From Phocicoccus schoeneichii (GTDB lineage Bacteria > Bacillota > Bacilli > Staphylococcales > Salinicoccaceae): DNA of 64,000 nucleotides. Below are positions 1 through 64,000 of this stretch, one piece after another. The notes under the pieces were generated by a model. It was not told where the DNA came from. It saw only the letters and a program-made list of their open reading frames with translations, and did not search any database. Where the stretch lies: NCBI RefSeq assembly GCF_014635565.1, contig NZ_BMDB01000001.1, positions 558,001 through 622,000 on the forward strand, in the 5' to 3' direction. The number at the start of each line of letters is the position of its first letter. Position 1 is the first letter of the stretch. The translations under genes and the position numbers were made by a program.

Positions 1-421
1 CAATTGTTGGTATATTATTATCAATTGCGATTCTATGTGCAATATCATCTGCACCGTATGCAAGTCCTGAGATAATACAATAGTCTTTTAGATAGGGAAT
101 GATTTGTTTTAATGCAGCTTTAGTGTAGGTCGCCGCCTTTCTACTGCCGACGATAGCAAATGATTGTTTTTTAAGAAGAGATATATCTCCTTTGTAATAA
201 AGGAGATATGGTGGGTCATAGGTTTCTTTTAATAATGACGGATACTCTGGATCATTGATTGTGATAAATGATATGCCATTTTTGTTTAACCCATCTAATA
301 TTTTATCTGTGTCTAACTGTTCAGCTATTCTTAACTTTTTATAGAGCGTTTCATTAGGATCTCCAAGATTCTTATATTCTTTCGCTGTGATGTGAGCAAA
401 ACTGTATTTAAGTTCTTTCAT
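1..421 (-). CDS. dprA: DNA processing protein A, 5' part only
   Basis: This is the N-terminal part (about 140 residues) of DprA, which loads RecA on incoming single-stranded DNA during natural transformation. The gene runs off the left edge of the window. The translation shows the Rossmann-fold signature IVGSRKAATYTKAAL followed by SGLAYGADDIAHR, the nucleotide-binding DprA/Smf motif. The ATG at 421 is preceded by a good Shine-Dalgarno (GGAGGTATAAT on the minus strand), which fixes the start. It lies downstream of sucD, as in Bacillus and Staphylococcus, but the sucD terminator separates the two, so it probably has its own promoter. A TATAAT-like box lies about 20 bases upstream of the start, without a convincing -35. 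Confidence 0.93.
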   Translation of the reverse strand, partial: MKELKYSFAHITAKEYKNLGDPNETLYKKLRIAEQLDTDKILDGLNKNGISFITINDPEYPSLLKETYDPPYLLYYKGDISLLKKQSFAIVGSRKAATYTKAALKQIIPYLKDYCIISGLAYGADDIAHRIAIDNNIPTI

Positions 422-505
422 ATTATACCTCCACCCATATTATAAGAAAGAATGTACTCGCGTGCGTTTACATATTGGATACAGTTTTTTTAATGAAACA
501 CGAAA

Positions 506-537
506 AACACGTTAGATTTTTTTCACTCTAACGTGTT
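506..537 (-). terminator. Intrinsic terminator after sucCD
   Basis: An 11-bp perfect inverted repeat (AACACGTTAGA with TCTAACGTGTT) lies just past the sucD stop. On the minus strand it is followed by a short T run. It ends the sucC-sucD transcript before dprA. Confidence 0.85.
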
Positions 538-567
538 AAATCGTGAATTCGATTCAATTTATTACTA

Positions 568-1476
568 TTATTTTACAGTTAAGCATTTTTCATATAAACC
601 GTCTTCTTTTTTAATACGGTTAATTAAAGTTTCACCGATTACAGATGGTGTGTCTGCAGTTTCGATTCCAGCTTCATTAAGTGCTTTAATTTTTTCTGCA
701 GCAGTTCCTTTACCACCTGAGATGATCGCACCAGCGTGGCCCATACGTTTTCCTGGAGGTGCTGTTTGCCCACCGATGAATCCAACAACAGGTTTAGTCA
801 TGTGTTCTTTAACCCATGCAGCAGCTTCTTCTTCTGCCGTACCACCAATTTCACCAATCATCACTACTGCGAGTGTTTCTGGATCTTCGTTGAATGCTTT
901 TAATACATCGATGAAGTCAGTTCCGTTTACTGGGTCCCCACCAATACCTACAGCAGTTGTTTGACCAATACCTTCTTCAGTTAATTGGTGAACTGCTTCG
1001 TAAGTTAATGTACCAGAACGGCTTACTACACCTACGTGACCTTTTTTGTGAATATATCCAGGCATGATACCGATCTTAGTTTCATCTGCAGTGATGATAC
1101 CAGGACAGTTTGGTCCTACTAGGCGCGTGTTTTTATCTTCTAAATATTTAACAACCTTCACCATATCAAGTACTGGAATGTGCTCTGTAATACAGATAAC
1201 TAGTTCTAGTTCTGCATCAGCAGCTTCCATGATTGAGTCAGCAGCAAATGGTGCTGGAACGTATACTACTGATACTGTTGCACCTGTTTTTTCTTTTGCT
1301 TCTTCTACAGTGTTGAATACTGGTACGCCTTCAACTTCTTGGCCACCCTTACCAGGTGTTACTCCTGCTACAATTTTAGTTCCGTACTCAAGCATTTGCT
1401 TTGTATGGAATAACGCAGTAGAACCAGTGATTCCTTGTACAATTACTTTTGTGTCTTTATCTACAAATACAGCCAT
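568..1476 (-). CDS. sucD: Succinyl-CoA synthetase alpha subunit
   Basis: Alpha subunit of succinate-CoA ligase (ADP-forming) of the TCA cycle. It carries the CoA-binding Rossmann domain and the phosphorylated histidine. The N-terminal glycine-rich segment [16 protein letters not shown] binds CoA. The active-site motif [14 protein letters not shown] places the phospho-histidine at about residue 247. The length of 302 residues is normal. It starts 18 bases after the sucC stop and forms a two-gene operon with it, ended by the terminator at 506-537. The pairing with a full-length beta subunit leaves little doubt about function. Confidence 0.97.
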
Positions 1477-1494
1477 TGTTTTTGTAACCCCTTC

Positions 1495-2664
1495 TTATTT
1501 GCTTTCGTCTACTAAAGCAATGATTTTTTGTGCACCTTCAGCCATCGTGCTTGCTGGTGTGATTGCGAGACCTGATTCACGTAAAATTTCTTTACCTCTA
1601 TCTACGTTTGTACCTTCAAGACGTACAACTAATGGAATTTCAAGTCCTACATTATGAACAGCTTCTACTACACCTTCAGCGATTACATCACAACGCATGA
1701 TTCCTCCGAAAATATTAACGAAAATACCTTTAACATTCTCATCACTTAAGATTAATTTGAATGCTTCTGTAACTTTCTCAGCAGTTGCGCCGCCTCCCAC
1801 GTCAAGGAAGTTTGCAGGCTTACCGCCGAAGTGGTTAATTGTGTCCATTGTTGCCATAGCAAGTCCGGCACCGTTTACCATACAACCGATGTTTCCATCT
1901 AATGCAATGTAAGATAAATCAAATTTAGATGCTTCGATTTCTTTTGGATCCTCTTCGTCAAAGTCACGTAGTTCTACAACGTCTTTTTGACGGTATAGTG
2001 CGTTTGAGTCAAAGTTAAGTTTCGCATCAAGCGCCATAACATCTCCGTCACCAGTTGTAACTAGTGGGTTAATTTCAACGATAGAGCAATCTTTAGTTAC
2101 GAATACATCGTATAGTTGTAAGAATAATTTTGCAGCTTTGTTTACGAGTTCTGTCGGAATATTAATGTTGAATGCAAGACGTCTTGCTTGGAATGGTAAG
2201 AGACCAGTTGCTAGGTCTACGACTTCTTTGAAGATTTTTTCAGGTGTCTTTTCAGCCACTTCTTCAATGTCCATTCCACCTTCTTCAGATCCCATAAGTA
2301 CTACTCTATTTGTAGCTCTGTCTACAACAAAGCTGATATAGTATTCATCTTTAATATCGCAACCTTCTTCGATTAGAAGACGACGTACTTCTGTTCCATC
2401 TGGACCATTTTGGTGAGTGATGAGTGTAGAACCTAAGAGTTCTTCTGCGTATGCGCGCACTTCATCGTAGCTTTTAGCGATTTTAACTCCGCCAGCTTTA
2501 CCACGCCCACCTGCGTGGATTTGGGCTTTGACTACATATACCTCACTGTTTAATGTTTTTGCTACTTCTACCGCTTCATCTGGTGTTAATGCAACATGAC
2601 CATTTGGTACGTTGATACCAGCATCGCGGAAAATTTGTTTCCCTTGATACTCATGAATATTCAT
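1495..2664 (-). CDS. sucC: Succinyl-CoA synthetase beta subunit
   Basis: Beta subunit (389 residues, family length) of succinate-CoA ligase, with an N-terminal ATP-grasp domain that binds the nucleotide and a C-terminal CoA-ligase domain. Recognisable landmarks are [17 protein letters not shown] at the N terminus, the glycine-rich [16 protein letters not shown] loop and [14 protein letters not shown] near the C terminus. The start is set by the strong Shine-Dalgarno AGGAGG seven bases upstream. It is the first gene of the sucCD operon, with a promoter at 2707-2735. Confidence 0.97.
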
Positions 2665-2706
2665 GGTTTGCCTCCTAAAGGTTGTATGATATTGCTTTCA
2701 ATACTA

Positions 2707-2735
2707 ATTATAAAAAAGACTAGTGATAAAGTAAA
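2707..2735 (-). promoter_or_regulatory. SigA-type promoter of sucCD
   Basis: On the minus strand there is a -35 TTTACT, a 17-base spacer and a -10 TATAAT, about 43 bases before the sucC start. The match is by eye. Confidence 0.6.
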
Positions 2736-2801
2736 CCAAACGCCACTAAATTCTAGTTGAATCTTGATAGAAAATGAGTCTCATACATCATAAGTAAAAA
2801 T

Positions 2802-3557
2802 TTATTCTGATCGTTTTGATAAGATATCTTTGATAGGTTGGAATGATTTTCTGTGTATTTCTGTGACACCATGTTGATTGATTCCTTCTAAATGTTCTTT
2901 TGTACCATAACCACTATTTTTTTCAAAGCCATATCCAGGATATTTTTTTGCGTAGTTTTTCATGCGTTCATCCCTAAAAACTTTCGCGACAATGGATGCT
3001 GCTGCAATTGAATTTGAGACGCTGTCCCCTTTAATGATTTTAGTTTCAGGGATCCCAATGTTAAGTGTCATGGCGTCTATTAAAAGATGGTCTGGCTTTG
3101 ATTCTAGTGAGTCTACTGCACGTTTCATTGCAACCTTTGTTGCTTCGTAAATATTTAATGTGTCAATTTCATCTACTGTAGCGATTCCGATACCGTAATC
3201 ACATGTTTCGATAATTTTGCAATATAACTCGTTACGTTTTTTTTCACTGAGTTTTTTGGAATCATCGAGCCCGATGATTTTATCTTTTAAAATTACTGCA
3301 GCTGCAACGACTTCACCAGCAAGTGGACCACGCCCGACTTCGTCGATACCAGCGATGACAGATGTATCGAAGCTATTTTCGTAATAGTTCATTTCTTTGT
3401 ACTTCTCTACTAGCAGCAGATCTTTTTGAAGTAAGTTGAACTTTTGTTTAAGTAGTTTTTGAACGCCAACACGCTCGTCACTGTGGAGTGCGAGCGCATT
3501 GTATTCATTAATATTATTTATTGTTTCTAGAAATGCTTTAACTTCACTAATCTTCAT
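2802..3557 (-). CDS. rnhB: Ribonuclease HII
   Basis: RNase HII removes ribonucleotides misincorporated in DNA and RNA primers in RNA-DNA hybrids. The first 65 or so residues form the N-terminal extension typical of Firmicutes RnhB. The catalytic domain follows, with AGIDEVGRGPLAG (Asp72, Glu73), LDDSKKLSEKKR, HLLIDAMTL (Asp161) and KGDSVSNSIAAASIVAKV. The length of 251 residues is normal. Its start lies inside the last codons of rbgA (11-base overlap), so the two are co-transcribed, as in Bacillus and Staphylococcus. Confidence 0.96.
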   Translation of the reverse strand: MKISEVKAFLETINNINEYNALALHSDERVGVQKLLKQKFNLLQKDLLLVEKYKEMNYYENSFDTSVIAGIDEVGRGPLAGEVVAAAVILKDKIIGLDDSKKLSEKKRNELYCKIIETCDYGIGIATVDEIDTLNIYEATKVAMKRAVDSLESKPDHLLIDAMTLNIGIPETKIIKGDSVSNSIAAASIVAKVFRDERMKNYAKKYPGYGFEKNSGYGTKEHLEGINQHGVTEIHRKSFQPIKDILSKRSE

Positions 3558-4410
3558 CTAAAATCTCTACCTTGTCGAATGTATATCTACCAATTGTACC
3601 GTTACGAATATCATGAATCACGCGATTTGTGACAGCTTCATAGTCAATTTCATTTCCTCGTAATTTCATGCCACGGCTTATACCAATTGCGTCATAAATT
3701 GATAGGACATCTGTCTCATCATAATTGTTAATTTTGTAAAATGAGTCAAACGTGTCTTTATCTTCTACAATTAAATAATTGATGCCATAAATCGCAACCT
3801 CATCGAGAGGAACAACCGTGTCTTTGATAGCGCCTGTCAGCGAAAGTTTTAAACCAACCGTCTGATCCTCAAACTTTGGCCAAAGCACACCCGGAGTATC
3901 TAGAAGTTCAATGATCGAGCCTGCTTTAATCCATTGCTGCGTCTTAGTGACCCCAGGTGTGTTACCCGTTTTTGCAGACTTTCTACGCGCCATACTGTTG
4001 ATAAATGTCGACTTACCCACGTTAGGAATACCGACAATCATCGCACGAATTGGACGTGGTTTAATACCGCGCGCAAGCATTCTATCAAAAATATCTTGAG
4101 TCGCTTCACGAGCGATCGGCTCAATTTTCTTTAAGATATTCGTCTCACGAGAATTTAGTGCGATCGGATAAACACCCAATTCTTTCAGCTTGGTGATCCA
4201 CCTGTTCGTCTCCTTCGGATCCGCTAAATCCATTTTATTTAAAACAACGATTCTCGGTTTATTTTGTACAATCTTATCCATCATCGGATTCTTACTCGAA
4301 TATGGGATTCTCGCATCCGTAATCTCGATGACCACATCAACTTTTTTTAAATTGCTCTCAATTTCACGACGCGCCTTGGCCATGTGACCAGGAAACCAGT
4401 TAATCGTCAT
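3547..4410 (-). CDS. rbgA: Ribosome biogenesis GTPase A
   Basis: RbgA (YlqF) is a circularly permuted GTPase needed for late 50S subunit assembly. The permuted order is visible: G4 NKMD at residues 58-61 comes first, then G1 GIPNVGKST at 127-135 and G3 DTPG at 171-174. The N-terminal INWFPGHMAKARR is characteristic of the family. Length is 287 residues. The Shine-Dalgarno AGAGGTGAG lies close to the start. The 850-base region upstream holds the 52-bp tandem arrays. Its promoter must lie within or next to them; only a weak TAAAAT box about 35 bases upstream is visible. Confidence 0.97.
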   Translation of the reverse strand: MTINWFPGHMAKARREIESNLKKVDVVIEITDARIPYSSKNPMMDKIVQNKPRIVVLNKMDLADPKETNRWITKLKELGVYPIALNSRETNILKKIEPIAREATQDIFDRMLARGIKPRPIRAMIVGIPNVGKSTFINSMARRKSAKTGNTPGVTKTQQWIKAGSIIELLDTPGVLWPKFEDQTVGLKLSLTGAIKDTVVPLDEVAIYGINYLIVEDKDTFDSFYKINNYDETDVLSIYDAIGISRGMKLRGNEIDYEAVTNRVIHDIRNGTIGRYTFDKVEILDED

Positions 4411-4562
4411 AATCTCACCTCTATAATAATTATCTTATTTTACCATATTTTTGTGGGTATTAGAAAATAGGTCGTGCGCTTCGAACGTGAGTTTTGGAGA
4501 TAAAAAATAGTACTTAGGATTGTATAGTGATAAGCTTCGTAAATAATTTTTGGTGGAATGAG

Positions 4563-4718
4563 ACATGTAATTTTAGAAAATTAATTTACATGTGGTACTA
4601 TCGTATGAAATGATACACGTAATCTTAGAAATAGAAATTTCATGTCCTATTAGCGATCAGAATTCTACATATACTTAAAAACTTCAGTTTACATGTTCCT
4701 ATTATCCTTAAAACGATA
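4563..4718. repeat. Diverged 52-bp repeat units, upstream family (3 units)
   Basis: Three consecutive segments of exactly 52 bases begin at 4563, 4615 and 4667. The first two agree at about 34 of 52 positions by my count; the third aligns with one small shift. The first unit contains a perfect 8-bp inverted repeat, ACATGTAA (4563-4570) with TTACATGT (4587-4594). Its counterparts in units 2 and 3 are eroded. The same period as the main array at 4754 suggests older, decayed copies. No coding capacity is evident because 52 is not a multiple of three. Confidence 0.6.
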
Positions 4719-4753
4719 AATACCAGCTAACCAGATGTACGTTACTCATAATC

Positions 4754-5169
4754 GAGTCGTGGAATCTGAGTTCGAGGAGAACCACGACTTTTTTAACTTA
4801 TAATCGAGTCGCGAAATCTGAGTTCGAGGAAAACCACGACATGATTAGCTCATATTTGAGTCGTGGAATCTGAGTTCGAGGAAAACCACGACATGATTAG
4901 CTCTTATTCGAGTCGTGGAATCTGAGTTCGAGGAAAGTCACGTCATGATTAGCTCTTATTTGAGTCGTGGAATCTGAGTTCGAAGAAAACCACGACATGA
5001 TTAGCTCTTATTCGAGTCGTGGAATCTGTGTTCAAGGAAAGTCACGACATGATTAGCTCTTAATCGTCATGTCTAATTCCCATTCCCAGAAAACCGCAAG
5101 ACGTTTAGCTCTTAATCGTCACGTCTAATACCGATTCGCAGCAAGCCACATGTCGATTTGTTCAATTCC
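4754..5169. repeat. 52-bp tandem repeat array, 8 units with internal hairpin
   Basis: Eight head-to-tail units of exactly 52 bases start at 4754, 4806, 4858, 4910, 4962, 5014, 5066 and 5118. The first six are nearly identical; the last two (5066-5169) are strongly diverged but in phase. A typical unit contains a 7-bp inverted repeat GTCGTGG / CCACGAC around a 19-base loop that includes AATCTGAGTTCGAGG, then a linker ending in TAGCTCTTATTC. Units 1, 3 and 5 keep the full stem. Unit 6 keeps it through a G-T pair; units 2 and 4 have mismatches. The array lies between the rplS terminator and rbgA. There is no unique spacer between repeats, so it is not CRISPR. Confidence 0.95.
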
Positions 5170-5228
5170 ACTCATATGATAAACACCACACACCATAACT
5201 GCTCACACTTCCACCAAAATACAAAAAA

Positions 5229-5250
5229 ACTCGAGACATGAGTCTCGAGT
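5229..5250 (-). terminator. Intrinsic terminator of rplS
   Basis: A perfect 9-bp stem (ACTCGAGAC / GTCTCGAGT) with a 4-base loop, followed on the minus strand by a run of seven T. It lies directly after the rplS stop and separates the gene from the 52-bp array. Confidence 0.93.
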
Positions 5251-5259
5251 TTCTTTAAA

Positions 5260-5607
5260 TTAGCGGATTTCTCTAATACGTGCTGCTTTACCACGTAATT
5301 TACGTAAGTAGTAAAGTTTAGCACGACGTACGCGTCCTTTACGTGTAACTTCAATTTTATCGATTTTTGGTGTGTGTACTGGGAATGTACGTTCTACACC
5401 TACACCGTAAGAAATTTTTCTTACTGTGAATGTTTCAGAAATGCCTCCACCACGGCGTTTGATTACAACACCTTCGAAGATCTGAATTCTTTCACGTGAT
5501 CCTTCAACGATACGTACGTGAACTTTAACTGAGTCTCCAGCTTTGAATTCTGGAATATCAGTGCGTAACTGATCTTTAGTAATGTCATTTAATAATTGTT
5601 GTGACAT
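5260..5607 (-). CDS. rplS: 50S ribosomal protein L19
   Basis: Ribosomal protein bL19, 115 residues, at the interface between the ribosomal subunits. The start is placed at the ATG at 5607 ([19 protein letters not shown]) because GAGGAG lies about 8 bases upstream and the length then matches the family. A longer reading frame extends upstream but has no such support. Landmarks are [20 protein letters not shown] and the basic C terminus [23 protein letters not shown]. It is the last gene of the rimM-trmD-rplS group. Confidence 0.97.
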
Positions 5608-5718
5608 AATAATTCTCCTCTTCTTCCAATTATCTTGCAAATTTCATGCAGCGGATTATTGTGATATATATGCATGTGCACTCGTATTATAATAGCACAA
5701 CACGCGCTCTTATTCAAC
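5608..5718 (-). promoter_or_regulatory. rplS leader with possible promoter
   Basis: The 111 bases between trmD and rplS are long for a gap inside a ribosomal operon. On the minus strand they contain TATAAT at about 5691, without a good -35 at 17 bases. L19 leader RNAs that bind their own protein are known in Firmicutes; I cannot confirm that fold here. Confidence 0.3.
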
Positions 5719-6405
5719 TTATTTTTTATTGTTTTTATCAAAATTTTCGAGTAAGTCTGGGCGACGTTCTTTAGTTTTCTTAAGAGACTGTTCTTGTCTC
5801 CATTCTTCAATCAATTTATGATTTCCACTGAGCAGTACATCCGGCACTTTCATACCACGATATTCTCTCGGGCGTGTATAATGTGGGTACTCGAGCAGAC
5901 CTGTCGAGAAACTGTCATCCATATGACTTTCTTCTTCAATCACTCCAGGGATTAAACGCACGATCGCATCTGTCATTGTCATAGATGCGAGCTCTCCACC
6001 TGTCAGCACATAGTCTCCAATTGAGACCTCATCTGTCGCAAGATTTCTAATACGCTCGTCATAGCCTTCATAGTGTCCGTTGATAAAGACAATCGTCTCT
6101 TCTTTAGACAACTCTTCAGCGAACTTCTGATCGAACGGACGACCTGATGGACACATTAATAAGACACGCGCATTTCGAGTATTAATCTCATCCATGGCGT
6201 TGTACACAGGTTCTGGTTTTAAAACCATTCCTGCACCTCCACCGTATGGATAATCGTCGACTTGATTGTGCTTATTTTCTGCATAGTCTCTAAAGTTTAC
6301 CGTATGATAGTTTACGATCCCCTTTTCTTTTGCACGCTTTAAAATGGATTGGTTGAGCACTCCGTCATACATCTCTGGAAATAATGTTAAGTAATGGATG
6401 TTCAT
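5719..6405 (-). CDS. trmD: tRNA (guanine-N1)-methyltransferase
   Basis: TrmD methylates G37 of tRNAs next to the anticodon using S-adenosylmethionine, which prevents +1 frameshifting. It is a SPOUT-family enzyme with the trefoil knot. Landmarks are the N-terminal [41 protein letters not shown] and the knot region [14 protein letters not shown]. Length is 228 residues, slightly shorter than Bacillus. The start overlaps the rimM stop by four bases, so translation is probably coupled. Confidence 0.97.
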
Positions 6406-6893
6406 TCAATCATCCCTTCAATCGGAGTGATCTGAATGATTCCTTTTTCTAAATCGACTACTGGGATAAACTCCTCAACAAATGGAATCATAATCTCTTT
6501 CTTCCCTTTGATTACGAAGACATCCTTAGCTCCAGTTTCAACGATATTAACTACTTTCCCTAAAACTTCTCCAGTTTCTAGTAATTGTGCTTCTAGTCCG
6601 ATGATATCTTTGTAATGGTACTCACCTTCAGCAAGTTCTTCCTCTTCACTCACTTCACCATAAACTGGTTTTCCTTTTAGATCTTCTACTTCATTGATGT
6701 TTGTTACACCTTCAAAAGTTAACATGTGGAATCCTTTATGCGTTCTGTACCCACTAATCGTATATTCTGTGTTGTTTATTTCTACTACATTACCGGGTTT
6801 AAAGCGAATTTCTGCAAAGTCTGAATCGCTTAAGACTTTTACTTCGCCTTTAATTCCATGGAAATTCACCAAATCTCCAATAACAATTTTCAT
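6402..6893 (-). CDS. rimM: Ribosome maturation factor RimM
   Basis: RimM binds protein S19 and assists maturation of the 30S head; it has an N-terminal RimM barrel and a C-terminal PRC barrel. The start chosen is the ATG at 6893 ([20 protein letters not shown]), which has GAGGTGATTGAG just upstream and begins like other RimM proteins. A start 30 bases further up would lie inside a terminator hairpin. [17 protein letters not shown] and the C-terminal [18 protein letters not shown] are typical. Length is 163 residues. Confidence 0.95.
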
Positions 6894-6910
6894 CTCAATC
6901 ACCTCAATAA

Positions 6911-6939
6911 AAAAACACATCACAAAGTGATGTGTTTTT
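6911..6939 (-). terminator. Terminator-like hairpin between khpA and rimM
   Basis: A perfect 13-bp stem (AAAAACACATCAC / GTGATGTGTTTTT) with a 3-base loop and a T run on the minus strand overlaps the khpA stop codon. It should end or reduce the rpsP-khpA transcript before rimM. Confidence 0.88.
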
Positions 6940-7165
6940 AGTCTACATCGACAAACACTCTCTTTTTGTGATCATTATTTGAGCTAGACATAATTGTGCG
7001 TACTGCTTTGATCATACGTCCACGTCTGCCAATAATTCTACCGATATCACTTTCGTGTGCATCGATATGATAGACCACTTTACTTGGCGTCTCTTCCACC
7101 GAAAGAGTCAAACTCTCCGGATGCTCTAGCATCGGTTCAAGAATTGTTTGTAGTAGTTGTTTCAT
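6938..7165 (-). CDS. khpA: KH-domain RNA-binding protein KhpA
   Basis: Small single-KH-domain protein (75 residues, YlqC family). In Firmicutes it pairs with KhpB (Jag/EloR) and binds RNA, affecting cell elongation and division. The KH signature GxxG is present as RIIGRRGRMI, roughly residues 43-52. It follows rpsP by two bases, the standard order. YlqD, which follows it in Bacillus subtilis, is absent here. Confidence 0.93.
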   Translation of the reverse strand: MKQLLQTILEPMLEHPESLTLSVEETPSKVVYHIDAHESDIGRIIGRRGRMIKAVRTIMSSSNNDHKKRVFVDVD

Positions 7166-7167
7166 AA

Positions 7168-7443
7168 TTATTTACCGAATTTTTCGTTATGGAATTTCTC
7201 CATAAGACCTTGTTTACTGAAGATGTTACGTACAGTGTCAGATGGTTTCGCACCATTTCTTAACCACTCAAGCGCTTTTTCTTCGTTTAAAACAACGTTA
7301 TCTTCGTTTTTAGTAACTGGGTCATATGAACCAATTTGCTCAATAATTCTACCATCTCTTGGGCTGCGTGAATCTGCAACTACGATACGGTAGAAAGGAT
7401 TTCTTTTAGAACCCATACGAGTTAATCTAATTTTTGTTGCCAT
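7168..7443 (-). CDS. rpsP: 30S ribosomal protein S16
   Basis: Ribosomal protein bS16, 91 residues, an assembly protein of the 30S body. The N terminus [26 protein letters not shown] is diagnostic. The Shine-Dalgarno GAGAGGAG lies about 8 bases upstream. It is the first gene of the group rpsP-khpA and has its own promoter at 7484-7512, next to the ffh terminator. Confidence 0.98.
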
Positions 7444-7483
7444 TTATATGAACTCCTCTCTAATATTCATTTTTACTTTAATA

Positions 7484-7512
7484 ACTATACCAGATGAAAA
7501 AGAACTTGTAAA
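7484..7512 (-). promoter_or_regulatory. rpsP promoter overlapping the ffh terminator
   Basis: On the minus strand there is -35 TTTACA (7507-7512), a 17-base spacer and -10 TATAGT (7484-7489) preceded by TGG, an extended -10. The -35 hexamer lies in the descending arm of the ffh terminator hairpin. Confidence 0.65.
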
Positions 7513-7533
7513 GGCCTTTCCCTTTACAAGTTC
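7502..7533 (-). terminator. Intrinsic terminator of ffh
   Basis: A perfect 13-bp stem (GAACTTGTAAAGG / CCTTTACAAGTTC) with a 6-base loop, followed on the minus strand by TTTTT. It lies ten bases after the ffh stop. Confidence 0.92.
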
Positions 7534-7542
7534 AATTTATTT

Positions 7543-8889
7543 TTAAAATGGTAGTCCCATCCCACCGAATGGGTTTTTCTTCTTACCTTTACCATTTGTA
7601 AATTGCTTCATCATCTTCTTCATTTCGTTAAATTGTTTCAGTAAACGGTTCACTTCTTGGAGGGATCGTCCACTTCCTGCTGCGATTCTACGCTTTCTTG
7701 AGATGTTGAGCTTCTCTGGTTTCTCACGCTCTTCCATCGTCATAGAACGAATGATTGCTTGAACGTGATCGATCTCTTTACCATTCATTTTAACTTTATC
7801 GAGACCTTTGATTTTGTTTGCTCCAGGCATCATTTTGATGAGTTCGTCAAGAGGTCCTAACGTCTTCACCTGATCCATTTGTGCTAAGAAATCATCGAGC
7901 GTAAATGTATTCTCTTTGAGTTTTTGTTCAAGTTCAGCTTGATCTTCTAAGTCCACATTCATTTGCGCTTTTTCGATAATAGATAAAATATCACCCATAC
8001 CTAAAATACGGCTTGCCATGCGTTCTGGGTGGAACGCTTCTAGACCGTCCATCTTCTCAGAAACCCCAATAAATTTAATTGGTTTTTCTGTTACAGAACG
8101 AATTGAAAGTGCTGCACCACCACGAGTGTCACCGTCTAATTTAGTCAGTGTCACACCTGTGATATCGAGTAAGTTGTTAAAGCTTTCTGCAACGTTCACT
8201 GCATCTTGTCCTGTCATAGAGTCTACAACGAGCATGATTTCGTTTGGTTTTGCGATTTCTTTAACATTTTTTAACTCGTTCATTAAATCTTCATCAATGT
8301 GCAGACGACCTGCTGTATCAATAATTACAGTGTCGAGATGGTTTTCACGTGCATATTTTAGACCATTCTCAACAATTGTTTCCACACGCTCTTTATCTCC
8401 CATTGAGTATACGGGGATGTCGAGTTGCTTACCGATTGTTTCTAACTGATCGATTGCCGCTGGACGGTAGATGTCACCTGCAATCAGCATTGGTTTCTTA
8501 TTGTATGATTTACGTAAAAGTAACGCGAGTTTACCTGCAGTTGTTGTTTTACCTGCACCTTGTAAACCTACCATCATGATTACTGTTGGTGGTTTTTGAC
8601 TCATATTGATTTTTGAGTTTTCTCCACCCATTAAACTTGTCAGTTCTTCTTGAACAATTTTAATGACTTGCTGTCCTGGTGTCAGACTCTTCATAACGTC
8701 TGCACCGTTTGCACGTTCAGATACATCTTTGATGAACTGACGTACTACTTTAAAGTTTACATCCGCTTCAAGTAAGGCAAGACGCACTTCACGCATCATT
8801 TCTTTAATGTCTTGTTCTGTGACCTTACCCTTACCTTTAATGCGGTCCATAATGTCTTGTAAGCGTCCACCTAATCCTTCAAAAGCCAT
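7543..8889 (-). CDS. ffh: Signal recognition particle GTPase Ffh
   Basis: SRP54 homologue that binds signal peptides and SRP RNA and delivers ribosomes to FtsY at the membrane. Order of domains: N-terminal helical bundle; G domain with GLQGAGKTTTAGKLA, DTAGRLH and TKLDGDTRGGAALS; C-terminal M domain with GMGDILSIIEKAQ and the RNA-binding SMTMEEREKPEKLNISRKRR...AGSGRS. The Met-rich tail ends KNPFGGMGLPF. Length is 448 residues. It forms an operon with ylxM and ftsY. Confidence 0.98.
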   Translation of the reverse strand: MAFEGLGGRLQDIMDRIKGKGKVTEQDIKEMMREVRLALLEADVNFKVVRQFIKDVSERANGADVMKSLTPGQQVIKIVQEELTSLMGGENSKINMSQKPPTVIMMVGLQGAGKTTTAGKLALLLRKSYNKKPMLIAGDIYRPAAIDQLETIGKQLDIPVYSMGDKERVETIVENGLKYARENHLDTVIIDTAGRLHIDEDLMNELKNVKEIAKPNEIMLVVDSMTGQDAVNVAESFNNLLDITGVTLTKLDGDTRGGAALSIRSVTEKPIKFIGVSEKMDGLEAFHPERMASRILGMGDILSIIEKAQMNVDLEDQAELEQKLKENTFTLDDFLAQMDQVKTLGPLDELIKMMPGANKIKGLDKVKMNGKEIDHVQAIIRSMTMEEREKPEKLNISRKRRIAAGSGRSLQEVNRLLKQFNEMKKMMKQFTNGKGKKKNPFGGMGLPF

Positions 8890-8901
8890 TATATAGCCTC
8901 C

Positions 8902-9234
8902 CTAATCTAACTCTTCAAGTTCTAAGAGTATTTTCTCTATGTCACTTGGGACTTCACCAAGTTTCTCTTTAAGTGTCTCTAATAATTGTACACGATGTAG
9001 ATAGTTTTTATACATCGAAAGGTTTTTCTCGTAGTGTTCTAAGAGTTCTGATGTACGTTTTAAATTATCATACACAGCTTGTCTCGTCACGTCTAAGTTT
9101 TCAGCAATCTCAGTGAGTTGTAAATCTTCTAGATAATACATCTCTACATATCTTTGCTGTTTTTCAGTGAGAAGACTATGGTAAAAATCATAGAGATAAT
9201 TCATCCGCATTGTGCGTTCTAAATCATTTGTCAT
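8902..9234 (-). CDS. ylxM: YlxM-type helix-turn-helix protein
   Basis: UPF0122 family protein of 110 residues, in streptococci an accessory factor of the SRP pathway. The sigma-70-region-4-like helix-turn-helix is seen in [24 protein letters not shown] and [14 protein letters not shown]. The start overlaps ftsY by 11 bases and ffh follows 12 bases later, the invariant ftsY-ylxM-ffh layout. Its exact molecular role is not settled in the family. Confidence 0.93.
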
Positions 9235-10336
9235 CTACATTTTCACTCTTTTCATCATCACTTGCTTCAGCGATCATGTCTGAGAAGAGTCCATATACAT
9301 AGTTCTCTGCACTGAATACTTCTAGGTCATCGATTTTCTCACCAAGTCCAACAAACTTAACTGGAATACCGAGCTCGTTCTTAATTGCAAGCACGATACC
9401 CCCTTTTGCTGTACCATCGAGTTTTGTTAAAACAATACCAGTAATTTCAGTCACGTCGTTAAATGCTTTCGCTTGGCTAAGAGCGTTCTGACCTGTCGTA
9501 GCATCGAGAACTAATAATACTTCGTGCGGAGCATTTTCGTCTACTTTTTTGATGACATTTTTAATTTTCTCTAGCTCTTTCATAAGGTTACCTTTATTTT
9601 GCAGACGTCCTGCCGTGTCACAGATTAACACATCCGTTCCGCGACGTTTCGCTGCATTGACTGCATCGAATACAACTGCAGCTGGGTCAGATCCTTCTGA
9701 TTGTTTGATGACATCTGCACCAACTCGGTCTCCCCAAACTTGAAGTTGGTTAATCGCACCTGCACGGAATGTGTCACCCGCTGCAAGCATTACACTCTTA
9801 CCTTCTTTAACGTAACGATGAGCGAGCTTACCAATAGAAGTTGTTTTACCTACCCCGTTCACACCCACAACAAGAATAACTGTGAGATCCTCTTGCATGT
9901 TCATTTCTTCTGAAATATGATTGTTTCTTTCATAAATCTCAATCATTTTTTCTACAATGACTTCTTTTAAATCTGCAGTCTCAGTGATATTTTTTAATTT
10001 CGCGTAATCACGTAGTTCATCTGTTAATTCCATTACAGTATTGAAGCCAACATCTGCGCTAATTAGTACTTCTTCTAACGCTTCGAAGAAATCCTCGTCT
10101 ACTGTACGATACGTCGCCATAAGTTGATTGATTTGTACTTGGAATCTCTCACGAGATTTTTCAAGACCCATTCGGAATTTATAACCGATCTGTTCTTGTT
10201 CCCATTCTTCAAACTCTTCTATGGAAATCAGACCATCATCTAGCTCATTGCTGAGTTCTTCACTCTCTTTTTTCTCTATTTCTTCATCGGAATGCTTACC
10301 AGAAAACTTTCTTTTCAAACGATTAAACAAGCTCAT
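9224..10336 (-). CDS. ftsY: SRP receptor FtsY
   Basis: Membrane-associated SRP receptor GTPase. An acidic, lysine-rich N-terminal A region (about 60 residues, [17 protein letters not shown]) precedes the NG domain. G1 is [16 protein letters not shown], followed by [12 protein letters not shown] (G3) and [10 protein letters not shown] (G4). Length is 370 residues. The start overlaps smc by 14 bases, so it is translationally linked. It works with Ffh, encoded two genes downstream. Confidence 0.97.
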
Positions 10337-13300
10337 TATTTACTTCTCCTTCACTAGGTTCTACATAATTCTTAAGGTCTACACTAATTAACTCAGAAAT
10401 ACCACGTTCTTGCATAGTCACTCCGAAGAGTCGATCACTCTTTTCCATTGTACCTTTCCTATGGGTAATGACAATGAATTGTGTCTTTCTAGATAATCCT
10501 CGTAAGTACTCCGCATATCGAATAACATTGGATTCATCGAGTGCCGCTTCTACTTCATCGAGTATGATAAATGGACTGTTTTTTACTCTCAGCACACTGA
10601 ATAGAAGACTGATTGCTGTTAAAGCACGCTCTCCTCCACTCATGAGTGACATCTGCGTCAGTTTCTTACCTGGAGGTTGTGCGATGATATCAAGGCCTGA
10701 GTTTAAATAATCTCCATCGTCAATGAGTTTTAGTTCGGCATAACCACCACCAAACATTTCTTTAAACACTTCAGTAAACTGTGTACTCACGGATTCGAGT
10801 GTCTCTTTGAAACGTTCTGTTACTTCTTTGTCCATCTGATCAATGACAGAAAGCAATGTATGTCTCGCTTCTAACAAATCATCCTCTTGCTCTTTTAAAT
10901 ACGTGTAACGTTCATTTATAACTTTGTACTCATCGATAGCACCGAGGTTCACGTTTCCTAACTCTTCTATACTACGCTTATTTAAAGAAATACGTTGTCT
11001 TTTTTCTTCGATATTTTCAAAATTACTATAGAGTTCTTTTGCACGTTCGAATGTGAGTTGATACGTCTCACTTAAATAGTCAATTCTTTGACTAAGATGA
11101 GTGGATATTTTTTCTCTCTTACCGTGAATTTCTCTAAGTTCAATTTGAAGATTTTCAATATCATCTAAATGGCTTTGTCTAAGTTCAATACTTTCTTTAT
11201 ATGATGTACTTAATTCTGTGAGTTCTTTTTCGAGAGATTCTGTCAGCTCAGAAAGTGAGTTTAAATTGAGTGATAGTCTGTCTTTATCTTTTAATAACTC
11301 ATCAATGTCTAGTGCGATGTTTTCATTCTCAGTCATCTTAATGCGCTCGTCTAAAGAACTTATTTCTGACACTAATTCTTCTATTGTATTTTCGATTGAA
11401 AGAAGTCGCTCTTTTTCATAGTTCTGAGTTGTTTCGAGTTTTGATAAGTCACGACGCTTTAAATGCAATGCTTCTTTCTCACTTAATAAACGTTCCTCTT
11501 GGTTAGATGTCTTATCTGAAAGAAGTGCAATCTCGTTACTTAACTCACTAATCTCTTGTTCTTTTTCTTTAATGAGTGTTGTAAAGTCTTCAAAACCACT
11601 TGAATGATTGAGTGACTGAAGTTCAGACACAAGTGATTCAAACGTCTCATTTTTTAAACTGTATGAATATCTTAGACGTTCGAGTTCACGATTAATTTCT
11701 TCATTCTCTTCACTTGTTTTGGATCCATGCGTTTCTTGTTTCTTAAGTTCAACAGTGAGATCTGCTATCGTCTCTTTGAATGCATCTAATTTATTAGACA
11801 GTTCTTTTGTGCTTTTTTTGTATGAAGCAAGTTTTTCTTTTCCTTGTTCAACATCCTGTTTCATTTTAAGCACTGAGTTTTGGCGCGTTTTCGAACCACC
11901 ACTCATCGCACCACCTGTCGTAATCGTATCACCTTCTAGCGTAACAATTCTTGCACGATAAGAAATTTCTTTCGCTAGCTTTACTCCGTCGTCTAGATTA
12001 TCAACGACTATCGTTGTATTGATTAAGTGGTTCACAAGTCTAGTCAGGTTTTTATCTACCTTAACAATACTTGAAAGAATTTTATGGTCGACGGTAGAAC
12101 GATTTAAAATATTTTTTATATCATTCGTTAAGTGTCTTTCTACAATTGTTGAAAGTGGCAAGAATGTCGCAAATCCGTGACGTTCTTTCTTTAAGAACTG
12201 GATTGCATGCTTTGCATCCTGATCTGTCTCCACAACAATATTTTGACTACCAGCTCCGAGTGCTGTATCGAGCGCAGTTACATATTTTTCATCGATATTA
12301 ATGAGTTCACCAACTGCACCAATAATTCCATTTAGTTTGTTCTTATTTTTAAGAACTGTACGGACACCCGGATAGTATCCTTGGAAATTCTCTTGCAAGT
12401 TGATTAAGACATCGAGTCTTGAAGATTCTTGTCTGATCAGATTCTCTGCTTTCTGATAATTTTCACTCAGTCTGTCGTATTCAGCATTTGTCTCATCATA
12501 TCGTGATTTTAGCTCGCGATATACGTCACGTGCCTCATTTAATGTACGACTTGAAGCTGCTTCAGTTTCTTCTAAAGCTTTGATTTTTCTCTTCATTTCA
12601 CTGAGTTCTGATCCGAGTGCTTCTTTTCTTTCTCGTTTTTCCTTTTCAGAAGCATCCATTCGATTCTTCGATTCATTTTGATGCGCTTCTTTATTTTCTA
12701 AGTTGGTTTTCTCAACCATCAATGCGTAATATTGATCTTTCAAGTCTTCAACTGAAACGTCATCTTGACTTGTTAAACGTTCAATATTTTTACGGATGGT
12801 TTGAATATCAGATTTTATATCTTTTTCTTCTGCAAGTAGTGTTTCAATAAAATTCTGTTTTTCCGTATATAATGCGCGCGATTCAGCTAAACGAGATTCC
12901 CTATTTTCTTTTTCAATAGAAAGGTCCATTGATAGTTGTCCGCGTGTGTGTTTACGTTCTTCAAAGAGAGCAATCTTACCATTTACAACTTCCAATTCAC
13001 GCGTCTCATTTATAATTTTCTCATTGTGCGTACGCTCTTTCCTAGCAACACGCTCTCGTTTATCTCTTAAATTTTCAATTTCAACGTCGAGTAAAGCTAC
13101 ATGATGTTTTCGTTCTTCTAATAAACGCTCAGAATTTTGATACTGATTTTTTAAAGAGTTTTCTTCTTTTATATACGTATCAATGTCGTACACAGTGACC
13201 TCGATATCACTCGATTTCATTTCTTCCATAAGAGCAAGATATTCTTCTGCTACTTTACTTTCCATTTCTAACTGACGATTTCTACTTTCAAGTTCAGAAA

Positions 13301-13886
13301 TAATATCATGCACGCGGTCTAAGTTCTGTTTTGTATCTTCTAATTTACGTTCTGACTCTTTCTTACGATGTTTATACTTTATAACACCAGCAGCTTCTTC
13401 GATAATTGTACGACGATCTTCTGGTTTTGCATTTAAAATATCGTCTACTTCACCTTGTGAGATGATGTTGTAGGCACTTTTACCGATCCCTTGATCCATA
13501 AATAGCTCAGTGATCTCTTTGAGTCTTACTCGTTCTCCATTTAAGTAATATTCACTTTCGCCACTTCTATATAAAATACGTGTGACTTTTACGATGTCTT
13601 TATCTACTGGTAGTATGCCATCTGTGTTATCTAGAGATAACGTCACGGTCGCACTGTTTTCTGCACCGCGCTTTACTGTCCCGTTAAAAATAACGTCTTC
13701 CATTTTAGAACCGCGAATCGTACGTGCGGATGTTTCTCCTAAGACAAAACGAATGGCATCGATGATATTACTTTTACCACTACCATTTGGACCAACAACT
13801 GCAGTCAGTCCTTTGTTAAATTCAATTCGTGTTTTTTCAGCAAAAGATTTAAATCCTTTCGCTTCAATATTCTTTAAAAATACCAT
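10323..13886 (-). CDS. smc: Chromosome segregation protein SMC
   Basis: Structural maintenance of chromosomes ATPase, 1187 residues, the core of bacterial condensin with ScpA/ScpB. Walker A GPNGSGKSNIIDAIRF is near residue 32. Two long coiled coils flank a hinge at roughly 500-680 (GAVGELINIDEKYVTALDTA ... GGAMSGGS). The C-terminal head has the signature LMSGGERALTAISLLFS and Walker B PFIILDEVEAALDESN. The gene lies between rnc and ftsY as in other Firmicutes. There is no sign of frameshift over the 3.5 kb. Confidence 0.98.
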   Translation of the reverse strand: MVFLKNIEAKGFKSFAEKTRIEFNKGLTAVVGPNGSGKSNIIDAIRFVLGETSARTIRGSKMEDVIFNGTVKRGAENSATVTLSLDNTDGILPVDKDIVKVTRILYRSGESEYYLNGERVRLKEITELFMDQGIGKSAYNIISQGEVDDILNAKPEDRRTIIEEAAGVIKYKHRKKESERKLEDTKQNLDRVHDIISELESRNRQLEMESKVAEEYLALMEEMKSSDIEVTVYDIDTYIKEENSLKNQYQNSERLLEERKHHVALLDVEIENLRDKRERVARKERTHNEKIINETRELEVVNGKIALFEERKHTRGQLSMDLSIEKENRESRLAESRALYTEKQNFIETLLAEEKDIKSDIQTIRKNIERLTSQDDVSVEDLKDQYYALMVEKTNLENKEAHQNESKNRMDASEKEKRERKEALGSELSEMKRKIKALEETEAASSRTLNEARDVYRELKSRYDETNAEYDRLSENYQKAENLIRQESSRLDVLINLQENFQGYYPGVRTVLKNKNKLNGIIGAVGELINIDEKYVTALDTALGAGSQNIVVETDQDAKHAIQFLKKERHGFATFLPLSTIVERHLTNDIKNILNRSTVDHKILSSIVKVDKNLTRLVNHLINTTIVVDNLDDGVKLAKEISYRARIVTLEGDTITTGGAMSGGSKTRQNSVLKMKQDVEQGKEKLASYKKSTKELSNKLDAFKETIADLTVELKKQETHGSKTSEENEEINRELERLRYSYSLKNETFESLVSELQSLNHSSGFEDFTTLIKEKEQEISELSNEIALLSDKTSNQEERLLSEKEALHLKRRDLSKLETTQNYEKERLLSIENTIEELVSEISSLDERIKMTENENIALDIDELLKDKDRLSLNLNSLSELTESLEKELTELSTSYKESIELRQSHLDDIENLQIELREIHGKREKISTHLSQRIDYLSETYQLTFERAKELYSNFENIEEKRQRISLNKRSIEELGNVNLGAIDEYKVINERYTYLKEQEDDLLEARHTLLSVIDQMDKEVTERFKETLESVSTQFTEVFKEMFGGGYAELKLIDDGDYLNSGLDIIAQPPGKKLTQMSLMSGGERALTAISLLFSVLRVKNSPFIILDEVEAALDESNVIRYAEYLRGLSRKTQFIVITHRKGTMEKSDRLFGVTMQERGISELISVDLKNYVEPSEGEVNNELV

Positions 13887-13889
13887 TCT

Positions 13890-14645
13890 TTACTCCTTAG
13901 ACTCTAGGTATAAAAGTCCCTGTTTTGCAGCAATCTGTTCTGCTTCTTTTTTAGAACTTCCCGTACCTTCTCCAATAATTTTGCCTCTGTGTTCTACTGC
14001 TTGTGTAAAACGTTTGTTATGGCTCGGTCCGTCTTCGTTCACTAAGATATATCGAACGCTATCTTTATAGTGCTTATGCACATATTCTTGAAGTGTAGTC
14101 TTATAGTCCACAACAGCTGAATAGTTCTTTGAAGTAATCTTTGGGAAGACATATTGATTCAAGAAATCATGCACTTTATCTCTACCTTGGTCTAGGTACA
14201 ATGCACCTAAAAATGCCTCATACATATCTGAGATAATCGATGGTCTTAATGCGCCACCTGTTTTCTCTTCACCTGGTCCGAGTAAAAGCATTTTTTCCAT
14301 GTGTAAGTCTGTCGCGAATATTACAAGTGATGGTTCACATACAATGTTTGCACGAAGTTTCGTCAAGTCGCCTTCTGGCAATGTCTCAAATTTCTTAAAG
14401 ATAAAATCTGAAACCATCAATTCTAATACCGCATCTCCTAAAAATTCTAAGCGCTCATTTGATTCAATACGGTCTGCACCGAGATTATGGACAAATGAAC
14501 TATGCATAAATGCTTGCATATATAATTCAATATTTTTAGCTTCTAAACTAATTTCTTTGCTGAATATTGAAAATAGTTCTATAAATTCTTTTACTCTGAC
14601 CTTAGAATAGTCATCATTTTTAATTCTGTTTACTACATTCTCCAT
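13890..14645 (-). CDS. rnc: Ribonuclease III
   Basis: Double-strand-specific endoribonuclease for rRNA processing and antisense decay. The catalytic motif NERLEFLGDAVLELMVSD is followed later by SDMYEAFLGALYLDQG, which carries further metal ligands. A C-terminal dsRNA-binding domain starts near YKTTLQEYVHKHYK and ends with AEQIAAKQGLLYLESKE. The ATG at 14645 (MENVVNRIK) is preferred over an upstream GTG because AGAGGTGG sits 8 bases before it. Length is 251 residues. smc starts three bases after the stop. Confidence 0.96.
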   Translation of the reverse strand: MENVVNRIKNDDYSKVRVKEFIELFSIFSKEISLEAKNIELYMQAFMHSSFVHNLGADRIESNERLEFLGDAVLELMVSDFIFKKFETLPEGDLTKLRANIVCEPSLVIFATDLHMEKMLLLGPGEEKTGGALRPSIISDMYEAFLGALYLDQGRDKVHDFLNQYVFPKITSKNYSAVVDYKTTLQEYVHKHYKDSVRYILVNEDGPSHNKRFTQAVEHRGKIIGEGTGSSKKEAEQIAAKQGLLYLESKE

Positions 14646-14707
14646 AGTTCTCACCACCTCTATATATTCTACCTAAAACCCTTCAGACATCATAGTTAAA
14701 ACAGAAA

Positions 14708-14731
14708 AAATCCACTTCGAAAAGTGGATTT
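14708..14731 (-). terminator. Intrinsic terminator of acpP
   Basis: Perfect 10-bp stem (AAATCCACTT / AAGTGGATTT) with loop CGAA and a T run on the minus strand, seven bases after the acpP stop. It ends the fap operon before rnc. Confidence 0.92.
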
Positions 14732-14737
14732 AAAAAA

Positions 14738-14977
14738 TTATTTTTCGTTTTCTAACTTCTCGATATAATCAAGAGCGTCTCCAACTGTGTTGATTTTTTC
14801 AGCTTCTTCATCAGGAATTTCCATGTCGAACTCGTCTTCAAGTTCCATTACTAATTCCGCGATGTCTAAAGAGTCAGCACCAAGATCATCTTTAAATGAT
14901 GCTTCTTTAGTTACTTGATCTTCATCGATACCAAGTTTATCAACAATAATGTCTTTTACTTTGTCAAAATTTGCCAT
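14738..14977 (-). CDS. acpP: Acyl carrier protein
   Basis: Acyl carrier protein, 79 residues, carrier of growing acyl chains during fatty-acid synthesis. The phosphopantetheine attachment serine lies in [21 protein letters not shown]. The protein is strongly acidic as expected. It is the last gene of the fapR-plsX-fabD-fabG-acpP operon. The Shine-Dalgarno GGAGGTG lies 7-8 bases before the start. Confidence 0.98.
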
Positions 14978-15011
14978 TACACTTCACCTCCTTACAATGA
15001 TATCACATGGA

Positions 15012-15749
15012 TTAACCCATGTACATTCCGCCGTTGACATGAATCGTTTGGCCAGTAATGTAGCGTGCTGCATCGCTCACTAAGAACGAAACTGTTCCAG
15101 CAATATCATCTAAATGACCAAATGTTTTTAAAGGAATTTGTTCGAGCATCTTACCTTTAACGTCATCAGATAATACATCAGTCATATCACTTTCGATAAA
15201 TCCAGGGGCAATCGCGTTTACTGTGATATTTTTAGCGGCGAGTTCACGCGCAACGGAACGCGTTAACCCATCAATTCCTGCTTTAGATGCCACATAGTTT
15301 GCTTGCCCTGCATTCCCTAAACTCGCAACGACACTTGAAATGTTAATGATACGTCCAGATGCTTTTCTAATCATCGGACGCGATACATTTTGAATCACGT
15401 TAAATGCACCTTTTAAGTTAACATCAATTACGTTATCAAAATCTGCAGGTTTCATGCGCATGAGTAGTCCATCTTTAGTGATACCTGCGTTGTTAACAAC
15501 AACGTCAATTTGACCATACGTATCAGTAATGTATTTGATCATCTCTTTTACGCTGTCATATTCTTGTACGTGGCATTGATAGCTCTCAGCATTTCCGCCC
15601 GCTTCTTTAATTTTATTCACAACTGCTTCCGCACGATCTTTACTACCTGAATAGTTCACAATTACTGTATACCCATCTTTTCCAAGACGTTCTGCTATTG
15701 CACTACCAATACCTCTAGACGCGCCTGTTACTAATGCAATTTTACTCAT
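15012..15749 (-). CDS. fabG: 3-oxoacyl-ACP reductase FabG
   Basis: NADPH-dependent reductase of the elongation cycle, a short-chain dehydrogenase. The cofactor motif [17 protein letters not shown] is at the N terminus; the catalytic Ser and the Tyr-x-x-x-Lys are in [11 protein letters not shown] and YVASKAG. The start is the ATG at 15749 ([11 protein letters not shown]), because GGAGGGATTTATC precedes it and 245 residues is the family length. It overlaps fabD by 8 bases. It belongs to the FapR-controlled operon. Confidence 0.97.
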
Positions 15750-16650
15750 TGATAAATCCCTCCACTTGTTCGAATGTATCAATATTTCTAGTTGAAATCT
15801 CTTTACTAATCTTTCTAACAAGACCTGATTGAACTTTCTTAGGTCCTACTTCGATTGATTCCGTTACGCCTAATTCCACTGCCGTTTCTACACATTCTAC
15901 AAAACGTACTGGTGATGTAATCTGTTCAATCAAGTTTTCTTTAATTGTGCTCGCATCCGTCTCAGCTTTTGCAGAAACGTTTTGTATTACAGGAATTACA
16001 GCATTATTGAATTCAATTGACTCTACGAATTCTCGGAATAAGACTTTCGCATCGTCCATTAAGTATGAGTGGAATGCACCGGATACTTTTAATGGCATCG
16101 CTCTTCTTGCCCCATGTTCTTTTGCGACACTTGTGAATGCTTCAACCTTGTCTTTATCACCAGAAACCACAATTTGGTCAGGTGCGTTAATATTCGCAGG
16201 TGCTACTTTTTCTGTATCTGAGGATAACTCTTCACAAAGTGCTACAAGCTTGTCTTTATCCATACCAATAATTGCTGCCATCGCACCAGTATCTGCTTGG
16301 CTCATCAGTTCACCGCGTTTTACAACTGCTTTAATACCATCTTCTAAAGATAAAACACCGGCATGTACAAGGGCTGGCAACTCTCCAAGTGAATGACCAA
16401 TCAGGTAGTCTCCTTGAATATCTGTTGCAGCAAGTACAGCAAGTGAATGTGCAAATAATGCAGGTTGCGTGTACTGTGTTTCATTAAGTCTCTCATCATC
16501 TTCACTAAACATAATTGACTTTAAATCAAAATCGATCGCATTAAAAATTTTGTCGAGTAATTCACGTGCTTTGTCACTATTCTCATATAAGTCTTTTGCC
16601 ATAGTGCCATACTGCGCACCTTGTCCTGGAAACAGTACTAGTTTAGACAT
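15742..16650 (-). CDS. fabD: Malonyl-CoA:ACP transacylase FabD
   Basis: Transfers malonyl groups from CoA to acyl carrier protein. The nucleophilic serine is in [12 protein letters not shown], and the N-terminal [17 protein letters not shown] is diagnostic. The catalytic histidine lies in [10 protein letters not shown]. Length is 302 residues. It overlaps both plsX (8 bases) and fabG (8 bases), so the operon is tightly packed. Confidence 0.97.
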
Positions 16651-17623
16651 TATCTTTTATTCTCTCCTTAATTTTCTCGATCGCATTTGATTCTGCTAGA
16701 CTTCTTGTAACTCGAATTGCATTCTTGATTGCTAATGAATCACTAGAACCGTGTGCTTTTAATACTATGCCATCAAGACCAAGTAATGGTGCTCCACCAA
16801 ATTGACGATAATCCATCATATCTTTAAGAGCTTCAACATCTTTCTTTAGAACGAGTGCCGCAACTTTATTTACCGCACGTTTCAAGAATACATTCTTCAC
16901 TTCGCTTAAGAGACTCATGGATGTTCCTTCTATCGTTTTTAAAATGATGTTACCAGTAAATCCATCTGTTACTGCGATATCATATTTACCAGATAAAACG
17001 TCACGTGTCTCAAAGTATCCTTGGAAATTTAAATCACTATCTTTAAGTAGTTGATAAGTTTCTTTTGTAAGTGTTGTGCCTTTGATTTCTTCACTACCAT
17101 TATTTACAAGACCCACAGTCGGGTTTTTGCGACCTTCAACCGCTTCTACATAAACAGTTGCCATCTGTGCAAATTGTAATAAATGATTTGGCTTGTTTTC
17201 TGAGTTTGCACCCATATCTAGAAGCATGAGCCCTTTGTCACCTGTAGTTGGAATCATCGATGCAATCGCTGGTCTTTCAATTCCTTTAATTCTACCCACA
17301 ACAAATAATCCAGCAGTTAAGAGTGCACCTGTATTACCTGCAGATAAAACTGCAAGCGCTTCTTTATCTTTTACTGCTTTAGCTGCTCTCACAAGTGAAG
17401 AATCTTTCTTACGTCGGATTGATTTTACTGGGTCATCATCAGAGTTAATTGATTCTGATACCTCAATAAATTCAACGCGCTCATGTTGATGTGGAAAAGA
17501 TCCTTTAAGCCCGTAAGCTAAAATCTTAATATCATCATACTCATTTACTGCTTCTATCACACCATTTGCGATAGATTCAGGGGCGTTATCGCCACCCATT
17601 AGATCTACTGCAATTGTTTTCAT
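16643..17623 (-). CDS. plsX: Phosphate acyltransferase PlsX
   Basis: Acyl-ACP:phosphate transacylase that makes acyl-phosphate for PlsY, the first step of phospholipid synthesis in Firmicutes. Landmarks are MKTIAVDLMGGDNAPESIA, AVLSAGNTGALL and LGLDGIVLKAHGSSD. Length is 326 residues. It sits between fapR (4-base overlap) and fabD. It is linked metabolically with FakA encoded upstream in this window, because FakA/FakB feeds acyl-phosphate into the same step. Confidence 0.97.
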   Translation of the reverse strand: MKTIAVDLMGGDNAPESIANGVIEAVNEYDDIKILAYGLKGSFPHQHERVEFIEVSESINSDDDPVKSIRRKKDSSLVRAAKAVKDKEALAVLSAGNTGALLTAGLFVVGRIKGIERPAIASMIPTTGDKGLMLLDMGANSENKPNHLLQFAQMATVYVEAVEGRKNPTVGLVNNGSEEIKGTTLTKETYQLLKDSDLNFQGYFETRDVLSGKYDIAVTDGFTGNIILKTIEGTSMSLLSEVKNVFLKRAVNKVAALVLKKDVEALKDMMDYRQFGGAPLLGLDGIVLKAHGSSDSLAIKNAIRVTRSLAESNAIEKIKERIKDNV

Positions 17624-18186
17624 TTACTTTCACCTTCATTTTTAAAATACATCTCAAACTCCCCGACAAAAACGAGGATATCTTCAACAAAAGATTCTAC
17701 TCTTATTGTAGCAATTTTTCCGATCGTTTGAACTACTTTAGCGTGAGCGACTACTCTATCTCCTAAATGAACAGGTTTTCTAAATTCTATATTGGCACTT
17801 TTAGTCAGTGCGAGCGGTACATTAATCATTGCAACACAAAGTGAATTTGCTTGAGCAAATAAAAAATGCCCTCTTGTGAGCGTATTGTTATTAAATACAT
17901 GTGCTTCTTCTACATTGAATACAGAAGTTCCACTCTCATTTAATTTAACATTTACGATTTCACCGATGACGTCTTCAAGCATAATGCTCTTAATTTCATC
18001 TACTTCTTCCGCCACCCTTTTAATTCGAACTCTATGCTCTGGAATCTTTAATACTTGCCTATCAAGTCGAATCGTTTGAATAGAAACATTCAATCGCTCC
18101 GCAAGTGCTTCATCAGTTAAAAAAGGATCTCTCTCAATATATAACTTTAAAAGCTTTTGCCTATCTTCTTTTTTGTATTTAACCAA
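17620..18186 (-). CDS. fapR: Malonyl-CoA-responsive repressor FapR
   Basis: Global repressor of fatty-acid and phospholipid genes, released from DNA by malonyl-CoA. The N-terminal DeoR-like helix-turn-helix is visible (DPFLTDEALAERLNVSIQTIRLDR). The C-terminal hot-dog effector domain includes EAHVFNNNTLTRGHFLFAQANSLCVAMI. Length is 188 residues. A FapR operator lies across its own promoter at 18200-18216, so the operon is autoregulated. Confidence 0.97.
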   Translation of the reverse strand: MVKYKKEDRQKLLKLYIERDPFLTDEALAERLNVSIQTIRLDRQVLKIPEHRVRIKRVAEEVDEIKSIMLEDVIGEIVNVKLNESGTSVFNVEEAHVFNNNTLTRGHFLFAQANSLCVAMINVPLALTKSANIEFRKPVHLGDRVVAHAKVVQTIGKIATIRVESFVEDILVFVGEFEMYFKNEGESK

Positions 18187-18199
18187 GTAATCGCCCCAT

Positions 18200-18216
18200 T
18201 TAGTAGTTGGTACTAA
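18200..18216 (-). promoter_or_regulatory. FapR operator
   Basis: On the minus strand the 17-base sequence TTAGTACCAACTACTAA fits the FapR box (inverted TTAGTAC half-sites). It starts just after the -10 box and so covers the expected transcription start of fapR. Confidence 0.85.
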
Positions 18217-18219
18217 TTT

Positions 18220-18248
18220 AGTATATTAAACTTAACTCATAAATTCAA
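18220..18248 (-). promoter_or_regulatory. Promoter of the fapR-plsX-fabD-fabG-acpP operon
   Basis: Minus-strand -35 TTGAAT (18243-18248), 17-base spacer, -10 TATACT (18220-18225), directly before the FapR operator. Confidence 0.75.
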
Positions 18249-18255
18249 TTAAAAA

Positions 18256-18279
18256 AAGACTAGTTTATGGACTAGTCTT
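18256..18279 (-). terminator. Intrinsic terminator of the sortase gene
   Basis: A 9-bp stem (AAGACTAGT / ACTAGTCTT) with 6-base loop and a run of seven T on the minus strand. It overlaps the stop codon of the sortase gene and isolates it from the fapR promoter. Confidence 0.9.
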
Positions 18280-18901
18280 CTTCTATGATTTTTGCTTTTA
18301 CAATCAAGCGTTTCTCAAATAAAAGCGTTTCTGGATTATAGTCTTCACAAGTAATTAAAGTAAGAATTTGTGGTTCATCCTCATGTTGGTCGAGTATATC
18401 CACTTCAGTAGGCGTGACTTCAAAAATATCATAAATCTTATATTTTTTTATGCCTTTTCTCGTTATGAATTCAATCTCATCTCCTACATTTGCTTTATCG
18501 AGATAGTTAAACCGAATTCCTGCACCTTCAACGCGATGACCAGCGATTGGTATATTCTGCATATCAAGATGATCAGATGCTTCTAATAATCCGACACCAT
18601 TTCTTAACTTCTCTTCAGAAAGTGGCCCGTAATAAACAGGTTCAGTGATATTTGCAGCTTCAATTTTTAAGATGCCAATCATATCATCTTTAATATTGAT
18701 ACCCGCTTTACCTGACGGTTCAGCACCAGTGATGAATTTTTCAAGCGCATTGACTTTCACGTCATTATCTTCATTCTGAAAGCCTTCGATTATTTTATCG
18801 TTTAAGCGATCTGTAAACACTTCTCTAATGTCTTGCCAGAAAAATAAACAAAGGGCAGTGAGTATAAGTAATACTCCCAGTATTCTTGTAAAAATTCTCA
18901 T
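18272..18901 (-). CDS. srtA: Class A sortase
   Basis: Membrane-anchored cysteine transpeptidase that links LPXTG surface proteins to the peptidoglycan. An N-terminal membrane anchor spans about residues 5-22 (TRILGVLLILTALCLFFW), with the catalytic domain outside. The three active-site residues are visible: His122 (IAGHRVEG), Cys185 (TLITCEDYN) and Arg198 (FEKRLIV). The TLITC motif and overall length of 209 match class A housekeeping sortases such as Staphylococcus aureus SrtA. It follows recG by three bases and so probably shares that transcript. A sortase is not part of the recG-fapR junction in Bacillus. No LPXTG substrate gene is in this window. Confidence 0.92.
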   Translation of the reverse strand: MRIFTRILGVLLILTALCLFFWQDIREVFTDRLNDKIIEGFQNEDNDVKVNALEKFITGAEPSGKAGINIKDDMIGILKIEAANITEPVYYGPLSEEKLRNGVGLLEASDHLDMQNIPIAGHRVEGAGIRFNYLDKANVGDEIEFITRKGIKKYKIYDIFEVTPTEVDILDQHEDEPQILTLITCEDYNPETLLFEKRLIVKAKIIEED

Positions 18902-18904
18902 ATT

Positions 18905-20854
18905 TCACCTCTCAAATAGCTGAATTGCTTCGTCACGTGCGATCTCAAGCATCCTATAATCTTCCGCTAAATCTGCAGCCTTAAATTCTGGAAGCCCACT
19001 CTGTCTAATTCCGAAGAAATCACCAGGACCTCTCATTTCTAAATCTCGTTCAGATAGAATAAATCCATCTGTAGTCTCAGTCATGATATTCATTCTCTCC
19101 GCAGCCTGTTCTGTCTTAGGATCACTGATTAAAATACAGTAACTCTGCTTATCGCTACGTCCAACGCGTCCCCTGAGTTGATGAAGAGTTGAGAGACCAA
19201 ATCGTTCTGCGTTAAATATTGCCATCACTGTTGCATTCGGAACGTTAATCCCTACTTCAATAACCGTTGTAGACACTAAGATGCGTTTATCTAATGACTC
19301 AAAAGTTTCCATTGCTTGGGCTTTTTCATCGTTTTTCATTTGGCCGTGAACAAGAACCACTTCTTGACTGCCAAATTCATTCATAAATAACTCATAAATT
19401 TCATTCACTGTAATAAGATCGAGTGTTTCTGATTCTTCAATGAGTGGTGCTACGACATATATACTGTGACCTCTATTATGTTCACTTCTAATGAAGCTCA
19501 TGACTTCATCTAATTCGTTCGAACGCCTCCAGGTCGTTTCAATTGGCTTACGTCCTGCAGGCATCGTTTTGATTATAGACACATCCATATCACCAAATGT
19601 CGTAATAGATAACGTTCTTGGGATTGGAGTGGCGGTCATGTACAATACATTTTTGTGTCTCGCTTTATTATTCAATTTTTCACGCTGATTCACACCAAAG
19701 CGATGCTGTTCGTCTGTGATGATAAACCCAAGGTTCTTGAATACGACGTCATCTTCAATTAAAGCATGAGTACCTATGATTAAATCGATATCGCCACTCT
19801 TCAAACGATTTAATATCTCGTGCTTTTCCTTTTTAGTCGTAGAACCTGTGAGCAATGCAAGATTTAACTCTCCACTAAATGTTTCAGAAAGAGATTCAAA
19901 GTGTTGATTTGCAAGTACTTCAGTTGGAACCATAAGCGCACTTTGAACACGTGCCGTTTTTGCAGCGTACACACAAATACCTGCAACAATAGTTTTACCG
20001 CTCCCCACGTCACCTTGAAGTAGTCGGTGCATTGAGTAATCCGATAATAAATCTCGACAAATCGCATTGACGCTCGTCTTCTGATCTTTCGTCAGTTCAA
20101 ACGGGAGTGTTTGTATAAATGCTTTTAACTGATCAATATCATAATGGACAATAGTTTCTACATCCCTCACACGCTCTTGTCGACGTTTTTCCATGATTTT
20201 TACTTGATACATGAACAGCTCGTAGAATTTTACTGTTCTACGCGCACGATTCACATCTTCAAATGATTCAGGAAAGTGTAGCAGATATAACGCATCTTTA
20301 ATCGGCATGAGTTGGTACTTTTCTATTAATATGTCTGGGATATCATGCTTGAACTGTGCTTTTTTGAATGTTTCTTTTACAAGGTTTTTAAACGTCTTGT
20401 TATGCATGGCCTTGTTTAATGCATATCTGATTTCTAACTTCTCATTAGTGTTAAAAATAAGCTTCTGTGCGCTCATCTCTTGCTTTAGCTTATTGAATTT
20501 ACCAAATATTTTGACGGTCTCGTTGACCTTGATTTTATCTCTTAAAAAAGGTTGATTAAAAAACGTGACCTTAAAGTAAATATCATTTGCTTCCATAAAG
20601 AATACAAGTCGATTCATACCGCGTCGCATATAAGTAACTGTCGGATCTGTTTTCACAATTCCTTCTGCAGTCACTGTCTCTTCAACTTCTACTGAATTTA
20701 GATCAACGGGTATATGACTCATATAACTATTCGGAATCTTAAAAACAACGTCATTTGCATCGACGATATGAATACTGTTCAAACGTTCTTTTGTCTTCGG
20801 ACCGACGCCTGGTAAGTCATCAATTAAAAAAGCCGGCTCTATCACGTGGTACAT
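18905..20854 (-). CDS. recG: ATP-dependent DNA helicase RecG
   Basis: RecG remodels stalled replication forks and Holliday junctions. The N-terminal wedge/OB domain is followed by a superfamily 2 helicase core. Walker A is in LLQGDVGSGKTIVAG, Walker B is DEQH (IITDEQHRFGVNQRE), and TATPIPRTL and QLRGRVGRSDKQSYC are further motifs. At 649 residues it is some 30 shorter than Bacillus RecG, with the deficit at the C terminus. The Q-R-G-R-V-G-R helicase motif and the terminal domain LSERDLEMRGPGDFFGIRQSG are intact. Confidence 0.96.
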   Translation of the reverse strand: MYHVIEPAFLIDDLPGVGPKTKERLNSIHIVDANDVVFKIPNSYMSHIPVDLNSVEVEETVTAEGIVKTDPTVTYMRRGMNRLVFFMEANDIYFKVTFFNQPFLRDKIKVNETVKIFGKFNKLKQEMSAQKLIFNTNEKLEIRYALNKAMHNKTFKNLVKETFKKAQFKHDIPDILIEKYQLMPIKDALYLLHFPESFEDVNRARRTVKFYELFMYQVKIMEKRRQERVRDVETIVHYDIDQLKAFIQTLPFELTKDQKTSVNAICRDLLSDYSMHRLLQGDVGSGKTIVAGICVYAAKTARVQSALMVPTEVLANQHFESLSETFSGELNLALLTGSTTKKEKHEILNRLKSGDIDLIIGTHALIEDDVVFKNLGFIITDEQHRFGVNQREKLNNKARHKNVLYMTATPIPRTLSITTFGDMDVSIIKTMPAGRKPIETTWRRSNELDEVMSFIRSEHNRGHSIYVVAPLIEESETLDLITVNEIYELFMNEFGSQEVVLVHGQMKNDEKAQAMETFESLDKRILVSTTVIEVGINVPNATVMAIFNAERFGLSTLHQLRGRVGRSDKQSYCILISDPKTEQAAERMNIMTETTDGFILSERDLEMRGPGDFFGIRQSGLPEFKAADLAEDYRMLEIARDEAIQLFER

Positions 20855-20856
20855 CG

Positions 20857-21735
20857 TTAACTACCAAATAGTTCTTGTTTTAATCTTTCACCAGTCGGCG
20901 TAGCTGCAAGTCCACCACGACCTGTTTCTCTTAGAGATGAAGGCATCGTTAAGCCAATTTTGTACATTACTTCAACAACCTCGTCAGCAGGAATTCTTGA
21001 TTCAATGCCTGCTAACGCCATATCTGCTGCAGTAAGCGCATTTGATGCTCCTGCTGCGTTTCTCTTCACGCATGGAACTTCTACAAGTCCTGCGACTGGG
21101 TCACACACGAGTCCAAGCATATTTTTTAATGCGATTGCGAATGCATGCGCACACATTTCTGGTGTGCCTCCATTCATTTCAACGAGTGCTGCTGCTGCCA
21201 TCGCAGATGCACTTCCGACTTCTGCCTGACACCCACCAGCTGCTCCAGAAATACTGGCGTTATTTGCAACAACTAAACCAAATGCACCTGCAGTGAATAA
21301 GAACTTAAGCATTTCTTCACGAGTAAGGTCTGGATTTTTTTGCCTCATGGCAAATAAAACGCCGGGTACAACACCAGCAGATCCAGCAGTAGGCGTGGCA
21401 CAAATTTGTCCCATTGCAGCGTTCACTTCATTCGTACTAACAGCAAATGCAATTGCGTATAGATTTAGGTCTCCAGACAATCCACGCCCACTCTCAATGT
21501 ACTTCTGCATTTTTAGTGCATCCATTCCAGTAAGTCCTGTTGTAGATACAACACCTTCTATACCTTCAGCTGCTGCGTTTTCCATTGTCTTTAAGTTCAG
21601 TTCCATGCCATTCATCACATCTAATGGAGTGAGTCCAGACACTTCAACTTCTTGTTCAATCATGATGTCCGCAATCGATTTTTGTTCATTTTGTGCTTTT
21701 GTAATGAGTTGATTTATACTATTAAAAATTGCCAA
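20857..21735 (-). CDS. sdaAA: L-serine dehydratase, alpha subunit
   Basis: Iron-sulphur catalytic subunit that deaminates L-serine to pyruvate. Conserved cysteines for the [4Fe-4S] cluster are in GQICATPTAGSAGVVPG, GGCQAEVGSASAMAAA and CDPVAGLVEVPCVKRNA. Length is 292 residues. It follows sdaAB by 13 bases and precedes recG, the same order as Bacillus subtilis sdaAB-sdaAA-recG. Confidence 0.96.
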   Translation of the reverse strand: MAIFNSINQLITKAQNEQKSIADIMIEQEVEVSGLTPLDVMNGMELNLKTMENAAAEGIEGVVSTTGLTGMDALKMQKYIESGRGLSGDLNLYAIAFAVSTNEVNAAMGQICATPTAGSAGVVPGVLFAMRQKNPDLTREEMLKFLFTAGAFGLVVANNASISGAAGGCQAEVGSASAMAAAALVEMNGGTPEMCAHAFAIALKNMLGLVCDPVAGLVEVPCVKRNAAGASNALTAADMALAGIESRIPADEVVEVMYKIGLTMPSSLRETGRGGLAATPTGERLKQELFGS

Positions 21736-21748
21736 TATGATCTACCTC

Positions 21749-22414
21749 TCAATCTCCGTGAAGCTCAATTACGCGCTTAACACCTTTTGTACTATTAATT
21801 TTATCGACAGTTGATTTTTCAATTGAGCCATCTAGCTCAATTGTCATGAGTGCAATCTGTCCAACTTCTTTTCGTGATACGTTCATATTACCAATATTTA
21901 CTTTTTGGTCTTTTAATATCGCAGTTACATCTGCAATTGTACCAAACTCATCCACGTGGAATACGAGTAGCGCATGGTAGTTCCCAGATATACTGATTGG
22001 ATAATCGTTGATCGATACAAGTTGTATCTTACCTCCACCAATTGAGATACCTTCGACCATTAGTTCCTCTTCACCCTTAAAGAGATGGAGTAATGCTGTA
22101 TTTGGGTGACTTCTTTCTTCCATCATTTCAATGATATTGATTGTCACACCCTGTTCTTTTGCATGATCTAGTGCATGTATGATTCTGCTATCATCGGTGT
22201 TATAGCCAAGTACCCCACCTACTAAAGCAACATCTGTCGCATGACCTCTGTATGTATCTCTAAATGATCCGTACAGATAAATATCCACTTTATCTGGTTG
22301 TTCTCCAAATAAATTTCTTGCTGTGAGTCCGATTCTCACTGAACCGGCAGTATGTGAACTCGATGGACCTACCATTACAGGACCTATAATATCAAAGACA
22401 CTTTTATACTTCAT
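21749..22414 (-). CDS. sdaAB: L-serine dehydratase, beta subunit
   Basis: Beta subunit, with the conserved GPVMVGPSSSHTAGSVRIG near the N terminus and a C-terminal ACT domain (ALLVFHVDEFGTIADVTAIL) that senses serine. I place the start at the ATG at 22414 (MKYKSVFDIIGP), as in relatives, with GGGCGG as the likely ribosome-binding site. An in-frame ATG at 22429 is possible. The terminator hairpin of fakA ends only 24 bases before the start, leaving no room for a normal promoter. Expression therefore depends on read-through or on a promoter within fakA. Confidence 0.94.
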   Translation of the reverse strand: MKYKSVFDIIGPVMVGPSSSHTAGSVRIGLTARNLFGEQPDKVDIYLYGSFRDTYRGHATDVALVGGVLGYNTDDSRIIHALDHAKEQGVTINIIEMMEERSHPNTALLHLFKGEEELMVEGISIGGGKIQLVSINDYPISISGNYHALLVFHVDEFGTIADVTAILKDQKVNIGNMNVSRKEVGQIALMTIELDGSIEKSTVDKINSTKGVKRVIELHGD

Positions 22415-22437
22415 AAAAAAACCGCCCATTCTATAAA

Positions 22438-22459
22438 AGCCACACCCATTGGTGTGGCT
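22438..22459 (-). terminator. Terminator-like hairpin after fakA
   Basis: A 9-bp stem (AGCCACACC / GGTGTGGCT) with loop CATT and only four T on the minus strand. It is probably a partial terminator, since sdaAB follows at once. Confidence 0.7.
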
Positions 22460-22465
22460 CTGAAA

Positions 22466-24109
22466 TTATTCTGCTGAAATTAAGTAACTATATACTGGTT
22501 GTTTACCATCATGAACTTCAAATTCGACATCTTCGAATTCTTCTTCAATCTTATCCAACACACTTTCTAGTGTATCATTATTTCCGTCTTCACCGATGAA
22601 TACAGTAACGATTTCTGTATCTTCATCAATCATCTTACGAATTAGGACATCTAAAGTCTCAGAGCCTTCATCGTTTGACGTTATAATTTTACCGTCTAAA
22701 ATACCCATGTGTTGGTCTTTCTTAATATCGATATCATCGATTTTAGTATCACGTACTGAGTACGTAATTTGACCAGTTTTCACATGCTGAATTGCTTCAA
22801 CCATGTCATCTTCATTAGCTTCTAAAGATGCGTCTTTCGTATATGCAAACATCGCGCTGACACATTCAGGAATTGAACGTGTTGGAATCACGATGCTTGG
22901 CACTTCCAATAATTCTTGTGCTTGCTCAGCTGCCATGATGATATTTTTATTGTTTGGCATAATGATAACTTCTTTTACATCTTCGTCTTTAATGATGTTA
23001 ATGATATCTTCAGTTGATGGGTTCATTGTTTGACCCCCACTGATGATATGTGTCACACCGATACTTTTAAGCATCTCATTAATACCTTCACCACTTGATA
23101 CTGCGATAATTGCTGTGTCTATTTTTTCTTTTTTCTCATTAGACTTGCCACGTTTATCTTCAATTGCTCTGAACTGTTCACGCATATTGTCTACTTTAAT
23201 CTTGATAATCTCACCGTATTCTGCACCGTAAGTAAGTGCTTTACCTGGTGTTTCAGTGTGCACGTGCACTTTAACGATTTCATCGTCATTAATCACAAGT
23301 AATGAATCTCCGAATTTGTCCATATCGTTTCTGAAGTCTTCTTCAATAAACTCTTTCTTACCATCTTCAAAACGAACCATGAATTCTGTACAGAAACCAA
23401 ATGTAATATCTTCTGCAGACATAAACTCTTCAAATTCATGCGTATCATTAATAAATTCATCTGTATCAACTGAATCCGCTTCATCTTCTACAATTTCTTC
23501 ACCAGTTAATGCTGATAAAAATCCTTCGTACACATAAACTAAACCTTGTCCCCCAGAGTCTACTACACCAACTTCTTTTAGAACGGGTAATAAGTCAGGA
23601 GTTCTCTTAAGTGACGCTTTAGATTCTTCAACAACGATCTTCATAAGTTCTGCGATGTCTGTCACAGAATCTACTGAATCAACGGCTTTTTGAGCTGAAT
23701 CTTTAGCTACTGTTAGAATTGTACCTTCTACTGGTTTCATTACAGCTTTATACGCTGTCTTAACTCCAGCTTCTAATGCTTCAACGAATGAATGAATATC
23801 TAGAGTTTCTACTTCTTCAACGTGCTTAGAAAACCCTCTGAATAATTGTGATAAAATTACGCCTGAGTTTCCACGTGCACCCATTAAAAGTCCTCTTGAG
23901 AAATGTTTACCTACTTCTCCGACATGCGTAGATTTTACATCCTTAACTTCATCTGCACCCGATGACATCGATAAATTCATATTAGTTCCAGTATCACCGT
24001 CAGGAACTGGGAATACGTTAAGTGAATCAACGTAGTCCGCATTCTTTTTTAAGTTGTTTGCACCAAGTAAAATCATCTGGCGAAACTGTTGACCATCTAT
24101 TTTCTCCAT
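22466..24109 (-). CDS. fakA: Fatty acid kinase subunit FakA
   Basis: ATP-binding kinase subunit that phosphorylates fatty acids bound to FakB, feeding exogenous fatty acids into phospholipid synthesis. It was formerly called YloV or DAK2-domain protein. The N-terminal DhaL domain has the nucleotide loop FPVPDGDTGTNMNLSM and LLMGARGNSGVILSQLFRGF. The C-terminal domain is EDD/DegV-like (AIIAVSSGEGINEMLKSIG, HIISGGQTMNPSTEDI). Length is 547 residues. It follows yloU by 19 bases. A FakB partner is not encoded in this window. Confidence 0.95.
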   Translation of the reverse strand: MEKIDGQQFRQMILLGANNLKKNADYVDSLNVFPVPDGDTGTNMNLSMSSGADEVKDVKSTHVGEVGKHFSRGLLMGARGNSGVILSQLFRGFSKHVEEVETLDIHSFVEALEAGVKTAYKAVMKPVEGTILTVAKDSAQKAVDSVDSVTDIAELMKIVVEESKASLKRTPDLLPVLKEVGVVDSGGQGLVYVYEGFLSALTGEEIVEDEADSVDTDEFINDTHEFEEFMSAEDITFGFCTEFMVRFEDGKKEFIEEDFRNDMDKFGDSLLVINDDEIVKVHVHTETPGKALTYGAEYGEIIKIKVDNMREQFRAIEDKRGKSNEKKEKIDTAIIAVSSGEGINEMLKSIGVTHIISGGQTMNPSTEDIINIIKDEDVKEVIIMPNNKNIIMAAEQAQELLEVPSIVIPTRSIPECVSAMFAYTKDASLEANEDDMVEAIQHVKTGQITYSVRDTKIDDIDIKKDQHMGILDGKIITSNDEGSETLDVLIRKMIDEDTEIVTVFIGEDGNNDTLESVLDKIEEEFEDVEFEVHDGKQPVYSYLISAE

Positions 24110-24128
24110 TATAATAAATCCCTTCTTA

Positions 24129-24503
24129 TTACTCGTCAGAGTTAATCACTCTAACTCCTTGTACATGAATATTCACAGAATCAATTTCTAATCCCAAAGT
24201 CTTCTCAAGTGTATATTTTACAGTTGATTGCACATTACTTGCAACCTCAGAAATCTTAACTCCATATAGAACGATAATATATAAGTCTATTTTCAATTTG
24301 TCAGATTCATTTTCAACTACGACTCCACGTGCATAATTTTCTTTTCCAAGTAGTTCAGCAAAACCATCCCTAAATGTTTTTGATGCCATACCCACGACTC
24401 CGTAGCTTTCACTCATGATACCACCAGCAATGTTTGCGATGACATCCATAGAAATATCAATTGTTCCTAAATCATTTTTAATTTCTAGTGACATATAACT
24501 CAC
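24129..24503 (-). CDS. yloU: Asp23/Gls24 family envelope protein YloU
   Basis: Small Asp23/Gls24 family protein (124 residues), related to envelope stress proteins of Gram-positive bacteria. Typical family sequences are IDISMDVIANIAGGIMSESYGVVGMAS and VDLYIIVLYG-like strands (KIDLYIIVLYGVKISEVA). It is always upstream of fakA, suggesting a role in lipid or envelope homeostasis, but the biochemical function is unknown. The promoter is at 24520-24549, with AGGAGTGAG as ribosome-binding site. Confidence 0.92.
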   Translation of the reverse strand: MSYMSLEIKNDLGTIDISMDVIANIAGGIMSESYGVVGMASKTFRDGFAELLGKENYARGVVVENESDKLKIDLYIIVLYGVKISEVASNVQSTVKYTLEKTLGLEIDSVNIHVQGVRVINSDE

Positions 24504-24519
24504 TCCTAATCATCATATT

Positions 24520-24549
24520 ATTATAGTCAATTTACATGCCTATTGACAA
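24520..24549 (-). promoter_or_regulatory. Promoter of yloU-fakA
   Basis: Minus-strand -35 TTGTCA (24544-24549), 18-base spacer and -10 TATAAT (24520-24525). A strong SigA-type match, 17 bases before the yloU start codon. Confidence 0.75.
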
Positions 24550-24601
24550 GTGCTATAAAACAGGGCATTATTAATAACAGTTGTAATTTACGAACTTTTT
24601 G

Positions 24602-24630
24602 TTGAATATAATACTATATTCATGTATTAT
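24602..24630 (+). promoter_or_regulatory. Promoter of rpmB
   Basis: Plus-strand -35 TTGAAT, 17-base spacer, -10 TATTAT, 54 bases before the rpmB start. The region is very AT-rich, so other boxes are possible. Confidence 0.5.
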
Positions 24631-24684
24631 ATTATAGTATTCGTAAACTAGAATTAGCAATTAAATTGTAAAGGAGTGGGACGA

Positions 24685-24873
24685 ATGGCAAAAGAATGTT
24701 ACGTAACTGGTCGTAGAGCAAGATCTGGTAACAACCGTTCTCACGCACTAAACGCAAGCAAAAGAACTTTTGGTGCAAACTTACAAAAAGTTAGAATCAT
24801 GGTTGATGGCAAACCTAAACGTGTTTGGGTTTCAGCACGTGCTTTAAAATCAGGTAAAGTAGAACGCGTTTAA
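24685..24873 (+). CDS. rpmB: 50S ribosomal protein L28
   Basis: Ribosomal protein bL28, 62 residues, starting [20 protein letters not shown]. The start is set by AAAGGAGTGGG ending about 5 bases upstream; a start three codons earlier would overlap this site. [16 protein letters not shown] and [14 protein letters not shown] are family-typical. It is monocistronic, on the opposite strand to yloU, and is ended by a bidirectional terminator. Confidence 0.98.
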
Positions 24874-24882
24874 TCGCTATAT

Positions 24883-24917
24883 AAAAAAGAACATTGCAAA
24901 CTGCAATGTTCTTTTTT
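24883..24917. terminator. Bidirectional terminator between rpmB and the DUF554 gene
   Basis: A 16-bp perfect stem (AAAAAAGAACATTGCA / TGCAATGTTCTTTTTT) with a 3-base loop. A runs on one side and T runs on the other allow termination of both converging transcripts. Confidence 0.93.
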
Positions 24918-24930
24918 ATTTTGCCTATAA

Positions 24931-25635
24931 TTAGTTAAAAATACTCATAACCCAAACCATGAACATACCGATGAAGATAGATGGGATCATGTTCCCTACT
25001 CTCATCTTAGTTACGTTTAACATATTTAGTCCAATCGCAAGCAGAATTACTCCACCTGTCGCACTTACCTGTGCTGTCATATCATTCAGTACAGCCTCTG
25101 GTATAAAACTTGCGAAGCCTTTAGCTCCAAGTGAAATTCCCGCTTCATATAGAAACGTCGGTATTCCTGAAATTACAACACCTAAGCCATAGGTTGCTGT
25201 CATAACTAGTGCAATAAAGAAATCCATGATTGATTTTGTAAATAGTACGTCATGAGATCCACGAAGACCTGCATCTAGACCACCAACGATACCCATCGCA
25301 CCGATGATAAAGACAAGTGACCCTGAAACAAGACCTTGAGAAATATTACCACCGTTTTTATCTCCCATTCTGTATTCAATCATGTGCCCCATTTTGTTGA
25401 GTTGTTCTTCAAGGGCTAAAACTTCACCAATGACGACACCAATAATCAAACTGAGTAGCGTCGTTAAAACGTCAGTTGAACCAGCAACCATCTGTATACC
25501 TAAACTCATGATTACAAGTGCTTGAACTTTTAAAATGGAATCTTTTATATGCTCTGGAATAAATGTAAAAACGAGACCGAGTAGACCACCTATGACTATC
25601 GCAAGTCCGTTTACAAAAGATCCTAATAATATCAT
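24931..25635 (-). CDS. DUF554 family membrane protein
   Basis: Integral membrane protein of 234 residues with about six to seven hydrophobic segments. It begins MILLGSFVNGLAIVIGGLLG, typical of the DUF554 (YqgA/YdfK-like) family. Glycine-rich helices such as LVFIIGAMGIVGGLDAGLRG are conserved in that family. No function is established; a transport role is only suspected. It follows thiN by four bases and so is the last gene of the rsgA-rpe-thiN operon. It is not present at this place in Bacillus subtilis. Confidence 0.85.
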   Translation of the reverse strand: MILLGSFVNGLAIVIGGLLGLVFTFIPEHIKDSILKVQALVIMSLGIQMVAGSTDVLTTLLSLIIGVVIGEVLALEEQLNKMGHMIEYRMGDKNGGNISQGLVSGSLVFIIGAMGIVGGLDAGLRGSHDVLFTKSIMDFFIALVMTATYGLGVVISGIPTFLYEAGISLGAKGFASFIPEAVLNDMTAQVSATGGVILLAIGLNMLNVTKMRVGNMIPSIFIGMFMVWVMSIFN

Positions 25636-25639
25636 CCAC

Positions 25640-26257
25640 TCACCTCTTATCCATAGAATGTATTAATAAAATATCTTTATTCGTAGTTACTGTTGCCACG
25701 TCACCTATAAATTCATTGCTTACTGTTAATGTTTTTCCTGGTGAAATATTTTCCTCATTTAATTCATATTTAAGTTCTTCTAAAGAAAGCACTGTGTTTT
25801 CATGAATTGGAATAAATGAGACATACTTAAAACCTTTATTGATTATCTTATGTTTACCACTATTTAAAAGACTTAAATCATTCTCTTTATCTTTTAAGTG
25901 GATGTTAACCTCGCGTAGCGCATCATTTTGTAGTAAATAGATGTTCATAAGCGTATGATCCATTCTGCCCCCAAATGCCCCATATACGTCGATTTCAGTG
26001 TATCCTTCTTCTACGAGCGATAAAAGACAGAGTTCTGTATCCGTATAATCTTTTTCGCTTTGTACGACATCTATTTTTAAATGGCTCTTTAGAAATTTGA
26101 GTTCTTCTTTCGTTACTGAATCAAAATCACCAAAGGCATAAGTTGGAACAATACCCGATTTTAATAGGATAAGTGCACCTTTGTCAACACCTGCCCAGTC
26201 CCCATCTAAATTTAAAAGAGAGACATTCGTCTCTCTAAGCAATACATTTATCATCAT
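25640..26257 (-). CDS. thiN: Thiamine pyrophosphokinase
   Basis: Converts thiamine to thiamine pyrophosphate with ATP. Landmarks are WAGVDKGALILLKSGIVP, AFGDFDSVTKEEL, the EKDYTDTELCL motif and YGAFGGRMDHTLMN. Length is 205 residues. It overlaps rpe by four bases, in the usual order rsgA-rpe-thiN. Confidence 0.94.
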   Translation of the reverse strand: MMINVLLRETNVSLLNLDGDWAGVDKGALILLKSGIVPTYAFGDFDSVTKEELKFLKSHLKIDVVQSEKDYTDTELCLLSLVEEGYTEIDVYGAFGGRMDHTLMNIYLLQNDALREVNIHLKDKENDLSLLNSGKHKIINKGFKYVSFIPIHENTVLSLEELKYELNEENISPGKTLTVSNEFIGDVATVTTNKDILLIHSMDKR

Positions 26258-26901
26258 TTTTGTTTAATATCCAAAATTGTTTGTTTTGGATCCTCTGATT
26301 TAAATAAGAATGAACCACTCACTAATAAATCCGCACCCGCTTCAGCACATAATTTACCAGTTTCATCATTCACGCCACCATCCACTTCAATGAGGAAGTC
26401 TAATTGTTTCTTCTTTCTAATTTCATCGAGTTCTTTAATTTTATCGATACCACTCATAATGAAGCTTTGTCCACCAAATCCAGGATTTACAGTCATTACA
26501 AGTACGAAATCTACAATATCTAGGACATATTTGATTGACTCTACAGGTGTGCTTGGATTTAAGACAATCCCTGCTTTCATACCTTTAGACTGAATATGAG
26601 TGATCAATCTATGCGCATGAGCAGTTGCTTCGATATGAAAACTTAAATACTCTACACCCATCGCTTGAAATTCATCAACAAATTGTTCTGGATCTTCAGT
26701 CATTAAGTGAACATCTAAGGGTATATTAGATTCTTTTGCAATCGCTTCACATACTGGAATTCCGTATGAAATGTTTGGTACAAACTGTCCATCCATAATA
26801 TCTAGATGAAAAATATCAGCCCCAGCTTCTTCCATTCTCTTCATGTCAGAACCTAAGTTTAAAAAATCACTTGCTAATAATGATGGTAATACTTTAACCA
26901 T
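26254..26901 (-). CDS. rpe: Ribulose-phosphate 3-epimerase
   Basis: Pentose-phosphate pathway TIM-barrel enzyme, 215 residues. Metal- and substrate-binding motifs are visible: FHLDIMDGQFVPNISYG, DVHLMTEDPEQF, VMTVNPGFGGQSF and EVDGGVNDETG. Its ATG overlaps the rsgA stop by one base, so translation is coupled. Confidence 0.97.
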   Translation of the reverse strand: MVKVLPSLLASDFLNLGSDMKRMEEAGADIFHLDIMDGQFVPNISYGIPVCEAIAKESNIPLDVHLMTEDPEQFVDEFQAMGVEYLSFHIEATAHAHRLITHIQSKGMKAGIVLNPSTPVESIKYVLDIVDFVLVMTVNPGFGGQSFIMSGIDKIKELDEIRKKKQLDFLIEVDGGVNDETGKLCAEAGADLLVSGSFLFKSEDPKQTILDIKQK

Positions 26902-27767
26902 TAATATCGCTCCTTGTAGTTTTCTATTTCCTCATAAATTTGTAGATAGCTCTCGTATCTCGTCCTATTTATATCTTCAGATTCTACCGCACTCTTCACA
27001 CCACATTTGGGTTCGTTGATGTGATTACATCCACGGAATTTACAAGACTCACTCGGCATATCGAAATCTATGAAACAATATTTAAGTGCCTCTTTTTCTA
27101 TGTGCGTAAATTCTATAGTAGAAAACCCTGGTGTATCGGCAACAAGACCACCGTTCTTTTCAACGAGCTCTACATGTCTCGTTGTATGCTTTCCACGACC
27201 AAGCGCCTTACTCACCTCACCAGTTTCGAGTCCAAGTTTTGGTAATAATGTGTTAAGCAAAGTGCTCTTTCCAACCCCTGTTTGCCCTGCAAGTACTGAT
27301 AGTTTATCTGTAAAAACCTCTCTTAAATCTTCGTCAAAATGCTCTTTAGAAGTAAAGAATATCTTATACATTTTGTACGTTTCTTTTATCTTCTCAATTA
27401 ACGCTTCATCAGTATTTAAATCTTTTTTCGTAATAATTAACACGGGCTCAATATCAAATGATTCGCTATATGCAATAAAGCGGTCGGTCAGATAAAAACT
27501 GAAATCCGGACTTTTCAAACTCATCGTAATGAGCATTTGGTCGACGTTTGCAACTTGCGGTCTCTTCAGTGCATTCTTTCTTTCGTGAATAGTTGTGAGT
27601 GTACCTTCAGTTAAATTGTCTGATTCAAAATCAACAATATCCCCAACTAATGGGCTGTTCATTCCTGATTTACGAAATATGCCACGCGCCCGTGTTTGAT
27701 ATACCTCTTCATCTACTTTGATGTAATAAAATCCTGAGAGTGCTTTAATAATTCGTCCTGTTCTCAT
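26901..27767 (-). CDS. rsgA: Small ribosomal subunit biogenesis GTPase RsgA
   Basis: Circularly permuted GTPase for 30S maturation (YloQ/CpgA). An N-terminal OB fold precedes the G domain; G4 TKKD comes before G1 GQTGVGKSTLLN and G3 DTPGFS, the permuted order. The C-terminal zinc-binding cluster Cys-x-x-x-x-Cys...His...Cys is in CKFRGCNHINEPKCGVK. Length is 288 residues. In relatives the gene follows prkC directly; here a 5-kb block separates them, so it must have its own promoter in the short gap to the rhodanese gene. Confidence 0.96.
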   Translation of the reverse strand: MRTGRIIKALSGFYYIKVDEEVYQTRARGIFRKSGMNSPLVGDIVDFESDNLTEGTLTTIHERKNALKRPQVANVDQMLITMSLKSPDFSFYLTDRFIAYSESFDIEPVLIITKKDLNTDEALIEKIKETYKMYKIFFTSKEHFDEDLREVFTDKLSVLAGQTGVGKSTLLNTLLPKLGLETGEVSKALGRGKHTTRHVELVEKNGGLVADTPGFSTIEFTHIEKEALKYCFIDFDMPSESCKFRGCNHINEPKCGVKSAVESEDINRTRYESYLQIYEEIENYKERY

Positions 27768-27886
27768 GACACGCTCCTCTTATAATTTATCTATAATAGT
27801 ATATCAAATATCTGAATACCTATGGTATTTTGTTAAAATATATTATACTTATATTGCATGTATACACATAACTGGGAGGAATATTT

Positions 27887-28186
27887 GTGGAAGTACACAT
27901 TAATGAAATACCAAAACTTCTTAATGAAGATAATGTAGAAATTTTAGATGTAAGAGAAATTAACGAACTGAGTGAAGAAGGTTACATCGAAGGCACACGT
28001 CATACACCTATGTCAGAATTTGACGTTGAGACGGTTTCACTCGATAAAGACAAGAAATACTACATCATGTGTCGTGCGGGGGGTCGTAGCGCGAGAGTTG
28101 TAGAATACATGGAACATAATGGCTATGATGCAACGAACTTAGAAGGCGGCATCAGTGCATACGACGGAGAAAAATTATTTAAATAA
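27887..28186 (+). CDS. Rhodanese-like sulfurtransferase
   Basis: Single-domain rhodanese, 99 residues. The active-site loop is CRAGGRS in YYIMCRAGGRSARVVEY, with Cys at about position 65. The N-terminal VEILDVREINELSEEGYIEG is typical. The start is a GTG, chosen because GGGAGGAAT lies seven bases upstream. Six residues in the active-site loop suggest a sulfurtransferase, but the physiological acceptor cannot be told. It is a single-gene unit on the plus strand, divergent from rsgA and convergent with the TRAP operon. Confidence 0.9.
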   Translation: MEVHINEIPKLLNEDNVEILDVREINELSEEGYIEGTRHTPMSEFDVETVSLDKDKKYYIMCRAGGRSARVVEYMEHNGYDATNLEGGISAYDGEKLFK

Positions 28187-28191
28187 TATAA

Positions 28192-28227
28192 AAACCAGCA
28201 GAATTCACTAAAGAATTCTGCTGGTTT
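28192..28227. terminator. Bidirectional terminator between rhodanese and TRAP genes
   Basis: A perfect 15-bp stem (AAACCAGCAGAATTC / GAATTCTGCTGGTTT) with a 6-base loop between two convergent genes. A/T runs flank both sides. Confidence 0.9.
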
Positions 28228-28230
28228 ATT

Positions 28231-30264
28231 TTATGCTGGTGACACTTTTTCTTTTCTACTTTTAATAATGTTCAGTGCAAATATCACAATTACAATTGCG
28301 AGTCCGATGATATCCGTGATTGTTTCAGGGATAATCAGAGAAATTGCTGCTGCACCGATTAGGATTCTAAATAGCCAGTTTAAGTTTGTAGCAAAGTAAC
28401 CTTCAAGTGCTGCAGAAATCGCAACGATACCAATAACTGTGGTTGTCACAACGACCGCGACATCCATCATATTCGCAAGTGGATATTCTCTCGCATTCAT
28501 CGCAAGTCCTTCCACATTAATGAGTAATAATGATGGATCGAATACGAATACAAATGGGACTAAGAAACCAGCTAACGACAGTTTAAATGCTGCAAATCCT
28601 GTCTTCATCGGATCTCCACCTGAAATACCTGCACCCGCAAATGCCGCTAGTGCCACTGGTGGTGTTACGTTCGCGAAAATACCGAAGTAGAACACAAACA
28701 TGTGTGCAACAAGTACTGGCACTCCGTATTCAGCTAAAGCTGGTGCTGCCATAGTTGCTGTGATGATATACGCTGGAATTGATGGTAACCCCATTCCAAG
28801 TACGAGTGAAGCAATCATCGTGAAGAAACATGTAAGTAGTAATGAACCTGCGCCAAGTGCAGCAATTGCTGAAGCAAGTACTGAACCGAAGCTTGTTAGT
28901 GATACTACCCCAATGATGACACCAACAATCGCACAGGCAATCATAACTGACAGTGATTGTTTCGCACCAAGTTCAAGTGCCTCCAACACATCTTTAAATG
29001 ACATGCGCGTTGTTTTCTTAATCTGAGCGACTAAGATTGTGATACCAATCGTATAAATCGCTGCTCTACCGATTGGTAAGTTCAAGTAAAGCATATAAAT
29101 TAAAGCAACAATTGGTAATAGTAAATGTCCACGTTCTTTAAGTACTGTTGAAACTTGTGGTAATGCTGCTTTACTAATTCCAGTTAGGTTATTTCTACCT
29201 GCTCTAAAGTGAACCTGCATGATCACTGCACCAAAGTAAAGTAGTGCTGGGATTGCTGCTGCAAGTGCGATCGTAGAGTATTTAATTCCTGTAGTCTCTG
29301 CCATGATAAACGCACTCGCACCCATGATTGGTGGCAAGATTTGTCCACCAATTGAAGAACTTGCCTCAACGGCTCCAGCGAATGTTCTACCATATCCTAC
29401 TTTTTTCATTAGTGGAATAGTAAATGCACCTGTACTTACTACGTTTGCTACTGCCGCACCGTTGATACTACCCATGAACCCACTTGATACAACTGCTACC
29501 TTAGCAGGACCACCTTTATATCCTCCAGCTAATGCAAGTGCTAAATCGTTAAAGAATAACCCCATTCCAGACTTTTGTAAGAATGCACCAAATAAAATGA
29601 ACAGAAAGATAAAGTTCACAGATGCACCAATGGCTGTAGAATAAAGGCCTTCAGTCTTAGTGTATAAGTGTCCAAATACATCGCCAAAATCAAATGGACG
29701 TGTATATAGTAAGTTCGGCATAAAATCTAAGGAACTAATGAACGGGTAAATTAAGAACAGTAACGCAAGTATCGGAAGAATGAATCCCGTTACCCTTCTC
29801 GTTGCTTCAAAGATTAGCACAACAGTTAGGACCGCAAAGATTAGGTCCGTCGTATTTGGAATTCCACCACGTTCCGTTACGATTGCTGTGTAGTTAAATA
29901 CTATGTACCCTGCAGTCGCAAGACCAAGTAATGCTAAAACCCAATCATACCAAGGTGCTTTCGTTCTATCTGACGTTTTAAATATTGGGTAAAGTAAGAA
30001 GATTAAAGCAAGACCTACTGCAACATGAATCGCACGTGCTTGTAATGTTGGAATCGGATTAAAGACAATGTATATGTGAAACAATGAGTAAAATACTGCA
30101 ATAATCGATACAATCATTGCGACATGTTTCGATTTAAATACACGAGTTGTTGAATCTCGGTCATATTTTTCTAAAACTTCTTGAACATCAGCTTCTAGAT
30201 TTTCACCTTCTCTAGCTACGATATCTTCAGCTGTTATAACCTCTTTTTCGTCACGCTTCGTCAT
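28231..30264 (-). CDS. TRAP transporter fused permease (TAXI type)
   Basis: Fused small and large membrane subunits of a TRAP secondary transporter, 677 residues with some 16-19 predicted hydrophobic segments. A cytoplasmic N terminus of about 45 residues precedes the first helix. The DctM-like part contains GFMGSINGAAVANVVSTGAF, SSSIGGQILPPIMGASAF and GMGLPSIPAYIITATMAAPAL, typical of 4TM/12TM fusion permeases. It is preceded by its DUF1850 and TAXI-binding-protein genes, so the complete transporter is here. The substrate is unknown; characterised members import dicarboxylates or glutamate, sodium-coupled. Confidence 0.94.
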   Translation of the reverse strand: MTKRDEKEVITAEDIVAREGENLEADVQEVLEKYDRDSTTRVFKSKHVAMIVSIIAVFYSLFHIYIVFNPIPTLQARAIHVAVGLALIFLLYPIFKTSDRTKAPWYDWVLALLGLATAGYIVFNYTAIVTERGGIPNTTDLIFAVLTVVLIFEATRRVTGFILPILALLFLIYPFISSLDFMPNLLYTRPFDFGDVFGHLYTKTEGLYSTAIGASVNFIFLFILFGAFLQKSGMGLFFNDLALALAGGYKGGPAKVAVVSSGFMGSINGAAVANVVSTGAFTIPLMKKVGYGRTFAGAVEASSSIGGQILPPIMGASAFIMAETTGIKYSTIALAAAIPALLYFGAVIMQVHFRAGRNNLTGISKAALPQVSTVLKERGHLLLPIVALIYMLYLNLPIGRAAIYTIGITILVAQIKKTTRMSFKDVLEALELGAKQSLSVMIACAIVGVIIGVVSLTSFGSVLASAIAALGAGSLLLTCFFTMIASLVLGMGLPSIPAYIITATMAAPALAEYGVPVLVAHMFVFYFGIFANVTPPVALAAFAGAGISGGDPMKTGFAAFKLSLAGFLVPFVFVFDPSLLLINVEGLAMNAREYPLANMMDVAVVVTTTVIGIVAISAALEGYFATNLNWLFRILIGAAAISLIIPETITDIIGLAIVIVIFALNIIKSRKEKVSPA

Positions 30265-30274
30265 GTTATACCTC

Positions 30275-30748
30275 CTATAATCGAAGTAAATAAAAAATTA
30301 GTGGTGTGGACGCTACCTCTATCTCAACTGAACTATAGTCTTCATAAATTTCATATAACTTTAATTCATTAGAATCAAAATGAACTGTTGTTTGTACGTT
30401 ATTTGAGACATTAAGTAAAATTGGCGGTCTTAATTCATTGATTGTCAGTTCAACAAAACCATCATCATTTAATTTAGATATATATTTCACATCTGTTGGC
30501 ACACCTGCACCAAATGTTTTAAATGATGATTTTGTTAAGAAAAGTGCACCATCTCTTATTTCATAGGTCTCGAACCACTCTTCTTTTTCAACAGAATGAA
30601 TCCAATGAATCTCAAAAGAATCATTATAAATTTTTTCAACGTGTCCATTTTCCCCAGTAATTTTTAAATAATCGACCTTGATCAATATTAGAAAAAGGAG
30701 CATTAAGATAATGCTCCCAATTAAGATTAATTTTTTACTGCTCATCAT
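30275..30748 (-). CDS. DUF1850 protein of a TAXI-TRAP transporter
   Basis: Protein of about 157 residues with one N-terminal hydrophobic segment (KLILIGSIILMLLFLILI) and an extracytoplasmic beta-rich domain. IHWIHSVEKEEWFETYEI and SFKTFGAGVPTD are the conserved DUF1850 motifs. DUF1850 genes accompany TAXI-TRAP transporters, but their function is not known. The start overlaps the end of the TAXI gene by 14 bases; the second of two adjacent ATG codons is equally possible. Confidence 0.83.
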   Translation of the reverse strand: MMSSKKLILIGSIILMLLFLILIKVDYLKITGENGHVEKIYNDSFEIHWIHSVEKEEWFETYEIRDGALFLTKSSFKTFGAGVPTDVKYISKLNDDGFVELTINELRPPILLNVSNNVQTTVHFDSNELKLYEIYEDYSSVEIEVASTPLIFYLLRL

Positions 30749-31712
30749 AGTAGCGTTTTGCACCTGGGTGCAGTTCGCCTACTGAGATATTTTGTGCTTC
30801 TTCAAAGTTGATATCTTTTGCTGCCTGGTGAGAGTTTTCTAATTTGTCTAGGTTCTCAAATAGATATTTTGTAAGTTCATACACATCATCTTCACTTAAG
30901 TCAGAACGTACTACAAGTGCGTTTCTGATTGCAGCAGTTGGAATGTCTTCATCATTTCCATATGTTCCAGCTGGAATTGGTAATGATTCAAAGATAGGTA
31001 CGCTTTCTTTAAGCGTTTCAACTGCTTCAGCTTCGATTGGAACAATTTTTAAATCTACAGAGTTTTGAAGTTCCATCACTGATGCATTTGGTAATCCACT
31101 TGTCGTAAATGCAACATCGATCGAACCACTCTTAAGTGCGTCAGCAGCTTCAGCATATCCGAGATAGTCTACTTCTATGTCATCATATGTAATGCCATGT
31201 GCTTCTAACACTGCTTTCGTTGCGATTTCAACACCTGATCCTTGGTCACCTACAGCGACACGTTTACCTTTGATGTCATCGACACTTTCTACACCTGTTT
31301 TACCAGTTGTGATGATTTGAACATAGTTTGGATAGAGGTTTGCTAAAATTTGAACGTTGTCTATTTTTTCAGTAAATCCATCTGTACCTTCAAGTGCTTG
31401 AAGTAATGCGTCACTCATAACAAATGACATTTCAACTTTTTCTTGCGCCATTAAATTTAAGTTCTCAACAGACGCACCAGTGGTTTGCGTTCTTGAGTTA
31501 ATGCCAAACTCTTTAGAGTAACCGTCTGCAAGTGTCGTTGCGATAATGTTATATGGACCAGAAGATCCACCAGTCGCGATCGTAAGGATACGTGTATCTA
31601 AGCCTTTTGTATCCTTATCTCCTCCATCGCTACTTTCTTTGTTGTCGTTACCACATGCCACTAAAACTAAGGTAACAGCAACTAATAAAAACATAACTAT
31701 ACGTTTGTACAT
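30735..31712 (-). CDS. TAXI family TRAP solute-binding lipoprotein
   Basis: Extracytoplasmic solute receptor of the TAXI group, 325 residues. The signal peptide MYKRIVMFLLVAVTLVLVAC ends in a lipobox (LVAC, Cys20), so the mature protein is anchored in the membrane by lipid. A Ser/Asp/Gly linker follows. The family motif is ILTIATGGSSGPYNIIATTLA, and GKRVAVGDQGSGVEIATKAVLEA lies in the middle. The start is fixed by GGAGGTATAAAT before the ATG at 31712. It is the first gene of the TAXI-DUF1850-TRAP operon. Confidence 0.93.
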   Translation of the reverse strand: MYKRIVMFLLVAVTLVLVACGNDNKESSDGGDKDTKGLDTRILTIATGGSSGPYNIIATTLADGYSKEFGINSRTQTTGASVENLNLMAQEKVEMSFVMSDALLQALEGTDGFTEKIDNVQILANLYPNYVQIITTGKTGVESVDDIKGKRVAVGDQGSGVEIATKAVLEAHGITYDDIEVDYLGYAEAADALKSGSIDVAFTTSGLPNASVMELQNSVDLKIVPIEAEAVETLKESVPIFESLPIPAGTYGNDEDIPTAAIRNALVVRSDLSEDDVYELTKYLFENLDKLENSHQAAKDINFEEAQNISVGELHPGAKRYYDEQ

Positions 31713-31742
31713 ATTTATACCTCCAATTTCAAGTTTAATTAA

Positions 31743-31771
31743 ATTATACCCTAAATACAAATATATGAAAA
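31743..31771 (-). promoter_or_regulatory. Promoter of the TAXI-TRAP operon
   Basis: Minus-strand -35 TTTTCA (weak), 17-base spacer and -10 TATAAT preceded by GGG, 30 bases before the lipoprotein start. Confidence 0.5.
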
Positions 31772-31794
31772 CGCTTGAATTCAGAAAATTAAAA

Positions 31795-31820
31795 AAGACA
31801 CTCAAAACTTTGAGTGTCTT
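31795..31820 (-). terminator. Intrinsic terminator of the P450 gene
   Basis: An 11-bp stem (AAGACACTCAA / TTGAGTGTCTT) with a T run on the minus strand, ten bases past the P450 stop. It separates the P450 from the TAXI-TRAP operon. Confidence 0.9.
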
Positions 31821-31830
31821 AGTCTTAATA

Positions 31831-33099
31831 TTATGAGCGGTCTACGTTTTCACGTACGTTCGAAATGATCATTCCGCTGTTTACGTATCCTGGGATACTA
31901 TTTAAGTTAACATCCATGTCTTGTTCTGGTACATCGTAAACAATTTTGTTTGCGAAGTATTTGAATGATTCTTCCATGATGATTACTGTGATCCACTCAC
32001 CAGCACAACGGTGGTTAGTCCAGTAGTCTCCGCCACCTTGCGGAATAAGGTCGAATGGTGATCCATCCCAATCTAAGAATCTTTCTGGGTTGAATTCATT
32101 TGGATTATCCCATAATTTTGGATCATGAGTTGTTCCGTAAATATCAATAACAAGTGATTGATCCGCTGGTAATGTTACCCCATCAATTTCAACTTCCACT
32201 TTCGTTTTACCAGGTAAGAATGGTACGAATGGGAAGAAGCGACGTACTTCTTGACTGAACATATAAGGATAATCTTTAACTGTTTTCATTTTTTCAACTG
32301 CTTCAGGGTGTTTATGAAGTGCAAGTACTCCATAAGAAATGAAGCGGTTGATTGCGATTAATGGACGGAATGTGTTCATTAAGTCTATCGCACATAATCT
32401 AGAATCCATTTGATTTCCTTCATAGTCAGTCCATCTAGCGAACTCATAAAGTGCAGTTCCTTTTGGAGGGTGAATTTCACCTTTACGTGTTTTGATTACT
32501 TGATCTTCTAACCAGTCTTCAACACGTTTACGTGCAGCTTTAGATGATCTGTATCCTTTAAATGCGCCACCTAGACCTTTGAATGAGTCAATCATGATAT
32601 CCATGTCTGTAGCAATTTGTTCGATTTCAGATTCTGGAGCTTGTACTCCCGCCCAACGTGTACCAACACGAGTTAATAGAATGATTGATTCACGGTATAC
32701 GTTAACTTCATCCATTTGCTCCATGCGCTCTGTGTTAGCCATCCAGAAGTTACGTGTTAATTCACGTACATACTCAAGGTTACCCTCAGTCATTAATGAC
32801 ATGAATAAAGCTTTTCTGTCAATGTGTTGTTTTCCTGTTGTTGTATGAATTGCACCTTTTCCGAATAGTGTATTTACAACACGTTTAGGTAATGTGCCCT
32901 GACGCTCAATCTTATCGTTATCGTAAAACAGTTCAGCTGCTTCTTTCCCGTTAAGTACAACGAATGATTTACCACCTAACGCGCGTGTTTCAAACACATT
33001 TGTGCCGAGGCGTTCTCTTTGATTACTTGTATATAAGTAACCTTCGCGCATCACTTTTAATGTGTTGTCTAAACCTTTGTCTCTTTTTAAAGTTGCCAT
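31831..33099 (-). CDS. oleT: OleT-like CYP152 cytochrome P450 (fatty-acid decarboxylase)
   Basis: Peroxygenase-type P450 of 422 residues, the same length as OleT (CYP152L1) of Jeotgalicoccus and collinear with it from the N terminus MATLKRDKGLDNTLKV onward. OleT uses H2O2 to decarboxylate fatty acids to terminal alkenes, with some alpha/beta hydroxylation. Residues important in OleT fall at the same numbers here: Phe79, His85 (GKGAIH), Arg245 (MNTFRPL, binds the carboxylate) and the haem ligand Cys365 (TNHRCAGEW). His85 distinguishes decarboxylating members from the Gln of the Bacillus hydroxylase. The start has GGAGG 8 bases upstream. The gene has its own promoter and terminator. The family assignment is firm; the alkene activity is inferred. 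Confidence 0.93.
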   Translation of the reverse strand: MATLKRDKGLDNTLKVMREGYLYTSNQRERLGTNVFETRALGGKSFVVLNGKEAAELFYDNDKIERQGTLPKRVVNTLFGKGAIHTTTGKQHIDRKALFMSLMTEGNLEYVRELTRNFWMANTERMEQMDEVNVYRESIILLTRVGTRWAGVQAPESEIEQIATDMDIMIDSFKGLGGAFKGYRSSKAARKRVEDWLEDQVIKTRKGEIHPPKGTALYEFARWTDYEGNQMDSRLCAIDLMNTFRPLIAINRFISYGVLALHKHPEAVEKMKTVKDYPYMFSQEVRRFFPFVPFLPGKTKVEVEIDGVTLPADQSLVIDIYGTTHDPKLWDNPNEFNPERFLDWDGSPFDLIPQGGGDYWTNHRCAGEWITVIIMEESFKYFANKIVYDVPEQDMDVNLNSIPGYVNSGMIISNVRENVDRS

Positions 33100-33132
33100 A
33101 ATTTATTCCTCCACTTGAAGTTTCCATAATCA

Positions 33133-33162
33133 ATTATACAAATAACTGTCTCACAGTGCCAA
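33133..33162 (-). promoter_or_regulatory. Promoter of the P450 gene with internal palindrome
   Basis: Minus-strand -35 TTGGCA (33157-33162), 18-base spacer, -10 TATAAT (33133-33138). The spacer holds an inverted repeat ACTGT-n3-ACAGT (33145-33157) abutting the -35 box, a possible operator. Confidence 0.6.
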
Positions 33163-33165
33163 TAT

Positions 33166-35082
33166 TTACTCGTTTTCTACTACTTCTTCTATAATCTTTT
33201 CTCCATCGACTTCAACTTTATACTTTCCATCCTCGCCTTCCTCTAATGCGAGAGTGATTGTATGCTTACGGTCTTCAGTGATTTCAAATTCTTCTAGGAT
33301 CTCGTCGTAGTCGTGATCCTTATCATCGATATAGATTTTAACTTTACTTGGTTTTTTATCTTTTTTACTTGATGAATAAGGAATTTCGATATTGAGTTGA
33401 TATTGTGTGATTTCTTTCGGCTCCTTACCTTTTGAAACGATTAAATTGATTGGTGAACCTGGTAAAAATGATCCATAACTTGGATCTTGACTCACGATTG
33501 CACCACTTTCAATTTCCTCATCGTATATTTCATTGATGACATTTACTTTGAAGCCAAGCGATTCTAACTCGTTTCTAGCATCTGTTAACTGCCATCCAAC
33601 GTAGTTAGAAATTTCAACAGGTTCTACACCATCACTCACCGTAAGTGTCAGTGTCTCGTTCTCAGGGAAGATAGATACTCCGCTTCGAATCGACTGCTTC
33701 ATAATTTCACCAGCTGGCACGTCATTACTGTATTCTGTCTGTATATCTACCTTATCAAACTTCAGTGCATCAATATCTGATTGAACACTTTCCAACTTAC
33801 TTCCGACAAAATCCCCCATAGTATAAGGTTCAGGACCCTTAGAAACGATTAAATCAACTGTTGAACCTTCCTCTAGTACTGCTCCTTTTTTAGGTGCCGA
33901 CGCAATGACATTACCAGAAGCGAAATCATCATTGTACTCTTCAGTCACTTCACCTAAAACAAGATTCATCTCGGTTAGTCTTGCTTCAGCATCCGCCTGG
34001 GACATTTCGCTTAAATCAACTAGTTCTACAGTATTCGGTTCTTTCGGCCATAGTAGATAAATCACAGCGGCTAAAGAAACGAGTACAAATAGAAGGAAAA
34101 GAACCCACGGCCAAATACGTTTCTTTTTCTTTTCAGGCTCTTCTTGAACAGGTGCTACTACTGGTTCTTTTTCTTTTGCTTCAACCTTTGGTGTATCTTC
34201 TTTTAAAGGTACTGGAATTGGTGCTGGACGATTCTCAGGTTCTTTTCTACCCTTTTGAAGATAATGAATCGTCTCATTTCTATAGTTGAGTAATACTTGA
34301 ATGACTTCCCTAACATTTGAGTAACGGTTCTCAGGTTCTTTCTCTGTACATTTGAGTACAATGTTTTCAAGTCCCACTGGCGTTTCTCTGTAGTCATTAA
34401 TATTCGGAATATCATCTTGGATATGTTGTAAGGCGACAGATACTTGTGTTTCTGCTTGGAATGGTAATTCACCAGTTATTAGCTCAAATAGCATGATACC
34501 AAATGAATATATGTCTGCGCGTTCGTCTGCACTTTTACCTTTTGCTTGTTCTGGTGAAATGTATTGTACAGATCCCATCACTTGGTTTGTCTCTGTGAGA
34601 CGTGTTTCACTAAGTGCCTTCGCAATACCAAAATCTGCGATTTTTATATTCCCTTTTTTATCAATTAAAATGTTTTGTGGTTTAATATCTCTGTGAACAA
34701 TACCTCTGTTATGGGCGTGTTCAATACCACTTAAAACACTGATAGATAACTCAATAATCTTTTCAAAATCAATTGGATTGTTTTTGTTTATATATTCTTT
34801 TAAGTTTGAACCATCCACATATTCAGTTACTAAAATATTGTATTCATCTGAATCATCCACATCTAATACCGTTACAATATTTGGATGAGATAATTTAGTT
34901 ACGTTTTGTACTTCACGTTGGAATCGCTCTACAGTTTTTTCTTTATTATACGGATCCGCCTTGATGAGTTTTACTACGACTTCTCTATCTAGGATAATAT
35001 CCTCTGCAAGATAAACAGAACTCATTCCACCGCCAAGATACTTTTTAAGTAAATATCTATCGGCTATAATTTTTTCAGTCAT
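33166..35082 (-). CDS. prkC: PASTA-domain Ser/Thr protein kinase
   Basis: Membrane eukaryote-like kinase (PrkC/Stk1) that senses muropeptides or lipid II. The kinase domain covers residues 10-270: glycine loop LGGGMSSVYLAED, Lys38, catalytic HRDIKPQN (Asp132) and DFG at 150-152. A Pro/Lys linker leads to one transmembrane helix at about 323-345 (WPWVLFLLFVLVSLAAVIYLLW). Three PASTA repeats follow (roughly 352-556), each closing with VSKG or SDG, then a C-terminal beta domain. Length is 638 residues. It shares one base with stp, its phosphatase partner. Confidence 0.97.
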   Translation of the reverse strand: MTEKIIADRYLLKKYLGGGMSSVYLAEDIILDREVVVKLIKADPYNKEKTVERFQREVQNVTKLSHPNIVTVLDVDDSDEYNILVTEYVDGSNLKEYINKNNPIDFEKIIELSISVLSGIEHAHNRGIVHRDIKPQNILIDKKGNIKIADFGIAKALSETRLTETNQVMGSVQYISPEQAKGKSADERADIYSFGIMLFELITGELPFQAETQVSVALQHIQDDIPNINDYRETPVGLENIVLKCTEKEPENRYSNVREVIQVLLNYRNETIHYLQKGRKEPENRPAPIPVPLKEDTPKVEAKEKEPVVAPVQEEPEKKKKRIWPWVLFLLFVLVSLAAVIYLLWPKEPNTVELVDLSEMSQADAEARLTEMNLVLGEVTEEYNDDFASGNVIASAPKKGAVLEEGSTVDLIVSKGPEPYTMGDFVGSKLESVQSDIDALKFDKVDIQTEYSNDVPAGEIMKQSIRSGVSIFPENETLTLTVSDGVEPVEISNYVGWQLTDARNELESLGFKVNVINEIYDEEIESGAIVSQDPSYGSFLPGSPINLIVSKGKEPKEITQYQLNIEIPYSSSKKDKKPSKVKIYIDDKDHDYDEILEEFEITEDRKHTITLALEEGEDGKYKVEVDGEKIIEEVVENE

Positions 35083-35822
35083 TATGTTCTACCATCTTTC
35101 AACTGTGCAAGGATTACACTTATATTATCTTTCGACTTCAAAGACACCGCTTCATTTACTAAATCTTCAGTAATACGATCCACATCATTTCCCTTATACA
35201 CAATGTTGTGGAGTGTCTCTTCATTCATTTTATCTGTCAAACCATCTGAAGCGAGAAGTAGATAGTCATACTGTCTATTTCTAAGTTTAAAGACATCTGG
35301 TTGGACGAGTCTCGTAGTTCCAAGTGCTTTAGTCACAATATTTCTTTGTGGATGAACGAATGCTTCTTCTTGTGTAATTTCACCTGATTCAACAAGCATG
35401 TTTACAAATGTATGATCTTTCGTCACCTGTAAAATTTCTCGTTTTTGTAATGCATATACACGAGAGTCTCCAATATTTAAAACATATATTGATTCGTCAG
35501 TAATCACTGCCATTGCAAGTGTTGTACCCATGTTATGTTCTGTAGTTTCTTCATTTGAATATAAATAAAGTGCTCGATTTGTTTTTATCACTAAATCTCT
35601 TAAGAATGGTTCTAGCTCTTGCTCATTAAAAAAGTTTGAATTTATCCATGTTTCTTCGATTTTATCGATGACAAATTGAGCGGCAACTTCACCTTTTTCA
35701 TGGCCACCCATTCCATCTGCTACAAGAAGTAGCATTTGATCAGTCTTATTTTTAAACACACCGATACGGTCTTCATTTAATTCTCTATAGTTACCTGTAA
35801 TACTCTTCGTACTAATGTTCAC
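35082..35822 (-). CDS. stp: PP2C-type Ser/Thr phosphatase
   Basis: Manganese-dependent PPM phosphatase (PrpC/Stp) that reverses PrkC phosphorylation. Metal-binding aspartates are in NEDRIGVF, LLVADGMGGHEKGE, LNIGDSRVY, LLASDGLTDKM and SKDNISVIL. Length is 246 residues. It lies directly after rsmB (20 bases). In Bacillus subtilis rlmN sits between rsmB and the phosphatase; it is absent here. Confidence 0.97.
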   Translation of the reverse strand: MNISTKSITGNYRELNEDRIGVFKNKTDQMLLLVADGMGGHEKGEVAAQFVIDKIEETWINSNFFNEQELEPFLRDLVIKTNRALYLYSNEETTEHNMGTTLAMAVITDESIYVLNIGDSRVYALQKREILQVTKDHTFVNMLVESGEITQEEAFVHPQRNIVTKALGTTRLVQPDVFKLRNRQYDYLLLASDGLTDKMNEETLHNIVYKGNDVDRITEDLVNEAVSLKSKDNISVILAQLKDGRT

Positions 35823-35842
35823 AATTGACCTCCCTAAGAAGA

Positions 35843-37141
35843 CTAAGCTTTTTTAACAAATCGTGCGATATAAAATCCATCTGTTCCAAATTCATGTGGC
35901 AAAATTTGACGATTCGTACCTTCAAATTCAAATGGCTCAATTTGGAAAGAATCAAACTCGATATCATCGTGTGACTTCTTAAAAGTATATGCTACATTCT
36001 CGTTTTCCATCTGATGTAATGTACATGTAGAATATACTAAAACACCACCTGGTTTCAAATACTTCACTGCATTATTTAGGATACTAAGTTGAAGTTCTAC
36101 AAATGATTCGATATCTTCTTCACGAACTTTATACTTTATTTCTGGCTTTCTTCTAATTACACCAAGACCAGAGCACGGTGCATCTACGATAATTTTATCG
36201 TACATTTTACCGTAATCACTTTCTGCAGCATCTTTTAGTGAGATAGTCAGATTTTTGTGTCCAAGTCGCTTTGCTTCTTGTTTGATAAGAAGTAATTTGT
36301 GTTCATGAATATCACAAAAATCAACATGTCCGTCTTTCATGGATTCTAATGCATGGAATCCTTTACCACCTGGAGCTGAACATGCGTCTAAAATCGTATC
36401 ATCTATATCTAATTGTAACGCATAGTTGACACACATCGAACTTGCATCTTGAATACCGAATAAGCCATCTTTATAGCCACGTGTATTGGTAAGTCCGCCA
36501 CCTTTAACATGAATCGCATCGCTATGAACAGGCGAGATTTCCGCACGAACACCTTCTTCAGTTAGTGTGTCAATTAGAGACTCTCTATCCGTTTTTTTCT
36601 TGTTTGTGCGCAAGTACATCTTAGGTCGTTCTAGTAGGCTTTTTGCTATTTCCTCAGTTGTTTCTTCACCGTGATGCGAAATCAGTTGTTTTACAATCCA
36701 TTTTGGTAAAGAATATTGAAGTGAAATTCGGCGTTGTATATTTTGAATCGTACTTGGATCTCTTTTTTCAGATCTTAAATAGTTTCTTAAAATGCCGTTC
36801 ACTTGGTTAGCACTCTGTCTACCACCGACTTCTTTTGCAATCTCAACTGCCTCGTTAATTACAGCGTAGCTTGGAATTTTATCTAAATAATCGAGTTGGT
36901 AAATAGATAAAATAAGCAAATTACGTTGCCATCTTTTCACACGTGTCTTTAAGAAAGGTGCAAGTTTGTATTCAATTGTCATTTTATTGCTAATTGCACC
37001 GTAGACGATTTCCGTCAGTAATCCTCTGTCTTCTTTTATGAGATCATTTTCTTCAATCATCTGATTTAAGACTAGATTAGAGTAACCGCCCGCATCCATA
37101 ATGATTGTGTATGCATCTAGCGCAAGTTCTCTTACATTCAT
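35843..37141 (-). CDS. rsmB: 16S rRNA (cytosine-967-C5)-methyltransferase
   Basis: RsmB (Sun/YloM) methylates C967 of 16S rRNA. An N-terminal NusB-like domain (about 140 residues) binds RNA. The SAM-binding domain follows with LDACSAPGGKGFHALE, DAPCSGLGVIRRKPEIK and the catalytic Cys in YSTCTLHQMENE. Length is 432 residues. It is one base from fmt, in the same transcript. Confidence 0.96.
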   Translation of the reverse strand: MNVRELALDAYTIIMDAGGYSNLVLNQMIEENDLIKEDRGLLTEIVYGAISNKMTIEYKLAPFLKTRVKRWQRNLLILSIYQLDYLDKIPSYAVINEAVEIAKEVGGRQSANQVNGILRNYLRSEKRDPSTIQNIQRRISLQYSLPKWIVKQLISHHGEETTEEIAKSLLERPKMYLRTNKKKTDRESLIDTLTEEGVRAEISPVHSDAIHVKGGGLTNTRGYKDGLFGIQDASSMCVNYALQLDIDDTILDACSAPGGKGFHALESMKDGHVDFCDIHEHKLLLIKQEAKRLGHKNLTISLKDAAESDYGKMYDKIIVDAPCSGLGVIRRKPEIKYKVREEDIESFVELQLSILNNAVKYLKPGGVLVYSTCTLHQMENENVAYTFKKSHDDIEFDSFQIEPFEFEGTNRQILPHEFGTDGFYIARFVKKA

Positions 37142-37142
37142 A

Positions 37143-38072
37143 TTATTCTCCTAGTACAAGTCCAACATAACTTGGATTGTTGTTAATAAAATCTACTGCT
37201 TGGATTCTTTTCTTACCTGCCGGTTGCACTTCTGTGATTAGAAGCAGTTCATCCTTTGTTGCAACCATGAACCCGTCTACAGTGATTTCGATAATCTTAC
37301 CTGCTGGTTCTGTTGTTTGTTCATTTGTAATTTTTGATGCATATAGTTTTAATCGTTTTCCATCTAATAATGTATATCCGCCTGGAAAAGGATTCAGTCC
37401 TCGAATTTGGTTAAAGACCTCTCTTGCTTTTCTGTTAAAATCTACATACTCGTCACTCTTTAATATATTTGGGCTAAACGTTGCCTCTTCGTGATTTTGA
37501 GGTGTCCTGTGATTTGTATCATTTAAAATACTTGGAAGCACTTCTAGTAGAAGATCGCGACCTAAGTAACTAAGCTTGTCATGCATTGTGCCTACACTGT
37601 CTTCATCTAGTATTGGTATTTCTTTTTGTGCGATTATATCTCCACTATCAAGCGTTTTTGCCATATACATAATGGAAACGCCTGTTTTCTCGTCGCCTTC
37701 GATGATACTTCTATGAATTGGTGCGCCACCTCTGTGCTTAGGTAAAAGACTCGCGTGAACGTTGATTGCACCGAGTCTTGGTATGTTTAAGACTTTCTCA
37801 CTTAATAGCTGCCCATATGCAGCTGTGATAATTAAATCAGGGTTCAACTGAGTGATTATTTCTAGCCCTTCCTTAGAGACGTTCTCTGGTTGATATACAG
37901 GAATACCGAGCTTTTTAGCTGCTGCAGCCACTGGTGGTGCAGTCAAGATACGCTTTCTACCAACTGGTCTATCCGGTTGTGAGACCACGAGATCTACATT
38001 ATATTCATTGTGTACTGCTTCTAATATTGGTACTGAAAAGTCTGGTGTACCCATAAAAATTATTTTTGTCAT
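37143..38072 (-). CDS. fmt: Methionyl-tRNA formyltransferase
   Basis: Formylates initiator Met-tRNA with 10-formyltetrahydrofolate. Landmarks are IIFMGTPDFSVPILEA, the catalytic INVHASLLPKHRGGAPI (Asn, His) and LDSGDIIAQ. Length is 309 residues. It follows priA by eight bases. Peptide deformylase, its usual neighbour between priA and fmt, is missing at this locus. Confidence 0.97.
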   Translation of the reverse strand: MTKIIFMGTPDFSVPILEAVHNEYNVDLVVSQPDRPVGRKRILTAPPVAAAAKKLGIPVYQPENVSKEGLEIITQLNPDLIITAAYGQLLSEKVLNIPRLGAINVHASLLPKHRGGAPIHRSIIEGDEKTGVSIMYMAKTLDSGDIIAQKEIPILDEDSVGTMHDKLSYLGRDLLLEVLPSILNDTNHRTPQNHEEATFSPNILKSDEYVDFNRKAREVFNQIRGLNPFPGGYTLLDGKRLKLYASKITNEQTTEPAGKIIEITVDGFMVATKDELLLITEVQPAGKKRIQAVDFINNNPSYVGLVLGE

Positions 38073-38080
38073 TATTTCAC

Positions 38081-40462
38081 CTACATTATGAATTGTGGGT
38101 CAACATCGATTCTAAGTGAGACACCACTCTTTTTATATGCTACATAATATCTTTGGTCTAGTTGTTCCAATATTTCTAACAACGCTGGTTCATGTCTATA
38201 TTTGAGTAAAATTTGGAATCGAAACTTATTTTTGATGCGCTCAATCGGACTTGGACTTGGCCCGATTACGATTGACTGGTTTGAAATATGCTCAAGTAAC
38301 TTTGTACTCACGTCGTGTGATGCTTTCACACAATGATTGAAGTTCTCACTTGTAATCGTGAATAGGACATGAAAATAATACGGAGAATATCGTGCAATCT
38401 TTCTGTATTCCATTTCTTTTTTATAAAAATCAATATATCGATTCATTTGTGCGTCTAATATTGCGTAATGATCAGGGTTATACGTTTGAAAAATAACTTC
38501 TCCTGTTTTATCTCCACGACCCGCTCGACCTGCAACTTGTGTCAGCAACTGGAACGTCCGTTCATTTGCTCTAAAGTCAGGTATGTTTAGAGTCGTATCA
38601 GCATTCAACACTCCAACAAGCGTGACATTTGGAAAGTCAAGCCCCTTCGCAATCATCTGAGTCCCAAGTAATATTGGAATATTATCCTCTACAAAGTGTG
38701 AGAGCAGTGTTTCATGCATCCCTTTATTTCTTGTTGTGTCAATATCCATACGGACAACTTCCGTGTTGAACATATCACGGAGTATTTCTTCAACCTTTTC
38801 AGTCCCAGAACCTCTAAATGTCACCGCGGTGCTTTGACATTCTGGACATTTATTTGGTACAGGTGTCTCAAACGCACAGTAGTGACACATCAGTGTACCA
38901 TTTGACTTATGATACGTGAGTGAAATATCACAGTTCGGACACATCGGTACATGCCCACAATCTTGGCACAGTAAGAAATGTGCATACCCTCTTCTATTTA
39001 GAAGGAGAATAATCTGCTCATTCTTTTCGATGCGTTCTATGATTTTCTCTCTCAAAATATCTGAGACAATCGAAATATTCCCTTCTTGTCTAGATAAAGC
39101 CATGTCCACAATCGTCGTTTCAGGTAAAGGCTGTGCTTTCGCCCGATGTTTTAGTTCAAGTCTTTTATAGACCCCTTTTTCACTTCTTGCATAAGACTCT
39201 AAACTAGGTGTTGCACTCCCTAATATCAGTGGACAATTGAAGTACGCTGCACGCCAAAGGGCGACTTGTCTGGCATCATATAAAGGACGTTCTCCTTGCT
39301 TATACGTGGACTCGTGTTCTTCATCGATGATTATGATACCGATATTTTTAAATGGCGCAAAAATACTGCTTCTTGCACCAATCGCGATGCTCGCACGACC
39401 TTCTTTGATTTTTCGCCACTCATCATACTTCTCACCATGAGAAAGTGCGGAGTGGAGTACCGCAACATCATCACCAAATCTCGCTTTGAAGCGGTGCACC
39501 ATCTGAGGTGTAAGTGCAATTTCAGGAACTAGCATAATCGCTTCTTTTCCTTTATTTAATGCATGCTCAATCGTTTCAAGATAAACTTCTGTCTTACCGC
39601 TTCCTGTAATTCCGTGAAGTAGAAACGTCTCCTGTCTATTTTCGATCATTGCATCTTTTATTTTATTATATGCGATCTGCTGTTCATCATTTAACGTATG
39701 TCTTTCAGATTCAAAAAATACACGTGTATCATATGGATCTCGGTCTACGATCACGTCAACACGTTCAACAAGCCCTTTGACTTCTAGTGCATCAACAAGT
39801 TGAACCGAGTAACCAGCGTCCCTAATTCTGAGTAATGTAATCGGTGCGTCTTCACTCTCGATCCATTCGAGTAATTCTCTTTGTTTTACTGCACGTTCAC
39901 TCGGCATATTGCCCGTATATAGACTTCTCACAGCACGATTTGTTTTCTTTTTTGTATGTTGCGCAATAATCGTTTCTTCTATTAATTCTTTAGATTTCAT
40001 GAAAGGGACGATTTTTTTGAGTTCATCTTTGTCTAAATTTCTAACAATGACTTCGTTATTCTTTTGAAGTTCATTAAATAGTACAGTCGCCTCATTACCT
40101 GCGTGTTCACTCAATTTAAGTATCGTTTTAGATTTCGTTTTGAGCGCGACTGGAAGAATTGCCTCAATCACAGAGATTTGTCTATCCACGTAATATGAAG
40201 CGATTTTTTTCGAAAGCTGTATCAGTTCTTCAGTGAGAACTGGAGTTCCATCCATAATCCTATTGATTTCTTTAACTTTAGAAACATCAATGTCTGCAGT
40301 CTCTTTTATCTCAATAACAAACCCTTGTATATCTCTATTTCCAAAAGGGATAAACACACGATGCCCCACACGTATCGTGTCGACTAAAGAATCTGGAATC
40401 TTGTATGTGAAAAGTCTATCGACTGAATTGCTCGATACCGATACGATGACTGAAGCAAACAT
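38081..40462 (-). CDS. priA: Primosomal helicase PriA
   Basis: Replication-restart helicase that recognises forks and loads the replicative helicase. An N-terminal 3'-end-binding domain precedes the helicase core, with Walker A LLHGITGSGKTEVYLE and Walker B IIIIDEEHESTYKQ. A zinc domain is visible with four Cys pairs between CQDCGHVPMCPNCD and CPECQ. Length is 793 residues. It follows coaBC by two bases. Confidence 0.97.
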   Translation of the reverse strand: MFASVIVSVSSNSVDRLFTYKIPDSLVDTIRVGHRVFIPFGNRDIQGFVIEIKETADIDVSKVKEINRIMDGTPVLTEELIQLSKKIASYYVDRQISVIEAILPVALKTKSKTILKLSEHAGNEATVLFNELQKNNEVIVRNLDKDELKKIVPFMKSKELIEETIIAQHTKKKTNRAVRSLYTGNMPSERAVKQRELLEWIESEDAPITLLRIRDAGYSVQLVDALEVKGLVERVDVIVDRDPYDTRVFFESERHTLNDEQQIAYNKIKDAMIENRQETFLLHGITGSGKTEVYLETIEHALNKGKEAIMLVPEIALTPQMVHRFKARFGDDVAVLHSALSHGEKYDEWRKIKEGRASIAIGARSSIFAPFKNIGIIIIDEEHESTYKQGERPLYDARQVALWRAAYFNCPLILGSATPSLESYARSEKGVYKRLELKHRAKAQPLPETTIVDMALSRQEGNISIVSDILREKIIERIEKNEQIILLLNRRGYAHFLLCQDCGHVPMCPNCDISLTYHKSNGTLMCHYCAFETPVPNKCPECQSTAVTFRGSGTEKVEEILRDMFNTEVVRMDIDTTRNKGMHETLLSHFVEDNIPILLGTQMIAKGLDFPNVTLVGVLNADTTLNIPDFRANERTFQLLTQVAGRAGRGDKTGEVIFQTYNPDHYAILDAQMNRYIDFYKKEMEYRKIARYSPYYFHVLFTITSENFNHCVKASHDVSTKLLEHISNQSIVIGPSPSPIERIKNKFRFQILLKYRHEPALLEILEQLDQRYYVAYKKSGVSLRIDVDPQFIM

Positions 40463-40464
40463 GT

Positions 40465-41682
40465 TTACTCTATCCTTTCAATTACAGTTTCAAGAATCAT
40501 TTCTGCGATACTTTCTTTCTTAGATTTCGGAATTTTTAAGTCATCGCCTTCTTTAAATATCATCATGACTTCATTATCATCACTATTCATTCCGATATCT
40601 TTACGCGACACATCGTTCATTACGATACAGTCTGCGTTTTTACGTTTCAACTTCTCACGTGCATAGCGTTCGACATCATGCGTTTCTGCTGCAAACCCAA
40701 CAATATACATCTGATCATTGTTATGACCAACATAGTCTAAAATATCCGTTGTTTCTTTTAAGTCTATTCTTAAATGTTCTTGTGTTTTATCTTTTTTCAT
40801 TTTATTGTTACTAACAACTAATGGTGTGTAATCACTCACCGCCGCTGAAAAAATCCCGATATCCGCATCCATATGCTCTTTTACTGCTTGGTACATATCA
40901 TCAGTAGACACGACATCTATGACTGTAATGCCTTCTGGTTTTTCAAGATTTACCGGACCGCTAACTAAAGTGACATCTGCCCCTAATTTCTTCGCAACCT
41001 TTGCTAAACTATACCCCATTTTGCCACTCGATACGTTTGTGATATAACGAATTGGATCGAGCTTCTCACGTGTTGGACCTGCCGTGATGAGTACCTTTTT
41101 ACCAGTGAGTCGGTTTTTATCTTTATCAGTAGGTTCTGTTTCATCTAACTCATTTAAGATAAAATTCATATACTCGATAATTGAAGCGGTATCTGCCAAG
41201 CGACCTTTCGCTATATATCCACATGCCAGGAATCCAACTTCACTATCTAAGAAGTGATAACCAATTGATTTTAAGTACTCAATATTTTTTTGAACAGGTG
41301 GTTGCTCTAGCATGTGAACATTCATTGCAGGTGCGATGATAATTGGCTTTTTAGTTGCAGCAAGAACGTTTAATAACATATTGTCGTAAATACCATTCGC
41401 AAGCTTACCAATTGTGTTGGCTGTTGCTGGAACCACGAGGATGATGTCTGCCCATTCACCGATGTTGATATGAGCGATTACACTCGGATCTTCCTCTTTG
41501 AACGTGTCAGTGTATACGTGATTTCTACTAATTGCTTGGAACGCTAAGGGCGTTACGAATTCTAACGTATTATCTGTTAGAACAACACGTACGCTATGAC
41601 CACTTTGGATTAATTTACTTGTTAAGTCGATTGCTTTATAACTCGCAATGCCTCCAGTAACACCAATGACTATATTCGCCAT
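40465..41682 (-). CDS. coaBC: Bifunctional CoaBC (phosphopantothenoylcysteine synthase/decarboxylase)
   Basis: Two consecutive steps of coenzyme A synthesis. The N-terminal flavin decarboxylase half (CoaC) shows GVTGGIASYKAIDL, PAMNVHML and CGYIAKGRLA. The C-terminal synthetase half (CoaB) starts near KKVLITAGPTREKLDPIRY. The ATG at 41682 (MANIVIGVTGG) is chosen because GGGGTGAAC precedes it; length is then 405 residues. A terminator separates it from rpoZ. Confidence 0.96.
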   Translation of the reverse strand: MANIVIGVTGGIASYKAIDLTSKLIQSGHSVRVVLTDNTLEFVTPLAFQAISRNHVYTDTFKEEDPSVIAHINIGEWADIILVVPATANTIGKLANGIYDNMLLNVLAATKKPIIIAPAMNVHMLEQPPVQKNIEYLKSIGYHFLDSEVGFLACGYIAKGRLADTASIIEYMNFILNELDETEPTDKDKNRLTGKKVLITAGPTREKLDPIRYITNVSSGKMGYSLAKVAKKLGADVTLVSGPVNLEKPEGITVIDVVSTDDMYQAVKEHMDADIGIFSAAVSDYTPLVVSNNKMKKDKTQEHLRIDLKETTDILDYVGHNNDQMYIVGFAAETHDVERYAREKLKRKNADCIVMNDVSRKDIGMNSDDNEVMMIFKEGDDLKIPKSKKESIAEMILETVIERIE

Positions 41683-41705
41683 TTTGTTCACCCCTATATC
41701 AAGAA

Positions 41706-41732
41706 AAGCTGACAAAAGTACTTTGTCAGCTT
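41706..41732 (-). terminator. Intrinsic terminator of gmk-rpoZ
   Basis: Perfect 11-bp stem (AAGCTGACAAA / TTTGTCAGCTT) with 5-base loop and TTTTC on the minus strand. It overlaps the rpoZ stop by two bases and separates it from coaBC. Confidence 0.88.
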
Positions 41733-41924
41733 AGTTAGTTTTAATTACCTTATGTTTTGCAATTTCTTCTAATGCTCTTCCTACGTTTTTAACAGATTTG
41801 TAAGGACCAAATACTGCATAATCCGGATGGTCTTGTAACTCACGTGCACGTTTAGCTGCCATAGTTACGATCATATATTTTGAATCTACGTTTGATTTTA
41901 ATTCGTGAAGTGCTGGGTATAACA

Positions 41925-41925
<1 letters not shown>
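41731..41925 (-). CDS. rpoZ: RNA polymerase omega subunit
   Basis: Omega subunit, 64 residues, which helps fold beta-prime. YMIVTMAAKRARELQ is the conserved core. Its ATG overlaps the gmk stop by one base (TAATG), with GGAGGCAGAC upstream as ribosome-binding site. Confidence 0.94.
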
Positions 41926-42620
<695 letters not shown>

Positions 42621-42679
42621 TTATAATAGTATCATCCCATGTTAGAATAAGTATATTAATTAATTCGGAGGAATGACAC

Positions 42680-44383
42680 ATGGCACTAGATGGTAACTTT
42701 GTACATGAGTTAGTAGATGAACTTTCGTCACTCATCGGCGGAAGAGTGAACCGTGTACATCAAATTGATGATATGACAGTCACGATAAGAATTAGAAGTA
42801 ACAGAGTAAATCATCAGTTACTGATTAGTGCACATCCTACTTATTCACGCTTTCATATCACACATGAAAAATATGAAACACCTTTCGATCCACCAATGTT
42901 CTTACGCATGCTGCGTCGTGACATCGAAGGTGGCTTCTTAAATAAGATCGAACAGATTGGAAACGATCGTCGTATTCACTTACACTTCAATAATATTGAT
43001 GAGATTGGCGATCCTATTGAACGTGTCTTAATCCTAGAAATTATGGGTCGTCATTCAAATATTATTTTGACAGATGACGAAAATAAAATTATTTATGCGA
43101 TTAAACATCTGACACCTAATAATAACGAGCGTACGGTGATGCCCGGGTTTACGTATACTGCACCGCCTACTCTGAAGAAGTTGAACCCAAGAACAGCAGA
43201 ACTCGACGAATTGCCTAAGTTTATCGATTTTAATAGTGGCAAGGTTGGTAAGCAGATTCTGAAGCATGTCGAAGGTGTGAGTCCATTATTCATTAGTGAA
43301 GTTGAAAACCGCACTAAATATTTTAAGCCGGATAACGTAGTTCTCGCTATTCGTGAGACGCTTGAAGCTCTTGAGCGAGAACCTGTTTTATATCATGACG
43401 AAAAAGAGAATTATTATTACGCACCACTTTCTATTTTTGAAGATAAAGGGATTGAAAAAACAACGTATAAGACACTTTCAGAGTTGCTTGATGATTTTTA
43501 TCATAATAGATACGTGCATGCGCGTGTGAAACAGCAAGCACAAGATTATTATCATGTAGTATCGCAAAATATTGCGAAGACGAAGCGTAAACTTGATAAT
43601 TTAGCTGTGGATTTAGAAGAATCAAAGTCAATGGATGAATACCAGAAATACGGTGAGTTGCTCACTGCGTATATGCATCAGCTGAAACCGTATAGTGAAT
43701 CCGCGAAAGTGTTTGACTATTACACGAACGAGGAAGTTGAGATTCCTTTGAAGAAGAATCTGTCACCTGCTGAAAATTCACAACGTTACTACTCGCTTTA
43801 TAATAAGATGAAAAACAGACAAAATGAAGCCGTGAAGCAGATTGAAATCGCAGAGAATGATCTCGAGTATTTCGAGAATTTATTACACCAAATGGAGTCC
43901 ATCACTACAAGTGATGAGGTTGAAGAAATTCGCGAAGAACTGATGGAACAAGGTGTAATTAAATATAAGAAAACCAATAGGAAAAAGAAGAAAACAGGCG
44001 TTACTCTAAGTGAATATAAAACGTCGAACAGATTGCGTGTCTTAGTTGGGAAAAATAATAAGCAAAATGATTATTTAACAAATCGACATGCTCAAAATAA
44101 CCACCTTTGGTTCCATGTTAAAGATATGCCAGGATCTCACGTCGTGATTACGCATACGGAAAATGAAATTAAAGAAAGTGATATTCGTGAAGCGGCGAAG
44201 ATTGCGGCATACTTTTCTAAAGGAAAACAGTCAGAATCCGTGCCAGTAGATTACACTTTAATTAAACATGTGAAAAATATTCCAGGAACAAAACCTGGAT
44301 TTGTCACATATACAAATCAAAGTACAGTTTTTGTAACACCAGATGAAGTGACAGTCAAAAAATTAGAAGTAAAGTCTCCTTAA
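42680..44383 (+). CDS. rqcH: Ribosome quality-control protein RqcH (FbpA family)
   Basis: NFACT-family protein that binds obstructed 50S subunits and recruits alanyl-tRNA to add C-terminal Ala tails. Earlier names are FbpA or YloA (fibronectin-binding). The NFACT-N domain begins MALDGNFVHELVDELSSLIGGRVNRVHQ. A coiled-coil middle region follows (about 290-420) and then the NFACT-R domain, NHLWFHVKDMPGSHVVI. Length is 567 residues. Strong ribosome-binding site GGAGGAATGAC. It is divergent from gmk, as in relatives. Confidence 0.95.
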   Translation: MALDGNFVHELVDELSSLIGGRVNRVHQIDDMTVTIRIRSNRVNHQLLISAHPTYSRFHITHEKYETPFDPPMFLRMLRRDIEGGFLNKIEQIGNDRRIHLHFNNIDEIGDPIERVLILEIMGRHSNIILTDDENKIIYAIKHLTPNNNERTVMPGFTYTAPPTLKKLNPRTAELDELPKFIDFNSGKVGKQILKHVEGVSPLFISEVENRTKYFKPDNVVLAIRETLEALEREPVLYHDEKENYYYAPLSIFEDKGIEKTTYKTLSELLDDFYHNRYVHARVKQQAQDYYHVVSQNIAKTKRKLDNLAVDLEESKSMDEYQKYGELLTAYMHQLKPYSESAKVFDYYTNEEVEIPLKKNLSPAENSQRYYSLYNKMKNRQNEAVKQIEIAENDLEYFENLLHQMESITTSDEVEEIREELMEQGVIKYKKTNRKKKKTGVTLSEYKTSNRLRVLVGKNNKQNDYLTNRHAQNNHLWFHVKDMPGSHVVITHTENEIKESDIREAAKIAAYFSKGKQSESVPVDYTLIKHVKNIPGTKPGFVTYTNQSTVFVTPDEVTVKKLEVKSP

Positions 44384-44404
44384 ATTTTAGGGAGACTTTT
44401 TTAT
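44372..44404 (+). terminator. Intrinsic terminator of rqcH
   Basis: 8-bp stem (AAGTCTCC / GGAGACTT) with an 11-base loop, then a T run. It overlaps the rqcH stop codon. Confidence 0.85.
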
Positions 44405-44507
44405 ACAACAAAAAATGTGATTTACTTTTTTTAGAGTGAAATTTTATTAAAAGTTTGTGGGTTTTTATCTGAAACATTTGTGTAAAAGTTGGCCGTGTGA
44501 TTTACTC

Positions 44508-45449
44508 ATGGTGAAAGGACTGAAGAAAATAGAAAATCCATTAAAACCTGACTTATTAGCTGTCTTGGAACACTTGAATTCTCGCAAAAGTTTACCTGAA
44601 ATCGAGACTTTGAATTATGAACGTCAGAGTCAGGGCTATATCGGTGAAGATAAAATCCGTAGGTTGTTGTTAGAGCATCTGGATGTGAAGCCGCTTGCGC
44701 TTTTTGATTTTAGATTTATGGCGAATAATGATGAATGCCAGATTGACTGTTTGTTGTTATTTCAGAATGAGTGTGTGTTGATTGAGGTAAAAAATTATTC
44801 TGGAGAGTATGTGTATCGCGACGCAGAAATATTTTTTAATGGGAGTATGAAGCGGCTATATTCACAACCGTTCCCGCAGGTCGCGCGCGCGAAAGTATTG
44901 TTAGGTGATCTGTTTAGATTACTCGGGATTCGTATAAACATTTCTGAGAAGATTGTGTTTATCAATGACAAATTTTACCTGTATGAGGTACCTGGGAATT
45001 TACCGGTTTTTTATAATGCGACTTTGGACAGATTTTTAAGAGAATTGAATGACAAACGCTGTGATCTCAGTGACTATCATTTTAAAATTGCAGCGAAATT
45101 GAAATCTGTGCGATTGAAGAATTCAGTATATGAAAGAATCCCCGAATATGAATATGACACAATTCAAAAAGGGATTCCTTGTGTGAATTGTAGTAATTGG
45201 ATGACGAAATTAACCGATAAAAGCAGGAAACATCTAGTATGCGCGTCTTGTGACAAACTAGAAACTATCGACGACGCTATTCTCCGCATGGTTCGAGAAT
45301 ATAATTTACTATTTAAAGATAGGAAGATCACTTCAGCTGCAATTTATGATTGGACTAACAGTATAATTTCTCAAAAAGTAATTAGAAATATTCTTATTAA
45401 ACATCTCAATCCTGTTGGTACAACTAGGGATAGGCACTATATCATATGA
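44508..45449 (+). CDS. NERD-domain protein with C-terminal zinc ribbon
   Basis: A nuclease-related (NERD) domain lies at about residues 30-150: GYIGEDKIRRLLLEHL, then NDECQIDCLLLFQNECVLIEVKNYSGEY, with the Gln-x-Asp and Glu-x-Lys residues of the restriction-endonuclease fold. The C-terminal third has a zinc-ribbon pattern (CVNCSNWMTKLTDK ... LVCASC) and a helical tail. The start is uncertain: the ATG at 44508 and a GTG at 44457 both lack a good ribosome-binding site. The stop is supplied by the first unit of the 51-bp array. It is not part of the conserved gene order here. Function unknown; DNA cleavage or repair is plausible from the fold. Confidence 0.82.
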   Translation: MVKGLKKIENPLKPDLLAVLEHLNSRKSLPEIETLNYERQSQGYIGEDKIRRLLLEHLDVKPLALFDFRFMANNDECQIDCLLLFQNECVLIEVKNYSGEYVYRDAEIFFNGSMKRLYSQPFPQVARAKVLLGDLFRLLGIRINISEKIVFINDKFYLYEVPGNLPVFYNATLDRFLRELNDKRCDLSDYHFKIAAKLKSVRLKNSVYERIPEYEYDTIQKGIPCVNCSNWMTKLTDKSRKHLVCASCDKLETIDDAILRMVREYNLLFKDRKITSAAIYDWTNSIISQKVIRNILIKHLNPVGTTRDRHYII

Positions 45450-46052
45450 TTCATACGATAAATACAGATTACTAAAATTACCGTCCATATCGGACTCATA
45501 TTCGTACGATAAAATCAGCTTCCTGAAATTATCATCCATATCGGACTCATATTCGTACGGTAAAATCAGATTCCTGAAACTATCGGCCATATCAACTTCA
45601 TATTCGTCAGATAAAAACAGCTACCTGAAACTATCGGCCATATCGGACTCGTATTCGTGCGATAAAATCAGATTCCTGAAATTACCGTCCATATCGGAAT
45701 CATATTCGTACGATAAAATCAGCTTCCTGAAACTATCGGCCATATCGGACTTCATATTCATACGATAAAATCAGATTCCTGAATCTATCGGCCATATCAA
45801 CTTCATATTCGTACGATAAATACAGATTCCTGAAACTATCGGCCATATCGGACTCATATTCGTACGATAAATACAGCTTCTTGAAACTATCGGCCATATC
45901 GGATTCACATTCGTACGATAAATACAGATTCCTGAAACTATCGGCCATATCGGAATCCAATTCGTACGATAAATACAGATTACTGAAACTATCGGCCATA
46001 TCGGACTCCAATTCGTACAATAAAAACAACTTCTAAAAATTATCGTCCATAT
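45441..46052. repeat. 51-bp tandem repeat array, about 12 units with internal hairpin
   Basis: Units recur every 51 bases: the landmark ATAT at the unit junction is found at 45487, 45538, 45589, 45640, 45691, 45742, 45794, 45845, 45896, 45947, 45998 and 46049. One spacing is 52 because of an inserted T. Each unit carries CGATA / TATCG around an 18-base loop containing AATCAGATTCCTGAAAC or close variants, and a linker CATATCGGACTCATATTCG. The stem is intact in about half of the units and imperfect in several others. The array lies between the convergent NERD and pyrE genes. Unique spacers are absent, so it is not CRISPR. Confidence 0.95.
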
Positions 46053-46082
46053 ATTACAAACTTATACAGTTAAAATCCAACA

Positions 46083-46140
46083 AAAAAATCCTCGTGTATT
46101 CGTAAGCCTATTATTAACTCCAACGAATTCGGGGATTTTT
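46083..46140 (-). terminator. Intrinsic terminator of the pyrimidine operon
   Basis: A long imperfect stem (AAAAATCC..CG..ATTCGT with ACGAAT.CG.GGATTTTT) and T run on the minus strand, just after the pyrE stop and before the 51-bp array. Confidence 0.75.
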
Positions 46141-46158
46141 GTTTTTATCTTCTAATTA

Positions 46159-46767
46159 TTATAAACTGTCGCGGAATTCTTTTACGGTTGTGACCTGTTC
46201 TTTTGTGAGAGCGTCCGACTTCTCGCTCTCTTCTAGTAACTCATCTAAGTTTGTGAGTGTGTGATATTCTAACAACTCTGCGCCAAAGTTTTCTTTCAAT
46301 TTCGCGAGTTCATAGCTGAAAATTGCGCTGACTCCAAGGACTTCGGCACCACTCTCTTTCAGTGCATTCACTGCTTTCAACGAACTCCCGCCAGTTGATA
46401 AAAGATCCTCAATTACTACAACCTTTTTGCCGTCAACTTCGCATCCTTCAATCTGCTTACCAGCACCGTGTGCCTTTTTTTCACCGCGCACATATACCAT
46501 TGGCAGTGCCATTTCTTGCGCAATAAAAGCAGCATGCGGAATTCCCGCGGTTGCTGTTCCAGCGATGACTTCTACGTCAGAGAAATTTTCTTTAATACTC
46601 GCCACAAATGCCTCTACGATTTGTTCGCGCTTTTCTGGGAATCCAATTGTCTTCCTATTATCACAATAGATTGGCGATTTTATTCCACTCGCCCATGTGA
46701 ATTTTTCGTCTGTGTTTATCTTTACTGCACCGATGTTTAAAAGTATTTCTGAAATTGACTTACTCAT
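46159..46767 (-). CDS. pyrE: Orotate phosphoribosyltransferase
   Basis: Adds PRPP to orotate to make OMP. The PRPP motif VVVIEDLLSTGGSSLKAVNAL is intact. KSPIYCDNRKTIGFPEKR and GIPHAAFIAQEM are further landmarks. The ATG at 46767 (MSKSISEILL) is chosen because GGGAGGGTCATA precedes it; length is 202 residues. It overlaps pyrF by 8 bases and is the last gene of the pyr operon. Confidence 0.97.
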   Translation of the reverse strand: MSKSISEILLNIGAVKINTDEKFTWASGIKSPIYCDNRKTIGFPEKREQIVEAFVASIKENFSDVEVIAGTATAGIPHAAFIAQEMALPMVYVRGEKKAHGAGKQIEGCEVDGKKVVVIEDLLSTGGSSLKAVNALKESGAEVLGVSAIFSYELAKLKENFGAELLEYHTLTNLDELLEESEKSDALTKEQVTTVKEFRDSL

Positions 46768-47458
46768 TATGACCCTCCCAAAGTGATTTGATGTGATGGT
46801 ATGCCTCAACTGGATTGTGACTCTGCGTGATTGGACGACCAACAACGATGTAGTTAGAACCGAGTTCACGCGCATGTTCTGGAGTTACGATGCGCACTTG
46901 GTCGTCATTTCTATTTTCGCTAAGTCTAATTCCTGGCGTCACTGTTACAAAGTCTTCGCCAATTTTTTCGTGAATTAACGGACTTTCTAATGGAGATGAA
47001 ACCACGCCATCTAGCCCCGCTTCTTTCGTAAGCGCTGCTAAATTTAAGACTGATTCCTCTAAAGAAATCTCGGATCTCAATTCATTCTTCACCATGTTTT
47101 CATTTGTACTTGTAAGTTCTGTCACTGCAATACAAATGCCCTCTGGGTTATGTTCTTTGAATGCTAAATTCGCGCGACGCATCATTTCGCTACCGCCTCT
47201 TGCATGAACGTTCACCATTTGGACGTCCAGTTTTCCAAGACCTGCCATTGTTCTTGCCACAGTGTTTGGAATGTCATGTAACTTTAAATCTAAGAATAAA
47301 TCATGTCCCATAGCGCGAAGTTCCTTGATTACGTTTCTACCTTCTAGCATGTATAATTCCATCCCCACTTTTACATAGAGAGATTCGTCAAACTGACTTA
47401 AAAATTTCTGTACTTCGTCGAATGTATTAAAGTCGAGTGCAATAATTGGTTTTGTCAT
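46760..47458 (-). CDS. pyrF: Orotidine-5'-phosphate decarboxylase
   Basis: Decarboxylates OMP to UMP. The active site Asp-Lys-Asp is in LFLDLKLHDIPNTV. IIALDFNTFDEVQKF at the N terminus and VTPGIRL and IVVGRPITQS are conserved. Length is 232 residues. It follows pyrD by 21 bases. Confidence 0.97.
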   Translation of the reverse strand: MTKPIIALDFNTFDEVQKFLSQFDESLYVKVGMELYMLEGRNVIKELRAMGHDLFLDLKLHDIPNTVARTMAGLGKLDVQMVNVHARGGSEMMRRANLAFKEHNPEGICIAVTELTSTNENMVKNELRSEISLEESVLNLAALTKEAGLDGVVSSPLESPLIHEKIGEDFVTVTPGIRLSENRNDDQVRIVTPEHARELGSNYIVVGRPITQSHNPVEAYHHIKSLWEGHNE

Positions 47459-47479
47459 AATGTCCTCCAGAGCTCTTAT

Positions 47480-49164
<1,685 letters not shown>

Positions 49165-49167
49165 CTC

Positions 49168-50427
49168 TTATTTTTGATACACACATTTACCGTCAACAAT
49201 CGTCATAAAGATATCTGAATCTAGCGTCTCGCCAATGAATGGTGAGTTCGATGCTTTAGATACAAAATCATCTTTAGTGATCGTAACTTTATCGTCTAAA
49301 TCAATGACCGTAATGTCAGCATTTTTACCGACTTCAAGTGTTCCAGCGTCTAAGTTAAATACGTCACATGGCTTTTTCGTCATCCACTCAATGACTTGTT
49401 CAAGTGTGAACACACCTGTTTTAACAAGTTTCGTATAGACGAGTTGGAATGCATGCTCAATGCCTACAATTCCAAATGGTGCTTTTTCAACACCTTGTCC
49501 TTTTTCATCTTCATGGTGTGGTGCATGGTCAGTTGCGATAAAATCAATCGTACCGTCAAGTAGACCTTCGATTAATGCTTCTCTATCATCACTCCCACGT
49601 AGTGGCGGGTTCATTTTAAAGTTTGGATCGAGCTCTGTAAAGTCTGTTTCATCTAATACTAGGTGATGTGGCGTCACTTCTGCTGTTACTTTAATGCCTG
49701 CACGTTTCGCATCTCTGATCACTCGAACTGACTCTTTTGTCGATACGTGACATACGTGATAGTGGCAGTTTGCTGCTTCAGCAAGTAGAACGTCACGCGC
49801 AATTTGTGTAGATTCTGCTAGACTAGGAATCCCTTGTACACCAAGTCTTTCGCTAACGTCACCTTCGTGAACTGCTCCACCATGCGCGAGTGAGTTGTCC
49901 TCAGTGTGAGCAACAATTGCCTTATCGAGTTCAGCTGCACGCTTCATCGCGTCATACATCGTTTTTGCTGTTTGGACACCCACTCCGTCATCCGTGAATG
50001 CGAACGCACCGTGTTCTTTTAGCCCTTCAAAGTCAACAAGCGTATCTCCCTTTAGTCCTTCTGTGATTGATACATAAGGCAGAACTTTAATTACTGCTGT
50101 ATCTTCAATGATTTTGTTTACTCGATCTAATTTCTCAACATTGTCAATGATTGGATTTGTGTTTGGCATTGGGCACACAAGCGTAAATCCGCCACGTGCT
50201 GCTGCCTTTGATCCTGACTCGATTGTTTCCTTGTGCTCAAATCCTGGCTCTCTGAAGTGTACATGTACATCCACAAGCCCTGGAGTTACAAGTTTTCCTT
50301 TAAGGTCAATGACTTCTCCATCATATTCAATGTCAGTGTCAATCTTCTCGATTTTTTTATCTTTAATTAAAATATCTGTTTCTATAAAAGAATTATCTTG
50401 CCATAACTTTGCTTTTCTTAAGAGCAC
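49168..50427 (-). CDS. pyrC: Dihydroorotase
   Basis: Zinc enzyme that cyclises carbamoyl-aspartate to dihydroorotate. [10 protein letters not shown] is the metal-binding motif; [13 protein letters not shown] and [14 protein letters not shown] are conserved. I choose the GTG at 50427 because AAGGAG lies nine bases before it. The ATG at 50436 directly abuts that site and cannot use it. The protein is then 419 residues and begins MLLRKAKLW. It overlaps the end of pyrB by 35 bases, so translation is probably coupled. Confidence 0.95.
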
Positions 50428-51310
50428 GTTCTTCATCTCCTTGGATAAGTTGTTCTAAAATACTCATTCTAATAAACACACCGTTTGCCATTTGTTCGAA
50501 GATTACGCTCTTATCACCTTCAACACATACGTCAGTAATTTCTACACCACGGTTCATTGGTGCTGGGTGCATGAGGATTGCATCATCTTTCATGCGTGCC
50601 ACTCTTTTTTCATTGATACCGTATTTTTCGTTGTACTCTTCATTTGTCATCGACATCTTTCTGTCGTGACGTTCGTTTTGCACGCGTAGCATCATGACTA
50701 CGTCACATACTTCAACCGCTTCATCGAGTTCCATGTAAGGAACGTCAATCGTATCGTCTTGATATTCTTTTGGTCCTGAGAAGTATACTTCAGCACCCAT
50801 TTTTTGTAATGCAGTCGCGTTTGATTTTGCGACACGTGAATGAATGATGTCACCAACAATCACTACTTTAAGACCGTGAATTCGACCGTGGTGTTCATAC
50901 ATTGTCATCATGTCGAGTAATGATTGAGATGGGTGTGACCCACTTCCGTCACCACCATTGATGATTGGGATATTGATATTTTCTAATTGCTCGTAATATT
51001 TTACGTCAGGGTGTCTAATAACGAGTGCATCTGCACCGATTGCTTCTAATGTTTTGCATGTATCGTAGAGAGATTCTCCCTTTTGAACTGCGGACTGAGA
51101 GACTTCAAATGGAATTGCGTGAATACCTAATTTGTATTCCGCCATCTCGAAACTTGATTTCGTTCTAGTCGACGTTTCAAAGAATAAGTTTACAATCGTT
51201 TTATCTGATGAGAACTTGTTGTAGTCACCTTTTTTGATTTCTTGTGCTCTTGAAATGATTTCGTAAATTTCTTTTGGGCTAACGTCTTCCATTGATAATA
51301 AGTTTTTCAT
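50393..51310 (-). CDS. pyrB: Aspartate carbamoyltransferase catalytic subunit
   Basis: Condenses aspartate with carbamoyl phosphate. The carbamoyl-phosphate motif is [39 protein letters not shown] and [12 protein letters not shown] are further landmarks. Length is 305 residues. It overlaps uraA by one base. No regulatory pyrI subunit is present, as usual in Firmicutes. Confidence 0.97.
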
Positions 51311-52617
51311 TATTCATTCTCCCCTTTAGGTAAGATTAGATTTAATACAATTCCGATGAATGCTGCGAGTGCCATACCTTCTAAGTTAAATGGAATTTGT
51401 CCGATGACGAAGTCTAAATGTGCCTTACCTATACCGATGACTAGGATGACCGATGCGATGACTAAGTTACGCTTATTATCGAAGTCAACTTTAGCGTCAA
51501 TCAGCGTTCTAAGACCGCTTGATGCGATGATACCGAACAGTAAGATGGATACCCCACCCATTACTGGACTCGGGATGCTCGTGATGACAGCTGTAAACTT
51601 ACCGATAAAACCAAGGACTACCGCGATTACAGCTGCTCCACCGATGACCCAAACGCTGAATATTCTCGTGATTGCAAGTACCCCAATGTTTTCACCATAA
51701 GTCGTTGTTGGTGGTCCACCGATAACACTTGAGAACATTGTTGCTATACCATCACCTACTAAAGATCTGTGTAGTCCTGGGTCTTTGAAGAAGTTTTTGC
51801 CGACAATTTTATTTATAACTACTTGGTGGCCAATGTGCTCACTGATTGTTACGAAAACAATCGGTAACATGACTAAGAAGAGACCTAGGTTGATTTGTGG
51901 CGTGTAATCACTAAACGGGACATGCACTTCTGGTAACTGTAACCACGATGTCTCTTTGATTACTGTAAAGTCTACAATTCCGAATAGTACCGCTGTGATA
52001 TATCCACCGACGATACCGATAAGAATCGGAATGAGTCCCCATACACCTTTAAAGAATATTGAACCAAGTACTGTGATACCTAGTGTGATGAGTGCAACCG
52101 TGATATACGTGATGTTGTATCCCGTCATATCGTTTGGATTTTCATACATTGCCATGTTGACTGCAACTGGTGCAAGCCCAAGTCCGATTACCATGATTAC
52201 TGGACCAACTACGATTGGTGGTAGTAGCTTCATGAGCCAATCGACTCCTACGAAGCGAATGATTATTCCGATTACGACGTACACCACTCCACTGAAGAAG
52301 AGTGCTGTGAGTACTTCTCCGAGACTGTTACTCTGTAGTGCAATCGTGATTGGGAAGATAAACGCAAAGCTTGAACCTAGATATGCAGGTATCTTACCTT
52401 TAGTAATCATGATGTATAGTAGTGTACCGATACCACTCGCAATCAGTGTTGCTGAAACTGGTAATCCTGTTAAGTATGGTACGAGTACTGTTGCTCCGAA
52501 CATTGCAAACAAGTGTTGGATACTGAGTAGTAATGCATCTTTTGGACGTGGTTTCTCATGTACATCAAGTTTTGGTTCAACTGTTCTTACATAAATTTCT
52601 TCCTGATCATATGCCAT
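51310..52617 (-). CDS. uraA: Uracil permease
   Basis: Nucleobase-cation symporter-2 family transporter (UraA/PyrP) with about 12-14 transmembrane segments, 435 residues. FAMFGATVLVPYLTGLPVSA, FPITIALQSNS and SVIGGPPTTTYGENIGVLA (the transport motif) are typical. It lies between pyrR and pyrB as in Bacillus, so uptake of uracil and de novo synthesis are under the same attenuator. Confidence 0.95.
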   Translation of the reverse strand: MAYDQEEIYVRTVEPKLDVHEKPRPKDALLLSIQHLFAMFGATVLVPYLTGLPVSATLIASGIGTLLYIMITKGKIPAYLGSSFAFIFPITIALQSNSLGEVLTALFFSGVVYVVIGIIIRFVGVDWLMKLLPPIVVGPVIMVIGLGLAPVAVNMAMYENPNDMTGYNITYITVALITLGITVLGSIFFKGVWGLIPILIGIVGGYITAVLFGIVDFTVIKETSWLQLPEVHVPFSDYTPQINLGLFLVMLPIVFVTISEHIGHQVVINKIVGKNFFKDPGLHRSLVGDGIATMFSSVIGGPPTTTYGENIGVLAITRIFSVWVIGGAAVIAVVLGFIGKFTAVITSIPSPVMGGVSILLFGIIASSGLRTLIDAKVDFDNKRNLVIASVILVIGIGKAHLDFVIGQIPFNLEGMALAAFIGIVLNLILPKGENE

Positions 52618-52636
52618 TTATTCCGCCTCTTCTTTC

Positions 52637-53158
52637 TTAAGAAATAAATACTCTTGTTTCACCATCGACTTCTTCGATATTGACACTGACGTTTTCGTCT
52701 CGTCTAGTTGGAATATTTTTACCGACATAATCTGGACGAATCGGGAGCTCTCTGTGCCCTCTATCAACGAGTACCGCGAGTGAGATTCTCTGTGGTCTCG
52801 CATATTGTAGTACTGCATCTATTGATGCACGAATTGTACGACCTGTTTGAAGTACATCATCTACTAAAACAACGTGCTTATTATTCAAGTCTGTTTCTAT
52901 TTCAACACCTTGAGCATTTAAATCTCTCTTGGCATCGTCTCTGAAATGTGTGATATCGATTGTACCTTGTGGTACTTTCACGCCTTCGATGCTCTCAATC
53001 TTTTCTTGGATGCGTTCCGCTAAGAACTCACCGCGTCTTTTGATACCGAGTACGATCACATCGTCGCTTCCCTTGTATCTTTCTAAAATCTCGTGAGACA
53101 TGCGCGTTAGTGCACGATTCACTCCTACTTCGTCTAAAATTGTTCGTTTTTCCAACAT
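52637..53158 (-). CDS. pyrR: Pyrimidine operon attenuator/uracil phosphoribosyltransferase PyrR
   Basis: UMP-dependent RNA-binding regulator that binds the pyr leader and promotes termination, with weak uracil phosphoribosyltransferase activity. The PRPP motif VVLVDDVLQTGRTIRASIDA is conserved, as is VLVDRGHRELPIRPDYVGKNIPT. Length is 173 residues. The leader attenuator lies just upstream. Confidence 0.97.
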   Translation of the reverse strand: MLEKRTILDEVGVNRALTRMSHEILERYKGSDDVIVLGIKRRGEFLAERIQEKIESIEGVKVPQGTIDITHFRDDAKRDLNAQGVEIETDLNNKHVVLVDDVLQTGRTIRASIDAVLQYARPQRISLAVLVDRGHRELPIRPDYVGKNIPTRRDENVSVNIEEVDGETRVFIS

Positions 53159-53181
53159 AATTCCTCCTTGATCATAAAAAA

Positions 53182-53290
53182 ATACTCATGCCTAGAAGAC
53201 ATGAGTATAGTCGTGTGGAGCTATAGGTGTACAAGCGCACTCGTCCCCTATAACTCTATATATTCATGTCTTATTGGCCTCTCTGGACAC
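53182..53290 (-). promoter_or_regulatory. PyrR-dependent attenuator in the pyr leader
   Basis: In transcript order there is the PyrR-binding element with CCAGAGAGGCC (about 53276-53286), then an antiterminator segment (AAGACATGA, revcomp of 53264-53272) that pairs with TCATGTCTT in the terminator arm (53196-53204), then the terminator stem ATACTCATG / CATGAGTAT with T run (53182-53208). Low UMP favours the antiterminator; PyrR-UMP favours termination. Confidence 0.9.
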
Positions 53291-53330
53291 AATTTAAAGA
53301 CACATTCGTATTCAGTTATGTTCGTAAATT

Positions 53331-53359
53331 ATATTACTCATGTATGAGCTAAAAGTCAA
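53331..53359 (-). promoter_or_regulatory. Promoter of the pyr operon
   Basis: Minus-strand -35 TTGACT (53354-53359), 17-base spacer and -10 TAATAT (53331-53336), immediately after the rluD stop. Confidence 0.65.
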
Positions 53360-53361
53360 CC

Positions 53362-54267
53362 TTAAACTTCAAATTCTCCTAATTCATTTAAAACTTCGGT
53401 AAATTCAACAGGTAATTCAGACTTAAACACTAAGTGCTCTTTTGTTGTTGGATGTATAAAACCAACCGTACCTGCATGTAATAACTGTCCATTTGTTTTG
53501 AACTTCGTCTTCTGACCATATTTTGGGTCTCCTACAATTGGATATCCAATATAGTTCATGTGAACACGAATTTGGTGCGTACGCCCTGTTTCTAAAACAC
53601 ATTCTAAAAGTGTGTAATCTTCATAGCGCTCGATTACATTAAAATGTGTAACCGCATCTTTACCGTTATCGACAACCGCCATCTCTTGACGCTCTTTAGG
53701 GTTACGACCAATTGGTGCATCAATTGTACCTTTGTTATGTGGAATCACACCATGCACTAAAGCAACATATTTTCTATCTACAGTTTTATTTTGAAGTTGT
53801 TCACTTAAATCTCTGTGCGCAACATCGTTTTTCGCAACCATTAAAAGACCACTCGTGTCTTTATCGATTCTATGAACGATACCCGGACGTAGTTCACCAT
53901 TGATACCTGAAAGTGAATCGAGTTGATACATCAATCCGTTTACAAACGTTCCACTGTTATTACCAGCAGCTGGATGAACAACCATACCTTTTGGTTTGTA
54001 CACAACAGCAACCGCTTCGTCTTCATAGATGATATCTAGATTTAAGTTTTCAGGTTTGATTTCTGAGTCGACGAGTTCACGTTCCAGATATTCAATCAAG
54101 TCGTCTTCTTTTATCTTATAGTTAGGCTTTACTGTATTTCCATTAACAGTAATTAACCCTTCTTTAATTCGGTTTTGAACATCTGTTCTTGAAGTATCTT
54201 CAATGATTTGGACTAAAAACTGATCCAGTCGTTTTCCAATTGCATCTTCAGTTAAATTAATTTTCAT
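53362..54267 (-). CDS. rluD: RluD-type 23S rRNA pseudouridine synthase
   Basis: Pseudouridine synthase of the RluA family (YlyB in Bacillus). An N-terminal S4 RNA-binding domain (KRLDQFLVQIIEDTSRTDVQ) is followed by the catalytic domain with HRIDKDTSGLLMVAKN, whose Asp is the nucleophile. The ATG at 54267 (MKINLTEDAIG) is chosen because AAGGGGGAC precedes it; length is 301 residues. It overlaps lspA by 11 bases. The precise target uridines cannot be told from sequence. Confidence 0.93.
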   Translation of the reverse strand: MKINLTEDAIGKRLDQFLVQIIEDTSRTDVQNRIKEGLITVNGNTVKPNYKIKEDDLIEYLERELVDSEIKPENLNLDIIYEDEAVAVVYKPKGMVVHPAAGNNSGTFVNGLMYQLDSLSGINGELRPGIVHRIDKDTSGLLMVAKNDVAHRDLSEQLQNKTVDRKYVALVHGVIPHNKGTIDAPIGRNPKERQEMAVVDNGKDAVTHFNVIERYEDYTLLECVLETGRTHQIRVHMNYIGYPIVGDPKYGQKTKFKTNGQLLHAGTVGFIHPTTKEHLVFKSELPVEFTEVLNELGEFEV

Positions 54268-54739
54268 TTTTGTCCCCCTTATCAAAGAAGAAAATTTGAA
54301 TCACCATTAATATAACTCCAGCTGTGAGCGATGCATCGGCAACGTTAAATATTGGAAAATCATATCCAAAAATAACTGTATCTACAAAATCAACCACTTT
54401 TTGGAAGAGTAATCTGTCGATAAAGTTCCCGATTGCACCAGCCATTAAGAGTACTAGTGATATTTGTAATAAAAGACTCGTCTTTGCTTCACGCTTATAA
54501 AACATGACAAGTACTACAATAACGAATACTGTGATGATGTAAAATAACCACATTCTTCCTTGTAGCATGCCCCATGCTGCGCCTTCGTTTCTATGTGACG
54601 TAAGATATAAAAATCCGTCTATTAAAGGAATAGACTCCCCGAGTTCCATAAATTTAACTACGAGGAGTTTAGTCACTTGATCTAAAAATATGATTGCTAT
54701 TCCTAATATAGACATCGGTAAGAGTCTATAGTTTTTCAT
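54257..54739 (-). CDS. lspA: Lipoprotein signal peptidase
   Basis: Membrane aspartyl protease that removes signal peptides of prolipoproteins, such as the TAXI receptor in this window. Four transmembrane segments; catalytic aspartates are in GNFIDRL and FNVADASLT. Length is 160 residues. It follows ileS by nine bases. Confidence 0.97.
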   Translation of the reverse strand: MKNYRLLPMSILGIAIIFLDQVTKLLVVKFMELGESIPLIDGFLYLTSHRNEGAAWGMLQGRMWLFYIITVFVIVVLVMFYKREAKTSLLLQISLVLLMAGAIGNFIDRLLFQKVVDFVDTVIFGYDFPIFNVADASLTAGVILMVIQIFFFDKGDKNEN

Positions 54740-54748
54740 GCGTGCACC

Positions 54749-57487
54749 TTACATACTATCTACAACGTCACGGCAACGATCACATACGTCATCATTACCA
54801 GACACTAGATTTTTGTCTGTGACATAGTTCCAGCAACGGTTACACTTTTCACCGTCAGCATGTTCAACTTTAATCGTTGTTTTTCCGTAAGTTTCGCCAT
54901 CAGTTAATTCATCAACAATTTCAGCTTGTGAAACAATGAATAATTGATTTAACTTAGTATCTACTCCGAGATCAGTCATTCCTTCTGGTAGTACGAGTGA
55001 TACTTTCGCATCTAATGACTTACCAATGACTTTTTCGCTTCTAGCTACCTCTAACGCCTTATAAACGTCATCACGAACGTTCATAGCTGTTTCCCATTTC
55101 TTAAGAAGCTCTGTATCCACTTCACCTTTTTCAGGCATGTACGTTAAGTGAACACTTTCTTTATCTGTATGTGGTGTGTGGTCATAGATGTCTTCAGCTG
55201 TATGAACAAGAACTGGCGCAAGTAGCTTAGTTAAGTCAGTTAGCACTTTGTAAAGAACTGTTTGTAAACTACGACGAATGTGTGAATCTTGCTTTTCAAT
55301 GTACAGAATATCCTTACCATAGTCTAAGTAGAAGTTAGATAGATCTACGTTGATGAAATTCTGTAACGCTTGATAGATTGAAAGATAATCATACGCGTCG
55401 TAACGATCTAATGTTTCATTTGTGAATTTAGTAAATACATTGTACATGTATTTATCTACATCTTCTAGGTTATCGTAAGAAATCGCGTCTGTTTTAGGAT
55501 CAAAATCATTCACGTTACCTAGTAAGAATCTGAATGTGTTTCTAATTTTACGATAAACTTCAGAGACCTGCTTAAGAATATCGTCCGATACACGCACGTC
55601 TTCTTGGAAATCTGATGACATTACCCATAGTCTTAAGATGTCCGCACCCATTTGTTGCATTACTTTATTTGGATCAATGACGTTACCGATTGATTTAGAC
55701 ATTTTTCTGCCCTCTCCGTCCATAACGAATCCATGTGAAAGTAATTCTTTATATGGTGACACGCCACGTGACGCAACACTTGTGATGAGTGATGAGTTAA
55801 ACCAACCACGATACTGGTCAGAACCTTCGAAGTAAAGATCTGCTGGGTATGTGAGGTAATCTCTATAATCTAATACACCACGGTGTGTTGAACCGGAGTC
55901 AAACCATACGTCCATGATGTCCATTTCTTTTGTGAACTCACCATTTGGTGAACCAGGATGCGTATATCCTTCTGGTAGTAATTCTTTAGCTGATTTACTG
56001 AACCAGATGTTAGATCCATGCTCCTCAAATAGATTTGCAACGTGATCTATTACTTCAACATCAACGATTTCTTCTCCATTTTCTGCGTAGAAGAATGGAA
56101 GTGGTACACCCCAAACACGTTGACGCGAAATAACCCAGTCTCCACGATTCTTAATCATATTCGTCATGCGCTCACGGTTCCACTCCACTTGGAATTTAGT
56201 ACCATCTAGTGCTTCAATGATTTCTTCTCGAACTTTGTCAATTGATGCAAACCACTGTGGTGTTGCTCGGAAAATAACTGGTGTTTTTGTTCTCCAGTCA
56301 TGTGGATATGAGTGATCATAGAAGTTGAGCTTAATAAGTGCGCCCGCTTCTTTAAGATCGTCCGTGATGACTTTATTTGCATCATCATAGAATAACCCTT
56401 CATACTTACCTGCTTCACTCGTAAACACACCTTTGTCATCTACTGGTGAAAGGATTTCTAATCCATATTTACGTCCAATGATATAGTCATCATCCCCGTG
56501 TCCTGGCGCTGTATGAACAAGTCCTGTACCTGCATCAGTAGTTACGTAATCTCCTAAGATTACAAGTGATGTTTTATCGAATAATGGATGTTGTGCTTTG
56601 ATATATTCGAGTTCAGAACCTTTAACTTCTTTAGTTCTTGTCACTTTATCTTTGTCCCACTCTACAGATTCTAAGAAACTGTCTAGTAAATCTTCAACAA
56701 TGACATATTCACTACCATCATAGTTAAATTGAACGTAGTTTAAGTCAGGATGAACCGCAATACCTTCGTTTGCTGGAAGCGTCCAAGGTGTTGTTGTCCA
56801 AATCACAAGTTTTACGTCATTATCTAATACACCTTTACCATCCATAACTTTGAATGATACAAAGATTGATGGTGAACGTTTATCTTTATATTCAAGTTCC
56901 GCTTCCGCAAGTGAAGATTCAGAAACTGGAGACCAGTATACTGGCTTTTTACCTCTGTAAATAAGATCTTTCGCAACCATATCACGAAGTACTCTGACTT
57001 GTTGTGCTTCGAATTCTGGTTTATATGTGAGGTAGGGATCATCCCAAATTCCATCAACACCCATACGTTTAAAGCCATCGCGTTGGATATCGATTTGGGA
57101 GTTTGCGAATTCGATACACTTGTCTCTGAATTCAGCAACCGTCATTTTGTTTCTGTCTACACCTTTGTTTGTGAGTGCTTGTTCAATTGGCAGACCATGT
57201 GTGTCCCAACCTGGAACGTAAGGTGTATAGAACCCTCGCATCTGCTTGTTTCTGTTGATGAAGTCTTTGATGATTTTGTTTAAGGCATGCCCAACGTGTA
57301 ATGCACCATTTGCATATGGTGGTCCGTCATGTAATACATATGGTGTATTACCTTCGTTTAATTCTAATTTTTTGTTGTATAGATTCATCTCAGCCCAACG
57401 TTTTTGCATTTCAGGCTCTTTAGTTGTTAAGCCACCACGCATTTTAAATGCAGTTTTAGGCATTAACAAAGTGTCTTTATAATCCAT
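54749..57487 (-). CDS. ileS: Isoleucyl-tRNA synthetase
   Basis: Class I synthetase of 912 residues. The HIGH motif is HVGH ([11 protein letters not shown]) and KMSKS is [14 protein letters not shown]1 editing domain lies between them ([27 protein letters not shown]). A C-terminal zinc finger is in [11 protein letters not shown]...CDRC. Expression is controlled by the T-box leader upstream. Confidence 0.98.
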
Positions 57488-57499
57488 GAATGATCCTCC

Positions 57500-57735
57500 A
57501 ATTATTTCGTTCTTTTTAAACTATTAAAAAAAGCGAGCGTATGTCAAAATAGGGACGGAAAACCGCGGTACCACCCTATTTGACGTTAATACGCCCACTT
57601 TATCTATCATTTAATATAATTTTTTGTTCAGGATTAGTGATATCAATTTGACGATTTTCTAGAGCTCACACCGTCCTCTAGTCGCTATTTAAAAGAGCGT
57701 CAATTGCATGTCTAATACTAATATTATGCGAAAAT
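57500..57735 (-). promoter_or_regulatory. Isoleucine T-box leader of ileS
   Basis: On the minus strand the T-box sequence AGGGTGGTACCGCGG lies at 57563-57577. Stem I has CAATTGACG pairing with CGTCAAATTG; the specifier loop contains GATATCAC, giving an AUC isoleucine codon at about 57639-57641. A terminator stem (CAAATAGGG / CCCTATTTTG) with a T run follows. Uncharged tRNA-Ile allows read-through. Confidence 0.93.
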
Positions 57736-57751
57736 TTAGTTCAATAGTCAA
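57723..57751 (-). promoter_or_regulatory. Promoter of ileS
   Basis: Minus-strand -35 TTGACT (57746-57751), 17-base spacer and -10 CATAAT (57723-57728), just after the ylmH stop and before the T-box. Confidence 0.7.
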
Positions 57752-57754
57752 CTA

Positions 57755-58543
57755 CTAAACATTCTCTACATATACTTTTACAGAAATTCGATACTTTCCT
57801 TTTCTCGTTTCATGCACGAGTTCATTTACAATAAATCGGCCAAATCCCCGTACAGAAACGATGTCACCAATCTCAATATTTAACGCAGGGTTCGTGACAA
57901 GCGAGTGATTGACTTTTACTTTTTCTTTTTCAACTCTTGCTTTAGATTTTGCCCGACCTTCTTTTAGTACTTCACTCACAATCGTATCAATTCTGTAAGA
58001 TGAAGCCACAATTGTCATGTTGTGTGTTTCGATATTCCCTTGAATCATCTCTTCAGATGGTATTTCAACGAGTTTAATCGGTGCATTCTTGATTCGAGTG
58101 AGTTCCATTTTTATATAATCTTTTAAATTTGAATCTATCGCAAATTGAATGCTTTCACCAAATACAATATCTCCTAATTTTGAACGTTCAAATCCAAGAG
58201 ACATCATGGCACCTAATATATTTCTGTGAGATAAATTTACGAACTTTTCAGGATAGTCGATTTTATAAGTTGTGATTTGAAATACGTCTAACTTGATTGG
58301 AATGAGACTAGGATAAATGACAGCTCTCATGCGTTCTCTGTCTTCACTGTTCCCACCACCATAATATTCGACAGTAAGGTCTTCGAAGTGACCACTAATA
58401 TTATTTACGATTACGCGCTCTCTCGGATCTAAAAAATCGAGCAGCACTGGATAGTAGTCACGTTCAGCGATTTCAAATTTCGAATAAATCTCTATTATTT
58501 TTTCTTTTTCTTCTGGTCTAAAATGCTGAAATATAGTTTCCAT
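57755..58543 (-). CDS. ylmH: S4-domain RNA-binding protein YlmH
   Basis: YlmH family, 262 residues. An N-terminal helical region and a central domain precede a C-terminal S4 domain (TIVSEVLKEGRAKSKARVEKEKVKVNHSLV). Related YlmH proteins are reported to bind stalled 50S complexes in quality control. It lies within the sepF-ylmG-ylmH cluster of the division locus. Confidence 0.92.
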   Translation of the reverse strand: METIFQHFRPEEKEKIIEIYSKFEIAERDYYPVLLDFLDPRERVIVNNISGHFEDLTVEYYGGGNSEDRERMRAVIYPSLIPIKLDVFQITTYKIDYPEKFVNLSHRNILGAMMSLGFERSKLGDIVFGESIQFAIDSNLKDYIKMELTRIKNAPIKLVEIPSEEMIQGNIETHNMTIVASSYRIDTIVSEVLKEGRAKSKARVEKEKVKVNHSLVTNPALNIEIGDIVSVRGFGRFIVNELVHETRKGKYRISVKVYVENV

Positions 58544-58560
58544 ATTTACTCCTATAAAAA

Positions 58561-58588
58561 AACATAGAGAACAACTTGTCTCTATGTT
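58561..58588 (-). terminator. Terminator-like hairpin after ylmG
   Basis: 10-bp stem (AACATAGAGA / TCTCTATGTT) with an 8-base loop and a run of seven T on the minus strand. It overlaps the ylmG stop codon. Confidence 0.85.
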
Positions 58589-58890
58589 AATAGTCCATTT
58601 ATAATTGTAGCAAAAATTGAGCGCATTCCATAGTTAAACAACTGTAAAACTATGATAAATACAAGTGGTGAAAGGTCGAGCATTCCGCCTAGTGGAGGAA
58701 TAATGCGTCTAAACGGTTCTAGTAATGGTTCATAAACACGTCCTAAAATTTCACCAAATCTAGATTCTCTAAGTCCAGGAACCCAGCTTGATAATATATA
58801 TATAATAAATCCCCATGAAAATATTGGGTACAGAATAGCATATATATCAAATATTGTTGCAACAATTCTTGCGATTTGCATATTATCCAA
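58582..58890 (-). CDS. ylmG: YggT family membrane protein YlmG
   Basis: Two-helix membrane protein of 102 residues. Hydrophobic segments are at about 15-35 and 75-95, with the conserved SWVPGLRESRFGEILGRVYEPLLEPFRRIIPP between them. The start is a TTG at 58890 because AAGGAG lies seven bases upstream; the next ATG at 58881 is too far from that site. It is coupled to sepF in the division cluster; a role in septation or osmotic tolerance is suggested in the family. Confidence 0.9.
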   Translation of the reverse strand: MDNMQIARIVATIFDIYAILYPIFSWGFIIYILSSWVPGLRESRFGEILGRVYEPLLEPFRRIIPPLGGMLDLSPLVFIIVLQLFNYGMRSIFATIINGLLT

Positions 58891-58901
58891 TTTAAATCTC
58901 C

Positions 58902-59387
58902 TTACGCGTTGTCAGAATCAGAAATTTCTCCTTCTACGCCAACTGAATTTGGTGTGCATAGAAAAATATCTGTTCCTACACGCTTAATATCTCCGTCAAG
59001 CGCATATACTGTACCACTTAAAAAGTCGATGATACGTTTTTTAGCATCTCTGTCTAAACGTGTTAAGTTTACAAGCGCTGTTTGATCGTTCTTTAATTCA
59101 TCCGCAATATCTTGAGTTTCAGCAAAAACATACGGTTCAAATAGGCATACTTTAGAATTGATTCCACTCATTTTATTATTCCCACCAAGCACTTGTTTTT
59201 TCTCTTCTGTTACTTTAGGTTTAGACTGTTGTCTCATTTCTCTTTGTGGACGTTCTCGTTTTTTAGTAGTCTCGGTAAAGTTTACAGAAGTCACTTTATC
59301 AGAATCATGAACTTTTTTAGTGCCTACTTCATTCATTTCTTCGGATTCAACAACGAATAAGTCTTTAATCATTTTTCTAATTGCCAT
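58902..59387 (-). CDS. sepF: Cell division protein SepF
   Basis: FtsZ-membrane tether that polymerises into rings. An N-terminal amphipathic helix (MAIRKMIKDLFVVE) is followed by a charged low-complexity linker (residues about 20-70) and the C-terminal SepF domain (SKVCLFEPYVFAETQDIADEL, LTRLDRDAKKRIIDFLSGTVYAL). Length is 161 residues. It works with FtsA and FtsZ encoded in the same cluster. Confidence 0.95.
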   Translation of the reverse strand: MAIRKMIKDLFVVESEEMNEVGTKKVHDSDKVTSVNFTETTKKRERPQREMRQQSKPKVTEEKKQVLGGNNKMSGINSKVCLFEPYVFAETQDIADELKNDQTALVNLTRLDRDAKKRIIDFLSGTVYALDGDIKRVGTDIFLCTPNSVGVEGEISDSDNA

Positions 59388-59397
59388 ATTTAGTCAC

Positions 59398-60027
59398 CTA
59401 TCTTCCCATCAATTTACTTCCAATGCGAACGAAAGTTGCACCTTCTTCTACGGCAATTTTATAATCATTACTCATGCCCATACTGAGTTCAGTAATAGAA
59501 GGATACGTTTCGGATAGTTCATCACGTAATTCACGTAGCGTTTTAAAGCAGTTACGTATTTCGTCTTCATTATCTGTTTCAGGTGCCATTGTCATTAATC
59601 CAATGACCTTAACTTTAGAATATTTTTCTAAAGTTTCTAAAAAATCTTTTACTGCAGAAGGTTCTAAACCATGTTTTGTTTCTTCACCAGAAACATTTAC
59701 TTGTATAAAACATTTTACCTCATGTTGGGCATATTGTTCAATACGTTTGGCTATTGATTTCCTTTCTAGACTGTGAAGATAGTGTAAATCATCGATGACG
59801 TCTTTTACTTTTCTAGATTGTAGTGTTCCGATAAAATGCATTTCACCGTCTCTAGGAATCACTTCGCGCTTTTCCATGAATCCTTCGATTCTGTTTTCAC
59901 CGAAGTTACGCACTCCAGCTTCATATGCTTCTAATGATTCCTCTGTCGAATGATATTTCGTAACAGCAATCACCGTTACGTCTTCTCCAATTTCATTTAA
60001 AATTTGATCATAATTTTCTTTAATCAT
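59398..60027 (-). CDS. ylmE: Pyridoxal phosphate homeostasis protein
   Basis: PLP-binding YggS/PROSC family protein, 209 residues, with no known enzymatic activity but a role in vitamin B6 balance. The PLP lysine lies in VTVIAVTKYHS; GVRNFGENRIE, HFIGTLQSRKV and LSMGMSNDYKIAVEEGATFVRIG are conserved. It overlaps pgeF by four bases. Confidence 0.95.
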   Translation of the reverse strand: MIKENYDQILNEIGEDVTVIAVTKYHSTEESLEAYEAGVRNFGENRIEGFMEKREVIPRDGEMHFIGTLQSRKVKDVIDDLHYLHSLERKSIAKRIEQYAQHEVKCFIQVNVSGEETKHGLEPSAVKDFLETLEKYSKVKVIGLMTMAPETDNEDEIRNCFKTLRELRDELSETYPSITELSMGMSNDYKIAVEEGATFVRIGSKLMGR

Positions 60028-60788
60028 TTAGATCTCCTTCCAATAAATCCGAGTGCACGGCCAGTGTTTCCTTTTTCTAATCGATATGAGAAAAATTCAT
60101 CCATTTCTGTGCCATAGTGTGTGACATGTATTTGTGACTCATCTAATCCAAAATCAATTGCTTGTTTACGGTTGATTTCTTTTAAATCAAGCAAGTATTT
60201 ATCACCATATATATCGATTGCACTACTAGGTATATCCCAAGTGCCATCGACGACATTACTATCAACTTCATAGCTGTTTTTATTGATTGCTACACCTATA
60301 ACAACACGTAAATCTTTGATATTTCCTTTGTACACTCTAAGTAACTCTTTTAGAACTTCTAATTTTGTACCCTGCCATCCTGCATGTGCGACACCAATAA
60401 AACTATCACTCGTACTGTAGATAAAAATAGGCGTACAGTCTGCATAGTTCATACCTAAAAGAATATCTTTCTCATACGTATACATCGCATCCACATTCAT
60501 GAGTTCGTCACTAAGTGTCTTAACATTCGTACCTTTATCTTTTGATGTTACTTCTACGACTCTATTGCTATGACGCTGATTTGGAATGATCCAATTTTCC
60601 GTTTGAAAATCTAATTCTTTTGCCAAAATCTCTTGGTGTTTATGTACATTGTTTAAATCATCATTTATATACAGTGCCATGTTGAATGCATCTTTAGGAT
60701 AGTCGCTAAACCCATATAGACGTTTTGTATAACCAAAACATAAGTCTCTATTATTTACACCAACAAAATGTTTATAATCTTGTAACAT
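60024..60788 (-). CDS. pgeF: Purine nucleoside phosphorylase PgeF (YlmD/YfiH family)
   Basis: Multicopper-polyphenol-oxidoreductase-like fold (DUF152), with purine nucleoside phosphorylase and adenosine deaminase activity in bacterial and mammalian members; PgeF is also linked to peptidoglycan editing in E. coli. Zinc ligands lie in NQRHSNRV, NYADCTPIFIYS and VAHAGWQGT. Length is 254 residues. The gene lies between ftsZ and ylmE. Confidence 0.9.
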   Translation of the reverse strand: MLQDYKHFVGVNNRDLCFGYTKRLYGFSDYPKDAFNMALYINDDLNNVHKHQEILAKELDFQTENWIIPNQRHSNRVVEVTSKDKGTNVKTLSDELMNVDAMYTYEKDILLGMNYADCTPIFIYSTSDSFIGVAHAGWQGTKLEVLKELLRVYKGNIKDLRVVIGVAINKNSYEVDSNVVDGTWDIPSSAIDIYGDKYLLDLKEINRKQAIDFGLDESQIHVTHYGTEMDEFFSYRLEKGNTGRALGFIGRRSK

Positions 60789-60810
60789 AATAGTCCTCCT
60801 ATATAAATAA

Positions 60811-60838
60811 ACGGAGATATTGAAATCAATATCTCCGT
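60811..60838 (-). terminator. Hairpin between ftsZ and pgeF
   Basis: Stem of 12-13 bp (ACGGAGATATTG / CAATATCTCCGT) with a tight loop just after the ftsZ stop. The minus-strand T run is interrupted, so termination may be partial. Confidence 0.65.
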
Positions 60839-60855
60839 GAGTACTTTAAATAAGA

Positions 60856-62016
60856 TTATCTTCTACGGTTACGTCTACCGCGAATGAATGATGGAACGTC
60901 TGTATCGTTCTTTTCTTCGCGACGTACTCTTGGTTCTTCATCAAATGATGGTCTAGAAGTTTCAAAGTTATTCTCATCAACAACTTCACGCTCTTCGAAC
61001 GTTTGGCGTGGTTGTGGTGTGCGCTCAACTTGTGCTGGACGTACTGTTTCTCTAGCTACTGATTTTTCGTTAAAACCAGTTGCAATCACAGTGATGATGA
61101 TTTCATCTTCAAGCTCTGGGTTAATAACCGTACCAAAGATCATGTTTACATCTTCGTCTGCAGCATCTTGTACGATGTCTGCTGCTTCTTGTGCTTCAAA
61201 TAGAGATAAGTTTTCCCCACCTGTGATGTTCATTAGGACACCTTGTGCACCAACGATAGATACTTCAAGTAATGGGCTTGAAATAGCTTTTTTAGCAGCA
61301 TCAACTGCACGGTTTTCACCAGATGAAACACCGATTCCCATTAATGCAGAACCTTTGTCAGTCATAATTGTTTTAACGTCTGCGAAGTCAAGGTTTACTT
61401 CACCACTTACTGCGATTAAGTCAGAGATACCTTGAACCCCTTGGCGTAATACGTTATCCGCTTCTTTAAATGCTTCCATCATAGGTGTAGATTTATCAAC
61501 AATATCGAGTAAGCGATCGTTAGGAATTACAATTAAAGTATCTACTGCTGCTTTCATTTGTTCAACACCAGCAGCTGCTTGTGTTTGACGTTTTCTACCT
61601 TCGAATGAGAATGGGCGTGTAACAACTCCTACTGTTAATGCACCCATCTCTTTTGCAATTTTAGCAACTACAGGAGCTGCACCAGTACCAGTACCGCCAC
61701 CCATACCAGCAGTAACGAACACCATGTCCGCACCTTGGATTGCGTCTTCGATTTGTTCACGTGACTCTTCAGCTGCTTTTTTACCGATTTCAGGGTTTGC
61801 ACCTGCTCCAAGTCCACGTGTTAATTTTTCACCTATCTGAATTTTTGATTCAGCTTTAGATAAGTTAAGCGCTTGTCCATCTGTGTTAATTGCAATAAAT
61901 TCAACGTTTTGCATACCCTCATCAATCATTCGGTTTACGGCGTTGTTCCCACCGCCACCTACACCAATAACTTTAAGAGTTGCTTGATGGTTAAACCCAG
62001 TTTCAAATTCCAACAT
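60856..62016 (-). CDS. ftsZ: Cell division GTPase FtsZ
   Basis: Tubulin homologue forming the Z ring. The GTP-binding T-loop is GMGGGTGTG at about 104-112; [16 protein letters not shown] is at the N terminus. [11 protein letters not shown] is the T7 loop region. A variable linker leads to the C-terminal tail [16 protein letters not shown] that binds FtsA and SepF. Length is 386 residues. Confidence 0.98.
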
Positions 62017-62039
62017 CTAATCATTTCCTCCCAATATAC

Positions 62040-63506
62040 TTACTCGAATAGATTCTTAAATACTTTTTTCATGAAGCTCGTTTTATCGGACTTCTTCTCT
62101 TTAGGCGCTTCGTCAACGTAGTTAACATCTTCATCAGACTCATCTGGTTCGATTTCAACGTCTTCCTCAACGTATCGTGCCTCTTCGTTGTTGTATGGTT
62201 CTTCGTAAGAGATTTCTTCTTTTTCTTCATCATCATTTGTTTTAATGTTCGCGTTCTTTTCTTTGCGTTCTTTAAACAGTGATGAGAAGAAAGAACCATC
62301 TGTTGTTTCGACGATTTCCTCGTCTTCATCTATGTCTTCATAGACGTTAGCATGATTATCAATTGTAACATAATCTAAAAGTTCATCAAATAAAATACCA
62401 CTCTCGATTGTTGCAATTGCGCTTGTGAATTCAGGTTTTCTTGCACCCATTTGGCTCGGAATATGAATTCTCACTTTTTCCGATACGATGTCTTGTACAA
62501 GATCCTTAATTCCACGTAAGTTTGCTGTACCTCCAGTGATGACGAAACCGCCATTCACTTTCGTAATTCCATTTTCTGCTAAATCTTCAAAGATTTCCAT
62601 AAATATATCTTCTGTTACGACTTCAATCACGTCAGCAAGTGTTTTTGCACTTACCTCAATGTCACCATCTTTACTGTTTTGCGGTAATGTCACTTTTTCA
62701 GTGTCACTCGCTTTTTCATAAAATGCATGACCATATTGTTCTTTTGCACGATTTGCAAAGTGATAATCAGTATTGAATTCTTCTGCAACAGCGTGAGAAA
62801 TGTCGTTACCACCTACATCAATCACGTTTAGATAGCGGAGCGTGCCTCTTTCGTAGTATGCATATTGCGTTAAATCAGCACCGATGTCAATGACAACCGC
62901 ACCGAGTTCTTTTTCTGTATCTGATAATATATGAGCATAGTTAAATCCATCTGATGTTACATCAATGATGTCGAGACCCGCTTCTTCAGCACAATTCCCC
63001 ATGTTGATGAATAACGTACGGTCTACTGAAATAACTCCAGCACGTACAGTTAAACTTTCTCTTGCAAGTATTCCCTTAGGGTCTTCCACTTCATGAAGTT
63101 CGTCTACTAAAAAGGATACTGGAAATACAGTAACAATTTCTTTTTCTGATGAAATTTCTTTTAATCTAATATTTTCTAATAATTCTTCAATCAGTTCACC
63201 ATCGATTTCAGTTTCTCTTCCTGTAAATCTAAGTGTTTCTGTTTCAAAAACAATATCCGAATTCGTAATCGGTACTTTTAAAAATACTTCATCGATTTCA
63301 ATGTTAGATAAGAGTTCAGCTTTTTTAACTGTATCTATGATTCCACTTTTAGCGAGATCGAAGTCTCGGATCATACCTTTTGATACACCATCAGTGAAGG
63401 TTTGGCCGGTTCCAATGATGTTTACACCATCGTGAAATTTTTCTCCAACCACGACTTTTACACTCGATGACCCTATGTCAAGGGCAACATAATACTGTTC
63501 CTTCAC
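62040..63506 (-). CDS. ftsA: Cell division protein FtsA
   Basis: Actin-like membrane tether of FtsZ. The ATPase fold begins VALDIGSSSVKVVVGE; VVIDIGADLTQYAYYERG and GFVITGGTANLRGI are nucleotide-binding segments. The start is a GTG at 63506, because AGGAGG lies 7 bases before it. Length is 488 residues. After residue 400 or so there is an unusually long acidic stretch (DIDEDEEIVETTDG ... EEDVEIEPDESDEDVN), ending in the amphipathic membrane helix SFMKKVFKNLFE. Confidence 0.97.
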   Translation of the reverse strand: MKEQYYVALDIGSSSVKVVVGEKFHDGVNIIGTGQTFTDGVSKGMIRDFDLAKSGIIDTVKKAELLSNIEIDEVFLKVPITNSDIVFETETLRFTGRETEIDGELIEELLENIRLKEISSEKEIVTVFPVSFLVDELHEVEDPKGILARESLTVRAGVISVDRTLFINMGNCAEEAGLDIIDVTSDGFNYAHILSDTEKELGAVVIDIGADLTQYAYYERGTLRYLNVIDVGGNDISHAVAEEFNTDYHFANRAKEQYGHAFYEKASDTEKVTLPQNSKDGDIEVSAKTLADVIEVVTEDIFMEIFEDLAENGITKVNGGFVITGGTANLRGIKDLVQDIVSEKVRIHIPSQMGARKPEFTSAIATIESGILFDELLDYVTIDNHANVYEDIDEDEEIVETTDGSFFSSLFKERKEKNANIKTNDDEEKEEISYEEPYNNEEARYVEEDVEIEPDESDEDVNYVDEAPKEKKSDKTSFMKKVFKNLFE

Positions 63507-63574
63507 CTGAATGCCTCCTAAATATTGATTCTTTTCACAATAGTCTAATCTATAGTTTACAGTATTTATCAATA

Positions 63575-63606
63575 ATTGTGAACTGAATACAATATGTTTT
63601 CACAAT
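63575..63606. promoter_or_regulatory. Inverted repeat upstream of ftsA
   Basis: ATTGTGAA (63575-63582) faces TTCACAAT (63599-63606), and another TTCACAAT occurs at 63534-63541. There is no T run, so it is not an ordinary terminator. It lies between divIB and ftsA, where a promoter is expected. Confidence 0.35.
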
Positions 63607-63615
63607 ATTTTATAC

Positions 63616-64000
63616 TTATTCTTCGCTCTCTATTTCGAATGCTTTTAAACTGCGTTTAATGTCCTCTAAAGATGCCTCTATTTCTTCTAAATACGGTACT
63701 TGTCTTGGTACACTTCTCATACTTCTCTTGATTCTCACGACTTCTTCTGAGGAGTAAGGTAAGAAGGTGTTACTCACTTCTAAATCAATCAATCCTTTTT
63801 TATTACCAATCTCTTTTTTCATTCCCGCATAATAATCTATTTTATCACCAATTGTATTATAATCGGCAATAATTTCTTGGCCATCATTCATATATAATTG
63901 AATGCGTGCATTCGTCTCTTCATTTGGACGATAGAATATTTCCGAAATCATCGCCAGAATTTGAGGATTCATTTGGTTTAGACTTTTTACCATGCCTTCA
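63616..64000 (-). CDS. divIB: Cell division protein DivIB (FtsQ), C-terminal part
   Basis: The last 128 or so residues of DivIB, whose start lies beyond the right edge. This is the extracellular beta/gamma region: NARIQLYMNDGQEIIADYNTIGDKIDYYAGMK and IDLEVSNTFLPYSSEEV. An acidic tail follows. The position directly before ftsA supports the call; DivIB works with FtsL and DivIC at the septum. Confidence 0.88.
   Translation of the reverse strand, partial: EGMVKSLNQMNPQILAMISEIFYRPNEETNARIQLYMNDGQEIIADYNTIGDKIDYYAGMKKEIGNKKGLIDLEVSNTFLPYSSEEVVRIKRSMRSVPRQVPYLEEIEASLEDIKRSLKAFEIESEE

Follow-up and report, generated by a model that had tools for sequence, protein, structure and literature searches.

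Does Phocicoccus schoeneichii carry a P450 enzyme that forms terminal alkenes, and does the position of its gene, beside prkC and near fapR, plsX and fakA, indicate what those alkenes are for? We addressed these questions in the window, the whole 64,000-nucleotide stretch of DNA analysed here, in which the gene and its flanking signals are as follows.

31831..33099, minus strand: oleT, predicted CYP152L-type P450 peroxygenase/fatty-acid decarboxylase of 422 amino acids (open reading frame, 75% identity to OleT_JE, key residues, tree)
33133..33162, minus strand: oleT promoter, TTGGCA-18-TATAAT, its -35 box beginning 63 nt before the ATG (11/12 match to consensus)
33108..33112, minus strand: oleT ribosome-binding site, GGAGG (direct reading)
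31795..31820, minus strand: intrinsic terminator after oleT, with an 11-pair stem, 4-base loop and T-run

Direct reading places the oleT frame, with its ATG start, exactly within these bounds. The top PDB match of its product by phmmer is OleT_JE (4l40; 766 bits, E 5e-230), the CYP152L1 enzyme of Jeotgalicoccus sp. ATCC 8456 (PDB 4L40/4L54). Residues 1 to 421 of the two proteins align without a gap and differ by 105 substitutions in 421 positions, and the window protein therefore follows the same residue numbering. It carries Phe79, His85, Ile170, Asn242, Arg245, Pro246 and Cys365 as in OleT_JE, including all of the decarboxylation-associated residues (Phe79, His85, Ile170 and Arg245) and those that bind the carboxylate. 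The sequence-only reading had claimed the length and numbering of OleT, with Phe79, His85, Arg245 and Cys365, and the alignment confirms this. Its description of the differences from OleT as scattered and conservative is roughly right, as only I74V and A317V stand out among the near-substrate positions inspected. Replacement of the I-helix acid-alcohol pair by Arg245 and Pro246, together with the heme ligand Cys365, marks the protein as a CYP152 enzyme, and its Pfam p450 score exceeds the cut-off. By contrast, its score of 490 bits against NCBIfam NF053744 (CypC, the BSbeta type) falls below the curated cut-off of 600, and it is not a member of that family. We detected no second P450 in this genome, and a scan of GTDB genomes found the nearest copy, 96% identical, in Phocicoccus pinnipedialis.

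Phylogeny leads to the same placement. In a quick tree of 114 CYP152 sequences, whose deep branches with long rows are uncertain, an OleT clade of 66 rows has an SH-aLRT value of 100. Within this clade, the window protein groups with other Phocicoccus and Nosocomiicoccus sequences and adjoins those of Jeotgalicoccus, including OleT_JE, which occupies an orthologous place in the gene tree; BSbeta, SPalpha, CYP152K6 and CYP152N1 all fall outside. Every OleT-clade sequence (65/65) has Phe79, His85, Asn242, Arg245, Pro246 and Cys365; among the other CYP152s, histidine at position 85 is confined to 3/48, and 45/48 have glutamine. Judged by its sequence, the window gene is an OleT (CYP152L) orthologue, the Phocicoccus version of an ordinary known enzyme.

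Several members of this group have been assayed. OleT_JE, OleT_JH, OleT_SQ and OleT_SA yield 84-93% 1-tridecene from myristate (C14), although product ratios vary with chain length and hydroxylation prevails for C20 (PMC6452516). CYP-Sm46 yields 78% 1-tridecene (PMC5588734). OleT_SQ (CYP152L8; PMC6452516) and OleT_LA of Lacicoccus (PMC12284513) are also decarboxylases by assay; Lacicoccus orthologues are ~76% identical to the window protein and occupy the same chromosomal slot, but belong to another genus and have two additional residues near position 33. The H85Q variant of OleT_JE still makes mainly alkenes (PMC5377825), so His85 by itself is no proof, and the activity assignment leans more on whole-protein orthology. 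Taken together, identity, residues and bracketing by assayed decarboxylases (PMC6452516, PMC12284513, PMC5588734) strongly support the earlier proposal of a terminal-alkene-forming, OleT-like P450, and the window protein is most likely an H2O2-driven fatty-acid decarboxylase yielding 1-alkenes.

Could the enzyme instead be mainly a fatty-acid hydroxylase of the BSbeta type, despite its OleT-like sequence? Every CYP152 gives mixed products, and P450 BSbeta of Bacillus subtilis (CYP152A1), which both hydroxylates and decarboxylates (PMC5588734), shares the peroxygenase fold and equivalents of Phe79, Arg245, Pro246 and the heme cysteine. Moreover, Val74 of the window protein matches BSbeta, and Val317 corresponds to Val319 of the less selective OleT_SA. 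Nevertheless, OleT_SA remains a decarboxylase, with 84% alkene from C14 (PMC6452516), and identity is 42% to BSbeta versus 75% to OleT_JE. BSbeta has Gln85 and Val170, whereas the window protein has the OleT-type His85 and Ile170 and is nested among assayed decarboxylases rather than with the BSbeta hydroxylases. We therefore regard a mainly hydroxylating enzyme as very unlikely. By the mechanism that others have shown in its relatives, the window protein would be a heme-thiolate peroxygenase in which a free fatty acid is anchored through its carboxylate to Arg245. Compound I, generated with H2O2, would remove a C-beta hydrogen, and loss of CO2 would then leave a 1-alkene, with the beta-hydroxy acid as a minor product.

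The sequence-only reading described OleT-type decarboxylases as known from few bacteria. We surveyed 157 genomes of the order, counting as OleT-type any gene with at least 55% identity or a partial match at a contig end. Such a gene is present in 33/33 genomes of Salinicoccaceae, the family to which Phocicoccus belongs, in the sole genome of a second family, in 24/24 genomes of four Macrococcus/Mammaliicoccus-type genera and in 13 Staphylococcus-type genomes, a minority of that group; it is absent from all genomes of a fourth family. Homologues with more than 60% identity had already been listed for Jeotgalicoccus, Staphylococcus and Salinicoccus (PMC6452516), and a review names other Jeotgalicoccus species as terminal-olefin producers (PMC5818669). 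Presence throughout the family and in most sister-family genera, together with the published homologues, contradicts the earlier view; 'few bacteria' is outdated for OleT, although published biochemistry covers only a handful. In the discovery paper for OleT (Rude et al. 2011), J. pinnipedialis, now Phocicoccus, was reportedly among the strains tested.

Wherever the contig is long enough, oleT lies between prkC and rsgA with all three genes on the same strand, and the sampled Staphylococcus genomes without oleT have prkC and rsgA adjacent in the same order. This pattern is most simply read as vertical inheritance of oleT from an ancestor shared by these families, followed by its loss from most Staphylococcus, and the conserved position of oleT follows from that descent. 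A horizontally acquired or mobile trait would accord with the lack of oleT in most Staphylococcus species and with the occurrence of other CYP152s on plasmids (114 records), but it would have to explain an identical slot everywhere, a gene tree that agrees with genus boundaries and presence in every Salinicoccaceae genome. As 72,556 plasmids also contain no OleT-type copy (best match, 42% identity), we consider mobility extremely improbable.

Two details of the Staphylococcus sequences deserve comment. One OleT frame (G122, 644-646 aa) looked split by ~190 aa and was considered as a candidate intein or domain insertion, but the insert reads as a run of N and supports no conclusion; at Staphylococcus locus L071 (7214-9148), ~190 codons of N, masked or a gap, lie in the OleT frame, and its intactness cannot be judged. 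In addition, OleT_SA (WP_049319149), labelled 'Staphylococcus aureus', is reported to be 69% identical to OleT_JE (PMC6452516). None of the copies in our comparison comes as close, whether from Staphylococcus (56-62%) or from Mammaliicoccus (64-65%), and the species label may be wrong.

Vertical inheritance bears directly on the meaning of the neighbourhood, which contains the following features.

35082..35822, minus strand: stp, PP2C phosphatase (NCBIfam NF033484, above cut-off)
33166..35082, minus strand: prkC/stk1, PASTA Ser/Thr kinase, directly upstream of oleT (NCBIfam NF033483, above cut-off)
30735..31805, minus strand: TAXI-family TRAP solute-binding protein, outside the OleT system (TIGR02122)
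28231..30264, minus strand: fused TRAP permease, in the same insertion as the TAXI protein (TIGR02123)
26901..27767, minus strand: rsgA, the conserved gene bordering the oleT slot opposite prkC, presumptively named from the known gene order (synteny)
22466-24109: fakA, ~8 kb from oleT (Pfam)
18200-18216: FapR-box-like site just upstream of fapR
17620..18186, minus strand: fapR (Pfam 4HBT plus HTH)
16643-17623: plsX (Pfam)

The 66-bp gap to prkC and the Pfam identities confirm that oleT adjoins prkC, with the FapR, PlsX and FakA genes within 15 kb. From this arrangement, the sequence-only reading had suggested that alkene formation could belong to lipid homeostasis or to detoxification of fatty acids, and position would likewise suggest that oleT functions in a FapR/PlsX/FakA phospholipid circuit or in PrkC signalling. 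In three families, every OleT-type locus whose flank is long enough has kept prkC as a neighbour; this and the nearness of fakA are consistent with such a role. The gap between prkC and oleT also holds no terminator, which would allow read-through from stp-prkC into oleT. However, oleT has its own conserved promoter and terminator, and the promoter element lies at -60 to -64 in 31/32 Salinicoccaceae upstream regions. We found no convincing FapR operator in 65 oleT upstream regions, the one match, in a Macrococcus, being weak with four mismatches; PerR operators upstream of oleT were no more convincing. The prkC and rsgA order is unchanged in Staphylococcus without oleT, and in Staphylococcaceae oleT can lie up to ~2.7 kb from prkC with unrelated genes between. 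The FapR, PlsX and FakA genes belong to a core gene order common to Bacilli, and their proximity to oleT is inherited gene order. Only map distance, therefore, connects alkene formation with FapR/PlsX/FakA lipid homeostasis, and we judge participation in this circuit or in PrkC signalling to be unlikely.

Nor does the prkC-rsgA slot indicate a functional partner, as the neighbours of oleT vary by genus and include an S41/PDZ-like protein, a rhodanese, a KUP transporter, a two-component system and a TRAP cassette, some of them named by reading the sequence. The TRAP cassette (28231-31805), between oleT and rsgA, encodes the TAXI solute-binding protein, a DUF1850 protein and the fused permease, with a rhodanese gene beside it. 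Among the loci compared, it occurs downstream of oleT only in the two Phocicoccus loci, a difference from the OleT_JE locus, and it is no evidence of a pathway shared with oleT. In Macrococcus and Mammaliicoccus, an S41/PDZ-like protein of ~290-400 aa, recognized by eye, lies between prkC and oleT (L033 7012-7878, L075 6018-6938, L079 5816-6748, L072 8418-9614); it is absent from this position in Salinicoccaceae. We also considered a regulon sharing the TTGGCA...TATAAT pattern. At the stringency of a whole-genome search, the pattern occurs in this genome only at oleT; in G000 and G001 only the oleT promoter matched, and matches elsewhere were at chance level.

How strongly the gene is used can be gauged indirectly from its codons. 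In a comparison of 11 local genes with P. pinnipedialis, oleT ranks lowest for both dN (0.024) and dS (0.62; the rest, 0.84-2.1), and the low dS points to codon selection. We sampled codon adaptation in three Salinicoccaceae genomes, one Mammaliicoccus and one Staphylococcus. Measured against the ribosomal-protein genes of its own genome, the adaptation of window oleT is 0.757, compared with a ribosomal median of 0.755 (z = 2.16; 7/187 sampled ORFs equal or higher, oleT itself included). Corresponding z values are 2.79 in Jeotgalicoccus (0/58 as high), 2.35 in Salinicoccus (2/70) and 2.07 in Mammaliicoccus (1/66), whereas oleT of the one Staphylococcus lacks ribosomal-range bias (z = 0.20; 25/65). 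Low dN and dS, together with a codon bias that is in the ribosomal range in four genera, are indirect signs and suggest that oleT is a strongly expressed core enzyme of Salinicoccaceae. Given the conserved promoter as well, oleT would be transcribed as a single-gene unit, and expression would probably be strong and constitutive. Overall, we are highly confident that the window holds a vertically inherited Phocicoccus OleT (CYP152L), a peroxygenase decarboxylase encoded as a single-gene unit with its own promoter, and probably a core enzyme whose expression is strong and constitutive.

More broadly, the likely physiological job of OleT would be steady conversion of free fatty acids, often branched, to hydrocarbon; a role in fatty-acid detoxification is possible. 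Our wider interpretation, which we offer tentatively and could well see overturned, is that OleT is a constitutive, abundant housekeeping enzyme of Salinicoccaceae and Mammaliicoccus/Macrococcus, kept at one site since their common ancestor, and that most Staphylococcus dropped the gene while those that kept it relaxed its expression. If so, terminal alkenes would be a standard membrane or cell hydrocarbon of these bacteria, or their formation a standing sink for peroxide and free fatty acids. The enzyme itself was to be expected; what is new is that its gene is universal in Salinicoccaceae, conserved in position and apparently strongly expressed, a status of which we found no report in a literature search that had most subscription journals outside its coverage. 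Research on OleT has dealt almost entirely with its use as a biofuel catalyst, and the papers searched do not address its natural role. The question is then no longer why alkene formation turns up in a few strains but what need Salinicoccaceae have of alkenes, and several dozen naturally diverged orthologues are now available for enzyme work.

Other CYP152 genes in these bacteria have had different histories. A second paralogue in Lacicoccus and Salinicoccus (L040 5569-6900, L041 5554-6888, L061 5323-6654) combines His85 with Leu79 and Val170, an unusual mix that lies outside the OleT clade and from which the product type is not predictable. In several genomes of Jeotgalicoccus, Nosocomiicoccus and Staphylococcus (L047 4986-5684; L062 5222-6472; L045 5667-6917; L089 6510-7756), a Gln85-type paralogue seems to be broken, either fragmented or interrupted by stop codons, while the three Jeotgalicoccus/Nosocomiicoccus genomes among them have an intact oleT.
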